Assembly: GCA_022821065.1 (NCBI GenBank)
Contig: JAJEEK010000055.1
Location: forward strand, 1-64,000
Reading direction: 5' to 3'
Source: Candidatus Poribacteria bacterium
Lineage (GTDB): Bacteria > Poribacteria > WGA-4E > WGA-3G
Length of the DNA stretch: 64,000 bases
A model generated the notes under the pieces. The model had not been told where the DNA came from. It saw nothing but the letters and a program-made list of their open reading frames with translations, and did no database searches. The position numbers were made by a program, and so were the translations under genes. Below, piece after piece: positions 1 through 64,000 of this stretch (the stretch's first letter is position 1; each line of letters opens with the position of its first letter).

Positions 1-1
1 T

Positions 2-724
2 GAAATTCAGACGGATGATAGCCGGTCTCCGAACATGGTACGTCGAAACGTCGGTTATCTCGGTAGATGTTATGAAAAATACGGTCTGCCTATCTATTCT
101 TTTGTGCTCTATCTGCGTTCAACAGCTGGACACACAGATCCGGGCGGTTATTTTCAAAATGTTCCCGGACACCGTTTCATCGTTGAATATCAAGTCATTC
201 ATTTAAGCGAAATTGATGGACAATCTATTCTTGAAGCGGCACAACCGGGTCTAATGCCGTTTACGCCCTTGATGAAGCCACCTGCCGGTATGTCAGAGAT
301 GGAGTGGACTACACATTGCGCGGAGGTAACCCAATCTTTGCCACTGGACACCGCGAGACGGAATAATTTACTCGTAGAACTATGGGTCATGAGCGGCTTA
401 GCACATAACCGCCAAAATCTATTATCATTGATTCCGGAGGATATTATGAACAACTCATCTGTTTACCAAATGATTATTGAACGCGGCATTGAAACCGGCA
501 TCGAAACCGGTAAAAGGCTGGGAATGCGAGAACTTGCTATCGAAAATATCCTATATTCACTCAATCACCGTTTCAATATATCTATGACAGCAGACGTTTT
601 GACCCCTTCGTTAGAAAAGGTTAACGACCGACAACATCTCAATCAATTAATGAGGGCAGCAACAGAGGTAGAGCATATTGAAGAATTTATGCAGCTGCTG
701 GATTCTCTCCAAAACGGCACCTAA
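2..724 (+). CDS. Rpn family PD-(D/E)XK nuclease / putative transposase, 5'-truncated by window edge
   Basis: The frame is open from base 2, so the gene starts upstream of the window. The first visible residues contain an E-I-Q-T segment that fits the E-x-Q part of the PD-(D/E)XK nuclease core, followed by an R-x-L-G-Y-L-x-R-C-Y stretch and a hydrophobic strand (Y-S-F-V-L-Y-L), as in Rpn (recombination-promoting nuclease) proteins. The C-terminal half is helical, with the repeated I-E-x-G-I-E-T-G-I-E-T-G segment typical of the tail of this family. Rpn proteins are DNA endonucleases that are abundant in repeat-rich genomes. Biological role here is unknown. The family call rests on pattern recognition only. 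Confidence 0.7.
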   Translation, partial: EIQTDDSRSPNMVRRNVGYLGRCYEKYGLPIYSFVLYLRSTAGHTDPGGYFQNVPGHRFIVEYQVIHLSEIDGQSILEAAQPGLMPFTPLMKPPAGMSEMEWTTHCAEVTQSLPLDTARRNNLLVELWVMSGLAHNRQNLLSLIPEDIMNNSSVYQMIIERGIETGIETGKRLGMRELAIENILYSLNHRFNISMTADVLTPSLEKVNDRQHLNQLMRAATEVEHIEEFMQLLDSLQNGT

Positions 725-730
725 CTTATT

Positions 731-967
731 TAGGGCTTACGCATGATGCGCTTTCGTACCACAAACTTCATGAGGTTCAATTTATTAATTCGGTAATTTA
801 TTGGCGAAGTCCGGTGCGGTTGCAAACCGCACCTACCGGGCCTCGGGAAGATATAGAATTACCGAAATATTTATTTATTCTTCATACAGTTTATGCTGCA
901 AGAACGCTATGTTTTACGAAAAATTCCATCTAATACAACTGTCTACTGTCAAAATTGCGTAAACCCT
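731..967 (-). repeat. Dispersed MITE-like repeat, family A (copy 1), interrupted by a family B palindrome
   Basis: This copy is in reverse orientation. It begins with GGGCTTACGCATGATGCGC and ends with AATTGCGTAAACCCT, matching the ends of other family A copies (consensus end AGGACTTACGCA). The middle, about 785-880, is replaced by an unrelated AT-rich block carrying a family B palindrome (GGTGCGGTT/AACCGCACC), so one repeat has inserted into another. No gene is seen in the gap from 725 to 1061. Confidence 0.7.
803..847. repeat. Small palindromic (REP-like) repeat, family B
   Basis: The core GGTGCGGTT-GCA-AACCGCACC is a 9-bp stem followed by the tail TACCGGGCC. Similar units occur at about 3011-3044, 5625-5670, 9051-9089, 21318-21345 and 43088-43128, always outside intact genes. 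Confidence 0.75.
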
Positions 968-1061
968 GATTTGTTGAAGCACTGAATTCTTGGTTCCTTA
1001 TTATAGTAAAGCCCGCAAATAATTTGACATATTCTAAGATTTATGGTATCCTCTAAGTCTT

Positions 1062-1400
1062 ATGAGTTATTCATCAGATTTCCGCAAATGCGTCCTTGAC
1101 TTCGTTGATAATGGCGGTAGTAAAGCCGAAGCTTCACGACGGTTTGGTATCTCTCGAGGCATCATCTATGAGTGGTTGGATGCTCAAGACCCGTTGACTT
1201 CTAAGAAACCGGGGCCTCAAGGTCCTCGAAACATCGATTATCAAGCTTTGAAGCAACACGTTGCCGATTTCCCCGATGCCACCCAGCAGGAGCGTGCTGC
1301 TCATTTTGGCGTTTCAAAACATGGTATTTGGTATGCGTTGAAAAAACTGAATATCACGCGAAAAAAAAGACGACGACCTACAAAGAACAGTGTCCCGTAA
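1062..1400 (+). CDS. IS630 family transposase, N-terminal HTH frame (orfA)
   Basis: The 112-residue product has a helix-turn-helix (residues about 17-40: S-K-A-E-A-S-R-R-F-G-I-S-R-G-I-I-Y-E-W) and a second HTH-like region near 70-95, as in the DNA-binding half of Tc1/mariner-type transposases. The frame ends just after a run of eight A residues at 1361-1368, which reads A_AAA_AAA in this frame, a classic -1 slippery heptamer. The catalytic half continues in the -1 frame. A -1 slip would give a fusion of about 277 residues. Confidence 0.85.
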   Translation: MSYSSDFRKCVLDFVDNGGSKAEASRRFGISRGIIYEWLDAQDPLTSKKPGPQGPRNIDYQALKQHVADFPDATQQERAAHFGVSKHGIWYALKKLNITRKKRRRPTKNSVP

Positions 1401-1894
1401 AACGCCAAGAGTATCTCTCGGCGCTTCAGCAAGAGATAGAAAACGGCAAAAAACTGGTTTATATTGACGAGAGTGGTTTCAGTAAGACGGCTTTCCGTCG
1501 GTATGCTTATGCGCCGAAAGGAGAGTGTGTTGAAGCGAAAGTGGCAAGTCATCGGTATAAGACGACGACGTTGATAGCGGCGCGTCTTGACGGTTGTTTC
1601 ACTGTGCCTCTGCTTTTCGAGGGTAGTTGTGATAAGATTGCGTTCAACACTTGGCTTTCGGAGATGTTGTCTCCTTTGCTAACTGATAAGCACGTTCTGA
1701 TTATGGATAATGCGTCGTTCCACAAAGGTTCGGAGACGGCGGCGTTGATCCGGGATTCGGGTGCGAGTTTGTTGTTTTTACCGCCTTATTCGCCGGAGTT
1801 GAATCCGATTGAGAAGGATTTCGCCAACATCAAACGGATACGTCAATACAACGCTGAGACTTCTATTGATGATATTATAAAAGTGTATAATTAA
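1328..1894 (+). CDS. IS630 family transposase, DDE catalytic frame (orfB)
   Basis: This frame carries the DDE superfamily core: Y-I-D-E-S-G-F (first Asp), L-I-M-D-N-A-S-F-H (second Asp), and P-P-Y-S-P-E-L-N-P-I-E (final Glu). It lies in the -1 frame relative to orfA and overlaps it; its only upstream start candidate is a TTG inside orfA, so it is most likely made as an orfA-orfB fusion by slippage at 1361-1368. Catalytic residues look intact, so the element may be active. Confidence 0.85.
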   Translation: MVCVEKTEYHAKKKTTTYKEQCPVKRQEYLSALQQEIENGKKLVYIDESGFSKTAFRRYAYAPKGECVEAKVASHRYKTTTLIAARLDGCFTVPLLFEGSCDKIAFNTWLSEMLSPLLTDKHVLIMDNASFHKGSETAALIRDSGASLLFLPPYSPELNPIEKDFANIKRIRQYNAETSIDDIIKVYN

Positions 1895-1918
1895 TTATGG
1901 GCTTTACTATAAAACGAT

Positions 1919-1957
1919 AAACCGCCGATCACATAGTTGTAGTTGGCGGTTTTTTTT
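1919..1957 (+). terminator. Intrinsic terminator downstream of the IS630 element
   Basis: A stem AACCGCC/GGCGGTT with a loop of about 18 bases is followed by a run of ten T on the + strand. It lies just outside the right inverted repeat of the IS and between two convergent genes; the other side has only a weak T-rich tract. Confidence 0.6.
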
Positions 1958-1975
1958 TTGCGTATCCTGAACTTT

Positions 1976-2173
1976 TTAGATAGCGTTATATAATTGCTCT
2001 TTATATGCCTTAATGAGTTCTGCTTCAAATTCTTGCCAGATTTCTAACTTGCGCCAATTCGATACAGTTGCCTCAGTAAAACCGAGCGTGTCGGCGATTT
2101 CTCGGTTGCCTTTACCTTCAAATGACATCTGGCAGGCCATTAGCACCTGTTTTGTACTCACTCTCTTTGGCAT
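1976..2173 (-). CDS. Small helix-turn-helix protein (terminase small-subunit-like HTH)
   Basis: The product is 65 residues from the ATG at 2173. I prefer this start because a G-rich stretch (GGGGG) lies about 8 bases upstream; an alternative ATG at 2188 has no Shine-Dalgarno. Residues about 20-43 (G-K-G-N-R-E-I-A-D-T-L-G-F-T-E-A-T-V-S-N-W) form a clear HTH like that of phage terminase small subunits or phBC6A51-type proteins. It is very short, either a trimmed relic or a stand-alone DNA-binding protein. Three tandem consensus promoters with an adjacent inverted repeat lie upstream, which suggests a strongly transcribed and perhaps autoregulated gene. Function is unknown. Confidence 0.6.
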   Translation of the reverse strand: MPKRVSTKQVLMACQMSFEGKGNREIADTLGFTEATVSNWRKLEIWQEFEAELIKAYKEQLYNAI

Positions 2174-2226
2174 GCCAAACACCCCCATCCGTTAAAATTA
2201 GCGTTTCTAATGACTAACTACCTTTA

Positions 2227-2255
2227 ATTATACACGGTAAAAAAAGATTTGTCAA
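2227..2255 (-). promoter_or_regulatory. Consensus sigma-70 promoter, copy 1 (proximal)
   Basis: On the minus strand TTGACA (2250-2255) and TATAAT (2227-2232) are separated by 17 bases, a perfect consensus. It points at the small HTH gene. The inverted repeat ATTAGAAACGCTAAT (2197-2211) covers the expected early transcribed region, an operator-like position. Confidence 0.85.
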
Positions 2256-2392
2256 GAGAAATCCAATTTATTTTTGATTTAACGGTAATTAAAGCATTTT
2301 AGATACAACTTTTCGAGAAAAATTTGCGAAAATGGCGTCGGAACATCGATCCACTTCCATCAAATTAGCGTTTCTAATGACGAATTACTTTA

Positions 2393-2421
2393 ATTATACA
2401 AAATAAATGACTATTTGTCAA
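2393..2421 (-). promoter_or_regulatory. Consensus sigma-70 promoter, copy 2
   Basis: TTGACA (2416-2421) and TATAAT (2393-2398) with a 17-base spacer on the minus strand. The same inverted repeat ATTAG-N5-CTAAT lies at 2364-2378. Confidence 0.8.
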
Positions 2422-2559
2422 GAGAAATCCAATTTATTTTTGATTTAACGGTAATTAAAGCATTTTGGATACGATTTGTCAAGAAAAAATTTGAGAAAAT
2501 GGCGTCGGAACGCCGACACCTTTCCGTCAAATTAGCGTTTTTAATGATTAGTTACCTTA

Positions 2560-2588
2560 ATTATACAAAATAAATAATGATTTGTCAA
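2560..2588 (-). promoter_or_regulatory. Consensus sigma-70 promoter, copy 3 (distal)
   Basis: TTGACA (2583-2588) and TATAAT (2560-2565) with a 17-base spacer on the minus strand. The inverted repeat at 2531-2545 has one mismatch. Confidence 0.8.
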
Positions 2589-2626
2589 TATAAATATAAT
2601 TTTATTTTGATTTATTTGGAATTATA

Positions 2627-2966
2627 TAGGAATTGTGCAATTTTGGATGTAGGTGGTTTTGTTAGATGAAATTTGTCTGAAAACACAGCGTTCTGATAGC
2701 ACAAACTGGAAGTTTGTGGTACATTAAAGAGCCGCATGCGCAAGTTGTAAAGATAAATTTGGGAAAAAGTGGGGAGGGGAGGGGCTGTCGGCTATCGGTT
2801 GTCGGCTATCGGAAATCATCGGTAAGAAAGGGCAGCTTTAATTAATAGGACTTACGCAATTTTGGATGTGAACCGTTGTGTTAGATGAAAGTTTTTGTCC
2901 AATCCAGCGTTTTTGCGTCACAAACTAACAGTTTGTGGTACATAAAGAGCCGCATGCGTAAGTTGA
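2627..2966 (+). repeat. Two family A MITE-like repeats in a gene-free stretch
   Basis: Copies lie at 2627-2747 and 2846-2966. Both run from (A/T)GGA(A/C)TT-GCAATTTTGGATG to GCATGCG(C/T)AAGTTG and contain the inner palindrome CACAAACT/AGTTTGTG. Between them is a low-complexity run of alternating CGGCTATCGG and TGTCGG motifs (about 2785-2825) that recurs near 19560-19700 and 53685. No gene is seen from 2189 to 3057. Confidence 0.75.
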
Positions 2967-3010
2967 AAACCGAACCTACCGGGCCTGGGAAAGGCACTAA
3001 ATTGACACCT

Positions 3011-3044
3011 ATGGTGCGGTTACAAACCGCACCTACCAGGCCCG
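3011..3044. repeat. Small palindromic repeat, family B
   Basis: GGTGCGGTT-ACA-AACCGCACC with tail TACCAGGCC. A half unit (CGAACCTACCGGGCC) lies just upstream at about 2971-2985. Confidence 0.7.
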
Positions 3045-3057
3045 ATTGACTTTTACG

Positions 3058-3273
3058 CTACTTATCTTCTTCGGTTAGGTTGTAGCGTCGGCGGAAGCTT
3101 TCGACCCGTCCAGCAGTGTCGATGAACCGCGCTTGTTGTCCGGTGTAGAATGGATGGCATTTTCCACAGATGTCTACCCGCATTTGGGATTGGATTGCCA
3201 GCGTTTTGTGCGTTGCACCACAAACGCATGTGATGACGCTTTCTACGAGTTCAGGATGAATTTCGGCTTTCAT
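3058..3273 (-). CDS. rpmE: 50S ribosomal protein L31
   Basis: The 71-residue product has the usual L31 length and begins M-K-A-E-I-H-P. It has a zinc-binding pattern: C17-V-C19 and C37-x-x-C40, followed by the family hallmark H-P-F-Y-T-G. This is the zinc-containing C+ form. It lies about 230 bases downstream of rho on the same strand; a rho-rpmE order is common in bacteria. An AAGGAAGG sequence precedes the ATG. Confidence 0.97.
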
Positions 3274-3504
3274 AATGTCCTTCCTTAAATTTGAGATTTC
3301 CGAATTTAGATTTTCGATTCAGCTTACATTCCGTATAATATAACGCAAGTTTCCATTTCAGAGTGATGTGATTGTTGGGTTTCGCTATCGCTCGCTATGA
3401 GAACGATATATCACCAGATGGAATCCTCTGTAAAAATGAAGACTTTTGAATCTTCAACGCTCAACCCAACCTACATCTACTTCATACAGTCTGTGCTACA
3501 AATT

Positions 3505-4836
3505 CTATCGTTTGGCGCGGGCGTTGATTCTGGTTGTCGTATTGTTACCATAGTTGGCATTGTCAACCATCCGTTCGAGGAATTCCGCGTTTGTGGTATT
3601 CTTGCCGAGCTGCTCAATAAGCATTTCGAGGGATTCCGCGCCGTCCATTTGGCTTGTGAATTTCCGTAGCACCCAGACCTTATTAAGTACATCTGGTGCT
3701 AACAAGAGTTCTTCACGTCGTGTTTTTGATCTTTTGATGTTAATGGGTGGATAGATTTGGAGATCCAGTAAGGCGCGCTCCATGTGGATTTCCATGTTAG
3801 CGGTACCTTTAAATTCTTCGTAGATATATTCGTCTTGTCGGCTCTCCGTATCAATGAGTACGGATGCGATAACCGTTAGGCTTCCGCCTTCTTCAAATTT
3901 CCGAGCGGCGCCGCAGAATTGGCGTGGTTTCACGAACGCCATAGCGTCTAAACCGCCGCTCAACGTTTTTCCACTGTGGGGTGCCATGACGTTGTGTGCG
4001 CGTGCCAATCGGGTCATGCTATCCAGCAGTACAACGACATCTTTCCCGTATTCAGCCCATCGTTTCGCTTTCTCGATGACCATTTCTGCGACTTGGATGT
4101 GCCGTTCTGGGTGTTCATCGAACGTGGAGCTGATGACTTCACCTTTCACGGAGCGTGCGACATCCGTAACTTCCTCGGGTCGCTCGTCGATCAGGAGAAA
4201 GATGAGAATGACTTCCGGGTGGTTGGCTTCGATACCGGCGGCAATATTTTTCAGGAGTGTCGTTTTTCCGCTATAAGGCGGTGCGACAATCAGTCCACGT
4301 TGCCCTTTGCCGATCGGTGCGATGAGGTCCATCATCCGCGTCCCGAATTCCGAACCGTTGTATTCGAGTTTCAATTGTTCGTACGGATGGATGGGGGTGA
4401 GGTTCTTGAAAAGGATTTTCTGTTTGACAGCTTCCGGGGGTTCCCCGTTGACCTTCTCAATTTGTAGCATTGCGAAGTAGCGTTCCGCCTTGTTTTCTGT
4501 CTTTTTCGGTGGACGAATTACACCTTCAACGACATGACCGGTTTGTAAGTCGAATCGTCGGATTTGCGAAGAGGACACATAAATATCCTCGTTGCTTTGC
4601 AAATAGTTGGAACGCGATGAGCGGAGAAAACCGTAGTGTTGATCCCTGTCATCTAAAATTTCCAGGACACCACCCCCGTAGAATTGGGTGTCTCCCTCAG
4701 ATTTAGCCTCTATGATTTCGTTAATGAGCTCTTCTTTGCGGAGTCCGGTATATTCGTCGACTCCGAGTCTCAGGGCAAAATCTTTGAGTTCCGAGAACTC
4801 CATTTCTTGGAGCTTGCGAATGTCCAAGCTCTCCAT
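3505..4836 (-). CDS. rho: Transcription termination factor Rho
   Basis: The 443-residue product is the ATP-dependent RNA helicase that ends transcription. The N-terminal helical Rho-N region (about 1-45) is followed by the RNA-binding cold-shock-like domain (Y-G-F-L-R at 68-72). Walker A is A-P-P-Y-S-G-K-T (185-192), where many Rho proteins have A-P-P-K-A-G-K-T. Further downstream are L-L-I-D-E-R-P-E-E-V-T-D, Walker B-like V-V-V-L-L-D-S-M-T-R-L-A-R-A and the secondary RNA-site region S-G-K-T-L-S-G-G-L-D. The C-terminus is intact. A consensus promoter lies about 700 bases upstream of the start. Confidence 0.98.
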   Translation of the reverse strand: MESLDIRKLQEMEFSELKDFALRLGVDEYTGLRKEELINEIIEAKSEGDTQFYGGGVLEILDDRDQHYGFLRSSRSNYLQSNEDIYVSSSQIRRFDLQTGHVVEGVIRPPKKTENKAERYFAMLQIEKVNGEPPEAVKQKILFKNLTPIHPYEQLKLEYNGSEFGTRMMDLIAPIGKGQRGLIVAPPYSGKTTLLKNIAAGIEANHPEVILIFLLIDERPEEVTDVARSVKGEVISSTFDEHPERHIQVAEMVIEKAKRWAEYGKDVVVLLDSMTRLARAHNVMAPHSGKTLSGGLDAMAFVKPRQFCGAARKFEEGGSLTVIASVLIDTESRQDEYIYEEFKGTANMEIHMERALLDLQIYPPINIKRSKTRREELLLAPDVLNKVWVLRKFTSQMDGAESLEMLIEQLGKNTTNAEFLERMVDNANYGNNTTTRINARAKR

Positions 4837-4931
4837 AGTTTCTAATACTCCTCATAGAATAATGTATTGAATTTGTTTCTATCGTTTTCGGTGCGCGGTT
4901 AAATACCACGTCCGCACGGTTTCCTAATAGT

Positions 4932-5080
4932 CAGGACTTACGCAATTTTGAGCGTAGGCGGTTCTGTTAGCCCCCCTGTATCCCCCTGCAAGCGGGGGGT
5001 TAGGGGGGTTGGAAAATACAGTGTTTTGGCAGCACAAACTCAAAGTTTGTGGTACGAAAGAGCGTCATGCGTAAGTCCTA
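4932..5080 (+). repeat. Family A repeat with a nested C/G-rich hairpin
   Basis: It runs from CAGGACTTACGCAATTTTGA to CATGCGTAAGTCCTA. At about 4970-5011 the usual middle is replaced by a nested hairpin built from CCCCCCT/AGGGGGG and CCCCCTG/CGGGGG arms. A related C/G-rich unit lies at about 53789-53823. Confidence 0.75.
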
Positions 5081-5535
5081 AGCGTGCTGAACATGAGCAG
5101 CACAGAGAAACTAAGGCGCGAAGACCGGGGTTTCCTACAAAGCCGATTCGTTTGGACTCCAATCGGGTACATGAGACTTCTGAAGATGCGCTTGCAAGTG
5201 GCGCGTTCGGCCGTTAAGATGCCCAACGAAGTAAAATGCAGGGTGTACAGCGGTATCGGTGGAGTCGGTGCAATGTTGCCCGCAGGGATGTTTCTTGTAT
5301 GGTCGTGTCACAACGCATGCCAAAATAGGGTTCGCTCTAAGTGGGACAGTTTCCTTACCATATTGGTGGAACATACTGAAGCGTATACCGCATACATCGC
5401 TTTACAGTTAGGGATCCGTTTTCTTCAAAGCATGCGTTTTTCAGGAGTTCGCACGATTTCATCAGCAAAATCTACCAATTTTAGCTTTAAACGTGCTTAC
5501 GTTAGGAAGTTACGAACTTTTTCAACATTAATTAT
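5081..5535 (-). other. Unexplained transcribed region upstream of rho
   Basis: The gap between rho and the TPR lipoprotein gene is about 850 bases. Apart from the repeats at 4932-5080 and 5625-5670, it contains about 450 bases of balanced composition downstream of a near-perfect minus-strand promoter (5531-5558). The short frames on both strands (for example minus 5135-5374 and plus 5084-5545) match nothing I recognise and have no convincing ribosome-binding site. It could be a long rho leader, a small RNA gene, or a decayed gene. I saw no RNase P, tmRNA or SRP RNA signature. Confidence 0.4.
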
Positions 5536-5558
5536 ACACAATTGATTGTAAATGTCAA
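5531..5558 (-). promoter_or_regulatory. Sigma-70 promoter upstream of the rho leader region
   Basis: On the minus strand TTGACA (5553-5558) and TATAAT (5531-5536) are 16 bases apart. It fires toward rho; no other gene lies between. Confidence 0.7.
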
Positions 5559-5624
5559 GTTTTTTTTGAAAAAAAACGGTTATTTGGGAAAATTGGGTGT
5601 CTAAATCCGGTATTTTCGGATATT

Positions 5625-5670
5625 CGGCGAAGTCCGGTGCGGTTAGAAACCGCACCTACCAGGCTTGGGA
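5625..5670. repeat. Small palindromic repeat, family B
   Basis: GGTGCGGTT-AGA-AACCGCACC with the same GGCGAAGTCC leader as the copy at 803-847. Confidence 0.75.
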
Positions 5671-5688
5671 AAGCTGCACGCTTTTGAC

Positions 5689-7701
5689 CTATTCTTCCGG
5701 TTCTTCGGCATCGCCTTTCAATTTTTTAAGGCTCCGCGTAACGTTCTGGTTGTACTGGTTTTCGGCAAGAAAACCTTCCCACAGTGCGATCGCATCATCA
5801 TTAAAACCTTGCGAAACGTAATAGTCGCCGAGGGCAATCACTGCGATATCGGAGTGTGGCGACTTCTCAATTGCGGTTTTGAATTCGGCGATAGCTGTTT
5901 CGGTATCGTTATTGAGCAGGGCTAATTCACCTCTACCGTAATGGATTAAAGCGTGGTCAGGGTATTCCGTCGCCAGTTCATCTATCATCTGTTGCGCGTC
6001 TTCGGGTTTCCCGCGCTGATGGGTTGCCTGTGCTGCCAGGATTGTTGCATAGACGACCTGATTGCGAAGTTCCCGTTTTTCAGCATCACTTTCTGACTTC
6101 CCCAGCAACCGTTTCGCTGTCCGAGCGGCGGCTTTATACCGTGCGTTCGCTTGGACGTAGTTGCCGTACTTATAGGTGAGGTCGCCGAGGGTTTTTGAAC
6201 CGATGTACGAATCGCCTTTCTGATCGACGAGGTCTTGGAAAATTGCAGCAGCTTTGCGGTCTTTCAACCGATAATGTAGTACTTCGGCGAGGCTTTGCAA
6301 CGCGTCTGTATTCTGTGTATTCGCGGCAACGGAACGTTCGAGTACCTCGCGCTCCTTTTCTGGGTCACCCAATTTCTTGTGTGCAAGCGAGATTAACCAG
6401 TAGACTTCGGAATCCTTATCTCGTCTTAACCCGATAACGGAATTGTAGGTTTCGATAGCGTTCTCGTAGTTTTCGGAGGTATAGTGATTCCGTCCTGTAT
6501 TAATGACCGCGTCAATGACTTCACCATCTCGGCTTGCGGCTTTTCGGAGTACCTCTTTTGCTCGCTGATGCATCCCGACTTTTCGGTAGCAGATCGAGAG
6601 TTTGAGGTATGTATACGGGTCGATTTTCACTTTTTCGGCTTCTGCGCGTGCGATTGCGTCGTAGTAAAGCGCGCCTGCGTCTCGGTAATTTTCATCGCCG
6701 TAGAAGAAGTTAGCAATCATGAGTTCAGCATCGTGGAAGCTGCCCTGATCATCGCCTGCGATACCGGCTTGTCCGCCGAAGTTCTGCATAACATCCGATG
6801 CGCTGATCCCGAATCCGGAGTCTGGTACGCCGAGCGTGTTGGCATTTCCCATAGCGGGACTTCTTTCGACCCCGCCGCGCGGTCGATCGCGTTCACGGCG
6901 TGCTTCAAATTGTGCGATTGCTCTCCCTTGTGGCGTTGCCAGTGGGTCATCGGGTTCAGGGATGGTCGCGTTGAGGTCTTTGAGTTCCTGTTTCGCGCTC
7001 TCGACGGCTGCTTCAGCACCTTCAACCTTTCCATATCTCTTAACGAGCATCTGGTTGGTTCGTTTCGCTTCTTCTTCGTCTTTGAGGAATTGGCGTTGGA
7101 TTCTTGCTTTATTTTCGAGTGCGGGTGCGGCGCGTTTATTTCTCGGGTTCCGATTCGCGAAGTTATCGAACGCTTCTACGGCTGATTCGTAGTCTTCCGC
7201 TTCCTCATAACTCTTCGCCAACATGAGGTGTGCGTTGTGGCTTAATTCCAATTGCGGAAAGTCGTTCACGATCGCGTCAAATTGCGTTTGCGCTGACTTG
7301 AAATCCTTTTCCCGAAAATAGTGCATACCGAGTTCATAGTGTGCTTCGGCGGCTGCCTCGCTTTCCGGTGCAGCGGCGATGACGCTTTCATAAGCCTTAA
7401 TGCCTTCCGTCGGTTGGTTCATCTGTCCAATAGACAATTTACCGATGGCGAGTTGTGCTTGCAGCGCGTCTGGCGTACCGGGTTGTGTATCCACAATATT
7501 TTGGTATGCTTCAACTGCGCCGTAGTAGTCTTTGTTATCAGCGAGTTTGTCGGCGTTACTTAGCGCACTTCCGGGTAAGCATCCGATTTGCGATGCTGCT
7601 ATCAATAGGATAGCGATAAGTGCGCAATAGTTTATACTTTTAAAGGCAAGTTTTTGCCAACGATAATAAGTTTTGGTTGCGGGTTGTCGAAAAAAAATCA
7701 C
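5689..7701 (-). CDS. TPR-repeat lipoprotein
   Basis: The 670-residue product starts at a GTG with a good AGGAGAG site. A signal sequence of about 40 residues (hydrophobic I-N-Y-C-A-L-I-A-I-L-L-I-A-A) ends in a lipobox A-S-Q-I-G-C, so it should be lipid-anchored. The rest is tetratricopeptide repeats: a BamD/YbgF-like block from about residue 50 to 190 (Y-G-A-V-E-A-Y-Q-N-I-V, F-K-S-A-Q-T-Q-F-D-A-I-V) and a second array from about 320 to the end, ending in an acidic tail. A low-complexity linker lies near 235-310. Such proteins usually scaffold envelope complexes; no specific partner is evident. Confidence 0.85.
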   Translation of the reverse strand: MIFFRQPATKTYYRWQKLAFKSINYCALIAILLIAASQIGCLPGSALSNADKLADNKDYYGAVEAYQNIVDTQPGTPDALQAQLAIGKLSIGQMNQPTEGIKAYESVIAAAPESEAAAEAHYELGMHYFREKDFKSAQTQFDAIVNDFPQLELSHNAHLMLAKSYEEAEDYESAVEAFDNFANRNPRNKRAAPALENKARIQRQFLKDEEEAKRTNQMLVKRYGKVEGAEAAVESAKQELKDLNATIPEPDDPLATPQGRAIAQFEARRERDRPRGGVERSPAMGNANTLGVPDSGFGISASDVMQNFGGQAGIAGDDQGSFHDAELMIANFFYGDENYRDAGALYYDAIARAEAEKVKIDPYTYLKLSICYRKVGMHQRAKEVLRKAASRDGEVIDAVINTGRNHYTSENYENAIETYNSVIGLRRDKDSEVYWLISLAHKKLGDPEKEREVLERSVAANTQNTDALQSLAEVLHYRLKDRKAAAIFQDLVDQKGDSYIGSKTLGDLTYKYGNYVQANARYKAAARTAKRLLGKSESDAEKRELRNQVVYATILAAQATHQRGKPEDAQQMIDELATEYPDHALIHYGRGELALLNNDTETAIAEFKTAIEKSPHSDIAVIALGDYYVSQGFNDDAIALWEGFLAENQYNQNVTRSLKKLKGDAEEPEE

Positions 7702-7767
7702 GGTTTCTCTCCTTTTTTCGTATCGGCTTAGCTCGAAGACGGTTGGCGGAATAGACAGGTATAGATT

Positions 7768-8904
7768 TTAGTAGCACGATCTGGCGGCGCATTCATCAAT
7801 CAGTGCCAAAACGTCCTGCCGTGTGTACCCCTCTTTCTGAATGAGGGTGTCGCAGTTGACCCTATTTTTCTCGTCAGGACCTCTACCGGCTTCAAGGATT
7901 GCGTTCGTCAACCAGCTGGTGCGTATCCCGTTGATGCCGGAGGTGTAGTTCGCCTCGTATTCGCCTTTCACCAAGCCGACGAGTTGATCGACTTTGCTAC
8001 TCGGATAGCCTTCCGGGCGCGGGTAAGTAAGCGGTTCTGGCTCACCCCCCTTCGGGATATACTGAATCCCACTTTTGATTTCAATCGTGCCTTCGTCACC
8101 CTCAAGAATCACCCATTCCTCAAATCCGACGCGTGTGTTACCGAGGATGGTAATCGTCCCTTCGGCACCGTTATCGAGCATTACATCGGAATAGGAATTG
8201 ATTTCGACGAACTTCGGAACGAGGTTACCGTCATCGTCCTCAAACTTCATGTCGGTTGTTCCGTAGACTTCAGCGGGTAATGCGCCCGTCATCCATAGGA
8301 ATATATCTTGGAGATGGCTGCCGGAGTCGTTGGGTTGACCGCCGCCGGAGAAGCGTGGATCGCCGCGCCAACCGCCAGCCCCCCATCGTTGCGCCATGTA
8401 GACCTCGAATTTCTTTAAGTTTCCGATGCGTCCTTCGGCGATTGCGCGTCTCCCTGCCATATAGGTATCTTGATAGTGTCGTTGATATCCGCCGACGAGG
8501 TGTAACCCGCTGCCCATCGCTATTTTGGTGATGGAGATGGCATCACCGACGACGTTTGCCATCGGTTTCTCGACGATGACGTGACAGCCTGCGCGCAGTG
8601 CGTATTTGACATGAATATCGTGCAAGGAATGTGGTGAAAAAACGCCGACGATGTCAAGGTCTTCGTGATTGAGCATCTCAACGAACTCGTGTTCGCCGAG
8701 GTAGCGGGTGAAGCTATTCGGTTTATAGCCGTCAACTCTCTCGCGAAGTGCGCTCTCTAAAGCATCCAAGCTGCCTTCGTAGGCATCCGCAGCGGCGACG
8801 ACTTCGGCATCTGGTCGGGTTGCGAAACCGAGCGTGTTGCCACGTCCTGCACCGCCGGGTCCAATCACGCCGACTCTCAAAATATCATTCTTGCTGGTTG
8901 CCAT
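7768..8904 (-). CDS. Gfo/Idh/MocA family NAD(P)-dependent oxidoreductase
   Basis: The 378-residue product has the N-terminal Rossmann fold (V-G-V-I-G-P-G-G-A-G-R-G-N), the family's E-K-P motif (H-V-I-V-E-K-P-M-A), and a C-terminal substrate-binding half with G-G-G-Q-P-N-D-S-G-S-H, whose D and H sit where catalytic residues are expected. Members oxidise or reduce sugars, inositols and related polyols; the substrate cannot be read from the sequence. A GGAG site precedes the ATG. It appears monocistronic. A weak promoter (TTGACT-N17-TAGACT) lies near 8965-8995. Confidence 0.9.
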   Translation of the reverse strand: MATSKNDILRVGVIGPGGAGRGNTLGFATRPDAEVVAAADAYEGSLDALESALRERVDGYKPNSFTRYLGEHEFVEMLNHEDLDIVGVFSPHSLHDIHVKYALRAGCHVIVEKPMANVVGDAISITKIAMGSGLHLVGGYQRHYQDTYMAGRRAIAEGRIGNLKKFEVYMAQRWGAGGWRGDPRFSGGGQPNDSGSHLQDIFLWMTGALPAEVYGTTDMKFEDDDGNLVPKFVEINSYSDVMLDNGAEGTITILGNTRVGFEEWVILEGDEGTIEIKSGIQYIPKGGEPEPLTYPRPEGYPSSKVDQLVGLVKGEYEANYTSGINGIRTSWLTNAILEAGRGPDEKNRVNCDTLIQKEGYTRQDVLALIDECAARSCY

Positions 8905-9050
8905 GGTTATATCTCCGGGGTAGGTCCAAAAGAAATTGTAAGTATAGTTATAGTGGGTAAGTGAAGTCTACCACAAATTTTGAGAAAAGTCAATCTATTT
9001 TTTTATCCAGAGCCATTCAATTTTCCATTTTTCGATCGAATTTTCACCCC

Positions 9051-9206
9051 CAGGCCCGGTAGGGTCGGTTTCCTAACCGAACCGGATACTACGTGGAAAT
9101 ATTGAAGACTTCAAAACCCTCTTCAGTCGCGTAGCGACGGCATCTATGTAGAAAAACGCAACCTCACAGACCTAAGCCCCAGAGGGGCGACATCTGTATC
9201 GCTACA
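9051..9206. repeat. Palindromic repeats left of the Y1 transposase
   Basis: A family B unit (GGTTTCCTAACCGAACC) lies at 9051-9089. The segment 9148-9200 (AGAAAAACGCAACCTCACAG, then CCTAAGCCCCAGAGGGGCG) is an inverted copy of the segment at about 9752-9806 on the other side of the transposase gene. Confidence 0.75.
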
Positions 9207-9683
9207 TTAAATCTGGGTATCCTCTTCAACCGGATCAAAAATGTATCTTTCGTCGTAATTGACATTAAAACGTTTCAGGATCTCAAGGTATTCCTCTCTA
9301 AACGTCTTGCGCATGTGATGCTTTTCTTGATTTTTAATATACTCAACGAGATCATCTAATTGAGATCTTGAATAGGAAAACGCACCAAACCCAGCTTGCC
9401 ACTCAAATCTTCCCATAATCCACCGCTTTTGATTGATAAATTTTGACGAATTCGCTTTGATATCTCTCACCAAGTTAGATACAGTGGTGTCGGGTGTTAT
9501 CCCAACAAGGATGTGAATATGGTCGGGCATTGAATTGATTTGAATGACCGTTTGTTTTTTCTTTTTTATTATTCCCATGATGTATCCGTGGAGTTCGGTT
9601 TTATGTTCTTTTGGAATAAGGTTTTGTCTACCTTTGACGGCAAAGACGATATGTATGTAGATTTGGGTATAGGTGTTGGACAT
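9207..9683 (-). CDS. tnpA: IS200/IS605-type Y1 (HUH) transposase, possibly a REP-associated tyrosine transposase
   Basis: The product is 158 residues from the ATG at 9683, which has an AAGGA site close by; an upstream GTG at 9695 is possible. The HUH motif is M-P-D-H-I-H-I-L-V. The catalytic tyrosine is in G-A-F-S-Y-S-R-S-Q, followed by the helix V-E-Y-I-K-N-Q-E-K-H-H. These enzymes move single-stranded DNA by recognising subterminal hairpins. Nearly identical palindromes flank the gene in inverted orientation, and more lie to the right, which recalls RAYT genes and their REP arrays. No tnpB is adjacent. Confidence 0.9.
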   Translation of the reverse strand: MSNTYTQIYIHIVFAVKGRQNLIPKEHKTELHGYIMGIIKKKKQTVIQINSMPDHIHILVGITPDTTVSNLVRDIKANSSKFINQKRWIMGRFEWQAGFGAFSYSRSQLDDLVEYIKNQEKHHMRKTFREEYLEILKRFNVNYDERYIFDPVEEDTQI

Positions 9684-9696
9684 ATTTTCCTTCACA

Positions 9697-10045
9697 TATT
9701 ATACAGATGCCGCCCCTACGGGGCTTGAATCTTTGGGCTTTGAACATACTACACAAATGCCGCCCCTACGGGGCTTAGGTCTGTGAGATCGCGTTTTTCT
9801 ACACAGATACTGAAGAAATACCCAAGCAAATAAACCCTACGGGATTCAAGAGGGTTTTGATGTCTTCAAGGTTTCCGTGTAGCATCCGGCGCATAATTTT
9901 TCGCCGTAGGTCTCTACAGATATTGAAGAAAAACCCTACGGGGCTTAGGTCTGTGAGATCGCGTTTTTCTACACAGATGCTGAAGAAATACCGTTTTTGC
10001 TGCGGCGTTTCTTAAGCAAAAACCCCTACAGGGCTTGAATCTTTG
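9697..10045. repeat. Cluster of GCCCCTACGGGGC palindromes
   Basis: The gene-free stretch between the Y1 transposase and the sdhB-like gene is made of short palindromes around GCCCCTACGGGGC, CCCTACGGG and CCCCTACAGGG. These alternate with shared linkers: TTGAATCTTTGGG at about 9725 and 10030, GGTCTGTGAGATCGCG at about 9778 and 9948, and CTACACAGAT with variants. Spacing is irregular and linkers recur, so this is not a CRISPR array. Confidence 0.8.
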
Positions 10046-10065
10046 GGACTCGAACCTATGACTAC

Positions 10066-10800
10066 TTAACGGTTAAAGACGCGGAAGAGTTTCTTGATCG
10101 GATCGTAGAACTCATCAACCACGCGTTCTTTAAGCGGAATAATGGCGTTATCCGTAATTGTGATATGTTCCGGACATACCTTTGTACAACACTTCGTGAT
10201 ATTACAATACCCGATCCCGTCCGAATTTTTTAATTCTTCCAGCCGGTTCTCTGTGTCAATCGGGTGCATCTCTAAGGACGCAGCATAGACGAGGAATCTC
10301 GGTCCGATGAACTCGTCGTGCAGTTCGTGGTCGCGTAGAACGTGGCAGACATCTTGGCAGAGGAAGCATTCGATACATTTCCGAAATTCTTGGACGTGGT
10401 CGATGTCTTCTTGTTCCATCCGCCACGTACCGTCTTCGGCATCCGGTGGGCGCGGTGCGAACGGTTTCATCCGCTCTTTTACCTTGAAGTTCCAGGACAC
10501 ATCCGCGACGAGGTCTTTGATGAGCGGGAATGCGCGCATCGGTTCGACTGTGACGGGTGCGTCGAGCGGTATGGTGTCGAGGCGTGTCATACACATTAAT
10601 TTTGGTTGCCCGTTGATTTCGGCGGAACACGACCCGCATTTTCCTGCTTTACAGTTCCAGCGAACTGCCATGTCGTTTGCTTGTTCGGCTTGGATACGGT
10701 GGATCGCGTCTAAGACGACCATGCCTTCGGAGACTTCGGTCTCGTAGTCGACAAATTGTGCGTCGTCTGCATTGCCACGCCAAATTCTAAATGTTGCCAT
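10066..10800 (-). CDS. sdhB: Succinate dehydrogenase/fumarate reductase iron-sulfur subunit
   Basis: The 244-residue product carries the electron relay of complex II. The 2Fe-2S ligands are C50, C55, C58 and C70 (C-K-A-G-K-C-G-S-C). The 4Fe-4S and 3Fe-4S ligands are in C-I-E-C-F-L-C-Q-D-V-C and C-N-I-T-K-C-C-T-K-V-C-P-E. It is the last gene of the small ORF-sdhC-sdhA-sdhB set on the minus strand. About 350 bases, including a family A repeat, separate it from sdhA. Direction (succinate oxidation versus fumarate reduction) cannot be decided from sequence; the co-occurring bd oxidase makes respiratory use likely. Confidence 0.93.
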   Translation of the reverse strand: MATFRIWRGNADDAQFVDYETEVSEGMVVLDAIHRIQAEQANDMAVRWNCKAGKCGSCSAEINGQPKLMCMTRLDTIPLDAPVTVEPMRAFPLIKDLVADVSWNFKVKERMKPFAPRPPDAEDGTWRMEQEDIDHVQEFRKCIECFLCQDVCHVLRDHELHDEFIGPRFLVYAASLEMHPIDTENRLEELKNSDGIGYCNITKCCTKVCPEHITITDNAIIPLKERVVDEFYDPIKKLFRVFNR

Positions 10801-10927
10801 GTTTTAAATTTTCCTTGCGGTTCGTTTTTTAAATTTTCCTTGCGGTTCGTTGAGACTGGTTTAGGGTTGAGAGTGCCCTTCCGTACATCCGCTTTCCACT
10901 TCGTTCCAAGCTACATGTGCTTTAAAC

Positions 10928-11046
10928 AGGACTTACGCAATTTTGATTTTAGCCTGTTCTGTTAACCGAGATTTTTCGGAAAACACAAGGTTATAGTGCC
11001 ACAGGCTAACAGCCTATGGGACAAAAAAGCAGTATGTGTAAGTCCC
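10928..11046 (+). repeat. Family A repeat between sdhA and sdhB
   Basis: It runs from AGGACTTACGCAATTTTGAT to GTATGTGTAAGTCCC and contains the inner palindrome ACAGGCTAACAGCCTATGG. Two short tandem duplications flank it, at about 10803-10849 (TTTAAATTTTCCTTGCGGTT twice) and 11113-11152 (CTTGCGAACAATTAAAATGT twice). Together they fill the 354-base gap. Confidence 0.75.
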
Positions 11047-11154
11047 ATTAAAAAAAGAAGTGTGATAACCATTATGAACAGGACCGCTTGATAAACAAAA
11101 TACCTGATTTAACGCCTTGCGAACAATTAAAATGTCTTGCGAACAATTAAAATG

Positions 11155-12987
11155 TTATCCCATTTCGTCTATGATTTCCTGCAGATCGGCTCGGAGTTCG
11201 TCAATCGGCTCTCGTCGGACTGTCATCGCGCCATCATCTGTTTTATTGATGATTGTGTTATATTTGCCGGCACCGGGTTCCTCTTTCTCTGGGTGGTCGT
11301 CTCGTGAGTGTGCGCCGATGCTTGCCTTGCGTTCAAGTGCTGCGAGCGCAATCGCTTCGGAGACCGTGAGCAGACAATCGAGATCCAGTGCGGTATGCCA
11401 CCCTGCGTTGTATTCGCGGTTACCGATCGCGTGAACGTTCTCCGCTTTTTCACGGAGGTTCTGAATCTCTTCAACGGCTTGTGTGAGGCTTTCTTGGCTT
11501 CGTGCGATACCGACGAGATCCTGCATCTTTTCTTGGAGTTGCGCTTGGATGTCGTAGGGTCCGATATTGTTGCCGTTCCCATCCGTTGGCGGGTTCTCGA
11601 ACGGTTTGAGTGTGTGCGCAGCGATTGTCTCGATTTCGGTTTCATCAATCGGCACCGCTTCGTTTTCCGTCGCAAATTGTGCAGCGTATTCGCCTGCACG
11701 CTTACCGAAAACGAGTAGATCGGAGAGAGAATTACCGCCGAGTCTATTGGCACCGTGTAAACCGGCAGCGCATTCACCAGCAGCAAAAAGTCCAGGAACC
11801 GCTGTCATCTGTGAATCCGCATCGACCCGGATACCGCCCATAACATAGTGCGTTGTCGGGCCGACCTCCATCGGTTCTTCTGTGATGTCGATATTGGCGA
11901 GTTCTTTGAACTGATGGTACATGCTCGGCAGTTTCCTACGGATATGTTCCGCAGCGTTCGGAATCTTCTCCTTGATCCATGCGATATCCAAAAACACACC
12001 GCCGTGTGGGCTGCCTCTGCCTTCTTGTACTTCTCGGACAATACAGCGTGCGACGTGATCGCGGGTCAAGAGTTCCGGTGGACGGCGCGCTTCTCGGTCA
12101 CCTTGCGTATACAGCCACCCCTCTTCAGGGTTATCGGCTGTCTGGTTCACGTAGAGTTCAGGGATATCGTCGAACATGAAGCGTTTGCCTTCACTGTTTG
12201 TCAGGATACCGCCTTCGCCACGGACACCTTCCGTAACCAAGATACCTCGAACACTGGGGGGCCAGACCATACCTGTCGGATGGAATTGAACGAACTCCAT
12301 ATCAATGAGTTCCGCGCCAGCGTGATACGCGAGCGAATGCCCATCACCCGTGTATTCCCAGCTATTGCTTGTAACTTTGTATGCCTTGCCGACACCGCCT
12401 GTTGCCAAGACAACGGCTTTCGCAGTGAAGATTTTGAAACGTCCTTTTTCACGCTCGTAGCCGAAGGCACCCGAAACCCTATCCCCTGTTTTCAAGAGTG
12501 AGACGACGGTATTCTCCATGTGGACTTCAATACCTTGGTGGATGCCGTGATCCTGTAAGGCGCGGATCATTTCTAATCCTGTCCGGTCGCCGACGTGTGC
12601 AAGGCGTGGGTATTGGTGTCCACCGAAGTTCCGCTGGAGGATGCCACCCTCTTGTGTTCGGTCAAAGAGTGCGCCCCATGCTTCGAGTTCGCGTACGCGA
12701 TCCGGCGATTCCTTCGCATGGAGTTCTGCCATCCGTGCGTTGGAGAGATACTGTCCGCCGCGCATGGTGTCCGCGAAGTGGACGCGCCAACTGTCTCTTT
12801 CATCGACGTTTGCCAAGGCAGCGGCGACGCCGCCTTCCGCCATGACGGTGTGTGCTTTGCCGAGTAGGGATTTACACACGAGTCCTACTTTAAGGTCGCC
12901 GACAGCGGCTTCAATAGCGGCTCGAAGTCCGGCGCCACCGGCTCCGATTATTAATACATCATATTCGTGAGTTTCGTAAGATGACAC
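11155..12987 (-). CDS. sdhA: Succinate dehydrogenase/fumarate reductase flavoprotein subunit
   Basis: The 610-residue product has the FAD-binding Rossmann motif I-I-G-A-G-G-A-G-L-R-A-A (13-24) and H46 in K-A-H-T-V-M-A-E-G-G, the usual site of covalent flavin attachment. Later come H-P-T-G-M in the substrate region, the catalytic-arginine region (near G-V-R-G-E-G-G), and A-G-E-C-A-A-G-L-H-G-A-N-R-L-G-G-N-S-L near the C-terminal FAD site. It oxidises succinate or reduces fumarate at the inner face of the membrane. Length and domain order are normal. Confidence 0.95.
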   Translation of the reverse strand: MSSYETHEYDVLIIGAGGAGLRAAIEAAVGDLKVGLVCKSLLGKAHTVMAEGGVAAALANVDERDSWRVHFADTMRGGQYLSNARMAELHAKESPDRVRELEAWGALFDRTQEGGILQRNFGGHQYPRLAHVGDRTGLEMIRALQDHGIHQGIEVHMENTVVSLLKTGDRVSGAFGYEREKGRFKIFTAKAVVLATGGVGKAYKVTSNSWEYTGDGHSLAYHAGAELIDMEFVQFHPTGMVWPPSVRGILVTEGVRGEGGILTNSEGKRFMFDDIPELYVNQTADNPEEGWLYTQGDREARRPPELLTRDHVARCIVREVQEGRGSPHGGVFLDIAWIKEKIPNAAEHIRRKLPSMYHQFKELANIDITEEPMEVGPTTHYVMGGIRVDADSQMTAVPGLFAAGECAAGLHGANRLGGNSLSDLLVFGKRAGEYAAQFATENEAVPIDETEIETIAAHTLKPFENPPTDGNGNNIGPYDIQAQLQEKMQDLVGIARSQESLTQAVEEIQNLREKAENVHAIGNREYNAGWHTALDLDCLLTVSEAIALAALERKASIGAHSRDDHPEKEEPGAGKYNTIINKTDDGAMTVRREPIDELRADLQEIIDEMG

Positions 12988-13061
12988 GCTAAAATTTCCT
13001 CTCTTCTCTACTGTAAATATCTATTATAACGCAAGTTGCCACCCATTTATCCATTTATAGA

Positions 13062-13135
13062 CATAGCACTCCTACGGAGTGCGATCGCTTAGATACACGG
13101 TTTCTATAGACATATCATCCCTACGGGATGAGGAA
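13062..13135. repeat. Small palindromic repeats, family C
   Basis: Two units, ATAGCACTCCTACGGAGTGC at about 13069-13088 and CATATCATCCCTACGGGATG at about 13111-13130, each preceded by TATAGACA-like sequence. Related units occur at about 14581-14600, 21102-21128 and 37940-37970. They fill the sdhA-sdhC gap. Confidence 0.7.
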
Positions 13136-13215
13136 AAATCCTTGAAAAATGCTGTGGAAATCCGCAGAAACATCCAAGCAAAAATACCAACATTTGTTAG
13201 TAGCAACTTGGGTTA

Positions 13216-14028
13216 TTAAAATGTAATCCAGTCTTGACCGATTGCCGGTGCTATGAAACGGACGTATACATCCGAAAAACCGACCCAACAGAGGCTCATC
13301 CATGCCCAGAGCATGTGATGGCGGTTCAAACAACTGACGCAGTTATACGCCTGCCGACGGACGGGTGCTTTGGAAAGCAGATCGATTACACCGCCCACCA
13401 AATGGCGTAAAGAGTGGCATCCGAAGGTATAACCGCCTAAAAGGACGACATTGACTGCCAGAACGAGGGTACCGATGCCGATGCCGAAAGTCGTTCCGCC
13501 GTTCCCATCGTCAAACCAGAGTGCCTTCCATACATCGTAAGCGAGGATGCCTAAAATAATGAGTGCAACGTAAAGAAAATAGCGATGGATGTTTTGGACA
13601 ATCAACGGGAACGAGTTTTCACCGCGATAGCCTTTGCGCGGTTCTGATACTGTACAGGACGGCGGGTCTGCCCAGAAGGCTTTGTAATACGCGCCGCGGT
13701 AGTAGTAGCAGGTAAAACGGAATCCGAGCGGTGCCCATAAAATGAGGACTGCTGGTGTAATGAGACCGGGCATCCAATCTGGCATCATACCGAACCAACT
13801 GTGGGCAACGCTATGTGTATCGGTGCCAAACAGCAGCGGTGAGTAGAAAGGCGATAGGTACGGACCGTGAAGGAAATGTGTCCCTTCAAAAACGCGAAAG
13901 GTCGCATAAACGATGAACGTTCCCAACCCAAGAAATACCGCTAAAGGTTGTAGCCACCATGTATCTTTTCGCTGGGTTTGGAACGGACGGTGTTCCGTTG
14001 TTAACGTGAGTTCGGGATGTTGGGTCAT
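13216..14028 (-). CDS. sdhC: Succinate dehydrogenase cytochrome b-type membrane anchor
   Basis: The 270-residue membrane protein has about five hydrophobic spans (near residues 28-48, 88-106, 150-168, 180-200 and 240-260). Its position directly upstream of sdhA with the same orientation, and several histidines next to membrane spans (for example N-I-H-R-Y-F, C-H-S-L-R-H, N-R-H-H-M-L-W), support a heme-b and quinone-binding anchor. It resembles the long single-subunit anchors seen with some actinobacterial-type complexes rather than the short SdhC/SdhD pair. The start has an AGGA site about nine bases upstream. Confidence 0.75.
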   Translation of the reverse strand: MTQHPELTLTTEHRPFQTQRKDTWWLQPLAVFLGLGTFIVYATFRVFEGTHFLHGPYLSPFYSPLLFGTDTHSVAHSWFGMMPDWMPGLITPAVLILWAPLGFRFTCYYYRGAYYKAFWADPPSCTVSEPRKGYRGENSFPLIVQNIHRYFLYVALIILGILAYDVWKALWFDDGNGGTTFGIGIGTLVLAVNVVLLGGYTFGCHSLRHLVGGVIDLLSKAPVRRQAYNCVSCLNRHHMLWAWMSLCWVGFSDVYVRFIAPAIGQDWITF

Positions 14029-14207
14029 AGACGATATTCCTTACGTTAATCTTAAATGAAATTTAGAAGCAGGTCGGAGGATTTTTATGTCTAACAAGTT
14101 CCGTTATTTTGTTATGTTTTGGCACGGTTTTACGAACCGTAGAGACCTGATTCTTGGAAGAAACCGAGACAAAGAAGCTGAGAGCGGTAGGGCATTGCCT
14201 GAGTGCT

Positions 14208-14405
14208 TTAGACCTCTTTATTATCTTCGTTTCGAGGCTGCGGTGGTGGAAGATATTTCCAACCGAGTGCTTTATTTTTTTCTGTTTCTGCCACTAAATA
14301 GTCATAAAGTTCCTGCATAGAGTTGAATTTAGCAGCAAACGCTTCTTTCATCCGGTAGCATTCTTCCAAGACAGGATCCATGCGGGTGTCAGGTTTCTCT
14401 TTCAT
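14208..14405 (-). CDS. Small hypothetical protein, first gene of the sdh operon
   Basis: The 65-residue soluble, charged peptide (E- and K-rich, with Y-D-Y-L-V-A-E-T-E-K-N-K and W-K-Y-L-P-P-P-Q-P) has no domain I recognise. Support for its being real: it is compact and codon-like, it lies just downstream of a good promoter (14469-14497), and sdhC, sdhA and sdhB follow on the same strand. The start has no strong ribosome-binding site; an internal ATG at 14378 is an alternative. Confidence 0.55.
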   Translation of the reverse strand: MKEKPDTRMDPVLEECYRMKEAFAAKFNSMQELYDYLVAETEKNKALGWKYLPPPQPRNEDNKEV

Positions 14406-14468
14406 TTGAATCCACTAAATAACTGACGACAGTTGTTTCGACGTAAACTTTTGGTTTGAGTGTATTAT

Positions 14469-14497
14469 ATTGTATCATGCAATGAGATTTTTGTCAA
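14469..14497 (-). promoter_or_regulatory. Sigma-70 promoter for the sdh operon
   Basis: On the minus strand TTGACA (14492-14497) and TACAAT (14469-14474) are separated by 17 bases, about 65 bases upstream of the small ORF. Confidence 0.7.
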
Positions 14498-14625
14498 ATT
14501 ACGGAGTTACGGAGCCATTGTGGGTACGGGTGTGTAAATTTTTTGGCGACGTATTGATTTTTTTTAGAAGGTGTTTTTTGCATAGCACTCCTACGGAGTG
14601 CAAGAAGGTTACCTGTCTTTTCTAG

Positions 14626-14833
14626 TAGGACTTACGCAATTTTTGACTGTAGGGGGTTGTGTTAGATGAAATTTGTCTGAAAACACAGCGTTCTTGTGTC
14701 ACAAACTAACAGTTTGTGGTACATAAAGAGCAGTATGCGTAAGTCCTATAGATGAAATTTGTCTGAAAACACAGCGTTCTTGTGTCACAAACTAACAGTT
14801 TGTGGTACATAAAGAGCAGTATGCGTAAGTCCT
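14626..14833 (+). repeat. Family A repeat with internal tandem duplication
   Basis: One full copy (TAGGACTTACGCAA to GCGTAAGTCCTA, ending about 14749) is followed by a second copy of its right two-thirds (from GATGAAATTTGTCTGAAAAC to GCGTAAGTCCT, 14751-14833). The two right parts are almost identical, so the duplication looks recent. A family C palindrome lies at 14581-14600. Together they fill most of the gap from 14406 to 14848. Confidence 0.8.
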
Positions 14834-14848
14834 GTGAATAAAAAGTAT

Positions 14849-15481
14849 TCAAAACAGGGTGAGTCTTGGAGTTTCGGCTGCTTGTTGGAGTTTCTGTACA
14901 GCTTCGGCAATATCGTTGATGAGGACTTGTCGCATTGCTGTGTAATTGTCACCCTCTTGCCGTAGAATGTAAGCCGGATTAAAGGTCGCCATAGCAAAAG
15001 GCGCGTACGGTGTATCGGCAAACCAGATACCCCGTTCTTCGGTAATTCGGAAGTTTCGACGGATAAGGACTTTTGCAGCAGGCGCGCCCATACAGAGGAT
15101 AACCGATGGCTGTATTAAGGTGAGTTCTCCATCAAGCCACTTCGCGCACGCCTTGATTTCCGATGCTTTTGGTGGACGGTTTTTTAACCTGTCGCCTTTA
15201 GGACTTGCCGCGCGACACTTAATGATGTTGGTGAGCCAGATGTCATTGCGCGTTAAATCATTCGCTGTCAGGACTTCATCAAGCAAATTCCCGGCGGGTC
15301 CTGAAAAGGGCAGCGTCGTGTGATTATCTGCGGCGGATGGACCTTCTGCGACAAGTACCAACTTTGCGGTCGCATCCCCACTTCCAAAAACGACATTCGT
15401 GCGTGTCTTGGCCAAGTCGCAATCCGTACAAACACTCGCTCGCGTTTTGAGGGCTTGCATCTGTGTCCGAAGCGTGTCCAT
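14849..15481 (-). CDS. Uracil-DNA glycosylase, family 4-like (4Fe-4S)
   Basis: The 210-residue product removes uracil from DNA in base-excision repair. Iron-sulfur cysteines are visible as C-T-D-C near the N-terminus, C in I-I-K-C-R-A-A, and C in I-K-A-C-A-K-W. Motif 1 is L-V-A-E-G-P-S-A-A-D-N-H-T-T-L-P-F-S-G-P-A-G; the usual G-E-A-P-G-x-x-E-D is altered to A-E-G-P-S-A-A-D. Motif 2 is N-P-A-Y-I-L-R (the family commonly has H-P-A/S). It follows the alpha-galactosidase-like gene by 10 bases on the same strand, so they may be cotranscribed. Confidence 0.85.
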   Translation of the reverse strand: MDTLRTQMQALKTRASVCTDCDLAKTRTNVVFGSGDATAKLVLVAEGPSAADNHTTLPFSGPAGNLLDEVLTANDLTRNDIWLTNIIKCRAASPKGDRLKNRPPKASEIKACAKWLDGELTLIQPSVILCMGAPAAKVLIRRNFRITEERGIWFADTPYAPFAMATFNPAYILRQEGDNYTAMRQVLINDIAEAVQKLQQAAETPRLTLF

Positions 15482-15491
15482 AGTCTCTGTC

Positions 15492-17966
15492 CTAAGCGGT
15501 GCCCCCTGAAGTTTTCGCGAAGTGAATGCTGGTGTGTACGAACTCCCCGGGTTGCGTCTGTGTAAATGTTAGCTGGCAGATCGGTCTGTCCCAAGTATAC
15601 TGATAATCGCTGCCATAGGCTGCGACGCTTATCGGTAGATACCCGTCTGGTACATGAATGAAACAGGTGCCTTCAGCGTGTCTAAGCGGTTTGCAAACGA
15701 GCAGAAAACTTTGGCTGTGATGATCCCAACCGGCAGACAAGATATCAGCCCCGCCTTGGGTGTAATGCATATCGGTTGCGAGCAATTGGGGTACGTCCTG
15801 TTCTTCACGCAAACAGAAGAGTTTAGCAGAACGCGGTGGGATATTCAAGAGGTTTACGTTTTGAGAAACCTTTCCGAGGTATTGACGCATCCAGAAGTCG
15901 TGGACGAGGAAGTCTTTAGTAGATTCGGGAGATCCGAGTGCATCCAGTTTAAAATAGACATCATCTTCATGGTCATTCCAATTGAAGATAGCGGCGAGAT
16001 ACCATGTTTCATGTGGTGTCGAAACGGGCAAGCACCAAATTCTGGGAAAAGGTTCATCGTAAAGGTCTATAGGTGTGGCAGCTTCGCCTACAAGGGGTAA
16101 GATTTTTGCTAAGGATGCCGCCCTTGATGGCGTTAGCGTTTGGATCTGGTCTGCGCAGAAAACTGCGCCGCCGCTGAGAGCTGCGGCAGTCAATTCAACG
16201 ATTGCTTCGTTGACGGGGCGCGGTTCATCAACGGAAATTTCGCCGAAAAGATGTCGCCAGAGGATGTTGTGTTCTCGTAGATGCGCTGCATATCTGGTCA
16301 GACGCTGTTTTATTCCGCGTTGATGGTGCCACTGATCGCTGGCCCGGTTAGAAGCCCCGGCGGTTGGAAACGGTGAATTGAGCAGAGGGGCGCTGATGTC
16401 AATACCACCGAGCGCCACACTTGAGATCGCGTTGTATCCGGTAAGCAGGACTTTCTCTTTTGGTAAGCCGTTCTCTAAACAGGCTGCATCAACTGTCTCC
16501 CTCAAAAGTGTCACGGCAGAACGATAAAGTTGTAAAGCGGTGAGGTTATTATCGTGCCATCGCAAATCGTGTGAAGTATTGGTGAGTCCAGTCGTATATC
16601 CTGTGAAATCCACATTAATAAATGAACACCCATAATCGTTGACGATATGCTTAATTTGCTCACGGACCTGTCCTTGTACTTCAGGGTGTGAAACATCCAA
16701 GAGGGCGACTTCTTCGCCGGTGTCAGGGAGGTGAATTGTAGCGGGTTTGTATCCGTTACGTGCGGTACGCCTGCGTGAGCGTTTTTTTTCATTTTGATCG
16801 TTGCTCTGCTTCTGTATACAACGGTCTGGATGGTTCTGCACCCATTTTGAATCAAGTGCGGCACAGAACGGATTAATTCGGACACCTACCTTGAACCCTG
16901 TTTCTTGAACTTTTCTTACAACCGCATCGGTTTCCGCTGTGGTTTGTATTCCTGATACTGTGTCCACTTGAATATAATTGATTCCCCCTGGGTAACTTGG
17001 TTGAAACAAGGGGTGATCTGCAATTGTGTCTATTTGCGTTAAGACGGTATCTGCATCAACTATTTCGGGGGCAGTAGAAAAAGTCCACGCAGTAAGAGGC
17101 GTAAGACGGTCTTGCGCGTTCAACGTACCATGTTGTGTTGCCAAGCGCGCAGTATAGTGTTCATAAGCAGCCTTAGCCCCTCCGGTAAAGTTGATATAAG
17201 CCGTCTCAGAAACGATTTCTGCGCCAGCCTCACATTGCTGTTCACACTGATGGTAGAGTTTCCAAGGGTTAACACTGGATTTCTTATTATTGGATTGCGA
17301 ACCTCGCCTACTGTTGCCTTGACAACCGACTTGAATCCGAGGCCACCATTTCTCAGTTGTCAGGAAACCGAAGACAAGTGCCTTGCCACTCTCAGTATCA
17401 TGAAGTACACCATCATGGCTCGGATGCATCGTGTCGGTTTCACTCAGTAGGAACCCATCATAGAGTTTTTTACTGACGCCTGGAGAGATGGGTGGCATAT
17501 TAATAAAAAGATGACAATCTGTTGGCGTTCCACCGAGCAACACAGCACCACGGTTTGTGGAAACTCCAAGTACTGTAACACTATCGAGTTGCAAAGGTTC
17601 AGTCTTTAGATTTTCAACGCCAACTTTGAGGTGTATCGCTGGTTGATCACCGTAACAATTGAGATAGGTATTTATTCGGATACCTTTATTCGTCGCTTCG
17701 CACGAGAAACGGATTTGATGACACTTTCCAAACACATCCGTCGTCGTCGGTTGTGTAACAAATTCGCGGGTGCCAGCATTCTCAGTTTTGATGACACTTC
17801 CATCGCCAAGGGTGACTTCCGTACAACCGTTTCGGATAATCGTGTCCCCGCGTTCATCAATATAATCCCAGGTTCCTTTTGCGAGGTTGAACTTAATCTC
17901 GAACTTACTGTGGTTTATCACGACGAGGTTGCCCTGCCGTGAGACTGCTATATCATCTGGTCTCAT
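15492..17966 (-). CDS. Alpha-galactosidase-like glycoside hydrolase (GH36/GH27 superfamily)
   Basis: The 824-residue protein has an N-terminal beta-sandwich (about 1-290), a TIM-barrel (about 300-650) and a C-terminal beta domain. In the barrel, I-N-Y-I-Q-V-D near residue 335, L-L-D-V-S-H-P-E-V-Q and F-I-N-V-D-F-T-G-Y fit the strand-end motifs of the melibiase clan, and the Asp in N-V-D-F is the best nucleophile candidate. G-E-I-S-V-D-E-P-R-P-V-N-E-A and A-A-L-S-G-G-A-V-F-C-A-D lie near the end of the barrel. No signal peptide is seen, so it is probably cytoplasmic. Substrate is not readable. A basic low-complexity insert (K-K-R-S-R-R-R-T) lies near residue 395. Confidence 0.7.
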   Translation of the reverse strand: MRPDDIAVSRQGNLVVINHSKFEIKFNLAKGTWDYIDERGDTIIRNGCTEVTLGDGSVIKTENAGTREFVTQPTTTDVFGKCHQIRFSCEATNKGIRINTYLNCYGDQPAIHLKVGVENLKTEPLQLDSVTVLGVSTNRGAVLLGGTPTDCHLFINMPPISPGVSKKLYDGFLLSETDTMHPSHDGVLHDTESGKALVFGFLTTEKWWPRIQVGCQGNSRRGSQSNNKKSSVNPWKLYHQCEQQCEAGAEIVSETAYINFTGGAKAAYEHYTARLATQHGTLNAQDRLTPLTAWTFSTAPEIVDADTVLTQIDTIADHPLFQPSYPGGINYIQVDTVSGIQTTAETDAVVRKVQETGFKVGVRINPFCAALDSKWVQNHPDRCIQKQSNDQNEKKRSRRRTARNGYKPATIHLPDTGEEVALLDVSHPEVQGQVREQIKHIVNDYGCSFINVDFTGYTTGLTNTSHDLRWHDNNLTALQLYRSAVTLLRETVDAACLENGLPKEKVLLTGYNAISSVALGGIDISAPLLNSPFPTAGASNRASDQWHHQRGIKQRLTRYAAHLREHNILWRHLFGEISVDEPRPVNEAIVELTAAALSGGAVFCADQIQTLTPSRAASLAKILPLVGEAATPIDLYDEPFPRIWCLPVSTPHETWYLAAIFNWNDHEDDVYFKLDALGSPESTKDFLVHDFWMRQYLGKVSQNVNLLNIPPRSAKLFCLREEQDVPQLLATDMHYTQGGADILSAGWDHHSQSFLLVCKPLRHAEGTCFIHVPDGYLPISVAAYGSDYQYTWDRPICQLTFTQTQPGEFVHTSIHFAKTSGGTA

Positions 17967-18151
17967 CCATGAATTTCCTTTTCTCGTCTGTTATTCCGCG
18001 TACATAACAAGATTCGTTGTATTTGAACATCCTCGTTTCCGCGCGGAACCGATCTTTGTAGAGAAAACGCTATACGGCACTGCCAAACCTTTTCTGACAG
18101 ACGGTCTACACCATAGAAACAGGCGTAAACGAACACCGTCTCACACCAAAG

Positions 18152-18889
18152 TTAGCGAGCGGTCGCAACTGCCCAACACGTTATAATTATTGTCGGTTCA
18201 TCCCCCGTATGGGAAAGTGAGAAGGTATCTCCAGCAGAGAGGAAGAGGACATCGTGGCGTTGCAGTGTCTGCGTCTCCTCGTTATCACCTGTTACTTCAG
18301 CGCTTCCATCTTTTAGGACATAAATTGCTTCAGTGTCTATCGGTGCGTGTGTAAAGCGTTGTCCGTTGTTAAGACAGACGTAATCCAAGGAGAGATGTAC
18401 GGAACCTTTCTCCGGTGAGACGACGCTTCGCCATTCGGTGACCGATTTTCCGAACACGGGCCCCGATCGCGCCATATTAAGGACTTGAACGTTGCTCCGA
18501 TGTCCATGTTGCGGTGTAGGTGCTTCATCGGGTGTATCGCGTTCGCCGCGATAGAGTGCCATATCTGGTGGCGCCTGGAAACTAATCAGACGTGCCATAT
18601 TCGGCGTGGTATTGACAGTTCCGTGAATCTCTCCTGCGGGGACAAAAATAACATCCCCTGCAGCAATAGGAGTATAGGCGCCACCTTGTCTGATGGCACC
18701 ACCGCCTTCTAAAACGACAATCGCGTCTTCTGAGGCATCGTGATAATGCTGTGTAAATTCTTGACCCGGCGCATGGAGACCGTGGTTAAGTGTTAGCTGT
18801 GTTGAACCCATATCGGGGTGTACAACACGCCAATTCTTACCTTTTCCCATTTGAAACGGGGTTCCGGATTGAAGATTTAAAATTTTCAT
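18152..18889 (-). CDS. Bicupin (two cupin domains)
   Basis: In the 245-residue product the first cupin has H-Y-H-D-A-S-E-D-A-I-V-V-L-E-G-G as metal motif 1 and G-D-V-I-F-V-P-A-G-E-I-H-G as motif 2, so a bound metal is likely. The second cupin (about 150-240) keeps the fold but has H-A-P-I-D-T-E-A-I-Y-V-L-K-D-G and lacks the full histidine set in its second motif. The start codon overlaps the rsmD stop (ATGA), so the two genes are translationally coupled. The reaction is unknown; such proteins include oxygenases, isomerases and ligand sensors. Confidence 0.85.
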   Translation of the reverse strand: MKILNLQSGTPFQMGKGKNWRVVHPDMGSTQLTLNHGLHAPGQEFTQHYHDASEDAIVVLEGGGAIRQGGAYTPIAAGDVIFVPAGEIHGTVNTTPNMARLISFQAPPDMALYRGERDTPDEAPTPQHGHRSNVQVLNMARSGPVFGKSVTEWRSVVSPEKGSVHLSLDYVCLNNGQRFTHAPIDTEAIYVLKDGSAEVTGDNEETQTLQRHDVLFLSAGDTFSLSHTGDEPTIIITCWAVATAR

Positions 18890-19509
18890 ATTTCGTTTTT
18901 TCGGTAAAATGATACGACTGTATCGCTATAATTTGCGATTCGGTTTCGCGTCAAATTCCCAATTTTGTCAGGCATAATAGAGCGCTTCGCGTGCTCAACA
19001 AGCAGTGTCCCGTCTCGACTGAGCAAAACCTTCTCTGAAAGTAGTGCCAAACAGGTGGCATATAATTCCGTGCTACCTTCTGTCCCTGTGCTATAGGGTG
19101 GATCGAAATAGATAATCCGAAATACGGCTTCCTGTTTCTGGAGATACGAAATTCCTTTTACAGCATCGCGACGGAGCAGACATGCTTTAACAGCTGGCTT
19201 TTGCGCTCCACTAAAACACTTTGTGTGAGGTTCCGCGGAAATGCCGCAAGTTTGAAGGTTTTGTTGTATCATCCGGAGGCATCGCGGGTCGCGCTCTAAA
19301 AAGGTGGCATGCCTCGCGCCTCGACTCAACGCCTCAATCCCGATACTTCCAGTCCCAGCACAGAGGTCGAGAAAATCTGCATCAATTACCTGTTCCCGTA
19401 GAATGCTGAAAACAGACTCTTTAACCCGATCTGTTGTAGGACGTACGATACGATTGCCCCTCGGTGCGGCCAAGCGTCTCCCTTTGAATGCGCCAGCGAT
19501 AACTCTCAT
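18886..19509 (-). CDS. rsmD: 16S rRNA (guanine(966)-N(2))-methyltransferase
   Basis: The 207-residue product begins M-R-V-I-A-G-x-x-K-G-R-R-L, followed by R-P-T-T-D-R-V-K-E-S-V-F, the family signature. The S-adenosylmethionine site is L-D-L-C-A-G-T-G-S-I-G-I-E-A-L-S-R-G and the catalytic N-P-P-Y-like motif reads F-D-P-P-Y, as usual for RsmD. It methylates G966 of 16S rRNA. Overlaps the downstream bicupin by four bases. Confidence 0.96.
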   Translation of the reverse strand: MRVIAGAFKGRRLAAPRGNRIVRPTTDRVKESVFSILREQVIDADFLDLCAGTGSIGIEALSRGARHATFLERDPRCLRMIQQNLQTCGISAEPHTKCFSGAQKPAVKACLLRRDAVKGISYLQKQEAVFRIIYFDPPYSTGTEGSTELYATCLALLSEKVLLSRDGTLLVEHAKRSIMPDKIGNLTRNRIANYSDTVVSFYRKNEI

Positions 19510-19514
19510 TTTTT

Positions 19515-19715
19515 ATCGGCTATTAGCCGTCAGCACGGGCGAGTACGCCCTTTCAGCCGTCAGCGGATTAGCCGACAGCAGTCAGCAGTCAGCAGTCAGC
19601 AAAGAGGCAGTCGGCAAAGAAGCAGTCGGCAAAGAAACCGAAATCCGACAGCCGATAGCCGATAGCCATTCTTCTGATAGCCGACAGCCGATAGTCGAAA
19701 GCCATCTTGCTGACA
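19515..19715. repeat. Low-complexity run of CAGCAGTCAG and CCGATAGCCGA motifs
   Basis: Short units such as GTCAGCAGTCAGCAGTCAGC, GCAGTCGGCAAAGA (twice) and GACAGCCGATAGCC repeat irregularly between rsmD and the DUF1501 gene. Related motifs lie at about 2785-2825 and 53685-53700. No coding content is evident. Confidence 0.7.
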
Positions 19716-19719
19716 ACTC

Positions 19720-21027
19720 CTAAGCCTTGAACAATTCCTCTATAACTGTCCCATCATTGACAACCCGAATGGGTCGGCCAGAGCGGGAGTAGTTCTCTTC
19801 GTCGCCATCAATTCCGAGTGCGAAGCAGAGCGATGCGAAGAGGTCGGGGACACCGACAGCACCACTAACGACGTCAGTGCCATCTTCATTCGTGCTACCG
19901 ACGACCTGTCCGCCGCGTACGCCGCCCCCTGCGACAACAGCGGACCAACCGTTCGTGTGATGATCGCGTCCATCGTTTTCGTTGATTCTCGGCGTACGTC
20001 CGAATTCACCGAGCCAGAGTACCATCGTCTCATCAAGGAGGTCCCGTTCGGACAGATCCTTCAGGAGCATCGCGAATGCTGGGTCTACCCTATCAAGCAG
20101 TTCTTCCGTCCGTTCAAAGTTGTTTTGGTGTGTATCCCATCCATCGAGTGAAACTTCTACAAACTTGACCCCGGCTTCCACGAGTCGACGCGCCATGAGA
20201 CACCCTTGACCGAACCTGTTCATACCGTACGCTTCTCGGGTAGCGATCGGTTCATCATCAAGGTTAAAAGCATCTATTTTCGGGGAGTTAATAAGTTCGT
20301 CGGCTTTCTTGTAAATCGCCTCGTGCGCTTCCGTGCTGCGTCCCGTCCGTTTAGCGATAAAATCTTTCTCAATTGCTCTGAGCATCTTAAGCCGTTCGCG
20401 AAACCGGTTCGTGTCCATCTGTGCAGGATAGGAGATGTCTTCAACAGGCATCATTGGGTTCTTGACGACAAACGGATCGTGCGCTGCGCCGAGGAATCCG
20501 CCGGAGTATGTCGGTGAATTAATGTTCACACAACTCGGTAGGTCCAAGAATTCATCTTCAAGATAATGAGAAGTGATTGATCCGAGGGTCGGATGTCTGA
20601 CGGCTCCACCGGGAGCATATCCGGTATGTAGTAGATAACGGGCGCGTTCATGATTTCCTTCGCGAGAGACCATCGAACGGATAACCGAAAGATGGTGCGC
20701 CTGCTCTGCGACGTTCGGGAGATGTTCGGAGACCTGTATCCCTTTAGCACTCGTCGGAATCGCTGCAAAGGGGCCGCCGTTCTTGGTGCCGGGTTTCGGG
20801 TCAAACGTATCCAACTGACTGGCCCCACCGCTCATAAAAAGGACGATACAGTGCTTTGCGCGTGGTATGACATCTTCGAGTTGCGCGAAGCTGCTCGAAC
20901 CGAAGTGCTGCATCGCAATAAGTCCGAGAAAGCTGCTAATGCCTGTCTTGACAAAACTGCGTCGTGAGATCTCTTTATGCCATAATTCTGGTGTATCGTA
21001 TTCGGGAACCCACAATTTTGTGTTCAT
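19720..21027 (-). CDS. DUF1501 family protein with twin-arginine signal
   Basis: The product is 435 residues from the ATG at 21027, chosen because AGGAGG lies six bases upstream; the longer frame starts at a TTG in front of that site. The N-terminus carries S-R-R-S-F-V-K-T-G and a hydrophobic stretch, a Tat export signal. The body matches the DUF1501 (sulfatase/alkaline-phosphatase-like) family: L-F-M-S-G-G-A-S-Q-L-D-T-F-D-P-K-P near the start, V-S-L-D-G-W-D-T-H in the middle, and L-G-E-F-G-R-T-P-R-I-N with G-R-D-H-H-T-N-G-W near the end, all likely metal-site segments. In Planctomycetes and related phyla it often follows a DUF1553/DUF1549 protein; none is adjacent here. Confidence 0.9.
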   Translation of the reverse strand: MNTKLWVPEYDTPELWHKEISRRSFVKTGISSFLGLIAMQHFGSSSFAQLEDVIPRAKHCIVLFMSGGASQLDTFDPKPGTKNGGPFAAIPTSAKGIQVSEHLPNVAEQAHHLSVIRSMVSREGNHERARYLLHTGYAPGGAVRHPTLGSITSHYLEDEFLDLPSCVNINSPTYSGGFLGAAHDPFVVKNPMMPVEDISYPAQMDTNRFRERLKMLRAIEKDFIAKRTGRSTEAHEAIYKKADELINSPKIDAFNLDDEPIATREAYGMNRFGQGCLMARRLVEAGVKFVEVSLDGWDTHQNNFERTEELLDRVDPAFAMLLKDLSERDLLDETMVLWLGEFGRTPRINENDGRDHHTNGWSAVVAGGGVRGGQVVGSTNEDGTDVVSGAVGVPDLFASLCFALGIDGDEENYSRSGRPIRVVNDGTVIEELFKA

Positions 21028-21344
21028 CTCAGTCCTCCTCAATTATTTCGTTCATACTATTTTAACACGTTCGCGTCTTTATAAACAAGAGAAAAATTTA
21101 AATCTATAGACATATCACTCCTACAGGGTTCGGAGAGACTTCACAAATCAGCAATTTATTGTGCCTTTGGAACACCGACACTCACTGGACAATTTGTAAA
21201 AAATGTATTTTTTTTTAAATGCACGTTTTCTGCCTGAAAATTGTGTCTTTAAATAGCAGGAAAAATATATTCCATGTTTTTAAATGAAATTTAATTTTTT
21301 ACTTTGGTAATTTTTTGGGAAGTCCGGTTCGGTTGAAATGCAGG

Positions 21345-21722
21345 TCGCATCCTGGATGGAAGGACGATTGTCAGTGGCGGTAGCGATATGGACTGTCCCG
21401 TTCGTTTGTGGGATGTTGAGACGCGAACTGTGAAAGCGACACTTACTGGACATACGAGCCGAGTCAGTAATTTAGAGATGGCATGATACTTGCAAGTGGG
21501 AGTTATGATAGGACAGTTCGTTTGTGGAGTGTTGCGACAGGCATCCTCAAAGCAACGCTCACAGGAAGTTCAAACAAAACAGTTTTTTGTGGGATGTGGA
21601 GACAGGTGTGGTAAAATTGACACTTACCGGTCACGCGTATAGTGTTAATAGTATATCGTTCAGCCCGATCTGTGGGAGTAACCGCATCAGACGTATCCGA
21701 CAGAGGTCTCTGAACGACTGAA
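21345..21722 (+). pseudogene. WD40-repeat protein, degraded remnant
   Basis: Three WD40 blades are readable in different frames: S-G-G-S-D-M-D-C-P-V-R-L-W-D-V-E-T near 21380, L-A-S-G-S-Y-D-R-T-V-R-L-W-S-V-A near 21490, and F-L-W-D-V-E-T-G-V-V-K-L near 21585. Stops (for example TGA after N-L-E-M-A near 21480) and frameshifts separate them. A family B repeat half unit lies at the 5' edge. The gene is dead. An AT-rich upstream box (21218-21257) resembles one upstream of the ECF fusion gene at 27782. Confidence 0.8.
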
Positions 21723-21777
21723 ATCTTATTAAGATGATCCCTCCAGCATCAAACAGTCAGTTAGAGGAGTTACCACA

Positions 21778-23343
21778 ATGTATCAGAAAACAAAAATCGT
21801 ATCAAAATACCTCCAGCACACACTTTTAGGATTTGTTATTTCGCTGATACTCAGTCCTCTTATAGCGAATGCAGAGACCGCCAAAACGACGACTTCCGAG
21901 GTCAAGTATTACCATTACTATTACGAAGACCCTATAAGGTATCACCGTCTTTTACCTTCTCTTGCCTCTAAAGAACTCGAATACCATACCCGGCTGGTAG
22001 CCGAGGCGAATATTAATGACACGCCTGAAAAAGAGAAAGTTGTTCTAATCGTTGTCGATACAAAACGGCACACACCGTACGGTGAATGGCTTCAGGCATT
22101 TCTCCTCATTACAGACTCCGACATAAACAACCCGAAGAAAAAAGATTTATTGAAACTTTTTGATTCGGATGCTTATGATTTGGAGGTTCCAGCGCGGATT
22201 TCTATTGAACTTCATGAGCCGCCGTTTGTCTTCAAGGAACGGCTGAATGATGCGCCTTGGAAACCGCACGGTGTCTCCTTTAGACTCATTGATTTGACGG
22301 GTGATGGCATTTTAGACATCTGGGTGGAAGCTGCCTATGGTGTCGCGCTCATTTCTTTTCAGAACGGCGAATTCAAAGAGGTTTTTAGCAACTACACCGT
22401 AACCAAAGAGAAACTCGCAGAAACTTCTGATGTCGAATATCATTCTTACGATGCCCCAGTCGAGCCTCAAGGGCGATTGTATCACCGTTTTTTGTCTGCT
22501 CCGGCTCCGAAAGGACTCTATTATGATACTCGGATGGTAGCCACAGCAAATGTGGATGACACCCCTGAAAAAGAGACGATTGCTCTGATGATTGCTGAGA
22601 CAGGAAGTGGCGGGCCCCACGGTGAATGGGTTCAAGCGTTTCTCCTCATTGCTGAAAACGAGGTAGACGTACTGAGGAAAAAAGACTTATTTAAACTTTT
22701 TGACACAGGGACTCATGATTTGGATGTACCGGCGAGAGTTTCTATTGACGCGCAGCGGACACCCTTCATCTTCCGAGAATGGACGCGCATAGGTTCTCCT
22801 TGGAGTTTTGGCTGGGTTAGGTTTAAACTCATGGATCTGACAGGTGATGGCATTTTAGACATCTGGGTAGAACATGCAATGGGTGTTGCTGTGATCTCTT
22901 TTCAGAACGGCGAGTTCAAGGAAGTCTGCAGCGGCTATAGTTCTACGAGAAGAAAGAGCCCCATAGAATACATTGATATCGATAACGATGGCATCTACGA
23001 GATCAAGATTCCTGACCGTATAGCTATGAGCGGTGTCGCTGGCGCGGATTATCCTGAATGGCTGAACTTCTACGAGTGGGATGGGAACACATACCGCTTG
23101 AATAATGAAAAATTCTATGCCAAGAATGACAAGTACCTCATTCGGTTATTAAACACTTATAATTTTGTGTTGATTCGATATGGAAGATTCGAGGAATACA
23201 GTTTCTATATTGGGTTGGTGTTCTACTATCGCGGCAACGCAGCAATGGCACATAAGTATCTACAATGGGTTGCCGAACATGGCGAGAACGATGGTTACAT
23301 TCAAGCCGCTGAATCACTCTTGAAAAAACTGACACCTCAGTGA
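21778..23343 (+). CDS. Exported repeat protein with DxDxDG motifs, tandem paralogue 1
   Basis: The 521-residue product has a signal peptide (hydrophobic L-L-G-F-V-I-S-L-I-L-S-P-L-I-A ending near A-N-A). It contains two internal units of about 185 residues, each with T-P-E-K-E-x, a K-L-F-D-(S/T) strand, D-L-T-G-D-G-I-L-D-I-W-V-E and I-S-F-Q-N-G-E-F-K-E-V. A D-I-D-N-D-G-I-Y-E-I-K-I-P segment follows. D-x-T-G-D-G and D-x-D-N-D-G resemble calcium loops of FG-GAP/VCBS propeller proteins. The last 60 residues are TPR-like helices. I know no named family for it. GAGGAG lies 9 bases before the ATG. First of four adjacent paralogues. Confidence 0.75.
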   Translation: MYQKTKIVSKYLQHTLLGFVISLILSPLIANAETAKTTTSEVKYYHYYYEDPIRYHRLLPSLASKELEYHTRLVAEANINDTPEKEKVVLIVVDTKRHTPYGEWLQAFLLITDSDINNPKKKDLLKLFDSDAYDLEVPARISIELHEPPFVFKERLNDAPWKPHGVSFRLIDLTGDGILDIWVEAAYGVALISFQNGEFKEVFSNYTVTKEKLAETSDVEYHSYDAPVEPQGRLYHRFLSAPAPKGLYYDTRMVATANVDDTPEKETIALMIAETGSGGPHGEWVQAFLLIAENEVDVLRKKDLFKLFDTGTHDLDVPARVSIDAQRTPFIFREWTRIGSPWSFGWVRFKLMDLTGDGILDIWVEHAMGVAVISFQNGEFKEVCSGYSSTRRKSPIEYIDIDNDGIYEIKIPDRIAMSGVAGADYPEWLNFYEWDGNTYRLNNEKFYAKNDKYLIRLLNTYNFVLIRYGRFEEYSFYIGLVFYYRGNAAMAHKYLQWVAEHGENDGYIQAAESLLKKLTPQ

Positions 23344-23392
23344 AGATAAAAAATGATCCGTCATCAGATGGATCGGATTGGAGACAAAAAAC

Positions 23393-24421
23393 ATGAAGCA
23401 ACTTCTTCAAAGCACACTTTTTGGATTTGTTATCTCAATTATACTCAGTTGTGCAGTCGTGAGTGCTGACACGCAAACCCCCAAAATCTCTGATGTCGAG
23501 TATAAGAGATTTGAATGGGCAAATAATTCTGATGGTCAAAAGTATCACCATCTTTTGGAAACCCGACTGCCGAAAGAACTCGAATACTTTACCCGGATGA
23601 CAGCCACTGCGAATATCAATGACACCCCTGAAAAAGAGACGATTATTCCCATCGCCGTTGATATGAAGGTGCCTCCGTATGATAGAGACTGCGTTCAAGC
23701 GTTTCTTTTGATTATTGAAACTGGCTCCCAAGTAGGGGCACCGCTGAAAAAACATATTTTCAAACTGTTTGATGCTGGCACGCATGCGTTGGAGATTCCA
23801 GCGAAAACTATTGAACTTCAGAGTCCACCGTTTGTCTTCACGCAACCGCCAAAAGATACTTTTGAGTCTCTCGACTCCTCCTTTAAACTCGTGGATTTGA
23901 CCGGTGATGGCATTTTAGATGTCTGGGTTAAATTTGGATATGCTGTTGTCGTGATTTCTTTTCAGGATGGTGAGTTCAGAGAAATCTTCAGCACCTACAC
24001 AGTACCGGGAGCGCTGCCTGATCCTGCGTACGTTGATTTGGATAATGATGGCACCTACGAAATAAAAATTCCCTACAGTATACGGATCGAGGGGATTCCT
24101 GGCGCGCCTTACCTGGAATGGATGAGTCTTTATGAATGGGACGGAAGTGCTTACGTCTTGAATAACGAAAGGTTTTATGCCGAGAATAACGATTTCCTTA
24201 TTCACTTATTGAGCGAGTATAATTATCAGATGCTTCGACGCGGCTCATTTACCAGACAGCGCGAGATATACAGTTTCTATTTAGGATTGGTATTCCACTA
24301 TCGCGGCAATTCAGGAATGGCGAGAGTGTATCTGGAGTGGGTCATCAATCTTGGAACGCAGGACGATTACATTCAAGCTGCTGAATTACTCCTGAAAAAG
24401 TTGCGACCGCACTTAAAATGA
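23393..24421 (+). CDS. Exported repeat protein with DxDxDG motifs, tandem paralogue 2 (short form)
   Basis: The product is 342 residues from the ATG at 23393, preceded by GGAGACAAAAAAC; the in-frame TTG at 23378 overlaps that site. It has a signal peptide, one copy instead of two of the long unit (N-D-T-P-E-K-E-T, D-L-T-G-D-G-I-L-D-V-W-V-K), then D-L-D-N-D-G-T-Y-E-I-K-I-P and the helical C-terminus. It is therefore paralogue 1 minus one unit. It lies 50 bases after paralogue 1 and is probably cotranscribed. Confidence 0.75.
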   Translation: MKQLLQSTLFGFVISIILSCAVVSADTQTPKISDVEYKRFEWANNSDGQKYHHLLETRLPKELEYFTRMTATANINDTPEKETIIPIAVDMKVPPYDRDCVQAFLLIIETGSQVGAPLKKHIFKLFDAGTHALEIPAKTIELQSPPFVFTQPPKDTFESLDSSFKLVDLTGDGILDVWVKFGYAVVVISFQDGEFREIFSTYTVPGALPDPAYVDLDNDGTYEIKIPYSIRIEGIPGAPYLEWMSLYEWDGSAYVLNNERFYAENNDFLIHLLSEYNYQMLRRGSFTRQREIYSFYLGLVFHYRGNSGMARVYLEWVINLGTQDDYIQAAELLLKKLRPHLK

Positions 24422-24463
24422 AAACGGTCTGTCATTAGATAGATCGAATTGGAGACAAAAAAC

Positions 24464-25993
24464 ATGAACCAATATCTTCAAATCACACTTTTTGGGCTTG
24501 CCATTTCGCTGATACCCACCGTTTTTAGCGTCAATGCGGAGCCTCCCCAAACCACGACTTCTCAGGTCAGTTATGGTTATTACCACTCCTTAAATGCGCT
24601 TGAAAGGTATCACCGTCTTTTATCTTCCGTTGCCCCCGAAGGACTCTATTACCATGGCAGGATGATAGCCACCGCAAATGTTGATAACACACCCGAAAAA
24701 GAGAATATTGTGCTAATCGTTGTGGGTCCAAAACCTCACACAGTATTCAGAAATACCAAAGACTTCGGTAACTGGAGCCACGCGTTTCTCCTCATTGCTA
24801 ACAACAAGGCAGGGAAACCGAAGAAAAAAGACTTATTTAAACTTTTTGATACAGGGACGCATCGGTTGGATGTCCCAGCGAAATCTATTGAACTTCATCG
24901 GCCACCCTTCGATTTGAAGCAATTGACGGATGTCTCCTTTAGACTCGTGGATGTCACCGGCAATGGCACTTTAGACATCTGGGTGGAATCTACATACGGG
25001 GTCGCGCTTATCTCTTTTCAGAATGGCGAATTCAAGGAAGTCTTCAGCAACTACACCGTGACCAGAGAGAAGATCGCAGAAACACCTGAGATCGAGACTT
25101 ACGGATACGATGTCCGGTTTGAACCTGAGGGGCAAAAATATCACCGTTTTTTGGCTACTCCCGCACCCGAAGGAACCTCTTACTGCACCCGGAAGACAGT
25201 CATCGCAAACATTGATGACACACCCGAAAAAGAGACCATTGTGCTGATGGTGGCTCAATCCGCAGAAGAATGGCGCTCATGGGTCCAAGCGTTCCTCCTT
25301 ATTGCTAAGGACGAGGCAGGCGTGCTGAAGAAAAAAGAGTTATTCAAACTTTTTGATGCTGGCACGCATCATTTTGATGTCCCCGGAAAAACCATTGAAG
25401 TTCAGGGCGCCCCCTTCGGTCCCCGGGAATGGACCGGGAGGAGTTCGCCTTGGGCTTTCAAGTGGGTTAGGTTTGAACTCGTCGATTTGACAGGTGATGG
25501 TATTTTAGACTTATGGCTTGAACAAGCCGAAGGGGCTGCTGTGATTTCTTTCCAGGATGGCGAATTCAAGGGAGTCTGTAGCGGTTATAGTTCTCCCAGA
25601 AGGGAAGACCCCATAGAATATATTGACCTCGATAATGACGGCATCTATGAAATCAAGATTCCTGACCGCATAGGTATCAGCGGTGTCCCTGGTGCGGCAT
25701 ATCCGCCATGGATGAGCCTCTACAAGTGGAATGGGAACACCTACGTCTTGGATAATGAAAGATTCTACGCCGAGAATGACGAGTTCCTCATTGGGTTATT
25801 GAACCTCTATAATCATGTGTTGATTCGACATGGAAGATTCGACGAATACAGTTTTTGCATCGGATTGGTCTTCTACTATCGCGGCAACGTTCCAATGGCG
25901 CGGAAGTATCTACAGTGGATCGCCAACCATGCAGAAAAACAACATTACGTTCACACCGCAGAAGAACTCTTGAAAAAACTACCACCGCACTGA
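24464..25993 (+). CDS. Exported repeat protein with DxDxDG motifs, tandem paralogue 3
   Basis: The product is 509 residues from the ATG at 24464, with the same GGAGACAAAAAAC leader as paralogue 2. Signal peptide, two long units, D-L-D-N-D-G-I-Y-E-I-K-I-P and the TPR-like tail are as in paralogue 1. The first unit's acidic loop reads D-V-T-G-N-G-T-L-D-I-W, a change from D-G to N-G that could weaken ion binding. The matching leaders of paralogues 2 and 3 point to duplication including the intergenic segment. Confidence 0.75.
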   Translation: MNQYLQITLFGLAISLIPTVFSVNAEPPQTTTSQVSYGYYHSLNALERYHRLLSSVAPEGLYYHGRMIATANVDNTPEKENIVLIVVGPKPHTVFRNTKDFGNWSHAFLLIANNKAGKPKKKDLFKLFDTGTHRLDVPAKSIELHRPPFDLKQLTDVSFRLVDVTGNGTLDIWVESTYGVALISFQNGEFKEVFSNYTVTREKIAETPEIETYGYDVRFEPEGQKYHRFLATPAPEGTSYCTRKTVIANIDDTPEKETIVLMVAQSAEEWRSWVQAFLLIAKDEAGVLKKKELFKLFDAGTHHFDVPGKTIEVQGAPFGPREWTGRSSPWAFKWVRFELVDLTGDGILDLWLEQAEGAAVISFQDGEFKGVCSGYSSPRREDPIEYIDLDNDGIYEIKIPDRIGISGVPGAAYPPWMSLYKWNGNTYVLDNERFYAENDEFLIGLLNLYNHVLIRHGRFDEYSFCIGLVFYYRGNVPMARKYLQWIANHAEKQHYVHTAEELLKKLPPH

Positions 25994-26024
25994 AAGCAGA
26001 CGCACAGAAAAGGAGACAACACCC

Positions 26025-27560
26025 GTGAAACAACACATTCAAAATACACTTTTTGGGCTTGCTATTTCCCTGATACTTACTGTTTCCGCGGTGAATGCGG
26101 ATACCGAAACGACGACTTCTCAGGTCAATTATGGCTATTACTACCTCCTTGATTATCTTAAGGAGTATTACCGCTTTTTACCTTCCCCCGCACCCGAAGG
26201 ACTCCATTACCATATCCGAATGACAGCAACTGGAAATATTGATGATACTCCCGAAAAAGAGACGATTGTGCTCATCGTTGTTGATACAAAACCGCGCGCC
26301 TTCTCCAGCAATGGTGCCTTATCCGACAACTGTGTCCAAGCGTTTCTCATTATTGCGAACTGGAAAGGATCAAAGATTGAAGAAAAAGCCTCCTTCAAAC
26401 TTTTTGACACGGGGACGCATCCGTTAGAGGTCCCGGCGGCGGAAGTCATCGAACTTCACAGTCCACCCTCCGGTTTCAAGCTGCCGACCGATGTTTCGCT
26501 TAGGCTCGCGGATGTGACAGACGATGGCACTTTAGATGTGTGGGTGAAATCTGCACACGGGGTCGCGCTCATCTCTTTTGAGGACGGAGCATTCAAGGAA
26601 GTCTTCAGCCGGTACCCGGTGACGAGAGAGAAACTCACAAAAACTGCTGAGATTGAGTATTACTACTACGATGTCCGGCACGAGCCTGAAGGTAAAAAGT
26701 ATCACCGCTTTTTGGCGACCCCAGCCCCGGAAGGTGCGTCTTACGGCACCCGGTGGAAAGCCGTCGCAAATATTGATGACACCCCCGAAAAAGAGAACAT
26801 TGTTCTCATGGTCGTTAATTCAAAAGAGGAATGGCGCGCATGGAGTCAAGCGTTTCTCCTCATTACTGAACCTGAGACCGAGAAAGACAGGTTTCCCAAG
26901 ACCAAAGCATTATTCACACTTTTTGGGGCGACGAGGCACGATTTGAAGGTCCCAACAAAAACGATTGAAGTTCAGAGTGCCCCTTTCGTCTTTCGGAAAC
27001 CTTGGAGCCGTGAGGATTGGAGTTTCCCACATGTCTCCTTTGACCTTGTTGATCTGACAGGTGATGGGATTTTAGACATCTGGGTTGAGCATTACGAAGG
27101 TGCGGCTGTCATTTCTTTCCAAGAGGGTGAGTTCAAAGAAGTCTGCAGTGCTTATAGTTCTACCGGAAGGGAGGACCCGATGGAATACATTGACCTCGAT
27201 AACGATGGGATCTATGAAATCAAAATTCCTGACAGAATATATATTGACAGTGGACCGTCAGGGGCGGCCCCGGAATGGATGAGCCTCTACGAGTGGGATG
27301 GCACGACTTACGTCTTGAATAACGAAAGGTTCTATGCCAACAATGACGAGTTCCTCAATCGGGCATTGAGCAACTATAATTGGTGGCCCCAGGGCTATGG
27401 CAAATCTGAGGAACAAACATTCTACATCGGATTAATATACTACTATCAGGATAACGCACCAATGGCGAGAGAGTTTCTACAGTGGGTCGTCAAAAATGGG
27501 AAAAAACAAGATTATAGAAAAGCCGCTGAAGACTTCTTGAAAAAGTTGCCACACCACTGA
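26025..27560 (+). CDS. Exported repeat protein with DxDxDG motifs, tandem paralogue 4
   Basis: The 511-residue product starts at a GTG with AAAGGAGA nine bases upstream. It has the same architecture as paralogues 1 and 3. It is the most diverged copy: the first acidic loop is D-V-T-D-D-G-T-L-D-V-W, and the tail has Y-Y-Y-Q-D-N-A-P-M-A-R-E-F-L-Q-W. No cytoplasmic function is suggested; cell-surface or periplasmic location is inferred from the signal peptide. Confidence 0.75.
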   Translation: MKQHIQNTLFGLAISLILTVSAVNADTETTTSQVNYGYYYLLDYLKEYYRFLPSPAPEGLHYHIRMTATGNIDDTPEKETIVLIVVDTKPRAFSSNGALSDNCVQAFLIIANWKGSKIEEKASFKLFDTGTHPLEVPAAEVIELHSPPSGFKLPTDVSLRLADVTDDGTLDVWVKSAHGVALISFEDGAFKEVFSRYPVTREKLTKTAEIEYYYYDVRHEPEGKKYHRFLATPAPEGASYGTRWKAVANIDDTPEKENIVLMVVNSKEEWRAWSQAFLLITEPETEKDRFPKTKALFTLFGATRHDLKVPTKTIEVQSAPFVFRKPWSREDWSFPHVSFDLVDLTGDGILDIWVEHYEGAAVISFQEGEFKEVCSAYSSTGREDPMEYIDLDNDGIYEIKIPDRIYIDSGPSGAAPEWMSLYEWDGTTYVLNNERFYANNDEFLNRALSNYNWWPQGYGKSEEQTFYIGLIYYYQDNAPMAREFLQWVVKNGKKQDYRKAAEDFLKKLPHH

Positions 27561-27593
27561 AAATCAGACATACCCAATCGGCGGCAAAACATC

Positions 27594-27663
27594 CTGTCTG
27601 TGTAAGTCCTATTCAATTTTTTTTTATATTATGCACGTTTTCGAGAATAAAATGTGTCTTTAT
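27594..27663 (+). promoter_or_regulatory. Family A repeat end and conserved upstream box of the ECF fusion gene
   Basis: A family A end (TGTGTAAGTCCTA) is followed by a T-run and then ATGCACGTTTTC and ATGTGTCTTTA separated by about 9 bases (27630-27663). The same two blocks, at the same spacing, lie at 21218-21257 upstream of the dead WD40 gene. It could be a regulatory region carried along with this class of genes. No -10/-35 pair is obvious. An inverted repeat CTATCC/GGATAG lies at about 27723-27747. Confidence 0.4.
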
Positions 27664-27781
27664 AAAAAATATAATTAGCGGACCGAGAATAAGTAAATTT
27701 CGGAAAAACTGAAAGGGGTGTTCTATCCAAAAAGTAACGGATAGGCAAGAGACCCAAATCTATTCATCATGGAGCAAGACA

Positions 27782-29980
27782 ATGATAGAAGAAGATGTTC
27801 AACTCATCCACAGAATTTTGTCGGGTGATGATGCAGCTTTCACTGCTTTAGTCCGAAAATATCAGAAAAGTGTACATGCTTTGGCATGGCGGAAGATCGG
27901 TGATTTCCACTATGCCGAAGAGGTTACGCAAGACATTTTCCTCCAAGTCTATAATAGACTTTCAACGCTTAAAGATCCGCGACAATTCGCTGGCTGGCTT
28001 TATGTTATGACAAGTCGTCGCTGTAGCAACTGGCGGCGCGACAATAAATCAAGGCTACAATTGCTGGAGACGATAGCTATGGACGCAGTTAATAAATCTG
28101 CATACGCGCGTTATATATCAGAGCAACGCGAAGCTGAATCTATTGAAAACCGCCAGAAGTTTGTCAAGAAATTGATTGATAAACTTCCTGAGAGCGAACG
28201 CACTGTCATGACGCTCTACTATCTCGGTGAGATGACGACGCGAGAGATTAGCAGGTTTCTTGGTGTTTCTGTGAACACGATTACGAGTCGTCTGCAGCGG
28301 GCACGCCGCCGTTTACAACAGGACGAAACACTCTTGATACAAGAGACGCTCGGAAGTTTTCAACTCTCTGCTGACCTTTCAGAAACCATCACCGAGAAAA
28401 TAGCCGATATGAAACCGATCGCGTCGTCGCCTACAAAATCGCCTATTCCGTGGCTCGCCTTCGGCGCGGCTGCAATTTTGGTGATGCTGATGCTCGGACT
28501 TAGCAACAGATACCTTATCCGTTTTCAGAAACCCTATAGTTTCGAAGCAGCCTCTGAACCTACTATTGAGATCGTTGATACCAATATCGTTCTTGATATT
28601 GCGTCAAAATCTGCTGCGCGAAATCGGGCGGGACGTGCTGTGAATGTTGGTAAAAGTAGTAGTTTCGGTTTACAAACTTCTGCAAGTGAGGCAATACCGA
28701 ATGCCTCAGAGGATGCCCTTAGAGTTTCGGAGACACACTGGATGCCGGATCCTGCACTCCGACAGGCAGTTCGAGAAAAACTTGATATTCCGGCAGATGT
28801 CCCTTTGACCCCGGCGTATCTTCAACAACACTTAACAAGTCTCGATGTGCGATATGAAGGAATTGTTGATCTTACAGGCTTAGAGCATGCGACGGATTTG
28901 CAGGCACTTGTTCTGATAGAAAACAAGATTCACGATCTATCTCCTTTGTCTGGTCTAACGAAACTCGGTTTTCTTGATTTGGGAGGCAACCAGATTTCAG
29001 ACTTACGTCCGCTCGCAGCACTCACACGTTTAGAGACTTTACACATTTGGCGGAACACGATAGAAGATATTTCACCACTCGCTGGGTTAGTCAATCTGAA
29101 GACGTTGTTGATAGAGAATAATGATATCAAGGATTTTTCGCCCCTCGATGCGTTGCGTCACTTAGAGGTTGTAAACATTAATGGCAATTTTCGGGTCGCC
29201 GATTATATATCAAGGGTTGCAGTAGCCCCTCGTATCAAAGATAGGGATTACCCTTCGATCTTTGCGGCGTGGTCGGGCAACGATATTCTCAACTTACCAA
29301 ACTTGTCTGATGATGAGAAACTCATATATCACGATCTATTTTGGAGTGGACCGGAGTTTCACCTGCAATGGCATCCTACACCTGAAGGGCTTCGACTCTT
29401 TGGTAGAATAGACGATGCTTATTGGAAAAGAGAATATTTTCTTTCACAAAATCCTAACTTTATAAGACTTGTGACTCTTGACTACACCGATACCGATCCT
29501 GCGGATTACCCTGAAGATTGGCCATATTGGATAAAAGATGAGAACGGCAATCGCGTTCGAGCTTCCGCTGGTGATTTAGACTTGCTGATAGACTTTACAC
29601 ACCCTGTCGTGCAGGATATTCTCGTTCAGAAAGCCATTGCCGCAGCAAAATGTGGTCTCTACGACGGTATCTTCTTGGGTGGGTGGCAGGAGGATCAGGA
29701 AACGCTTCATAATGATCAAGGTGTTTATTATAGAAATGTTCAAGCCGAGGGGTCGGCAAGAATATCCATGGTGCGCCGTATACGTGAGGCTGTTGGTGAC
29801 GATTTTCTGATTATTGTCAAAACGGACCAGCATAAAGCCCCCTTTCTGCGCCCTACGTTAATGGGATGTTCATGGAAGCGATTCAGGACGAACAGGCCCC
29901 AGGTTACACGCATGCTGGGCTCCGTGAAATTGAAAGCACGTTGTTATGGTCGGAGCAGAATTTCCGTGAACCGCGAGTAA
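27782..29980 (+). pseudogene. ECF sigma factor-TM-LRR-glycosidase-like fusion, 5' part before a frameshift
   Basis: The frame encodes an ECF sigma-70 factor (residues 1-185: region 2 with Y-A-E-E-V-T-Q-D-I-F-L-Q-V-Y-N-R-L, region 4 with L-P-E-S-E-R-T-V-M-T-L-Y-Y-L-G-E-M-T-T-R-E-I). After it come a transmembrane span near 220-242 and leucine-rich repeats (about 350-460, S-P-L-S-G-L-T-K-L-G-F-L-D-L-G-G-N-Q). A glycosidase-like TIM-barrel region begins near 520 (L-Y-D-G-I-F-L-G-G-W). True homology stops at about 29843, where one base seems to be missing from a T run; the last 45 residues are out of frame. The reading frame continues in the segment 29845-30456. Confidence 0.75.
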
Positions 29981-30456
29981 ATGCGCTTGAAGGGCGTGGT
30001 ATATCGCTTGCGCCAGCAGATTCCCTGCGTAACCAGCAAATGATGCGTGTCATTACAACCCTGAGCCTCACACATTCTGATGGCTACGTTTGCTATGACA
30101 TAGGGGTAAGGGGCATAAACCATGAACATGCATACGAGATCTGGCCGGAACATGAGAGGGCACATATAGACGGTAAATCGCATCATCACAACCACCAACA
30201 CTATTGGTATCCGTTCTGGGATGCGCCGCTGGGTCGCCCTGTGGGGGAGAAGGCACAACTTTATTATAATAGTGGTAAGGGACATGCGGTTGAGGGGTTA
30301 TTTATGCGTGAGTTCACCAATGGTTGGGCGGTCTACAATCGCAGCGGAAAGGAACAGGATATACAACTCCCCATGCAAGTCACCGGTGTCGCAAGCGGGA
30401 TTATTGGTGTTAATCACACCCTCTCTGATTTAGACGGTGAAATTTATCTGAAATAG
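29845..30456 (+). pseudogene. ECF-LRR-glycosidase fusion, 3' part after the frameshift
   Basis: Shifted by one frame, this continues the barrel without a gap: S-A-P-Y-V-N-G-M-F-M-E, then L-S-L-T-H-S-D-G-Y-V-C-Y-D and a beta-rich C-terminus (Y-N-S-G-K-G-H-A-V-E-G-L-F-M-R-E-F-T-N-G-W-A-V-Y-N-R-S-G). It resembles hypothetical glycosyl hydrolase families with a TIM barrel; catalytic residues are not assigned. The frame ends at a TAG (30454-30456), after which a dockerin-like pair continues in the same frame. Confidence 0.7.
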
Positions 30457-30615
30457 ATAGATGCATCTGCGGATGTCAACAGCGATGGTGTTGTGAATAT
30501 CCAGGACTTAGTGATTGTTGCGAATGCGCTTGGCGAAGCAGAACTTGATCTCAATGGTGATGGTGTTGTGAATATTCAGGACTTGGTTATTGTTGCGAAT
30601 GCGTTTGATGGCTAA
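30457..30615 (+). pseudogene. Dockerin-like duplicated calcium motif after an in-frame TAG
   Basis: Directly after the TAG and in the same frame, 52 residues are open: two near-identical segments, D-V-N-S-D-G-V-V-N-I-Q-D-L-V-I-V-A-N-A-L-G and D-L-N-G-D-G-V-V-N-I-Q-D-L-V-I-V-A-N-A-F. This is the paired F-hand pattern of type I dockerins. It has no start codon or ribosome site of its own, so it looks like the original C-terminus of the fusion, cut off by a nonsense change or reached by readthrough. Confidence 0.7.
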
Positions 30616-30688
30616 CACAAAAGGATGCTTAAAATAAAAATAAAGGGAAATCTGTATGAAAATACGACTTACATTCAGGAGGCATGTA

Positions 30689-32650
30689 ATGAAAAAATAC
30701 ACAACGATAAAAAACAGGAACATTCTGACTGTTTTAATACTCATTCTCTTTTCAACGTTCTTTCCTCCTACGGTTTTTGCCCAAGACTCACACCAGTGGC
30801 GTTTGCCCGAAGGCGCGATAGAATGGTTCGGGAAGGGACGCATCTACGATATGCAGTATTCACCAGACGGTACGCGGCTCGCTGTCGCCACTTCTATAGG
30901 GATTTGGATATACGATGCCACCACCTATCAACCCCTTCATTTCCTGAAGAAACACGAATACCTTGTTGAACGTATCGTTTTCAGTCCGGACGGAAGCATC
31001 CTGGCAAGCGAGGCGCGATTCGACGACATCCATCTTTGGGATGTCAACACGGGAAAACATAAATATAAACTTGACCACCCGGGCGGTATCAAACATTTCG
31101 ACTTCAGTGCGGATGGACGAACACTCGTGACATTGGGTAGGGGGCGCCCATTCATAAGTACCATTCTTTATGACGTAGATTCAGGTGCTGAAAAGCAGAT
31201 CAAAGAAATGCGGATGACTGATATAGACTTTGTTCAGGCTTATCATAAGACCTTCGATCGGAAAAATAATATACTGGCAACTGGGGAATTGGACAACACA
31301 ATCTATTTGTGGGATTTAGGTGAAGGTGTCCGCAAGAAGACTTTTGAAGGAGACAGCGGAAGTCTTTATAGCCTCGCGTTCAGTCCGGATGGCAAAACAG
31401 TGGCGGGCGGCGGCGAAAGCTACCCTCACCAGGATGAAGATGGGAATTTCCGTGGTGAAGGGAGGCTTGATGTGTGGGACGTGGTGAAAGGGGAACGGAA
31501 ACATAAATTTTCTGGTAAAAATATGTTTAGTATTCGGAGCCTCGCCTTTAGTCCGGATAGCGGTCTATTAGCCGCGGGTGATCAGTTCGGGAAGATCCAC
31601 TTGGTAGATCCAAACACAGGCAAAAAGATAAAAAGACTTGAAGGACATAGCAAAAGGGTTGATGCCATCTCCTTTAGTTCCGATATGCGGACATTTGCGA
31701 GTGGCAGTATAGACGGCACCCTCTATATTTGGGATGTTGCGTCCGGCGAAAAAAAGCTGACAATTGATGGATTTGTCAATCCGTTCACAAGTGCTGGGAG
31801 TTTTGGCGTGAGTGCGGATGGCAAAACAATCGCAGCATGGGGCAGCGGTCAGGGGGTCTGTTTATGGAATGCAACAGCGGGTGAACGTAGAAAAACGCCT
31901 ATCAAGAACTTATTCGGGCATCATCACCTCGGGGGTTCCCCGTATGATAAGGACGGAAATTTCATTGTAGCTAAGAAGGCTGATTGGTTCACGTGGGATC
32001 GAGGCGAAGTGGAACCAACGGTTTTCACGTTACAATCGCCGTCAGGTATTTTGAGTTACGCCTTTAGCCCGGATAGAAATAGAATCATAATTGGGAATGC
32101 GGATGGGACCTTCCGAATATTTGATATGGATAGGCGAGACTATCAAAAGCAGTACATGGCGGTACACAAGGGCGGTGTCGTAGGTGTGGCATACAGTCCG
32201 GATGGCAAAACTATTGTCAGTGCGAGTGCGGATAAGACTATCAAATTGTGGGACGCGAACACGATAACGAAAAAGAAGGTTTTTTCAGGTGGTATGGATG
32301 CCCTCACAGATATGGCGTTGCGTCCGGATGGCAAAACCATCGCTGCCGTAGATAACACAGAAACGATCTATTTGTGGGATATGGAGACAGGCGCGCACAA
32401 GAAGTTGCACACAGCGCATGCGGCGGGGGTCTTAAGTGTTGCGTTCAGTGCGGATGGGAAACGGCTTGCAGTTGGTGGTGTAGATGGTGTTGTCACTGTT
32501 TTAGATGCGGCATCAGGCACATCTCAGCAGCGGTTCACGGGGCATCAAGCACCGGTGAAGGTTGTTGGGTTCGCCGCGGACGGGAAAGTGCTTGCAAGTA
32601 TGAGTGATGATGGTATTTTCTTTTTGTGGGATGTCGCTGCAACAGAATAG
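30689..32650 (+). CDS. Exported WD40-repeat protein
   Basis: The product is 653 residues from the ATG at 30689, six bases after a perfect AGGAGG; the longer frame starts upstream of that site. The signal peptide is K-K-Y-T-T-I-K-N-R-N plus a hydrophobic core (I-L-T-V-L-I-L-I-L-F) ending near V-F-A-Q-D. The rest is about twelve WD40 blades (F-S-P-D-G-K-T-V-A-x-G-G, L-Y-I-W-D-V-A-S-G, I-K-L-W-D-A-N-T), enough for two propellers. Likely an extracytoplasmic binding scaffold. The downstream remnant at 32762 suggests it once ended in a dockerin-like module. Confidence 0.9.
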   Translation: MKKYTTIKNRNILTVLILILFSTFFPPTVFAQDSHQWRLPEGAIEWFGKGRIYDMQYSPDGTRLAVATSIGIWIYDATTYQPLHFLKKHEYLVERIVFSPDGSILASEARFDDIHLWDVNTGKHKYKLDHPGGIKHFDFSADGRTLVTLGRGRPFISTILYDVDSGAEKQIKEMRMTDIDFVQAYHKTFDRKNNILATGELDNTIYLWDLGEGVRKKTFEGDSGSLYSLAFSPDGKTVAGGGESYPHQDEDGNFRGEGRLDVWDVVKGERKHKFSGKNMFSIRSLAFSPDSGLLAAGDQFGKIHLVDPNTGKKIKRLEGHSKRVDAISFSSDMRTFASGSIDGTLYIWDVASGEKKLTIDGFVNPFTSAGSFGVSADGKTIAAWGSGQGVCLWNATAGERRKTPIKNLFGHHHLGGSPYDKDGNFIVAKKADWFTWDRGEVEPTVFTLQSPSGILSYAFSPDRNRIIIGNADGTFRIFDMDRRDYQKQYMAVHKGGVVGVAYSPDGKTIVSASADKTIKLWDANTITKKKVFSGGMDALTDMALRPDGKTIAAVDNTETIYLWDMETGAHKKLHTAHAAGVLSVAFSADGKRLAVGGVDGVVTVLDAASGTSQQRFTGHQAPVKVVGFAADGKVLASMSDDGIFFLWDVAATE

Positions 32651-32761
32651 GGTGTGTTTTGTATGCAGTTATTTCTGCGCGATTTAGTCAAATCGGCTGA
32701 AGCGAAAAGGTGGATACCACCAGAAGCCGAGTAAAGTACCCACCTTATCTGTCCAACGGCG

Positions 32762-32947
32762 TCAACTGATCTTAACAGCGATGGTGTCGTCACTATCTTG
32801 GATTTAGTCATTGGTGCAAATGCCTTTGACGAACAACAACCGGATCCTAATGGCGATAGTGTCGTCAACATTCTCGATCTTGATCTTGTGATTGAAGTTC
32901 CATCACAGCCAAATCGTAAGTACTATCTAAATACCATATTTTTTTAA
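32762..32947 (+). pseudogene. Orphan dockerin-like remnant
   Basis: A 61-codon open stretch without a start reads D-L-N-S-D-G-V-V-T-I-L-D-L-V-I-G-A-N-A-F, then D-P-N-G-D-S-V-V-N-I-L-D-L-D-L-V-I-E. It is a degraded dockerin pair (second loop has D-S for D-G). It lies 110 bases after the WD40 gene and its end overlaps the convergent regulator gene. Confidence 0.65.
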
Positions 32948-34192
32948 TTTTCTTTGCAAGGTCCGTATGCCAATTTCCAATACTTGTGAGGTTTTTGTCC
33001 GATTCTCGTCAAGCCATGCCAAAGTTTCACGGATGAACGTTTCTTCCATTGCTTTAAGTGTCGTGCCGAGGGGAACACTTACGTTTTGCTCGTCTTCAAA
33101 TGTAGAAATTTCTCTGGAGATACTCACGGATGTCTTTTGATACATCCGAATATTTTCGGGTAGATGCTCCGGTAAAAGAATTCCGCCTTTGGCAGCATAG
33201 GATGCCGTTTGAACAGTGTTTTCTAACTCGCGAATATTCCCGGGCCAAGGATAACTTTTGAGGAGAACCAAAGTGCGCGGCGCGACTTGAAAAATTTCTG
33301 ATTCATAGGACAGACGATGTTTTTTGAGAAAGTGTTCGACTAAACCCTCGATATCTTCCTGCCGTTCCGACAGTGCTGGCAGAGATATAGAGACAACATC
33401 CAATCGATAATAGAGGTCTTCACGAAATGTCTTATCTTTAACGGCTTGTGCGAGATCTCGGTTGGTAGCTGCTACGATTCGGACATCTACCGGAATTGGT
33501 TTTTCACCACCGACGCGTTCAATTTCACCATTTTCAATAGCACGTAACAATTTCGGTTGTATAACAAGTGGCATCTCCCCAATTTCATCAAGGAACAGTG
33601 TCCCTTTGTTTGCCCTTTCAAACTTACCGATATGGCGTGCATTCGCGCTCGTAAATGCGCCTCTCTCATGCCCAAATAGATCACTCTCCAATAAGTGCTC
33701 CGGTATCGCTGCACAATTGACAGAAACCATCTTTCCTGACCTACCACTGTTTTTATGTAAGGCACGCGCGATCATCTCCTTACCTGTTCCGGTCTGGCCA
33801 CAAATCAGAACTTTCAGGGGTGTAGCTGAGAATTTCTCAATTTGTTGAAGAATCTTAAACATCTGTGGACTCGTTCCAATGATCTCTTTATAGTCTCCAT
33901 GCAAAGTACCTCTTGCGGGTATAGTTTGAAATGCTTCCGCCCGGGCAATTCCAGATGTCCTATCTTCTTGTTCCTGCAACATCGGTAAATCAATATTATC
34001 CGCCGAGGTAACCCTTAAGATTGCATCGTACTCAAGAGATGAGGTACTCGCTCCAGGATCGGTGTCGATAGAAATTTTGTACCCTATCTGTTCGAGCTCA
34101 CCTTCTAACTTTTTTGCTACATCTGGCATATCACTAACAATAACAATACGCGTCTCACTATTGGAATTCTCTTTCCTAATTGGGTCCTCCAT
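32927..34192 (-). CDS. Sigma-54-dependent transcriptional activator (NtrC-type AAA+) with degenerate receiver
   Basis: The 421-residue product has a receiver-like N-terminus (about 12-75: I-V-I-V-S-D-M, Y-D-A-I-L-R-V-T) that lacks an Asp at the usual phosphorylation site. The AAA+ core has Walker A G-Q-T-G-T-G-K-E (132-139), the sigma-54 contact loop G-A-F-T-S-A (178-183; consensus G-A-F-T-G-A), Walker B L-F-L-D-E-I-G-E and R-E-D-L-Y-Y-R-L. A Fis-type HTH closes the protein (T-S-Q-V-L-E-I-G-I-R-T-L-Q-R-K-L-K). It activates sigma-54 polymerase; the three sigma-54 promoters at 38.2-42.8 kb are candidate targets. GAGG lies 6 bases before the ATG. Confidence 0.9.
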   Translation of the reverse strand: MEDPIRKENSNSETRIVIVSDMPDVAKKLEGELEQIGYKISIDTDPGASTSSLEYDAILRVTSADNIDLPMLQEQEDRTSGIARAEAFQTIPARGTLHGDYKEIIGTSPQMFKILQQIEKFSATPLKVLICGQTGTGKEMIARALHKNSGRSGKMVSVNCAAIPEHLLESDLFGHERGAFTSANARHIGKFERANKGTLFLDEIGEMPLVIQPKLLRAIENGEIERVGGEKPIPVDVRIVAATNRDLAQAVKDKTFREDLYYRLDVVSISLPALSERQEDIEGLVEHFLKKHRLSYESEIFQVAPRTLVLLKSYPWPGNIRELENTVQTASYAAKGGILLPEHLPENIRMYQKTSVSISREISTFEDEQNVSVPLGTTLKAMEETFIRETLAWLDENRTKTSQVLEIGIRTLQRKLKKYGI

Positions 34193-34296
34193 TTTGTCCT
34201 CACTGTTCTTGGCGTTTAAGACACTTGAACGGATTTTAATAAATTTACCTTAGAATGTATCAATTCGATAGAGGTGATAGAGACCTATAACAAGTA

Positions 34297-34905
34297 TTAA
34301 GGTTTTTTAAATATGAAGAGGTTATTGCAGCCGAGTCCCCACCGTTCTCTTTTTATAAGTTTCCACCGGTTAAAAATCCTTGGAAGGCATTCGGGATCAA
34401 ACCCGTAATGTTCATGCATGGAGAATCCTTCAACTATCCGAAGGTCCTTCAGCAAGTCTAAAATCCCCTCAACGCGCGGGTGTTGCACTGTGATAATCAC
34501 TTTTCCGTCGGGTTTTAGGTATTTCCAACAGGCTTGCGCAACATCTGGAAAGACATCCATTGGAATATGTTCTGCGACTGCCATCATAGTGATAACATCA
34601 AAGACTGACTCCGCTTTGAAATCATAAGGAAAAAACCCAGGAACAAGGCGATACGTTTTGAATTCTACTGTCTGTTTGAGATGTGAGTCAACTCCTACCG
34701 CATCTTGGAGATGTCCATCAATGTAACGTAGGAAGTTCCCATCACCCGCGCCAATATCTAACAACGTTGCCGCTTGGGGAATGTAAGGCTCGACTTTGGT
34801 AAACCTTAGGAACTCAAGTATTTCATCTAACGGCTTTCTTGGGTATCGAGGACTTCCGTGTAAATCTTTCCGTGCTTTGAGAAACCGAATGAAAGCGTTT
34901 TGCAT
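34297..34905 (-). CDS. Class I SAM-dependent methyltransferase
   Basis: The 202-residue product has the SAM motif L-L-D-I-G-A-G-D-G-N-F-L-R-Y-I, acidic end of strand 2 in A-V-G-V-D-S-H, and I-T-M-M-A-V-A-E-H-I-P as a methyltransf_11-like motif. Substrate is unknown. The start codon follows directly after the stop of the upstream CDP-alcohol phosphatidyltransferase remnant, and both lie downstream of the STT3-like gene on the same strand, so a role in glycan or lipid modification is possible. Confidence 0.85.
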   Translation of the reverse strand: MQNAFIRFLKARKDLHGSPRYPRKPLDEILEFLRFTKVEPYIPQAATLLDIGAGDGNFLRYIDGHLQDAVGVDSHLKQTVEFKTYRLVPGFFPYDFKAESVFDVITMMAVAEHIPMDVFPDVAQACWKYLKPDGKVIITVQHPRVEGILDLLKDLRIVEGFSMHEHYGFDPECLPRIFNRWKLIKRERWGLGCNNLFIFKKP

Positions 34906-35161
34906 CTAACTCTTTCTTTTTTCTATTTTATAGATATCTATGAATGTCGGGATTGCGCGAAGGAGACAGAAAGAAACGGCGATGATGGCAAGGCCCATAC
35001 TCACCTGTTCCAAAATAGGAAACTCATTGAAAACGCGTCTGCTCATAAGGTTCATAAATAGCTCCGATGAGTAGAAAGTTTAGCACATTGTGCTTTCCAA
35101 ACATGCCAATGACAATAAAGGTTAAAAGAAGCCGAGAAAGGGTAATAGTGTTTGCTAACAT
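34906..35161 (-). pseudogene. CDP-alcohol phosphatidyltransferase remnant (PgsA-like), internally deleted
   Basis: The ATG at 35161 opens M-L-A-N-T-I-T-L-S-R-L-L-L-T-F-I-V-I-G, the typical N-terminus of CDP-alcohol phosphatidyltransferases. After about 35 residues the frame is lost. In another frame a hydrophobic C-terminus follows (M-G-L-A-I-I-A-V-S-F-C-L-L-R, then I-D-I-Y-K-I-E-K-R-K-S) and stops at 34906-34908, immediately before the methyltransferase ATG. Only about 85 codons remain of the usual 180 or so, and the catalytic D-G-x-x-A-R motif is gone. Confidence 0.55.
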
Positions 35162-35171
35162 GGCTTATAGT

Positions 35172-37586
35172 TCATTCCTCCGGCTCGGTTAGAAGGTATT
35201 TTGGATTCGGTTGGATATCTGGAGGATAATGAATCTTCCACACCTTGACCTCTGCTGCAGTATTCGCGTCTGTAGGGTAGATGGGCGTAAATATGTCTTT
35301 CATCTGCCCATGAATATATAGACGGCAGGCAAGACTGTTCCAGCAAACTGTAGAAAGATAATAGGCTTTTTCCAGTTGTTGATGTTCATCAAAATAGAGA
35401 AGAACTCCACCATAGGGTACTTCAGCATTTTCAGGCACAGTTTTCTGACGTTTCGTGCCAATGAATTTGACATAAGGGAGTTTCACGAGTTTACCTGTTC
35501 TCAGACGGGCTGTTAATGCATCCGGTTCTGCTGCGTCAAATGTAAGGGCGGCAAAAGGTGTGTGTTCGAGTCCTGTTAAACGTTGGGTAGTTCCAATCCT
35601 CTTGGCAATTATTTTTAGAGGCATCGGCTTAAATAATCTTGCGTCCTTATGTGTATAACCGCCTATGAATGCATAGGTGCCGCTGTAGTTAAAATCTCTC
35701 AAAGTTAACATAATATGCGTTGCCTCATGGGTTTTCAGGAATTCCAATGCCTCCCGTACTGTATCCGTACAATGAACATAGCGGTAGTAGAGGGTTATCC
35801 AATGCGGCAGAAAATGGTCAGCGTCAGTGATAGTTTTGACCCCCGCAAGAACATTCAGTAAGTTCCCCGACTCCCAGTTAGCGGCGACAACAGCAGTGTC
35901 AGGTAATTGTTTCTTCATCCAGCGGAAAACTTGGTTGATGTGAGTTCTCCCTGGATAGGGATTTCGGATGTGTTTTGCTATCGGGAGCGCACGTATTGCG
36001 AGTGCACCAGCCGGGGTCCAGAACATGATGAGAGACAATAGAAGTATAGCAGTGACTGTTTTTAATGGCGTATGTTTGATATCTTTTCTAAATGCGTCGG
36101 TAGTGTACTTCGAGGACCTTAGTTTCTGACTCATAGTATTCGACAGAAAATGTATCAACTCTGTGGTAAAGAAGGCAACGGGTATTGTGATAAAGAAATC
36201 ATATCGCACCGCATCGCGTGAAAGGACGATCCAGAAAATGAACCATGTCATAAAGGCAACGTACGTGAGTTCGTTTTTAGGTGCTTCATGCCTTTGCCGA
36301 GCAATGAGAAAAAGTCCGATAGCAACGCCTGCAAGCATTAAGAAAAGGAGCGTATTGCAAGGTGATGCGCCCCAAGCCCTTTTGAGTGGATCCCCAAAAA
36401 AAGCGAAGAGGCTAAACAGACCGATGGCTACGGCAAGTATAGTGCCTAATTCTCTCCAAAGGCGGATGCTTGCAATGAGGGTGCCGATGCTTCCGAGTAT
36501 AAAAACGCTACCGTATCGGGAAACCCAATATTTGTAATCCGGGTCATTGAGTTCACGAACGGTTTGCATGAGTCGAGTTTGACTTAAAGAAACAGTGGTG
36601 TTGTCAAACGTATTAAGGAGGTTCAGCGTGTAAAGCAGTGCTGCAATAATAACCGTCAGGACCAAGCCGAGGGTAAATGTGCGGGCGTGTGGTTGAAGCT
36701 TGGAGGACAGAGGTGCTTTTGTAAGGAGAAAATGCCGAAGTCCGCGAACACCTAAAAGCACGAGAGGCGGCAATAATAGAAAGTCGCGGAGGTGCGTCGC
36801 GAACCATTGCCCGTTGTGATAAGCAGGAGATATGAGGTAAAGCGTTGGCACGAAGGTACATACCCATAAAAAGTAGATTCCTAAATCCTCCTCTGTTTCT
36901 GATGTGAGCATCCGCCAGAGTTCTACAACAAGGATGGTAGTGCTGAATACACCAAAGCCTTCCCAACTCATCCCGCCGAGAAACATGGTAAAACCACTGA
37001 CAAGTGTCCATAAAAACCTCGTATGTCGATGTCGTGACTGTAAGGCAGTAAGATATGTTGTCACAGCGAGGATGCCGAGCATGAGACACCAACTGTCTCT
37101 GTCGCTGAATCCTGCAACGCTTCGGTCAATAGTACTGGGAAGGATTGTCAAAAGCACTCCAGTAACGGTTGTAAAAAGGAGACCGAAGGTGCGCCAAAGG
37201 AAAATTAAAAGTACGCCGAGTCCGACAATAAAACAGACAGTAGGGGCATAAAGCGTTATTTGATAAAGTGAAATGTTCGGAAATATCCGTGCGACGGTTT
37301 TGTGGATATAAGCCAATACATAAGAATAGAGCGGAAGCGTCTGCTCCAAGTCCCTGCCGAGCGGCAACCAACGGTGCATGTCTCGCGCGGGGAGGTGTCC
37401 ATGTTCTGATATGATTTGTGCATTCCTATAGTAGAAATACGGATCACTTCCGTTAAATTGCCCATCTGGAATGAGAGGGATACTCTGGACACGAAGAAAA
37501 AAAGCTGCAAATAAAATAGCGCAGATCAGCAAGCATCCACTGCCTCGAGAGAGAGCAGCTCGGTTTCTTTTAATAAGTTGAATCAT
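35172..37586 (-). CDS. STT3/AglB-type oligosaccharyltransferase
   Basis: In the 804-residue membrane protein, about 13 hydrophobic spans occupy residues 15-555 and a soluble domain the rest. First acidic motif: N-G-S-D-P-Y-F-Y-Y-R. Second: G-F-S-D-R-D-S-W. Then G-G-M-S-W-E-G. The W-W-D-Y-G sequon-binding motif is replaced by A-A-N-W-E-S-G-N, although the context (T-A-V-V before, T-I-T-D-A-D-H after) fits. These enzymes transfer lipid-linked glycans to Asn of proteins. Downstream on the same strand are the phosphatidyltransferase remnant, the methyltransferase and the sigma-54 activator. A perfect sigma-54 promoter lies about 570 bases upstream (38158-38173). Confidence 0.85.
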   Translation of the reverse strand: MIQLIKRNRAALSRGSGCLLICAILFAAFFLRVQSIPLIPDGQFNGSDPYFYYRNAQIISEHGHLPARDMHRWLPLGRDLEQTLPLYSYVLAYIHKTVARIFPNISLYQITLYAPTVCFIVGLGVLLIFLWRTFGLLFTTVTGVLLTILPSTIDRSVAGFSDRDSWCLMLGILAVTTYLTALQSRHRHTRFLWTLVSGFTMFLGGMSWEGFGVFSTTILVVELWRMLTSETEEDLGIYFLWVCTFVPTLYLISPAYHNGQWFATHLRDFLLLPPLVLLGVRGLRHFLLTKAPLSSKLQPHARTFTLGLVLTVIIAALLYTLNLLNTFDNTTVSLSQTRLMQTVRELNDPDYKYWVSRYGSVFILGSIGTLIASIRLWRELGTILAVAIGLFSLFAFFGDPLKRAWGASPCNTLLFLMLAGVAIGLFLIARQRHEAPKNELTYVAFMTWFIFWIVLSRDAVRYDFFITIPVAFFTTELIHFLSNTMSQKLRSSKYTTDAFRKDIKHTPLKTVTAILLLSLIMFWTPAGALAIRALPIAKHIRNPYPGRTHINQVFRWMKKQLPDTAVVAANWESGNLLNVLAGVKTITDADHFLPHWITLYYRYVHCTDTVREALEFLKTHEATHIMLTLRDFNYSGTYAFIGGYTHKDARLFKPMPLKIIAKRIGTTQRLTGLEHTPFAALTFDAAEPDALTARLRTGKLVKLPYVKFIGTKRQKTVPENAEVPYGGVLLYFDEHQQLEKAYYLSTVCWNSLACRLYIHGQMKDIFTPIYPTDANTAAEVKVWKIHYPPDIQPNPKYLLTEPEE

Positions 37587-37608
37587 TTAACTACACTAAC
37601 TTTCTATA

Positions 37609-37794
37609 TTATAGTTTGGACAATTTTTGTAGAATAGGAGACTGTTGGTATCCTGTCCAGTCTTTTGGCTGTTGGTGCCTGTTCCATCTTGTGCTTTTTC
37701 TACGAGTTCGCCACTGCTCAAAACTCGTAGAAAAATAGAACATCCTTGAAAACGCGACACGAAACGGGCAAAAGCTGTCCAAACTATTTTAAGT
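37609..37794. repeat. MITE-like element with ATAGTTTGGACA ends and internal hairpin
   Basis: ATAGTTTGGACA at about 37609 and its reverse complement TGTCCAAACTAT at about 37780 bracket 186 bases. Inside is a strong hairpin with 14-base arms (TTTTTCTACGAGTT and AACTCGTAGAAAAA, about 37697-37738). A further end (GTCCAAACTTTAG) lies near 38060. The ends and TA borders resemble IS630-type elements. The rest of the gap up to 38150 is AT-rich with one family C palindrome (37940-37970); no gene is seen. Confidence 0.6.
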
Positions 37795-38157
37795 TATGAT
37801 ATTGCATACTTTATTACTAATCAAGTAAAACTAAATAATGTCTATATACAACTAAAATTAAACGAAATTTTTAGGCAAAAAACAAAATTTTCAACACAAA
37901 ACAGCATGAAACTCTGAAAGAAAATTGTTTATGCGTTTTCTATAGACATAGCACACTTCCGGGGTGCGGTATTTTTCTCTGATCTCAGCCATCGTGGCGA
38001 ACGCATAGAAACCCCACGTTCCCCTTGACACCTGAACTACGACGTAACGCGAATCGTCCAAACTTTAGTTTCTATAGTATATGCGTCCAAGTTGAGATTT
38101 TGGCACCTGAGAATGTGTAACTCGGAAATTATTAGAACCGAGTCCCATAAAGTTATA

Positions 38158-38173
38158 AGCAAATTTCGTGCCA
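38158..38173 (-). promoter_or_regulatory. Sigma-54 promoter, leftward toward the STT3-like gene
   Basis: The minus strand reads TGGCACGAAATTTGCT, a perfect match to TGGCACG-N4-TTGC(A/T). The next gene leftward is the oligosaccharyltransferase, 570 bases away. It is divergent from the promoter at 38358. Confidence 0.8.
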
Positions 38174-38357
38174 ACGCTGTTTTCGCGTCTTGGTAAGTGG
38201 AGACAGAGTCCAAACGGATGCCATTTTTTCAACAACGGTAATTTTTTAAAATCTTTTGGCAAACTAAGTATATGCCTATGTTCTCAATAGATAATAACAA
38301 GAATATCTTTAGGATTTTATCAACTTTGATGCGAATATCGCGTTTTCTTACAAAAAT

Positions 38358-38373
38358 TGGCACGAAACTTGCT
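38358..38373 (+). promoter_or_regulatory. Sigma-54 promoter upstream of the GspC/PilP-like gene
   Basis: TGGCACGAAACTTGCT is a perfect consensus, with the expected start of transcription about 45 bases before the coding start at 38428. Confidence 0.88.
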
Positions 38374-38427
38374 ATACATAATATAAAGACCTTACGTTAC
38401 TTATGATTGTTAAGGAGGTAAATTAAG

Positions 38428-39009
38428 TTGAGAAAAAAACGCACGCCTGCGCTTATTTGGAGTGCATTCTGGCTGTTTGGAAACCTTATGAGTCATGTTT
38501 CTGCACAAGATGCAGCATCCGCTGAACAAAACTATGCTGCGGAATATGTCACAACAACAGAACAAAGTTGGCGAGAATCTGCGTTTTACCGAACGATTGT
38601 TGAGAATAATATCTTCCGCCCACTTGGTTGGACACCGCCAAAACCCACACCTGTGTATCGTTTGCTTGGGACCGTTATTTCAGCAGATGGCACAAGGGCA
38701 CAAGCAATTCTTCAGGAAATCGCGCCAAAACGTCTTCATTTTCTAAGGGTGGGTGACAGTATTGGTGATGCTATAGTAACTGAGATCCTCTCGAAAGAGG
38801 TGAAACTTACAAAAGCAGGACAACGGACAACACTTAAAATAGGCAGTCTTCAGTTCCTGTCGTTGACACGCACCCAAGGATTTGCTGCAAGTTCACAATC
38901 AACTGGACAGACAAGTGTCAGTCAGACCTACGGGAGTCCTGCATATCACATTAAGAGTGCCTCAAAGGAAAAACGACGTAGATTAATACAACAATACTAC
39001 CGAAAATAA
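38428..39009 (+). CDS. GspC/PilP-like secretion or pilus protein
   Basis: The 193-residue product starts at a TTG, nine bases after AAGGAGG. It has a signal peptide or N-terminal anchor (A-L-I-W-S-A-F-W-L-F-G-N-L, cleavage near S-A-Q-D). Residues about 65-150 fit the homology region of GspC and PilP: N-N-I-F-R-P-L-G, Y-R-L-L-G-T-V, A-I-L-Q, F-L-R-V-G-D-S-I-G-D-A-I-V-T-E-I and V-K-L-T-K-A-G-Q-R-T-T-L. Such proteins link the inner-membrane part of type II secretion or type IV pili to the secretin. No other pilus gene is nearby. The tail is basic. Expression should depend on sigma-54. Confidence 0.7.
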   Translation: MRKKRTPALIWSAFWLFGNLMSHVSAQDAASAEQNYAAEYVTTTEQSWRESAFYRTIVENNIFRPLGWTPPKPTPVYRLLGTVISADGTRAQAILQEIAPKRLHFLRVGDSIGDAIVTEILSKEVKLTKAGQRTTLKIGSLQFLSLTRTQGFAASSQSTGQTSVSQTYGSPAYHIKSASKEKRRRLIQQYYRK

Positions 39010-39048
39010 AGAAAAATCGCTTGAGATTTTTCTGTGAACCGGATACAC

Positions 39049-39198
39049 TTATAGTAAATTCCAAAAATATGCTTACACGCCGCGATAGGGCCCCCAAACC
39101 ATAGCTCGTAGGGGTGTTTTGCTTGGGCGTTCCTCTCGGTTCCTCAACTCCTACGGTGCCCTCCGTGTATGCAAATAATTACGGGATCCACTATAGAA
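39049..39198. repeat. IS630-derived MITE
   Basis: Left end TTATAGTAAATTCC and right end (reverse complement CTATAGTGGATCCC) resemble the inverted repeats of the IS630 element at 1001-1912. The interior (about 150 bases) has no coding content but includes a CTCCTACGG segment. It sits between two genes that read in the same direction. Confidence 0.6.
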
Positions 39199-39224
39199 GG
39201 TTTAGATTTAACAGGAGGAAACAG

Positions 39225-39521
39225 ATGAATCATCTTAATAACACGAAACTAGAAGGAGAACGGAAATTTGCCGTCCTTGCGGGACTCGTGGTGTTAATTG
39301 GATGGGGACTGGACTACCTAACCCAAAATTCATTAATACGCGTAATCGCTATCTTCATTGGTTTGTGGATATACGTTTGGGCGTTATACAACCACCCCTT
39401 TCATCCATTTGGTTTAAAGTCCCCGCGCTGGCAGAAGTGGTATCGCATTTTTTTTCTGATATCCGCTCTTCTCGGTAGCGGTTTTACAATAGTTGGACTA
39501 ATTGGCAAGTCCTTTTTTTAG
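39225..39521 (+). CDS. Small membrane protein, unknown function
   Basis: The product is 98 residues from the ATG at 39225, six bases after AGGAGG. There are three hydrophobic spans (about 14-30, 36-52, 72-92) and a conserved-looking Y-N-H-P-F-H-P-F-G loop between the second and third. No family is recognised. It lies downstream of the GspC/PilP-like gene with a MITE in between and could share the sigma-54 promoter. Confidence 0.7.
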   Translation: MNHLNNTKLEGERKFAVLAGLVVLIGWGLDYLTQNSLIRVIAIFIGLWIYVWALYNHPFHPFGLKSPRWQKWYRIFFLISALLGSGFTIVGLIGKSFF

Positions 39522-39533
39522 TAAATCTACGAG

Positions 39534-39592
39534 CATCTTAAGAATCTACAGGGGTTTCCATTACTTGGAAACCCCTGTAGATTCTTAAGATG
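39534..39592. terminator. Perfect 27-bp inverted repeat (strong stem-loop)
   Basis: The arms 39534-39560 and 39566-39592 are perfect reverse complements with a five-base loop TTACT. The core is CTACAGGGGTTTCCA/TGGAAACCCCTGTAG. No T-run follows on either strand, so it may be a hairpin element or a bidirectional transcription block between the small membrane protein gene and the broken transposase. Confidence 0.55.
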
Positions 39593-39674
39593 TGCTAATT
39601 AGTAATTTTGCTTTTGCCTAAACCCATCCTTATGCTATCCTTAGGGGTAAACATACGCTAAAGGAGGCATAAAG

Positions 39675-40581
39675 ATGGAGTTACAGTCTACTTTGGAACA
39701 CTTTGCATTTATCCCGCGCACGCTCAGCAACGTCGCCGGCATAGTTCAGCAGATCATCAAAACAGTTTATGATGCCCATTTTCCAAATGCTGAAGACTAC
39801 AGCCCCGGACGGAATCCCGATTGCCCCGATAGTGGTAGTCTCACTATCGCAGGGCTGCTTGAATATATCGGTGCGGATAGCGAAAATGCCGGGGATCCAC
39901 GGTTGAAAACGGAACTGTGAGAGTTTTTCCCGTCTCTGCCGGAGCGATCTCGCTTCAATCGGCGGCGGCGAAATCTCATGACAGCGAGTGAAGTCGTCCG
40001 AGAGACCTTGCGATCCTGCTTACCTGAAACCGACGTGTTCATCGTGGATTCTTTTCCAATACCGATTTGTGATGCCACACGTGCCGAGGCTTCAACATCT
40101 GACCTAAAATGGGCAGATGCTTCGGGTGTCTGGCAACTTATGGACACTGCACCACGAAAGGCCTCGGAACGTTCTTCGGGTTTCGTGGACATCTGATCAC
40201 CACAGCCGCCGGGGTGCCTGTTAACTTTGCGATGGCTTCTGCAAATATAGACGACCGAGACGCACTGCCCCCTGTTCGTTGAGAGGGACACTATCCGATT
40301 CTTTTACGCGACAAAGACTACATCTCTGAGCGTCTCCAAGAGGAGTTATTAGAGACCGAGGGGTCCTGTTTACTCTCAACGCTCCGCCGCAACCAGAAGC
40401 AGCAATATTCCGAGACGTTTCGGAAACTTCAAGTGCAGTTGTCAGGCGTGTGGAGACGACGATTGGGCAATTGACGGGTCAGTTTTGTGTCGCCCGGGTG
40501 CGTGGACATCGACATTGGGGCGTTCGGATTCGGATGAGTAATAAGTTTGGTGCCTGTCTACTAATAGTTCTTCAAGATTGA
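39675..40581 (+). pseudogene. IS982-like transposase, inactivated
   Basis: The start has AAAGGAGG upstream. The product is recognisable as a DDE transposase of IS982 type: L-P-E-R-S-R-F-N-R-R, F-I-V-D-S-F-P-I-P-I-C-D (first Asp), then in shifted frames G-F-R-G-H-L-I-T-T-A-A-G-V-P-V-N-F and L-L-R-D-K-D-Y-I-S. Inactivating changes include an in-frame TGA at 39918-39920, a frameshift near 40120, a stop near 40281 and another frameshift near 40440. The last readable part is H-R-H-W-G-V-R-I-R. No clean inverted repeats were seen. Confidence 0.75.
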
Positions 40582-40732
40582 GTTTATAGGTAATCCTGTT
40601 TGTAGTAGGGCAATTCATTGACCGTTCTTGATGTACGATAAATCGGATGCCTACGAACCTGCCCGCAAGTTCAAAGTTGAACGACTACTAGGGTGTTTCA
40701 TCAACCATGCACTCGGCAGCCCCCACTAATGT

Positions 40733-40800
40733 AGGACTTACGCAATCGATTAAAGAGATCGAAAACCCTTCTATTGCCGTCAACTTTGCGTAAGTCCTAC
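40733..40800. repeat. Short hairpin element with family A ends
   Basis: TAGGACTTACGCAA at the left and TTTGCGTAAGTCCTA at the right enclose about 40 bases unrelated to the other family A copies. It may be a minimal derivative. It lies 10 bases past the end of the glycine-rich protein gene and could act as its terminator. Confidence 0.65.
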
Positions 40801-40809
40801 TAATGATAC

Positions 40810-41199
40810 TTAGTCCGTCACAGCGTCGTAAATATCATTGCAGATATTATTAAAACTATCGCTGGCAAAATCAAACCCAGCTACAGCTGTACCTGCGCCA
40901 ACAATCATTGCACCACCACCTACAGCGGTCCCAACGCCAGTCCACCCTGTGGTTGCGACAGTGGTTGCGCCGCCAATAAATGCACTTACGCCAGCTACTG
41001 TAGCTGTAGCACCAGCGATAGTTTTTCCCACATCCGCAATAAAGTCCCATACCCCGCGTTCAGCTTCAGCTGCATCACCTTCAGCATAAACCTCTACATA
41101 TTGCCCTACTGATGTAAGAAACACAGAGAAAGCGATAAGAAGAACTAATGAAGTCGCTTTCATATGCCACGGACCTGGCATCGTTAATCTTGCTGTCAT
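40810..41199 (-). CDS. Exported glycine-zipper protein
   Basis: The 129-residue product has an N-terminal signal (K-A-T-S-L-V-L-L-I-A-F-S-V-F-L-T-S-V) after a 12-residue leader. A long G/A/T-rich hydrophobic segment with G-x-x-x-G spacings (about 60-112: I-A-G-A-T-A-T-V-A-G-V, G-V-G-T-A-V-G-G-G-A) follows. GAGGAG lies upstream of the ATG at 41199; an internal ATG at 41163 is possible. It could be a membrane-active or membrane-spanning peptide. No named family. Probably the last gene of a three-gene unit starting at the sigma-54 promoter near 42750. Confidence 0.65.
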   Translation of the reverse strand: MTARLTMPGPWHMKATSLVLLIAFSVFLTSVGQYVEVYAEGDAAEAERGVWDFIADVGKTIAGATATVAGVSAFIGGATTVATTGWTGVGTAVGGGAMIVGAGTAVAGFDFASDSFNNICNDIYDAVTD

Positions 41200-41322
41200 T
41201 TCAAATTTCTCCTCTCAAGAAAATAGTGATATACAAAACTATAACCATATGAAACTCAAAAGACACCTACTTATTTTAGTGCCTCAGGAAACTTCAAGTA
41301 CTCATCTGACAAAAATGGGTAC

Positions 41323-42012
41323 TTATTTCATTAACTCAATTAATTGTTTCATCAGTTGGTCGGCAGCTTCACGTCCCCAACTCTTCGCTAATTCGCTGTG
41401 AATTTGCTCAAATGCTTTCTTACGAACAGGTTCAGGGAGTGAGACAAGGAGCGCACGCGTTTCTTCAAGATACTCCTCAAAAAATTTCTTACCTCGTTCG
41501 GCCAGTCGATGCTGGTCTTCATCGGTTGGATACTTTTCCGCAATTTGCTCCGGGGTCATATCCGCGAGTTCTCTGAGGTCCGCGTATTCAATGAGCAGTC
41601 GATCTCTGAGGTCCTCTCCCCATTCTTTGATCTGGGCGAGCTCCTCTTTCGTGTAATCGCCGTAGTGAAGTTCCTCTGCTTCGCCTGCGGTGGCAGTAGT
41701 ATCTTCAGAAACTTCGCCAGTCTCCGGTGCCACTTCTGAAGCTGCAGTCTCGACCATTGAGCGTGTGTCTATAGCACCAGGCACCGATGGTGCAATGTCA
41801 CCAGTATCAGACACGGATTGTGCTCGGACATTAGTGGAATTTATCCTCTCAGAAGTGCCTGTCTGTATTGGTTTCACACCCAATGTAGCAGTCTCATGGG
41901 TTTTATAGATTTTTATCGTTCCGACCTGTGTTTTAGGTCTGAAGATAAGGAAGCTACCAATACCAAGGATAATAAGCACAACGAGTGCCCAATGCCAATT
42001 TCTCTTAAACAT
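41323..42012 (-). CDS. Membrane-anchored protein with helical periplasmic domain
   Basis: The product is 229 residues from the ATG at 42012, six bases after GGAG; the longer frame begins with the ATG that contains this site. One N-terminal span (W-A-L-V-V-L-I-I-L-G-I-G-S-F-L-I-F) is followed by a Thr/Ser/Glu-rich linker (about 40-115) and a charged helical domain (Y-T-K-E-E-L-A-Q-I-K-E-W-G-E-D-L to the C-terminus). No family recognised. Same strand as, and between, the lipoprotein and the glycine-zipper genes. Confidence 0.7.
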   Translation of the reverse strand: MFKRNWHWALVVLIILGIGSFLIFRPKTQVGTIKIYKTHETATLGVKPIQTGTSERINSTNVRAQSVSDTGDIAPSVPGAIDTRSMVETAASEVAPETGEVSEDTTATAGEAEELHYGDYTKEELAQIKEWGEDLRDRLLIEYADLRELADMTPEQIAEKYPTDEDQHRLAERGKKFFEEYLEETRALLVSLPEPVRKKAFEQIHSELAKSWGREAADQLMKQLIELMK

Positions 42013-42071
42013 GAAAAACTCCATGTTCGGTTATGATCCTCACATAGAGGATCGGTTGTGAAAGTTAAGAT

Positions 42072-42581
42072 TCAACGCGTCGGGATACCGACGATGTCGC
42101 CCTTATACTGAGCGATTCCAGTTCGCTCTGTCAGTCTCACGCTATGTGCGCGAGGACCGACATACGAGACATACCTCACGGAATTCGGATCAACGGCAAG
42201 CGTCTCTTTGTTTAGAACGACATGGATTTTACGGTTCTCTCGCGTAAGGTTGTCAGCAATGATTTCGACAGAGATTTGGCGCAGCCACTCGCCATCTTCA
42301 TCCGAATATGCCCATGCGTCATCGCTGAGTTCCCAACTGACTTCTCCGACGATTGTAACAGGTTGGAATACCTCACTATTGGCTTCGGACTCGTTGAAAA
42401 GTGCGAGAATCTCTGCGTCGTTGACAGTTGCTGGCATCTCATCAAACGTGCGTCCGTTGAGTTCCGTTTTCGGAAATATCTCGCCTGTGACACAATAATC
42501 ATCCGTGCAAATCGGATTTCGGGTTTCACACCCTAAAATGCAAAGGCAAATGAGGGTGATTAAACATAAAAACCTAAACAT
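42072..42581 (-). CDS. Lipoprotein of unknown function
   Basis: The product is 169 residues from the ATG at 42581, which has AGGTG five bases upstream; a TTG at 42662 would add 27 basic residues. The signal peptide ends in a lipobox (L-C-I-L-G-C), then C-T-D-D-Y-C. The mature part is acidic, with a beta-rich region (V-T-I-V-G-E-V-S-W-E-L) near the middle. No domain is recognised. First gene of a minus-strand set of three behind a perfect sigma-54 promoter. Confidence 0.7.
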   Translation of the reverse strand: MFRFLCLITLICLCILGCETRNPICTDDYCVTGEIFPKTELNGRTFDEMPATVNDAEILALFNESEANSEVFQPVTIVGEVSWELSDDAWAYSDEDGEWLRQISVEIIADNLTRENRKIHVVLNKETLAVDPNSVRYVSYVGPRAHSVRLTERTGIAQYKGDIVGIPTR

Positions 42582-42746
42582 TAAACACCTGGCTGTGACT
42601 CCGCAGTCGGAGTTGGTTTTGGAAGTTAATTGTTTCTTACGCCCGCGACGCTTAATATTCAAGAATACGTCTTGATCTGAGCGTCACTTGTGACTTATCT
42701 CTATAGACGTGAATACTAATGTAACCACGCCATTGTTTTTATAATT

Positions 42747-42762
42747 AGCAAATTACGTGCCA
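42747..42762 (-). promoter_or_regulatory. Sigma-54 promoter of the lipoprotein cluster
   Basis: The minus strand reads TGGCACGTAATTTGCT, again a perfect TGGCACG-N4-TTGC(A/T). It lies about 170 bases upstream of the preferred lipoprotein start. Confidence 0.85.
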
Positions 42763-42811
42763 AGCCTTTAAGCAAACGCGATACTCGTGTTAAAACTGCC
42801 GAAATTTCATA

Positions 42812-42926
42812 GTAGATTCCGACAAATATTTGCACATTTTTGTCCCAACGGGCGAGGAGAGATCGCCCCTACGGGTTTCCGCCTTGTGTCAAGACGGGTG
42901 TATAATTAATTACGGGTTTTGCTATA
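42812..42926. repeat. IS630-derived MITE
   Basis: The left end CATAGTAGATTCCGACAAAT and right end TTAATTACGGGTTTTGCTATA-type sequence match the IS630 ends at 1001-1912 (there TTAATTATGGGCTTTACTATA). The interior has a GGGCGAGGAGAGATCGCCCC hairpin. Confidence 0.65.
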
Positions 42927-43087
42927 AGAGCAGTCTTTGGCGCAATTCCATGTATACACTAAGTTCACCAAATGGCATCCTATCCAGCAAAATGCCTGCA
43001 CCGGCGATTTGAACACCGATATCTGTTGCACAATTTATACCCAAATCTAATTGACGATCCTCTTAAAAGTGCCATCATCTTGAGTTA

Positions 43088-43472
43088 TGACCGGTTCGGT
43101 TAGGAAACCGAACCTACCGGGTCCGGGTGGACGGTGTAGGGTTAATGGAATATAAACTTTTAGAAATGGTATTACAAGTGATAGATGGTAAAAACGTAAA
43201 GTGGATATGCGATTGGGATTGTGGGAAGGACTCAGTTATGATACAGCATTTTGAACTACGCCATTTTGACGTATCGCGTCTTATTGACGCACCTAAACCC
43301 CGTCGTTTTGGCGTAGTTACCAGAGATAATACTTCACAGCGCGCTGAAGGTTCAGAAAGGGAATGCGTTCCTTTTTAAATGCTTAAGGGAAACCGGTCTC
43401 ATGTCCTACCAAGCACTTTCTGCAAGGTATTACATAGATCAGTTTCCCTATATCTGTTAAATTCTGACAACA
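43088..43472. other. Gene-poor stretch with a family B palindrome
   Basis: A family B unit (GGTTCGGTT-AGG-AAACCGAACC) lies at about 43089-43113. The open frame at 43127-43378 (83 codons) has no ribosome site and half of it is built from imperfect direct and inverted repeats of a TACGCCATTTTGACG type, so I do not call it a gene. Confidence 0.5.
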
Positions 43473-44240
43473 TCAAATGTTTGAACGAGATTGACACCCA
43501 TCAACGTTCACACAGGCGCCCGTCACAAGGCTTGCGCGCTCCGATGCGAGGAAGACGACGACGTTCGCGATTTCTTCCGGTTTCCCGAACCGACCGAGCG
43601 GCATTTCGCTTTCTACAAATGCATCCATCGCCTCTGGGTCTGCTGCGATACGGCGCGCCCAACCGCCACCGGGGAAGAGGATAGAACCGGGGGCGACGCT
43701 ATTCACACGGATATTGTCTGGCGCGAGTTCCTTCGCCAAAGATTTTGTCATGCTAATCTCGGCGGCTTTTGCGGCGTTATAGGTGATGTGTCCGCCACCC
43801 TCTCTGCCGTAGATAGAGGTTATCATGAGGATCACGCCGCCCTGTTCCTTCATTTGAGGGATTGCGAGTCGGTTAACACGCGCTGCAGATACCAAGTTCA
43901 GATCAAGGATTTCGTGCCATTCGGTATCCGAAATCTCTTTGAGAGGTGTCCATCGGCTACCGCCGACGTTATTCACAACAACATCAATTCTGCCGTAAGT
44001 CTCGACGGTTTCCGCCACGAATGCTTCGACCTGTTCCGTATCCGTAACATCTGTGAGTTTGGCGAAGACTGTCGCGCCTTTCGCGGTGAGTTCATCTGTT
44101 ACCTTTCCGAGGGTATCTTCGGTTCTACCACAGATGCTTAGCCGCGCGCCTTCTTCTGCGAATCCGTGTGCGATGGCGCGTCCGATACCGCGACTTGCGC
44201 CTGTTACAACGACGACTTTATCTTTTAATCCTAAATTCAT
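43473..44240 (-). CDS. SDR family NAD(P)-dependent oxidoreductase (FabG-like)
   Basis: The 255-residue classical short-chain dehydrogenase has the cofactor motif T-G-A-S-R-G-I-G (14-21), N-N-V-G-G, catalytic Ser in M-I-T-S-I-Y-G, Y-x-x-x-K in Y-N-A-A-K, and V-A-P-G-S-I after the active site. FabG-like length; substrate unknown. A perfect promoter (44306-44334) lies upstream. Divergent from the ferredoxin-gmk operon. Confidence 0.92.
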   Translation of the reverse strand: MNLGLKDKVVVVTGASRGIGRAIAHGFAEEGARLSICGRTEDTLGKVTDELTAKGATVFAKLTDVTDTEQVEAFVAETVETYGRIDVVVNNVGGSRWTPLKEISDTEWHEILDLNLVSAARVNRLAIPQMKEQGGVILMITSIYGREGGGHITYNAAKAAEISMTKSLAKELAPDNIRVNSVAPGSILFPGGGWARRIAADPEAMDAFVESEMPLGRFGKPEEIANVVVFLASERASLVTGACVNVDGCQSRSNI

Positions 44241-44305
44241 TGGAATTCTATATCCTTTTTTATAATGTTAGATTGAAAACCGGACCGTAATATTTCTATG
44301 TTGCC

Positions 44306-44334
44306 ATTATAGCCCGTAACCTTTGAAATGTCAA
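44306..44334 (-). promoter_or_regulatory. Consensus sigma-70 promoter of the SDR gene
   Basis: On the minus strand TTGACA (44329-44334) and TATAAT (44306-44311) are 17 bases apart, about 65 bases before the start codon. Confidence 0.82.
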
Positions 44335-44391
44335 CAGAATAGTTTTTTGTTCCTTGTCAGGAGGCAAAGGGTTGCATGAATAAAAATACAC

Positions 44392-44421
44392 TTGACAACT
44401 TAACAGTGATTGTGGTAAAAT
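44392..44421 (+). promoter_or_regulatory. Sigma-70 promoter of the ferredoxin-gmk-coaBC-rsmA operon
   Basis: TTGACA (44392-44397) and TAAAAT (44416-44421) are 18 bases apart, 50 bases before the ferredoxin start. Confidence 0.7.
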
Positions 44422-44471
44422 ATATGTGTTTAGGCTAACAAAAAGATTCCATAAAAAACAGGAAAAGACCC

Positions 44472-44939
44472 ATGGCATACTATATCACTGAGGAATGTAT
44501 TGGATGTATGGCGTGTTTGACCAATTGCCCGGTTGACGCGATTACAGGCGATAGGAACATGCTGCACATCATTGATCCAGATATCTGTATTGATTGCAGT
44601 GCGTGCGGGATGGTCTGTCCCGTTGAGGCGATTCGCGATCAGTTTGGCGAAGTGTGTAAGTTCATCCGTCGTCCGACACATCGTCCGATCGCCGTTATCT
44701 ACGAGGAGCTCTGCTCTGGATGCGATTTCTGTGTCCATATCTGTCCCTGGGATTGCCTCGAACTCAAGGACCCAGAGACCGGTGAACATGCCGAAAGTTT
44801 CTTCGGTATCTGCGAACTCGTTAAACCGAAGGAGTGTGTCGGTTGCAAGTTGTGCGAAGAAGTTTGCATTAAAGACGCTATCCGTATTGAATCCCCCGTG
44901 CTTGTCGAACTCGCAGAAGCGGCAGAAGCGGCAGATTGA
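44472..44939 (+). CDS. Polyferredoxin-like protein with four 4Fe-4S motifs
   Basis: The 155-residue product contains four C-x-x-C-x-x-C-x-x-x-C motifs: C-I-G-C-M-A-C-L-T-N-C-P, C-I-D-C-S-A-C-G-M-V-C-P, C-S-G-C-D-F-C-V-H-I-C-P and C-V-G-C-K-L-C-E-E-V-C. They form two pairs of bacterial ferredoxin folds joined by a linker with R-R-P-T-H-R-P. The protein has no membrane span or signal, so it should be a soluble electron carrier or a subunit of a larger complex. The partner enzyme is not in the window. It heads the operon that continues with gmk. Confidence 0.9.
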   Translation: MAYYITEECIGCMACLTNCPVDAITGDRNMLHIIDPDICIDCSACGMVCPVEAIRDQFGEVCKFIRRPTHRPIAVIYEELCSGCDFCVHICPWDCLELKDPETGEHAESFFGICELVKPKECVGCKLCEEVCIKDAIRIESPVLVELAEAAEAAD

Positions 44940-44952
44940 CGTTACGGGAGCG

Positions 44953-45615
44953 ATGCTTCCAATGGCGAAGACACACCTTTATCAACCGGACCTTGTTATT
45001 GTTATTTCTGGCCCCTCCGGCTCAGGAAAAAGCACCGTGATAGATGCACTCTGCAAAGCAGATGAGACTTTGCGGGAGTCTGTTTCAGTAACGACTCGTA
45101 AACCGCGTCGGAATGAAGTCGATGGTATTGATTACCATTTCCGGTCAAAGCCAGAATTTGAAACGCACATTGCACAAGACGATTTTCTTGAGTGGGCGGA
45201 ATATGGTGACAATTTTTACGGCACCCTTAAATCCGAAATAGTTGCTGCGCGCGAAACAGAAAAAGACGCTATTTTAGAAATCGAAGTCAAGGGTGCTTTG
45301 CAGATCCGAGCGCAAGACTTGTCCCCAGCGCGCAGTCTCTTTATCTTTATCATCCCCCCATCCTTCGCCACCTTGGAGAAACGTCTCCGCCGCAGAAAAA
45401 CAGAATCAGAGACGGAACTCAAAAAACGCTTGGCTATCGCGAAATCCGAGGTACTTGAGATTAAGCACTTCAATTACTGGGTCAGCAATCCAGAAAACGC
45501 GCCGCAACATGCAGTTCAGCAGATCCAGGCCATTATCGCTGCAGAACGTTCCCGCATCGACACACAATTGATAGACACGATTCACCCGTTGCTCGGTGTT
45601 GATACATCAGATTAA
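44953..45615 (+). CDS. gmk: Guanylate kinase
   Basis: The product is 220 residues from the ATG at 44953, or 217 from 44962; a GGGAG site is close to both. The open frame extends upstream into the ferredoxin gene but that part is not homologous. The P-loop is S-G-P-S-G-S-G-K-S-T. The GMP-binding segment is T-T-R-K-P-R-R-N-E-V-D-G-I-D-Y-H-F, followed by F-L-E-W-A-E-Y-G-D-N-F-Y-G-T. It phosphorylates GMP to GDP. The C-terminus is about 15 residues longer than usual. Confidence 0.95.
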   Translation: MLPMAKTHLYQPDLVIVISGPSGSGKSTVIDALCKADETLRESVSVTTRKPRRNEVDGIDYHFRSKPEFETHIAQDDFLEWAEYGDNFYGTLKSEIVAARETEKDAILEIEVKGALQIRAQDLSPARSLFIFIIPPSFATLEKRLRRRKTESETELKKRLAIAKSEVLEIKHFNYWVSNPENAPQHAVQQIQAIIAAERSRIDTQLIDTIHPLLGVDTSD

Positions 45616-45618
45616 ATT

Positions 45619-45751
45619 ATGGAGAAAACCGTGGATACCATAAACGACTTTGGATTCAAGGAAAGAAAATATATGCCAGTCTTTCCAAAAGCGAGCTGAA
45701 GCAGAATTGGAGAAACTCCGAGCGCAACTTGGCAAATCTCAAGGCGAATAA
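45619..45751 (+). pseudogene. Frameshifted small coding remnant between gmk and coaBC
   Basis: An ATG at 45619 opens M-E-K-T-V-D-T-I-N-D-F-G-F-K-E-R-K-Y-M and stops at a TGA after 26 codons. In another frame the coding-like text R-A-E-A-E-L-E-K-L-R-A-Q-L-G-K-S-Q-G-E runs to a TAA at 45749, three bases before coaBC. One frameshift would join the two into about 43 residues. In many bacteria rpoZ (omega) occupies this position, but I see no omega signature, so identity stays open. Confidence 0.4.
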
Positions 45752-45754
45752 AAA

Positions 45755-46975
45755 ATGGAATTCAGAGATCGGACTATCATTTTAGGTGTTACAGGCGGCA
45801 TCGCCATCCACAAATCGCTTGACTTAGCGAGTCAGCTTGTTAAGCGTGGTGCCTGTGTTCACGTCGTGATGACGGAAAACGCCATCCGACTCGTGCAACC
45901 GTTGCAATTCCAAGTCATCTCACGGAACCCTGTTCTCCTGGACCTATTTGACGCAGGCACAGATTGGAAACCACCGCATATCGATCTTGCTGACCGTGCC
46001 GATCTGCTGGCGATTGTCCCTGTGACAGCGAACATTATCGGTAAGCTCGCAAACGGTATCGCTGATGACGCGCTCTCGACCATCGCTGTCTCGGTTCATT
46101 GCCCGATACTCCTCGCGCCTGCGATGAACGGGCACATGTATCAAAACCCTTTCGTTCAACGTAACCTCACCACCCTGAAAACGCACGGTGTTCATTTCAT
46201 TGAACCTGCGAGCGGCGATCTGGCTTGTGGTTATGAAGGTGTAGGACGTTTGAACACAGTCGAAACGATCCTTGAAGGTGCTGGTAATATTCTAACTTCG
46301 ACTGTGCGTTCAGAGGTAGAAGATTTGCGAGGCGTACGCGTCCTCGTCACGGCAGGCGCGACGCGTGAATATATTGATCCAGTCAGATTCATTACCAACC
46401 GCTCCAGCGGTAAGATGGGATATGCCATCGCTGAAGCGGCGACACAGCGTGGTGCTGAAGTGCAGTTGGTTAGCGGCACTGCGACCGTCTCCCCACCTGT
46501 CGGTATCAAGACGCAGCACGTCGAAACGACCCTTGAGATGTACGATGCAGTTCTGGAAGCATTCAATAAAACGGACGTTGTTATTATGGCAGGCGCGCCC
46601 GCCGATTATCGTCCACATGAATTCACACCGCATAAAATCAAAAAGACCGCTGGCACATTGACGCTTCCGCTTGAAAGAAATCCGGACATCGCGCAGACGC
46701 TTGGTGAACGGAAAACGCACCAAACTGTTGTCTGCTTCGCCGCCGAAACGGACGATCTCCTTGAAAACGCTAAAAAGAAATTGGGACGCAAGAATTGCGA
46801 TCTGATTGTCGCAAACGATATTCTCGCAGAAGGTGCAGGATTTCAATCTGATACGAACATTGTTACCCTGCTTGACCGAGATGACCGTTGTGAACAACTC
46901 CCACTCTCTTCAAAACGCGACGTGGCAGACGCCATCCTCACAAAGGTTGTTTCTATACGGAACAGCGCAAAGTAG
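45755..46975 (+). CDS. coaBC: Bifunctional phosphopantothenoylcysteine decarboxylase / phosphopantothenate-cysteine ligase
   Basis: The 406-residue product makes 4'-phosphopantetheine for coenzyme A. The N-terminal flavoprotein CoaC domain has G-V-T-G-G-I-A-I-H-K-S, the active-site H in P-P-H-I-D-L-A, and P-A-M-N-G-H-M-Y. The C-terminal CoaB domain (from about 190) begins V-L-V-T-A-G-A-T-R-E-Y-I-D-P-V-R and continues I-T-N-R-S-S-G-K-M-G and F-A-A-E-T. Length is normal. Confidence 0.96.
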   Translation: MEFRDRTIILGVTGGIAIHKSLDLASQLVKRGACVHVVMTENAIRLVQPLQFQVISRNPVLLDLFDAGTDWKPPHIDLADRADLLAIVPVTANIIGKLANGIADDALSTIAVSVHCPILLAPAMNGHMYQNPFVQRNLTTLKTHGVHFIEPASGDLACGYEGVGRLNTVETILEGAGNILTSTVRSEVEDLRGVRVLVTAGATREYIDPVRFITNRSSGKMGYAIAEAATQRGAEVQLVSGTATVSPPVGIKTQHVETTLEMYDAVLEAFNKTDVVIMAGAPADYRPHEFTPHKIKKTAGTLTLPLERNPDIAQTLGERKTHQTVVCFAAETDDLLENAKKKLGRKNCDLIVANDILAEGAGFQSDTNIVTLLDRDDRCEQLPLSSKRDVADAILTKVVSIRNSAK

Positions 46976-46989
46976 AACGTATCGCCGAA

Positions 46990-47853
46990 ATGAACGAACA
47001 ACAGGTCCGCGATTTTTTTAGACTTAACCACACGCGTCCGAGAAAGCAGTTAGGACAAAACTTCCTCGTCAATCCAGAAATCGTCAAAATTATCCTCGAT
47101 GCCGGAGAACTGACAAGCACTGACACGGTCATAGAAATTGGGGCTGGGTTAGGGTGTCTCACCGAGGGCGTGGCACGGTATGTGAAACACGTCATTGCTG
47201 TTGAAGTAGACGCGTTATTGTATAAAGTTTTAGAAGCGCAATTCTTAACCCATCCGAGCGTTCAACTCCTTAACGCCGACATTCTCAAATTAGAGCTCAA
47301 CACACTGTTATCTCAGGAAACACCTACCACATTTAAAGTTCTCGCAAACCTGCCTTATAGTATCACAACGCCTATCTTGTGGAAACTTCTTGAACATTGC
47401 CAGCAGATTCATAGCTGCGTGCTAATGATGCAGAAAGAGGTAGCGGAACGAATTGTTGCGGGACCGGGCGGAAAGGATTATGGCGCGTTGACAATCGGTG
47501 TTGACTATTACGCCGAGGCAACACTCATTGCGACGCTGTCGCCAGAAAATTTCTATCCTGCGCCGAAGGTGGATTCGGCACTTCTCAAGCTAACGATGCG
47601 TGAAAAGCCAAAGGTCGCGGTTGAAGATGAAGAACTCTTTTTTAGAGTCGTGCGGACCGCGTTTCGGACACGGCGGAAGATGCTAAAAAATTCTCTGGTT
47701 CGGGGTCGGTTCATGTCAGCGGAGGTATTAGGCACTGTATTTGAGGAACTTGGTATAGCACCACAGCGGCGTGCCGAAACATTAGATATTGCGGACTTCG
47801 CAGCACTTGCGAATGCCTTGTCTCAATTCGTATCAGCGGAGATGGGTGTTTGA
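46990..47853 (+). CDS. rsmA: 16S rRNA (adenine(1518)-N(6)/adenine(1519)-N(6))-dimethyltransferase
   Basis: The 287-residue KsgA/Dim1 family enzyme has R-K-Q-L-G-Q-N-F-L-V at the N-terminus, SAM motif I-E-I-G-A-G-L-G-C-L-T, N-A-D-I in motif III and the catalytic N-L-P-Y-S-I motif. It dimethylates two adjacent adenines near the 3' end of 16S rRNA. Fifteen bases separate it from coaBC; last gene of the operon. Confidence 0.96.
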   Translation: MNEQQVRDFFRLNHTRPRKQLGQNFLVNPEIVKIILDAGELTSTDTVIEIGAGLGCLTEGVARYVKHVIAVEVDALLYKVLEAQFLTHPSVQLLNADILKLELNTLLSQETPTTFKVLANLPYSITTPILWKLLEHCQQIHSCVLMMQKEVAERIVAGPGGKDYGALTIGVDYYAEATLIATLSPENFYPAPKVDSALLKLTMREKPKVAVEDEELFFRVVRTAFRTRRKMLKNSLVRGRFMSAEVLGTVFEELGIAPQRRAETLDIADFAALANALSQFVSAEMGV

Positions 47854-48030
47854 GACCCATAATCTTGAGCTTAACATCACTGGTCGCGAGTTGCTTCGTT
47901 GGGTTTCGCTAAATCTATTATGCGAGTAAGGTTCTCGTCCATCGGAATTTGCCATATAAATTGGTGGATTCTTGGTCTTTACCGCTCAACCCAACCTACA
48001 GGACGTCTGCGTTTTATTATCGAACTTCCG

Positions 48031-48819
48031 TTATAGGCGGATGTCCAATTCAAAGAGCTGCCAATGGACGATTTTCCAATCCGATCCTTCACGACGGAAC
48101 TCGAATTTACAGTGTGCTTTGAGCTCTCTTAAGTCGCGCTCTTCACCTTTTTCGGCGTTTATATCTAACCGAAGTGTTACTGCCATTTTCCGAGCATTCG
48201 TTACATCTATCTCTATATCCTTGAAAATGAATTCAAGCGAGACGTACTCTTCAAAGAGTTGCGTCATCGCCGGGATAACATCTTCGTAATTTTCGGGAAT
48301 AATGCCTGATGCGACACCGAAAAGCGTTGCAGGATCATCCGCAGCGACGTAGGTCTCCGAGAAGAGTGACCGGATCGCTTCGATGTTATCCATATCCAAC
48401 GATTCAAGAAGGTCGCTAAAATGGTCAAAGAACTCGCGTACCTCCACTGCTGGATCCCTGAGTGGCGTTAAAGCGACCTCCACAACCAAGCGCGGCTGAT
48501 CGAGTGCGAAGGGCTGGTTATACGGTTTGTAATCCGCATCTGCGACAGTCAAGGTGTGCGCATCATCATAAACAATACCGTGAAAAGCGAAAGCACCATC
48601 GACACCCGTTGTAACGGATAATCCTTGTAGCGTTACAATCGCTCCGAGAATAGGATGTCCGCTCCCAACATCGGTGACGGTTCCAGAGACTGTTCCGTAT
48701 TGGACAACAATCGTTTTTTCAGGTTCCTGTTCAATTTCAACGGGATCCTCAGCCTCTCCACATGCAAATAGGCACGCCATGGATAAGAAAAGTAAGATAA
48801 TTTTGTTGAATGTCGTCAT
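48031..48819 (-). CDS. Lipoprotein with carboxypeptidase-regulatory-like and NTF2-like domains
   Basis: The 262-residue product has a short signal peptide with lipobox L-F-A-C, an acidic linker, then a CarboxypepD_reg-type beta-sandwich (about 45-120: G-T-V-S-G-T-V-T-D, G-A-I-V-T-L-Q-G, T-T-G-V-D-G-A-F-A-F). The remainder (about 130-262) looks like a SnoaL/NTF2-like cone ending F-R-R-E-G-S-D-W-K-I-V-H-W, where the W-x-I-x-x-W ending is typical. No enzymatic role is evident. Confidence 0.75.
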   Translation of the reverse strand: MTTFNKIILLFLSMACLFACGEAEDPVEIEQEPEKTIVVQYGTVSGTVTDVGSGHPILGAIVTLQGLSVTTGVDGAFAFHGIVYDDAHTLTVADADYKPYNQPFALDQPRLVVEVALTPLRDPAVEVREFFDHFSDLLESLDMDNIEAIRSLFSETYVAADDPATLFGVASGIIPENYEDVIPAMTQLFEEYVSLEFIFKDIEIDVTNARKMAVTLRLDINAEKGEERDLRELKAHCKFEFRREGSDWKIVHWQLFELDIRL

Positions 48820-48834
48820 TTATCAAAACTCCTC

Positions 48835-50280
48835 TCAATCAAAAAATTTCTCAAGCGTTTGTGAACTCGGTGGTTTTGTGAAGAGCGAAACGACTATCAA
48901 GGTCATAGACGAAACAGCGATGAGGACGGCGACAGGCATAACCCCAGTTCCACCGACGCTATATTTCGGTGTCTGCCAGTTACTGAGAAAGAAATAGAGC
49001 CATAACACAATCACACTTATAATTGCGGCAAATACACCCGATTTTGTGCTACGTCGCCAGAACAACGCTGCGACGACAATCGGAAAGAGCCCCGAAAATC
49101 CCGTAAAGGACCAGATCGCGAGCCTAAAGATGCTTGGTGTCGCGATGAGTGAGATGAGGTAGGTAACACAGAGTACGCCGCTCACAAACAGCCGTCCGAC
49201 CCAGACCCGCTGTTTCTCCGAAAACGCTTCTTGACGATAGTGACCGATAATATCGTGTGTGAACATACTGCCAATAGCGAGCGACTGTGAGTCGAGCGAA
49301 GACATAATCGCAGCGAAAACCCCTGCGCCTAAGAATCCAGCTAAAACACCGGGGGCGTGTATACCGATCATCTGAATTAGGACGTTGTTTGCTTGCGGTC
49401 CCTCTAAACCCGGAACATCTACATTGCCAAGTATTCCGAGGAGAACGCTCGGAATCCACACAATCGCGATACATAACGGATATAGGATAATTGCATAACG
49501 GAAAGACCCAACATCTTTCGCCGTTAAGAAATGTGAAAAGATATGTGGAAACATACCGACACAGAGCGGAACACAGAGATAGGTCAATAATTCCAACGGC
49601 TTAATATGTTCGGCTTGCATCAGTAGACTCGGATCAACTTTAGAGATTGCATTTGACAACCCGCCCATCCGATACGTGATCACAAAGAATGTGATGCCAC
49701 CGAGTGTCATAAAAACGAGCGTTTGGAACGTGTTCACCCATGCGGTGCCACGCATACCACTGTAAGTAACGTAACTGAGTACAACCGCACAGATGAGTAA
49801 TCCTCCTATCCATTGTGGAATTTTGCCCTCCGTGAGGGTCGCCAATGTGCCGCCACCACCCATTACGCCAATCAGCAGATACGGTATGAGAAGCAGCACA
49901 AATATAACAAACAAGAGGAGTCCTAAACCGTCGGATTCCCACCGGTCCCGGAAGTACTGTACCTGTGTTACATAACCGAACCGTTTTCCGAGTCGCCAGA
50001 GACGGGTCCCGATGAAGAGGAACACACACGGCACAACGATCGCGGAAGAAGATGCCATCAATGCGAAGACCCCGATGCCTCTGTGATAGGCTTCACCGGA
50101 TGCGCCGAGAATCGAGAAGGCGGTCATATTCGTGCCGAAGAGCGTCATCAATAGGATAAACCAGTTGATTGTCCGACTTGCGACGAAGTAGTCTTCGCCG
50201 GTGTTCCGGAAAAGCTTATGGCTTAAAATACCGAGCATCAGTACGACACCAAGATAGATAAAAACGACAGCAAGACTCAT
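48835..50280 (-). CDS. Sodium:solute symporter (SSS family)
   Basis: In the 481-residue product, thirteen hydrophobic spans fit the SSS/LeuT-like fold. Family features are D-Y-F-V-A-S-R-T-I-N-W near the N-terminus, F-G-T-N-M-T-A-F-S-I-L-G-A-S-G-E-A in span 2, and F-A-A-I-M-S-S-L-D-S-Q-S in the sodium-site region. Substrate is unknown. The start overlaps the stop of the small DUF3311 protein by four bases, the usual pairing for a subset of these transporters. Confidence 0.92.
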   Translation of the reverse strand: MSLAVVFIYLGVVLMLGILSHKLFRNTGEDYFVASRTINWFILLMTLFGTNMTAFSILGASGEAYHRGIGVFALMASSSAIVVPCVFLFIGTRLWRLGKRFGYVTQVQYFRDRWESDGLGLLLFVIFVLLLIPYLLIGVMGGGGTLATLTEGKIPQWIGGLLICAVVLSYVTYSGMRGTAWVNTFQTLVFMTLGGITFFVITYRMGGLSNAISKVDPSLLMQAEHIKPLELLTYLCVPLCVGMFPHIFSHFLTAKDVGSFRYAIILYPLCIAIVWIPSVLLGILGNVDVPGLEGPQANNVLIQMIGIHAPGVLAGFLGAGVFAAIMSSLDSQSLAIGSMFTHDIIGHYRQEAFSEKQRVWVGRLFVSGVLCVTYLISLIATPSIFRLAIWSFTGFSGLFPIVVAALFWRRSTKSGVFAAIISVIVLWLYFFLSNWQTPKYSVGGTGVMPVAVLIAVSSMTLIVVSLFTKPPSSQTLEKFFD

Positions 50281-50477
50281 TCCTCACCCCAATCCCCGTG
50301 CGCTTTGACGAAGGCAGCCATCAGCAACGCTGCCACAAGGCAGTACCCGATATGATAGAGCAGTCCAACCGGTAACCCTAAAACGATCTGCGGTGTTTCC
50401 CAGAACCAGAAATCGTTGTGAAGCAGAAACAGTAGCACCAGCAAACTGTACAACAACCCTCTCGTTCCATTTTTCAT
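50277..50477 (-). CDS. DUF3311 family small membrane protein
   Basis: The product is 66 residues from the ATG at 50477, seven bases after AGGAGGT. Two hydrophobic spans surround a P-Q-I-V-L-G-L-P-V-G-L-L-Y-H segment, the DUF3311 hallmark. The family accompanies SSS transporters and is thought to be an accessory subunit. It is coupled by an ATGA overlap to the TRAP permease gene upstream and by four bases to the symporter downstream. Confidence 0.85.
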   Translation of the reverse strand: MKNGTRGLLYSLLVLLFLLHNDFWFWETPQIVLGLPVGLLYHIGYCLVAALLMAAFVKAHGDWGEE

Positions 50478-52477
50478 GACGTACCTCCTTTCTCTCGCCA
50501 ATTATAGTAAAAAATAGTAATACTTGCAAGTCCGACGATTCCGTGAACCCATACGAACTGGATAGCGGTCGGTGCAAAGAAGAGAACAATTGCAGCAATA
50601 AATAACAGCGCACGCGCCCATAACGATAATTTGTTAAAGATATAACCTGCGATAGCTGCCGCCAAGATAACCGTCCCGACCAACGTCAGTGAGAAATTTC
50701 CGACAACTGTCCACAACGCTGGCGTGCTACCATCGTTGCTCAGCCAGAGTAGCGCGGGACGTAACACAAAGGCGTAAGGTAATGCGAAGCCGACAAGTGC
50801 GAACCTGAACGCAGCGAACGCCGTCGTCATGATCCCGGAGCCTGCGATAGCCGCAGCAGCATACGCCGCCAAAGCGACAGGCGGTGTTACCATCGACATC
50901 ATCCCAAAATAGAAGATAAAGAAGTGCGCCGCAAGCGGAACGACCCCCAAGTCCAGAAGTACAGGCCCCACCAAGATCGCCATCAGCAGATAACAGACCG
51001 ATGAAGGCAGCCCCATTCCGAGAATGATCGTTGAGATCATGAGAAAAAAGAGTGCTAATATTAGGTTCGTAGCGGCGATGGGTAAAAGCGTTGACGGTAA
51101 TTTGCTACCGACTCCTGTGAGCGTCACCACGCCGAGAATGATGCCGACGCATGCGGCGGCTGCGATAAGCGAAACGCCGCTCTGCGCGGCACGTCTACAA
51201 GGTGTTATTAAAAAGTCGGCACCTTTTCGCAAACCCGAAATGCCATCCAGGGTCTCTGTCGCTCGCTGTTTACCGATTCTCTGGATTAGAAAGTTCACGA
51301 GGCTAATCACACCGATAACCAGTAGACTCCAACTCACCGCGCGGAATGCCGTAGCACCAAGGAGTAGGAACACAATCAGCGTAACAAAGGCAGCGAGAAA
51401 GACGCCCCCTTGCACAGTCAACAGTTTTTTGTCTTTTTCTTTTTCCGTGTCGGTACTCGTTTCTTCCGAACTGTGCGCGCGCCTATCTTCTGCAGCATTC
51501 GCAGCAAAGTGTACCATACACAACATTCCGGTATAGTAAAGGATTGCAGGTAGCAGCGCTGCTCTGATGATCTCCAGATAGGTAACAGAGGGTTCCACGA
51601 TTTCGAGCATCATATAAGCAGCGGCACCCATGATGGGTGGCATCAGCGCGCCGCCAGAACTCGCCGCGGCTTCTATTCCACCTGCTATCGCTGGCTGGAA
51701 TCCAGCGCGTTGCATCAACGGAATCGTAAACGTTCCGGTCGTCGCTGTGTTTGCAACGGCAGAACCCGACAGCGATCCCATCATGCCGCTGCTCAAGACA
51801 GCGACCTTCGCGGGCGCGCCTGCGCTTGAACCGAACACACGTCTCGCCAAATTCAGGACATAACCGGTCGCGCCGGTGTGTTCCAACAACGTGCCGAATA
51901 GGACAAAAAGGAAGACATAGGTGAACATCACCCGAAGCGCGACCCCGAAAGTGCCTTGACTGTGCAAAAAGGTTTGGCTCACAATACGTTGGAGAGAATA
52001 ACCGCGATGTGGAAACAGCCAATCCGGCATGAACTGCCCGAAACTGGCATAAAGCAGAAAAGCAAAAGAGAGTAGCGGAAGCGCGATGCCAATAGAACGA
52101 CGTGTCGCTTCTAATACTAAAACGAGTCCGATGCCACCGACAACGTAATCCAGTGATAATTCCGCGCCTGCGCGATCGCCGAGAGACTTACCGTCTAACC
52201 AGAAACTTTGAAAGACCGGCTCCGTTTGTGCAACAACATAACCGAAGCAGAAGACTACACTGCCTATCAGCACAGCATCAAGGACTTGAAAAACAGGGTT
52301 GTCCTCAAAACGCGGGTGAATAGGGTATCTCAAGAATACCACTATTAACCCTAACATCGCGAAGAGTGCTAATTCTGATTGCGGTGCCAGCCGCGGATAG
52401 TTGACCTCGGCTAAGATAAAGAGACACAGCAGCACCGAGACTATTAGAAAGATGTTATCTTTTAATTTTTGTATCAA
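50474..52477 (-). CDS. Fused TRAP transporter permease (4TM/12TM fusion)
   Basis: The 667-residue product is a fusion of a DctQ-like small permease (about 1-180) and a DctM-like large permease (about 190-end). Typical segments: G-M-M-G-S-L-S-G-S-A-V-A-N-T-A-T-T-G-T-F-T-I-P-L-M, A-A-S-S-G-G-A-L-M-P-P-I-M-G, G-M-G-L-P-S-S-V-C-Y and M-V-T-P-P-V-A-L-A-A-Y-A-A-A. This form normally works with a TAXI-type substrate-binding protein to take up organic acids using the sodium or proton gradient. No binding protein lies in the window. Confidence 0.93.
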   Translation of the reverse strand: MIQKLKDNIFLIVSVLLCLFILAEVNYPRLAPQSELALFAMLGLIVVFLRYPIHPRFEDNPVFQVLDAVLIGSVVFCFGYVVAQTEPVFQSFWLDGKSLGDRAGAELSLDYVVGGIGLVLVLEATRRSIGIALPLLSFAFLLYASFGQFMPDWLFPHRGYSLQRIVSQTFLHSQGTFGVALRVMFTYVFLFVLFGTLLEHTGATGYVLNLARRVFGSSAGAPAKVAVLSSGMMGSLSGSAVANTATTGTFTIPLMQRAGFQPAIAGGIEAAASSGGALMPPIMGAAAYMMLEIVEPSVTYLEIIRAALLPAILYYTGMLCMVHFAANAAEDRRAHSSEETSTDTEKEKDKKLLTVQGGVFLAAFVTLIVFLLLGATAFRAVSWSLLVIGVISLVNFLIQRIGKQRATETLDGISGLRKGADFLITPCRRAAQSGVSLIAAAACVGIILGVVTLTGVGSKLPSTLLPIAATNLILALFFLMISTIILGMGLPSSVCYLLMAILVGPVLLDLGVVPLAAHFFIFYFGMMSMVTPPVALAAYAAAAIAGSGIMTTAFAAFRFALVGFALPYAFVLRPALLWLSNDGSTPALWTVVGNFSLTLVGTVILAAAIAGYIFNKLSLWARALLFIAAIVLFFAPTAIQFVWVHGIVGLASITIFYYNWREKGGTS

Positions 52478-52614
52478 TAGGTTGACCGACTCTGAGTTTC
52501 AGTTTGTTGGCGAGGCGTGGACTTCACCCGTTTTCAGGGTGAATAGTGGGATCCGCTAAATCTCTTTAAGTTTAGCAAGAAATAAGCGGTAAATCAAGGG
52601 AAAAAGCGATGGGT

Positions 52615-53673
52615 TCATGCCGAATCGTTTTTAGAATCGTCAACCTGTACTACGGCTTCACCTGCCTGCTGAGATGTCCCCTTAAACACAGCGTAAAGAT
52701 ACCAGAACGCAGGCACCAACAGTACAATTCCGACACACAGTACAATCAGGACTGGACGCAGCACTGTATCCGGTGCTGCCGTATTTGAAAAGGTTAAGTT
52801 TGGTGTGACGAGATATGGATACTGTGCCAATCCCCAACCGAAAATAATCAATGTAACCTGTATCGGGACGAGAATACGTGCGAGCCGGAATTGACGGTTC
52901 CAGATCGTCCAGATTGCCCACACTGCCAGCGTGCCAGTCAAGACTTGAAACGGGATTGACCACGCCGCGCTACCGAGTCCATGCCGGATTGTCGGCGCAC
53001 CGTCAGCAGATAAGATAAAACTCAATCCCGCCATCGCGCCGACACCCACTGCTGCGATAAGTGCACGTCGCCGAAAATCTTCTTGTAGTTCCAGGTCATC
53101 GGTCTCCAGCGTAAGATATACCGCCGCGAGCAAGGCACAGAGCGTCAAAGTGAAGAACCCGATTGCAAACGGAAATGGCGCGAACCATGCCGAGATAAAG
53201 TCGGTGTCTACGGCTCCGCTTTCTACATCAACATGAATTGTGCCGGACGCAACCGCGCCCAACGTAACCCCCAACATCACGGGTGTGATGACACTCGCGA
53301 TGGCAAAGACTCGACTCCAGCGGCGGTGTGTTGTATCCGATTGGACATCGTAGGTGCGAAACACAAACGCTGAACCTCGTAGCACAATCCCGATAAGCAT
53401 CAGCGTCAACGGAATATGCAAAGCCGTGCTAATCGCTGCGAATGCGACCGGAAACGCCACAAAAAGCAGGACGACAATTACGATCATCCAGACGTGGTTC
53501 GCTTCCCAGATGGGTGCGATGGCTTGCGTGATAAGTGTGCGTTGCGCTTTCGTACGTGGACCTGTTGCGAACAGATCCCAGATACCGCCGCCAAAATCGG
53601 CACCTCCTGTCAACACATAAATAATCAAGGAGATAAGCATCACACCCGCAACGCAAAGTTCAAGTGTTAACAT
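52615..53673 (-). CDS. cydB: Cytochrome bd ubiquinol oxidase subunit II
   Basis: The 352-residue, nine-span protein has the family start T-G-G-A-D-F-G-G-G-I-W-D-L followed by I-A-P-I-W-E-A-N-H-V-W and V-L-R-G-S-A-F-V-F-R. With CydA it forms the quinol oxidase that reduces oxygen without pumping protons. A 180-base insertion-rich gap separates it from cydA. Confidence 0.95.
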   Translation of the reverse strand: MLTLELCVAGVMLISLIIYVLTGGADFGGGIWDLFATGPRTKAQRTLITQAIAPIWEANHVWMIVIVVLLFVAFPVAFAAISTALHIPLTLMLIGIVLRGSAFVFRTYDVQSDTTHRRWSRVFAIASVITPVMLGVTLGAVASGTIHVDVESGAVDTDFISAWFAPFPFAIGFFTLTLCALLAAVYLTLETDDLELQEDFRRRALIAAVGVGAMAGLSFILSADGAPTIRHGLGSAAWSIPFQVLTGTLAVWAIWTIWNRQFRLARILVPIQVTLIIFGWGLAQYPYLVTPNLTFSNTAAPDTVLRPVLIVLCVGIVLLVPAFWYLYAVFKGTSQQAGEAVVQVDDSKNDSA

Positions 53674-53684
53674 AATAATAGCTA

Positions 53685-53848
53685 TCGGCTATCGGTTATC
53701 AGTAACAGGTTTTTGTGGTAGATAAAAATCCCTGCAATCACCACACGTCCTATTGATAACCAATAACTAATACCGTAATTTCGTTGTTCCTAACCCCCTA
53801 AATCCCCCTTATCAGGGGGACTTTAAGAGGAAATGCGTAAGTCCTATA
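53685..53848. repeat. Repeat material between cydA and cydB
   Basis: It holds CTATCGGCTATCGG-type low complexity (53685-53700), a C/G-rich hairpin unit (ACCCCCTAAATCCCCCTTA, then TCAGGGGGACT) at about 53789-53823, and a family A end (ATGCGTAAGTCCTAT) at about 53833-53848. Confidence 0.65.
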
Positions 53849-53853
53849 ACAAG

Positions 53854-55149
53854 TTAATGCGAACCTAAAAATATATGACGGCGCATGAGGACGAAAACAA
53901 TAATCGAAAGGAAAATATAAAGCACCGTAAAACTAACAAAGGGGACAACGAGATTCGGCATCGGGGTTACCGCATCTGCTGTACGCATGATATTGTAGAT
54001 AACCCAGGGTTGGCGACCGACCTCCGTAACCGTCCAACCCGCTTCAATTGCGATAAATCCAAGTGGCGTGCAGAGCGTGACGAACCGCAGGTACCAGTCT
54101 TGGGTCGGCAATTTTTTGTGTTTCCACGCAAGCCAACCACCAAGAAGTCCGGCGATAATGAGGATTATCCCGCAGGCGACCATAATTTGAAATGCGAAGT
54201 GCACGATGGTTACAGGTGGACGGTCTTCGCGCGGCACTTCTTTAAGCCCTATTATCTCTGCGTTGAAATCGGAATGTGCGAGGAAACTGAGTGCCTTCGG
54301 AATCTCAAGTGCGTATCGGGTCTCTTCAGCGTCCTCGTCGGGAATCCCTCCAATCCGTAAAGGTGCGCCGCGCTCCGTCTCCCACTGCGCTTCCATCGCT
54401 GCGAGTTTGATAGGCTGGTACTTCGCGACCTTTTTTGCGCTGATGTCCCCAGAAATCGGCTGGAGTATTGCAAACACGGCACCGACACTCAAGGCAATAG
54501 CGAATGCCCGACGGTGGAACAGGTTATCTGGGTCGCGTCTGAGAAGATAGGCGTGGATGCCAGCGACCGCGAATCCGACTGCGAGGAATGCAGCGATCGT
54601 CATGTGGAGCACTTGACTGAATGAGGAAGGGTTAAGCATCGCTGCAATCGGATCAACGTCTGTCACTTCGCCATTGACGATTGAGAAACCGGTAGGCGTG
54701 TTCATCCATGCGTTTGCGGTAACAACGAAGATACCGGAAAAAGTGCCGCCGAGCAGCACCATCATGCCCGCGAACCAGTGTGCATATTTTGGGATGCGGT
54801 CCCAACCGTAGAGGTAAAGTCCTAAGAAGATCGCTTCAAGGAAGAATGCCAACCCTTCCAGCGAAAATGGCATCCCGATGATCGGACCGGCGTAAGCCAT
54901 GAACTCGGGCCACAAGAGACCGAGTTCAAAAGAGAGAACGGTCCCGGAGACTGCCCCGACAGCGAACATGATAGCAGTCCCTTTTGCCCACTGTTTCGCC
55001 AGCGTGAGATAGACTTCTTCCCGTGTCTTGAGCCACAATCCCTCGGCAATCACCATCAGTAGTGGCATCGCTATGCCGACCACAGCGAAGATGATGTGAA
55101 ATGCGAGTGACATTGCCATCTGTGCGCGTGCTGCCAATAAATCTGTCAT
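53854..55149 (-). CDS. cydA: Cytochrome bd ubiquinol oxidase subunit I
   Basis: The product is 431 residues from the ATG at 55149, seven bases after AGGAGG; the longer frame includes that site. Family features: M-A-M-S-L-A-F-H-I-I-F-A with the high-spin heme ligand His, G-W-D-R-I-P, T-G-F-S-I-V-N-G-E, and a Q-loop K-V-A-K-Y-Q-P-I-K-L-A-A-M-E-A-Q-W of the quinol site. E-A-G-W-T-V-T-E-V-G-R-Q-P-W lies near the C-terminus. The Q-loop is the short type. It suggests microaerobic respiration. Confidence 0.95.
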   Translation of the reverse strand: MTDLLAARAQMAMSLAFHIIFAVVGIAMPLLMVIAEGLWLKTREEVYLTLAKQWAKGTAIMFAVGAVSGTVLSFELGLLWPEFMAYAGPIIGMPFSLEGLAFFLEAIFLGLYLYGWDRIPKYAHWFAGMMVLLGGTFSGIFVVTANAWMNTPTGFSIVNGEVTDVDPIAAMLNPSSFSQVLHMTIAAFLAVGFAVAGIHAYLLRRDPDNLFHRRAFAIALSVGAVFAILQPISGDISAKKVAKYQPIKLAAMEAQWETERGAPLRIGGIPDEDAEETRYALEIPKALSFLAHSDFNAEIIGLKEVPREDRPPVTIVHFAFQIMVACGIILIIAGLLGGWLAWKHKKLPTQDWYLRFVTLCTPLGFIAIEAGWTVTEVGRQPWVIYNIMRTADAVTPMPNLVVPFVSFTVLYIFLSIIVFVLMRRHIFLGSH

Positions 55150-55217
55150 GAGAAAGCCTCCTTCATGCAGGCGCTGCACATCAGTGAGCGTCACAAGCAC
55201 CCACCCGATCTGTTAAG

Positions 55218-55334
55218 TAGGACTTACGGATGCGGCTCTTTTGTACCACAAACTGTTAGTTTGTGCTATCAGAACGCTGTGTTTACAGAAAAATTTCATC
55301 TAACAGAACAGTCTACAATCATTGCGTAAGTCCT
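55218..55334 (-). repeat. Family A MITE-like repeat
   Basis: A complete copy in reverse orientation: TAGGACTTACGGATGCGGC to CATTGCGTAAGTCCT, with inner palindrome CACAAACTGTTAGTTTGTG. It fills the gap between cydA and the dioxygenase gene. Confidence 0.8.
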
Positions 55335-55355
55335 GTTAAGGATAGGACGGACACA

Positions 55356-56180
55356 TCACGCAACCCACGGTTCGAGTCCGAGGAGTTTTTTTCCGAGCGG
55401 TGTCAATTCGGCTGTTTTACCGTGATGATGCTCTTTCTCTTTTTGTTCCTTTCCGAGGCCTGTTAGCCGTTCGCGCCATCCTTTAACACGGCCTTCGCTT
55501 GTCGCTTTGCCATCATCCGGTGCCGGTGACATCGTGATGTATTGTGCCATCCGGGGGCGTTCTGCGGAGTTCGGGCTGCTGCCGTGTGGTAATGCGCTGT
55601 GCCAGATCACGAGATCCCCAGCTTTCCCTGCAACCGGGACCGCCTCGGATTGGTATTCTCGGACGACGTGCCGTGGGTTCGCGTCCTCGGGGAGGGCGTT
55701 CAACCACGCCTCTAACTTCCGATGGAACCCCGGAATACAGGTAAACGCGCCTTGATTGCCGGGCGTATCCGCCAGATAGAGTACACCCTGTACTTTTAAA
55801 CGTACGGGCATACTGTCCAACGACATATCCCAATGCAAATAAGGACCGGTGAACTTCCAATCTGGACGTTCAGGCGGATTCATACTCGCGCGATCAAAAC
55901 TGACCCAGAGTTTATCATTTCCCCAAATCTCCGAGAACGCCTGATGGATACGCGGGTATTGGCGGTTGTTCCACAACGCTTGGTGCTGGTAAATTTCGAC
56001 CATAATGCTCCGTCGCGGTGGATCGGGATACCAACTATCAGGATTATCACCGTCCATTTCAAGAAAATCCCAGACGGCTTGTTCGGCAGCGCGACAATTT
56101 TCGAGTGGCACCGCTTCTGGCACGACAACATAGCCGTGCTCTTCCCAAAATTCTAAGGCTTCTGCATCAAAAACTGGCAT
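55356..56180 (-). CDS. Phytanoyl-CoA dioxygenase (PhyH) family protein 1
   Basis: The 274-residue Fe(II)/2-oxoglutarate-dependent oxygenase fold opens with E-F-W-E-E-H-G-Y-V-V-V-P-E. Iron ligands are H-W-D in L-H-W-D-M-S and the distal His in W-H-S-A-L-P-H-G, followed by R-P-R-M-A for 2-oxoglutarate. The tail from about residue 225 is basic and charged (K-G-W-R-E-R-L-T, K-E-Q-K-E-K-E-H-H-H) and unusual for the family. Substrate unknown. Confidence 0.87.
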   Translation of the reverse strand: MPVFDAEALEFWEEHGYVVVPEAVPLENCRAAEQAVWDFLEMDGDNPDSWYPDPPRRSIMVEIYQHQALWNNRQYPRIHQAFSEIWGNDKLWVSFDRASMNPPERPDWKFTGPYLHWDMSLDSMPVRLKVQGVLYLADTPGNQGAFTCIPGFHRKLEAWLNALPEDANPRHVVREYQSEAVPVAGKAGDLVIWHSALPHGSSPNSAERPRMAQYITMSPAPDDGKATSEGRVKGWRERLTGLGKEQKEKEHHHGKTAELTPLGKKLLGLEPWVA

Positions 56181-56355
56181 GAATCTCTCCTTTTCAGTTT
56201 CGAGTTGTTCTATGAACAGAGAACGTTTCGACTTGTTTGAGAATCCGTGTAGTTTAAGAATAACACAGAATACAGAGATATTTCAAATTTTTAAAGCACA
56301 ATTTTTCAGCAATCCATTGCAGTGTTCCTCACAATCGAAACGCCGAAAAATTTTC

Positions 56356-56384
56356 TTGAAATTGACGCAACCTTGTGGTAAAGT
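56356..56384 (+). promoter_or_regulatory. Probable sigma-70 promoter of the second Gfo/Idh gene
   Basis: TTGAAA (56356-56361) and TAAAGT (56379-56384) are 17 bases apart, about 57 bases before the start codon. Confidence 0.5.
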
Positions 56385-56441
56385 ACGAACACTTTCGTGG
56401 ATATGATTTAGCGAATACTGAGACGGAGAGGTATATTCCCA

Positions 56442-57395
56442 ATGCTTAAAGCAGGATTTATCGGTGCAGGTGGCCGCAGTCAAGGTGCCCATTATCCGAA
56501 CGTTAATCGTCTGGAAGATGATGTCGAGATGCTCGGTGCGTGTGAACTCGATGAGGCGAAACTGGCGCAAGTCGCGCAGAAATACGAGTTCCCGCATACG
56601 TTCACAGATCACCGTAAGATGTTGGATACTTTGGATTTAGATGTCGTCTATTGTGTCATGAACGAGAAATGGATTTTGCAGCCCGCTTTGGATTGCCTGA
56701 ACGCTGGCAAGCATCTGTTTATAGAGAAACCGCCGGGGGCAAACAGCGACGAAACCCAACAATTACTTGAGGCGGCAGTCGCCAATGATGTCTACTGCAT
56801 GGTAGGGTTTCAACGCAGGTATGCGGCTGTTACACGCGAAGCGATGCGGCGTGTTGCAGAAAAGGGACCCGTAACATTAGCCGTTACCACTTTTAACAAG
56901 CAGATGTTAGGGGGGAACCGAGAATTTACGACGACCCTCTGGAACGATGTCTGTCACGTCGTCGATTTACTCCGTTATATGGCCGGTGGCGAACCTGTGG
57001 AAGTCACGGCGCATCGTGACACTTTCGGTGCGGAACAGCGCAATTTCTATACCGCTTTCGTCCGTTTCGATAACAACGTCACAGGTGTGCTTTTTGGGAG
57101 TCGTGCCTCGGGTGGGCGTGTGCTGCGCTCTGAATTACACGGTGTCGGTATCGGCTGCTACATGAAGATTCCCGAAGAGATCGAAATTTATGAAGATAAC
57201 AATAGAAGCACTATGGGAGGCTGGGAAGTTGACGGGGTTGACGAGCGCGACCCACCGAGTTATGAAGGTGTGTTAACCATGCACCAGCACTTCGTCGATT
57301 GCGTCCGCAACAAGAAAGTCCCGCTCACAGACCTCCGTGATGTTATCCACTCAATCCATCTCGTGGATCAGATAGAAGGACCGTTACCGAATTAA
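56442..57395 (+). CDS. Gfo/Idh/MocA family oxidoreductase 2
   Basis: The 317-residue product has a Rossmann fold with F-I-G-A-G-G-R-S-Q-G-A-H, E-K-P-P-G at H-L-F-I-E-K-P-P-G, and a substrate half with F-Q-R-R-Y and W-N-D-V-C-H-V-V-D-L. It is shorter than the member at 7768-8904. It is followed four bases later by a PhyH family gene and is divergent from another, so these three probably act in one pathway on the same class of small molecules. Confidence 0.9.
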   Translation: MLKAGFIGAGGRSQGAHYPNVNRLEDDVEMLGACELDEAKLAQVAQKYEFPHTFTDHRKMLDTLDLDVVYCVMNEKWILQPALDCLNAGKHLFIEKPPGANSDETQQLLEAAVANDVYCMVGFQRRYAAVTREAMRRVAEKGPVTLAVTTFNKQMLGGNREFTTTLWNDVCHVVDLLRYMAGGEPVEVTAHRDTFGAEQRNFYTAFVRFDNNVTGVLFGSRASGGRVLRSELHGVGIGCYMKIPEEIEIYEDNNRSTMGGWEVDGVDERDPPSYEGVLTMHQHFVDCVRNKKVPLTDLRDVIHSIHLVDQIEGPLPN

Positions 57396-57399
57396 TTTG

Positions 57400-58347
57400 A
57401 TGGACTTAATTTTCGAGAAAGAGGCACAGGAAACCAACAGCCTATGCTACGATGCAGCATTTCCGCAATTGGAGATTGAATGTATGCTTGATGAACGCCA
57501 TTTACAACATCAGATTACAGACGAACAGCGCAACAGTTTAAATGAGGATGGATATTTCATCGTTGAAAACGCGCTCCCGTTAGACCTCGTTGAACGGCTT
57601 GAAGAACGGGTTGATAACATCTATCAGGATCACCTTGATGCCGGTTATGACCCACATACCAAAAATCAGTTGACCGCGCACAAAAATTTTTTCTATCCAA
57701 ACTTCCTCGGCAGAGACCAGATTTTCGTAAACATTCTGGACTGGTATAAAACGTTCCCGAAGGTCTGGGGCATTTTGGGATGGAATATCTACTCCTACCA
57801 CAGTCATTTCATTGTTACACCCCCGCGTCCGGAGGCGGTACGCGGTAAACCGGCCCCCCTTGGCTGGCACCAAGATAGCGGACGCGTTAATATTGAAATC
57901 GAAAGTTCACCGCGTCCGCGCCTCTCGATCAAAGTCGTCTACTGGCTATCCGACTGTTCGGAAGTCGGGCGCGGGAATTTCTATGTTATTCCTGGGAGCC
58001 ATTTATGGGATAAACTTGAGCGTCCAGCGGATGGTTCGATGCCGGAAAACGCGACACCTGTCTGTTGTAAAACCGGTGATGCCGTCTTCTTTGACAGGCG
58101 TATATGGCATGCACGGAGCGAGAATGACTCCGAAATCACGCGTAAAGGACTCTTCTACGGCTACGGCTACCGTTGGCTCCGAAGCAAAGACAATATGACG
58201 ATCCCGAAAGAGATGTTTGAACGGAACGATCCGATCCGGCAACAACTGCTCGGTGGAGGGACTAACGCAAACGGCCATTTCTCACCAAAGGACGCAGATG
58301 TTCCGCTGAAAGTTTGGCTTGAAGAACACGGTGTCATTTCAAAGTAG
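57400..58347 (+). CDS. Phytanoyl-CoA dioxygenase (PhyH) family protein 2
   Basis: The product is 315 residues from the ATG at 57400 (a TTG sits just before it). Iron ligands: H-Q-D in G-W-H-Q-D-S-G and the distal His in D-R-R-I-W-H-A-R-S, then R-K-G-L-F-Y-G-Y for 2-oxoglutarate. The N-terminus has about 45 residues before the usual L-N-E-D-G-Y-F-I-V strand, more than PhyH 1. Coupled to the Gfo/Idh gene upstream. Confidence 0.88.
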   Translation: MDLIFEKEAQETNSLCYDAAFPQLEIECMLDERHLQHQITDEQRNSLNEDGYFIVENALPLDLVERLEERVDNIYQDHLDAGYDPHTKNQLTAHKNFFYPNFLGRDQIFVNILDWYKTFPKVWGILGWNIYSYHSHFIVTPPRPEAVRGKPAPLGWHQDSGRVNIEIESSPRPRLSIKVVYWLSDCSEVGRGNFYVIPGSHLWDKLERPADGSMPENATPVCCKTGDAVFFDRRIWHARSENDSEITRKGLFYGYGYRWLRSKDNMTIPKEMFERNDPIRQQLLGGGTNANGHFSPKDADVPLKVWLEEHGVISK

Positions 58348-58361
58348 TGAACCTGATTCGC

Positions 58362-58390
58362 TTGACAGACAGGAGAAAATAACGTATAAT
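58362..58390 (+). promoter_or_regulatory. Perfect sigma-70 promoter of the seleno-peroxiredoxin gene
   Basis: TTGACA (58362-58367) and TATAAT (58385-58390) with a 17-base spacer, 38 bases before the start codon. Confidence 0.88.
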
Positions 58391-58427
58391 ATCATTATAA
58401 TTACGGGACGAATGGAGGCATAATTTA

Positions 58428-59438
58428 ATGTTTCAAACAAAATTTTATGTAAGCATCTTGGCTGTTAGTGTCATGACAGCCATTTTGATTGCAACAGTAT
58501 CAGGGGAGGAGGCAGTGACAGCTCCAAATACACTAAAAGTGGGGATGATTGCCCCAGATTTCACATTGAAAGATGAAGAGGGGACGGAGCGAAGCCTGAG
58601 TGACTATCTCGGCAAAAAGAGTGTCGTCCTCGCATTTTATCCGAAAGATTTTACCGGTGGCTGAACGACCGAACTTTGCTCGCTCCGGGATAATTTGAGC
58701 GAGATAGAAGCAACAGGAAGTGTCCTGTTCGGCGTTAGTGTTGACACCGTTGACTCACATAAACGGTTTCGAGAGGAACAGAAATTCGGGTTTTCGCTGT
58801 TAGCAGACACCGAATTTGAGGTAAGCAATCAGTACAGCGGTATTATGGAGCGTTTCAACGCTTCACAACGGGCGACTTTTATTATTGATAAAGCGGGATA
58901 CATCCGCGCCATTGATAAAGAGGTCAATGTCAAAACGCACGGTGCAGATGTTGTTGCGATGCTTAAGAAGGTGCTGCCGAAGATAGAAGTTGGACAACTC
59001 GCTCCAGATTTTATTGCTACAGATAGTACAGGCAAAATGCATCAGTTGAGCGAGTTAATCGAAAAAAAGAATGTGGTATTATCGTTCTATCCGCGCGATT
59101 TCGGACGTGGCTGAACGGCGCAAGTTTGCTCGCTCCGTGATGAGTCGAGTCATTTTGCAAAATACGATGCTCAGATTTTCGGGATTACGCACAACGATGC
59201 GGATTCGCGTCAGAAATTTTCAGAAGAAAATCAGTTGAATTTCCCGCTTTTGATGGATACAGGACGTAATCTCTCGCTCCTGTACGGCGCAACGGATGCA
59301 CCAGACGGTGCGATCAAGCGTTCAGCGATTATCATCGATAAATCGGGGAAGATTATAGAGATTGACAAGAAGGTTAACGCCGCTACCCACGGAACAGACC
59401 TCGTTAATTTCCTCAAAACCTTGGAATCATCAGATTAA
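58428..59438 (+). CDS. Exported tandem two-domain peroxiredoxin (PrxQ/BCP-like) with two predicted selenocysteines
   Basis: Three open segments (58428-58664, 58665-59114, 59115-59438) share one frame and join to 336 residues if TGA at 58662-58664 and 59112-59114 are read through. After a signal peptide (S-I-L-A-V-S-V-M-T-A-I-L-I-A), each domain has (K/E)-V-G-x-x-A-P-D-F, a strand ending F-Y-P-(K/R)-D-F, then G-G-[TGA79]-T-T-E-L-C84 or R-G-[TGA229]-T-A-Q-V-C234. TGA replaces the peroxidatic Cys of the F-T-x-x-C-T-x-x-x-C motif, and the resolving Cys five residues on is kept. Each TGA is followed by a stem-loop. GGAGG lies nine bases before the ATG. Expected role: thiol-dependent peroxide removal outside the cytoplasm. 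sel genes are not in the window. Confidence 0.85.
58679..58703 (+). promoter_or_regulatory. Predicted bacterial SECIS stem-loop 1
   Basis: The arms CTCGCTC (58679-58685) and GAGCGAG (58697-58703) form a 7-bp stem with an 11-base loop containing GGG. The stem starts 15 bases after the first TGA, in the range expected for bacterial selenocysteine insertion hairpins. Confidence 0.7.
59129..59149 (+). promoter_or_regulatory. Predicted bacterial SECIS stem-loop 2
   Basis: CTCGCTC (59129-59135) pairs with GAG-T-CGAG (59142-59149) as a 7-bp stem with one bulged T and a six-base loop CGTGAT. Its offset from the second TGA is the same as for stem-loop 1. Confidence 0.65.
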
Positions 59439-59441
59439 TAG

Positions 59442-60056
59442 ATGGCGCGTCGCAATTTATCAACAATACCGGCAGGCATCGCGTGGGGGACCTCTGTTCT
59501 TTTTAGTCCATTTTTGGTACCGATCGCGACCGCTGCCGGGGTTGTCCACAAACATGCCGACCCGCAAAACGCGCTCCGCTGGTTAGCGATTGTCGTGCTA
59601 TTTGTCACCGTGTTGCCAGCACTTTCAATAGCCGTAATGGTGCGATTCTCTAAAGTCAGCGATCTCCATCTGCAGAATAGAGAAGAACGGTTTCTACCGT
59701 TATGTTGTACGCTTATCAGTATGGTTGTGGGGACCGTTCTACTGTACCGGCTTGGTGCGGCGCGTGAAATTGTTTGGGCAGGTGTCGCGTATATTACGAA
59801 TAGTATTATTTTTTCGGCGATTACGCCGCTCTGGAAGATCAGTTTTCACAGTAGCGTTGCCACCGGATGCGTTACCGTTCTTGTGATGCTCGTTAACCCA
59901 CACTTTGGCTGGTTATTCCTGTTAGTGCCGTTGATCTCTTGGGCGCGGGTTTACCGGAAACGGCACACACTCCTTCAAACGATTGTTGGCGCGGTTCTTG
60001 CGGTTGGTAATACGGTTATCGTTCTTCATATCGCGCGACTTGGCAGCCAAAGTTAG
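59442..60056 (+). CDS. PAP2-like membrane protein
   Basis: The 204-residue product has six hydrophobic spans. The segment W-K-I-S-F-H-S-S-V-A-T-G-C followed by S-W-A-R-V-Y-R-K-R-H-T-L-L-Q-T-I-V-G-A-V-L matches the end of the PAP2 (type 2 phosphatidic acid phosphatase) pattern, but the P-S-G-H motif is changed to S-F-H-S-S, so activity is uncertain. It begins three bases after the stop of the peroxiredoxin gene and is probably cotranscribed. The last bases overlap the convergent zinc-ribbon gene. Confidence 0.6.
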   Translation: MARRNLSTIPAGIAWGTSVLFSPFLVPIATAAGVVHKHADPQNALRWLAIVVLFVTVLPALSIAVMVRFSKVSDLHLQNREERFLPLCCTLISMVVGTVLLYRLGAAREIVWAGVAYITNSIIFSAITPLWKISFHSSVATGCVTVLVMLVNPHFGWLFLLVPLISWARVYRKRHTLLQTIVGAVLAVGNTVIVLHIARLGSQS

Positions 60057-60811
60057 CGTGTCTGCCTGAGAGGCGGTAGGTTGTCCCAATCACATTCTAA
60101 GCAGAAATTGGCCTCTCTACCGAGCCGGCGTACTCTGCCCCCACATTCAGGGCATTTAAGAAGGCGGGTACGGTTTGTCTCTTCGGAACTCGGTGGAAAC
60201 ATGAGTAGTTGTTCTATCGGCAGATTCTGCTCTCTTGCCCTCCCGAGTTCAAGTTGGACATTCTCCAATATATCACGGGTATCGAATTTAAAGGGGGGCG
60301 GGGAGTTACGATTTAGATTAATAAAATCGCTTCGGTAGATCCGAACGGTATTGTCTTCCTGGACCTTCCGCATAAAGAGTGTATATTTATCGGGTGCTAC
60401 CAGATAGGCTGTGGTATCCAAGACGTGTCTGCGCGGTTTGATTGTTATCTCATATCCGCCATAATTCAGTATAGAGGAACTTGAGCCCGCCTGCATCTGG
60501 CAGATCTCAAAGAGTTCATGGGAGCTTGATGCCGAAAGGATCAACAAGTATTGGCGGCACGGATGTTGGACAAGACGTTCAAACGGCAGAAAGACTTCCG
60601 GTTCTGCCTGATCTCGGAGAAATTGAACGAAAGTCGCATAAATTAACTCGTTCAACCGCCGGGATTGTGATGTGCTATCTCCATCAACACGGTTAAACTC
60701 GCGTGAATAAAGCTCAATTTGGACATTCACATCAATAGGTTCATTTTCAGTATTGACACGCTGCAGCCGTTCTACCGGACGGTCAGCAACTTTAAGGACA
60801 AAAGGTAACAT
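60053..60811 (-). CDS. Hypothetical protein with C-terminal zinc ribbon
   Basis: The product is 252 residues from the ATG at 60811, which follows a GGGGG site; the longer frame adds 34 residues lacking support. Most of the protein matches no family I know. The C-terminus has a four-cysteine ribbon C-P-E-C-G-G ... C-L-E-C-D-W, likely binding one zinc. No membrane span or signal peptide. It is convergent with the PAP2-like gene and overlaps it by four bases. Confidence 0.7.
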   Translation of the reverse strand: MLPFVLKVADRPVERLQRVNTENEPIDVNVQIELYSREFNRVDGDSTSQSRRLNELIYATFVQFLRDQAEPEVFLPFERLVQHPCRQYLLILSASSSHELFEICQMQAGSSSSILNYGGYEITIKPRRHVLDTTAYLVAPDKYTLFMRKVQEDNTVRIYRSDFINLNRNSPPPFKFDTRDILENVQLELGRAREQNLPIEQLLMFPPSSEETNRTRLLKCPECGGRVRRLGREANFCLECDWDNLPPLRQTR

Positions 60812-60906
60812 AACAACCCCCTTAAACTCCTTATAAACAAGGGATATATCAATTTTAACACACGATCCAGTTTTTTTCCACTGAAAAATAGCAGTTAGCG
60901 TTTTGC

Positions 60907-60935
60907 TTGACAAAGCGTTGTATACATGATATGTT
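60907..60935 (+). promoter_or_regulatory. Probable sigma-70 promoter of the yebC-ruv operon
   Basis: TTGACA (60907-60912) followed after 17 bases by TATGTT (60930-60935), about 50 bases before yebC. Confidence 0.55.
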
Positions 60936-60983
60936 AAAATAGAGGGTTAGCAGGAAAGTTCACTATCAGAAAGGACAGATGTT

Positions 60984-61730
60984 ATGTCAGGACACTCTAA
61001 ATGGTCAACAATTAAACACAAAAAAGCGACAAACGATTCGAGGCGCGGTAAACTCTTCTCAAAATTGGTCAAAGAGATTACGGCATCGGCGCGTATCGGT
61101 GGTGGCGATGTAGACACAAACCCGCGACTGCGAACCGCTATCGCCGCTGCGAAATCGAACAATGTGCCTAATGATAACATTAACAAAGCGATCCTCCGTG
61201 GTACGGGCGAACTTGAGGGTGAGACCTACGAAGAAATTCTTTACGAAGGTTACGGGCCCGGGGGTGTTGCGGTTATGATAGAAGTCTTGACCGACAATCG
61301 TAATCGCGCAGTTGCGGAGATTCGGCACGTTTTTAGTAAACATGAGGGTAGAATCGGTGAACGCGGGTGCGTCGCATGGGGTTTCGATAAATGCGGATTG
61401 ATCGTCGTTACACCTGATAGCATCGATGAAGAGGAATTGTTCATGATCGCAGTTGAAGCCGGTGCCGAAGATGTGACGTCCTCCGACACAGGTATGGAAG
61501 TCGTTACGCCGTTTGAGATGTTCGATAGCGTCCTGACGGCGATTCAGGAGACAGCCGCCGAAGTTCAACTCGCTGAAATTAGCATGATTCCACAAACCAC
61601 GGTGAAACTTGAGGGGAAAGAAGCGGAACGGATGCTACGCCTCATGGATGCCCTCGATGACCTTGATGATGTTCAGAAGGTTTATGCCAACTTCGATATT
61701 CCGGATAACCTTTTAGAAGCCGCAGCGTAA
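60984..61730 (+). CDS. yebC: YebC/PmpR family (TACO1-like) protein
   Basis: The 248-residue product begins with the invariant [14 protein letters not shown] and continues with [16 protein letters not shown] and [10 protein letters not shown]. Members act as DNA-binding regulators or translation factors for difficult peptide sequences. Its place directly ahead of ruvC, ruvA and ruvB is a classic bacterial arrangement. Confidence 0.97.
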
Positions 61731-61777
61731 CAAAGGTATAATGTCGTGGCGGACATCTCTATGGGAAGGGACATCAC

Positions 61778-62314
61778 ATGCGAAACCAGCCTTACCCAAC
61801 CGCAAGAAACAGTAAAAAAATAATTCTTGGCGTTGATCCGGGTATTGCGAATACAGGATACGGTGTGGTTGAGTCCCACGGTAACCGTTTAATTCCGCGT
61901 AATTTCGGTAACATTCGTACCAGCCCACGAACGGCACCAGAGGTGCGGTTAAAAGAGATTTACGATGTTATAACGCGCTTGATCACAGAATTCGCTATCG
62001 AGAGTGTGGTACTTGAAAATATTTTCTTTAGTAAAAACACGAGCAGCGCGTTTGGGGTTAGTGAGGTCAAAGGTATCGTGAAACTCGCAGCAGCGAATGC
62101 GGGCTGCTCTGTTACTGTATATACACCCACTCAAGTTAAACAAGCTATCGTCGGCTACGGGAAAGCCACAAAAGCTCAGATGCAAAAGATGGTACAAGCA
62201 CTGCTTAAACTTAAAGAGCCGCCTCGCCCTGATCACGCTGCCGATGCGCTCGCGCTCGCGCTCTGCCATGCCCGTTCCTATAAAGTCCTTGAACTCCGTA
62301 AAAAATATTTTTAA
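61778..62314 (+). CDS. ruvC: Crossover junction endodeoxyribonuclease RuvC
   Basis: The 178-residue product carries the catalytic acidic residues of the family: first Asp in L-G-V-D-P-G-I-A-N-T-G-Y-G, Glu in L-E-N-I-F-F, and C-terminal D in H-A-A-D-A-L-A-L-A-L-C-H. It cuts Holliday junctions moved by RuvAB. The N-terminus has about 15 residues before the first strand, a little more than usual. Confidence 0.95.
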   Translation: MRNQPYPTARNSKKIILGVDPGIANTGYGVVESHGNRLIPRNFGNIRTSPRTAPEVRLKEIYDVITRLITEFAIESVVLENIFFSKNTSSAFGVSEVKGIVKLAAANAGCSVTVYTPTQVKQAIVGYGKATKAQMQKMVQALLKLKEPPRPDHAADALALALCHARSYKVLELRKKYF

Positions 62315-62460
62315 CTATCAGCCTTTGTGCATCGTTCCACTTCGTTTCACGATGGTTTCTGATGAAAAACACAACATAGTTGGCTGCAAACCCGTTTGAA
62401 TTAACCGAAAACCTGCTCGAAATGTAATGGAGAGCAAAAAGAAGGCCCATAGTTTAAAAA

Positions 62461-63057
62461 ATGATTGCTTATATCAAAGGTGTTATCGCCCATAAGGATA
62501 CAAAACAGGTCATCGTAGACGTTAACGGCATCGGATACGCCGTTGATGTGACACCACGTATTATAACCGGTCTACCCCCTATAGGCGAGACAGTTACCTT
62601 CTATACGCACTATTACCAAAACCGCGAAAACAAGGTCACGCTCTACGGATTCACCTCAATGGACGCGCTCAAAGTTTTTGAACTGGCCCTGACTGTCTCG
62701 GGTGTAGGACCGGCACTCGCGCAAAACATTGTTTCGAGGTTGTCGCCTTCACAATTCCAACGCGCTGTACAACGTGGAGATACGACCACACTGATGCGGG
62801 TGCCACGCTTAAGCAAAGGCATTGCACAAGTTGTCATTACCAAACTGAAAAATAAGATCGGTCAAATAAAATTGGAAAGCATGGCGGATACGGAAAAATC
62901 TGTGGCACCAGATATAGAGGTGATCCAAATCCTTGTTAACCTTGGTGCCTCAGAGCTTGAGGCAGAACAAGCCGTTGAAAAAGCGCAAAAAGTGCTTGGT
63001 AGTTCTGCACAACGGGATAACTTAGTCAAACAAGCACTTCGCTATATCCGAAATTAG
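62461..63057 (+). CDS. ruvA: Holliday junction branch migration protein RuvA
   Basis: The 198-residue product has the OB-fold N-terminus M-I-A-Y-I-K-G-V-I, V-D-V-N-G-I-G-Y-A-V, helix-hairpin-helix segments (V-S-G-V-G-P-A-L-A-Q-N-I and V-P-R-L-S-K-G-I-A-Q), and the flexible linker plus domain III (L-G-A-S-E-L-E-A-E-Q-A-V). It binds the four-way junction and loads RuvB. Confidence 0.95.
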   Translation: MIAYIKGVIAHKDTKQVIVDVNGIGYAVDVTPRIITGLPPIGETVTFYTHYYQNRENKVTLYGFTSMDALKVFELALTVSGVGPALAQNIVSRLSPSQFQRAVQRGDTTTLMRVPRLSKGIAQVVITKLKNKIGQIKLESMADTEKSVAPDIEVIQILVNLGASELEAEQAVEKAQKVLGSSAQRDNLVKQALRYIRN

Positions 63058-63091
63058 TTCTTACTAATACTAAACCGACAAATTGGAGTGG

Positions 63092-64000
63092 ATGCTTCGT
63101 ATTCCGATAAAAAAAATGGATAATCACAACATACCCGATTTCTCCGATTTAGCCGATGAAGAGGACGACTTTGGATATAGTCTCCGTCCTGAAAGGTTAG
63201 ACGAATTCATCGGACAAGACAGAGCCAAAGAGCAGCTCCGTATCCACATTGAAGCCGCGAAAAAGCGTGGCGACGCGCTTGAGCACGTCCTACTCGTCAG
63301 TCCGCCGGGACTCGGTAAAACGACCCTCGCGAGGATCATCGCCAACGAAATTCGGAGCAACTTTAAACAGACGATCGGACCTGTCATGGAACGGCTCGAT
63401 CTCGCTTCGACGTTGACGAATCTCGAAAAGGGAGACGTTCTGTTTATTGACGAAATCCATCGCATGAAAGGACATGTCCAAGAGTCACTTTACCCTGTGA
63501 TGGAAGATTATCAGCTCGATTTAACGATCGGTCAGGGTCCGGCATCGGATTCCGTGCAAATTCCGCTCCAGCACTTCACGCTTGTGGGTGCGACGACGCG
63601 TGAAGGTCTGCTCGCGGGTCCGTTTCGAGACCGTTTTGGCATCCGCATCCATCTTGATTACTATGAAGCGGAAGACATCCAACAGGTTATTCGAATCAAC
63701 AGTTCAAAACTCAACATTAGTATTGACGAGGACGCGGAATACGCATTAGCCTGCCGTTCGCGCGGTACAATGCGTATCGCGAACAAGTTGCTCGCTAACG
63801 TTAGGGACTATGCTGAAGTCAAAGGCGACGGCATGCTTTCGCTGAAAGTTGCGGAGGCGGCACTTGAATTCTTTGGTATCGACGAACGCGGATTAAACGC
63901 GCAAGATTACGCCTACTTTCAGACGCTTATTGAGAAATTCAGCGGACGGGCTGGACTTAAGGCACTCGCCGTCGCCTTGAGTGAGGATGAACGCACGATT
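63092..64000 (+). CDS. ruvB: Holliday junction branch migration DNA helicase RuvB, 3'-truncated by window edge
   Basis: The frame is open to the window end. Two starts are possible: ATG 63092 with GGAG very close, or ATG 63116 in frame. R-P-E-R-L-D-E-F-I-G-Q opens the AAA+ domain. Walker A is P-P-G-L-G-K-T-T-L-A with a Ser (S-P-P-G) where Gly is usual, Walker B is L-F-I-D-E-I-H-R, and sensor/arginine-finger text is G-A-T-T-R-E-G-L-L-A-G-P-F-R-D-R-F-G. About 300 of the usual 340 or so residues are present; the end of the winged-helix domain lies beyond the window. Confidence 0.97.
   Translation, partial: MLRIPIKKMDNHNIPDFSDLADEEDDFGYSLRPERLDEFIGQDRAKEQLRIHIEAAKKRGDALEHVLLVSPPGLGKTTLARIIANEIRSNFKQTIGPVMERLDLASTLTNLEKGDVLFIDEIHRMKGHVQESLYPVMEDYQLDLTIGQGPASDSVQIPLQHFTLVGATTREGLLAGPFRDRFGIRIHLDYYEAEDIQQVIRINSSKLNISIDEDAEYALACRSRGTMRIANKLLANVRDYAEVKGDGMLSLKVAEAALEFFGIDERGLNAQDYAYFQTLIEKFSGRAGLKALAVALSEDERTI

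Follow-up and report, generated by a model that had tools for sequence, protein, structure and literature searches.

Why should the gene of a 65-residue helix-turn-helix (HTH) protein be preceded by three tandem promoters of perfect consensus? The question is raised by a 64,000-nucleotide stretch of a Candidatus Poribacteria genome (contig JAJEEK010000055.1, positions 1 to 64,000), here called the window. A sequence-only reading had seen the promoters, each followed by what it took for the same inverted repeat, and had proposed either a self-repressing or switch-like circuit or a promoter array amplified by duplication. According to our analysis, the locus is probably a tandem-duplicated promoter array, kept under selection, that transcribes the small HTH gene as a single-gene unit, and an orphan member of a module to which a surface protein with a lamin-tail domain (LTD) belongs.

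The three promoters match TTGACA-N17-TATAAT at 12 of 12 positions and all point at the ORF at 1976-2188 (Table 1). They are carried by direct repeats spaced 166-167 bp apart, whose units are 81-88% alike among themselves. The array and its direction were thus as first described, and its origin by duplication is borne out by the likeness of the units, by related loci with other unit lengths and by a duplicated HTH 5' end at the related locus L129. The promoter-like site of the middle unit was absent from the sequence-only reading. Perfect promoters with a 17-base spacer are common in this genome (92, against 0 for a reversed-pattern control). In a survey of perfect promoters only, read off the pattern lists, same-strand clusters of less than 200 bp were found just in the window (three promoters), on contig C72 (three) and on contig C87 (two). 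C72 encodes an HTH protein 81% identical to that of the window together with a surface-protein gene, and C87 has a decayed surface-protein gene. The stacking, which had been called unusual, is so within this genome. It is less exceptional in the genus, since there are tandem strong promoters elsewhere in it. A closely stacked strong promoter pair, TTGACATTCACGAAAATTGTGGGTATAATTAAT..TTGACA, is also conserved across several genomes and species of the genus (e.g. L187, L197, L208).

Table 1. Position of the array, the HTH gene and neighbouring features in the window.
Feature	Positions	Strand	Basis and remarks
IS630-type transposase (presumed), two overlapping frames	1062..1894	+	ORFs; many relatives have an LTD gene there
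Terminator-like hairpin and T-rich tail 3' of HTH gene	1909..1950	-	Fold; similar hairpin after L119 homologue
65-aa HTH protein gene	1976..2173	-	ORF, homologues, dN/dS, AlphaFold2; alternative upstream ATG at 2188
Repeat unit, proximal copy	2195..2361	-	Repeat comparison
Inverted repeat ATTAG-N5-CTAAT, proximal, exact	2197..2211	.	Operator role unsupported
Proximal perfect promoter TTGACA-N17-TATAAT	2227..2255	-	Pattern match; hexamers identical in L119
Repeat unit, middle copy	2362..2528	-	Repeat comparison
Inverted repeat ATTAG-N5-CTAAT, middle, exact	2364..2378	.	Operator role unsupported
Middle perfect promoter TTGACA-N17-TATAAT	2393..2421	-	Pattern match; hexamers identical in L119
Second promoter-like site, middle unit, TTGACA-N17-TTTAAT	2454..2482	-	Unit alignment and sequence; common to single-unit relatives; decayed in proximal unit
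Terminator-like hairpin between distal and middle promoters	2501..2520	-	Not clearly retained in other unit
Repeat unit, distal copy, partial	2529..2624	-	Repeat comparison
Inverted repeat ATTAG-N5-TTAAT, distal, imperfect (4/5 pairs)	2531..2545	.	Pattern match
Distal perfect promoter TTGACA-N17-TATAAT	2560..2588	-	Pattern match; hexamers identical in L119, where the spacer is 16

The nearest relative of the window locus, L119 (genome G063), has the same three promoter copies and an HTH protein 94% identical. Between the two loci none of the 36 hexamer positions is changed, against 61 of 326 in the rest of the region, about 19% divergence (Fisher P 0.0016; simpler estimate 7e-4). Because of this difference we judge the promoter hexamers of the array to be under selection, on the comparison of one sequence pair.

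The HTH ORF probably starts at its second ATG, which has the Shine-Dalgarno sequence GGGGGTG and gives 65 residues. The ratio dN/dS is about 0.05-0.15 in most comparisons (dS is saturated in that with L120), and the gene is, on these ratios, under purifying selection. Since a terminator-like hairpin follows the gene both in the window and in L119, we read it as a single-gene transcription unit. AlphaFold2 predicts four helices (mean pLDDT 93.3). Fold matches are weak, all with E above 0.1, phBC6A51, LuxR-type domains and KorA among them, and family searches gave no named family above its cut-off (PHROGs has none). The scores for phage terminase small subunit and phBC6A51 families stayed below those required for membership (Phage_terminase 18.0 against a curated cut-off of 22 bits, Terminase_5 17.2 against 20.3, TerS 21.8 against 120). 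The protein has the HTH core in common with the phBC6A51-type phage protein (PDB 2ao9, one of the best fold matches, with a TM of about 0.6) and with the HTH domains of terminase small subunits, models of which are among the top sequence matches; it is the shorter protein, and we noticed no packaging genes alongside. The KorA/TrfB repressor of plasmid RK2 is also of a small HTH type and matches the protein weakly in both sequence and fold (E about 0.3-0.8). However, KorA is longer, the match is not significant, and no KorA operator was identified at the window.

A search with the HTH protein through 85 genomes of the phylum gave matches in 25, mostly of the same genus, and the named records among the closest homologues are Poribacteria MAGs. 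Where the sequence downstream of a close homologue can be read, there is in most cases the gene of a giant secreted LTD protein on the same strand, 190-400 bp further on. Such a gene follows the HTH gene shortly 3' at L120, L122, L124, L126, L127, L129, L130, L132, L005 and L007, and likewise follows the more distant HTH genes of L134-L136; the window, L119 and L133 are among the loci that depart from this pattern. The giant proteins share a conserved leader (MSNRLTFSLASL...) and a conserved C-terminus, and a lamin-tail domain was found in all six that were scanned. Two to four strong promoters precede the HTH gene in most loci with enough sequence; some have one, as do L121, L132, L135, L136 and L112, where it lies close to the gene. 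As the unit length differs by locus (about 167, 83-85, 200-220 or 141 bp), the duplications would have been separate. The sequence-only reading had suggested looking for its unit beside homologues elsewhere: L119 has the same three copies, and the other loci carry units of their own length. It had also held that units without the HTH gene would speak against it, and this was found in part, in the form of related tandem arrays. Via the RNA element described below, five LTD genes were found that lack an intact HTH gene; each has two tandem promoters, and one of them (L170) retains an HTH remnant. Since these genes also have tandem promoters, the arrays appear to accompany the surface genes, with the HTH gene optional.

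Some loci have features of their own. At L129, about 200-290 bases 5' of the HTH gene, a duplicated HTH 5' end, now decayed, lies between two promoters and is nearer to the window HTH than to its own. We considered whether the window spacers are also HTH 5'-end remnants, which was not supported (p 0.02-0.98 in single comparisons); for L129 such a remnant is clear. At L099 (G080:C1:1430000-1449000), two HTH copies in inverted orientation (7986-8153 and 12081-11932) flank an LTD gene and could permit inversion or exchange. L100-L110 (genomes G073 and G068) carry many near-identical copies of a distant HTH subfamily. In the three G073 copies with upstream sequence (L101-L103) the gene lies just 3' of a conserved C-terminal coding end; in G068 the contigs end 30-60 bases before the gene.

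Many sister loci contain one more component. Upstream of them, a strong promoter is followed by an element of roughly 127 nt with a consensus structure of 38 pairs (L007:4767-4893 region, L121, L128, L129, L131, L132 and others). With a covariance model, 22 copies were detected at E 1e-5, spread over 14 of the 38 genomes that represent the genus; beyond the genus, a search at E 1e-3 gave none. Among 25 aligned matches, both partners have changed in 17 pairs, where shuffles give 5.2; the alignment was fitted to the covariance model and so leans towards structure. Where enough sequence is available, the gene that follows a copy is mostly an LTD gene, and in some cases that of another secreted protein or an unrelated gene. 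Rfam gave two weak sub-threshold matches to viral families on the sister loci, which we take as chance. The genome of the window has the element only on contig C84, twice (C84:44766-44892 and C84:618-746).

The order of the module in related Poribacteria would thus be an optional structured RNA, one to four strong sigma-70 promoters, an optional small HTH gene and a giant secreted LTD surface protein. The window has the tandem strong sigma-70-type promoters; the RNA element is not present in it, and in place of a downstream LTD gene on the same strand there are another ORF and a transposase, which from our reading of its sequence we take to be of IS630 type. The window copy is therefore assigned to the module by homology. 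A run of A near the frame junction of the transposase suggests frameshift expression. On the other side, a dispersed repeat with inverted arms (ACAAACT..AGTTTGTG; 2626-2946) adjoins the distal promoter unit and recurs on other contigs.

What, then, keeps the array? In the self-repressing circuit, a dimer of the HTH protein would bind ATTAG-N5-CTAAT just 3' of each -10 box and limit its own expression. The repeat had been reported as the same in every copy; it is exact in two, while the distal copy has four of five pairs. L129 and L132 also have it exact in their proximal copies, its position after the -10 box is near-constant, and the predicted protein is compact and could dimerise through its long C-terminal helix, with DNA-binding regulators among its nearest, though weak, fold matches. 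However, the arms differ between the window and L119 at 5 of 30 positions, which is the background rate given above, no compensated change was found in 11 copies compared across relatives, and the repeat is missing at loci with a nearly identical recognition helix. Taking all these promoters together, 23% have a 5-bp dyad within 36 bases downstream of the -10 box, compared with 19% after shuffling and 20% for control promoters from the same genome, so dyads are not clearly enriched. With arms as variable as their surroundings, no compensated change and hardly more dyads than in shuffles, the operator is unsupported; an operator conserved with the promoters, as expected of an autorepressed HTH regulator, was not found. 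Self-repression via this repeat is not favoured as the mechanism, and we regard it as unlikely. A wider regulon was also sought with ATTAG-N5-CTAAT-N14-ATTATA (up to 2 mismatches), but the pattern gave no sign of one, with five sites in the genome against four for the reversed control; two of the five are in the window and the three elsewhere have 2 mismatches. A different cis motif, ATATTAAG-N-CAAAA, is shared by 21 of 40 promoters from HTH loci and by 0 of 30 control promoters, with 1 expected by shuffling, but it was picked from these very sequences and the loci are related by descent, which makes it a lead only.

The array could also be a neutral by-product of duplication at a spot rich in mobile elements, with only the proximal promoter mattering. 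The dispersed repeats upstream and the IS630 element downstream agree with this, as do the decay of the second promoter-like site among the unit copies and the decayed HTH duplicate of L129. But the six hexamers of the three copies are all unchanged amid about 19% divergence, and arrays of differing unit length recur at many loci, so we think this explanation improbable, about as much as self-repression. Far less probable still is that each unit makes a short RNA, with a promoter, a short transcribed region and a hairpin stop. Between the distal and middle promoters a terminator-like hairpin (GGTGTCGGCGTTCCGACGCC then ATTTTCT, 2520-2501) could indeed stop transcripts from the distal promoter, and in sister loci a strong promoter is followed by a structured element. 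However, L119 and the middle unit have this hairpin in a weak or altered form, and Rfam gave no match in window positions 1-6000.

Duplicated strong promoters maintained for high output are thus the most likely explanation. We hypothesize that a promoter-containing segment was tandemly duplicated, giving a strong array that selection has kept, and that the stacking would raise or buffer transcription. The HTH protein may bind in or near such promoter regions, either its own or, in trans, those of LTD loci; a regulatory role of this kind is what we infer for it. It is tempting to go further and propose that the window HTH is a stand-alone, strongly expressed regulator acting in trans on arrays that precede giant surface proteins throughout the genome, and that the structured RNA, which has no match in Rfam, takes part in the same system, though we hold this extended scheme to be rather unlikely.

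Genes of S-layer and cell-wall proteins with multiple promoters are known, such as the cwp operon of Bacillus brevis, in which strong promoters in series serve an abundant surface protein. The sister loci of the window array resemble these genes in having several strong promoters in series before a surface protein. They differ in that the poribacterial promoters are repeat units of locus-specific length, in that a small HTH gene may separate the array from the surface gene, and in that the window copy has no surface gene. In the literature searched we found no published description of the poribacterial promoter/HTH/LTD module, nor of the control of host-facing proteins in Poribacteria, which are uncultured sponge symbionts.

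In summary, this locus is a case in which the promoter hexamers appear to be kept in every copy of a duplicated array but a tempting operator-like repeat is not. The module of stacked promoters, optional regulator, covarying RNA and giant LTD protein offers concrete, testable sites for the control of surface proteins. If the HTH protein does act in trans together with the structured RNA, this would be a previously undescribed control system for the cell surface of a symbiont.
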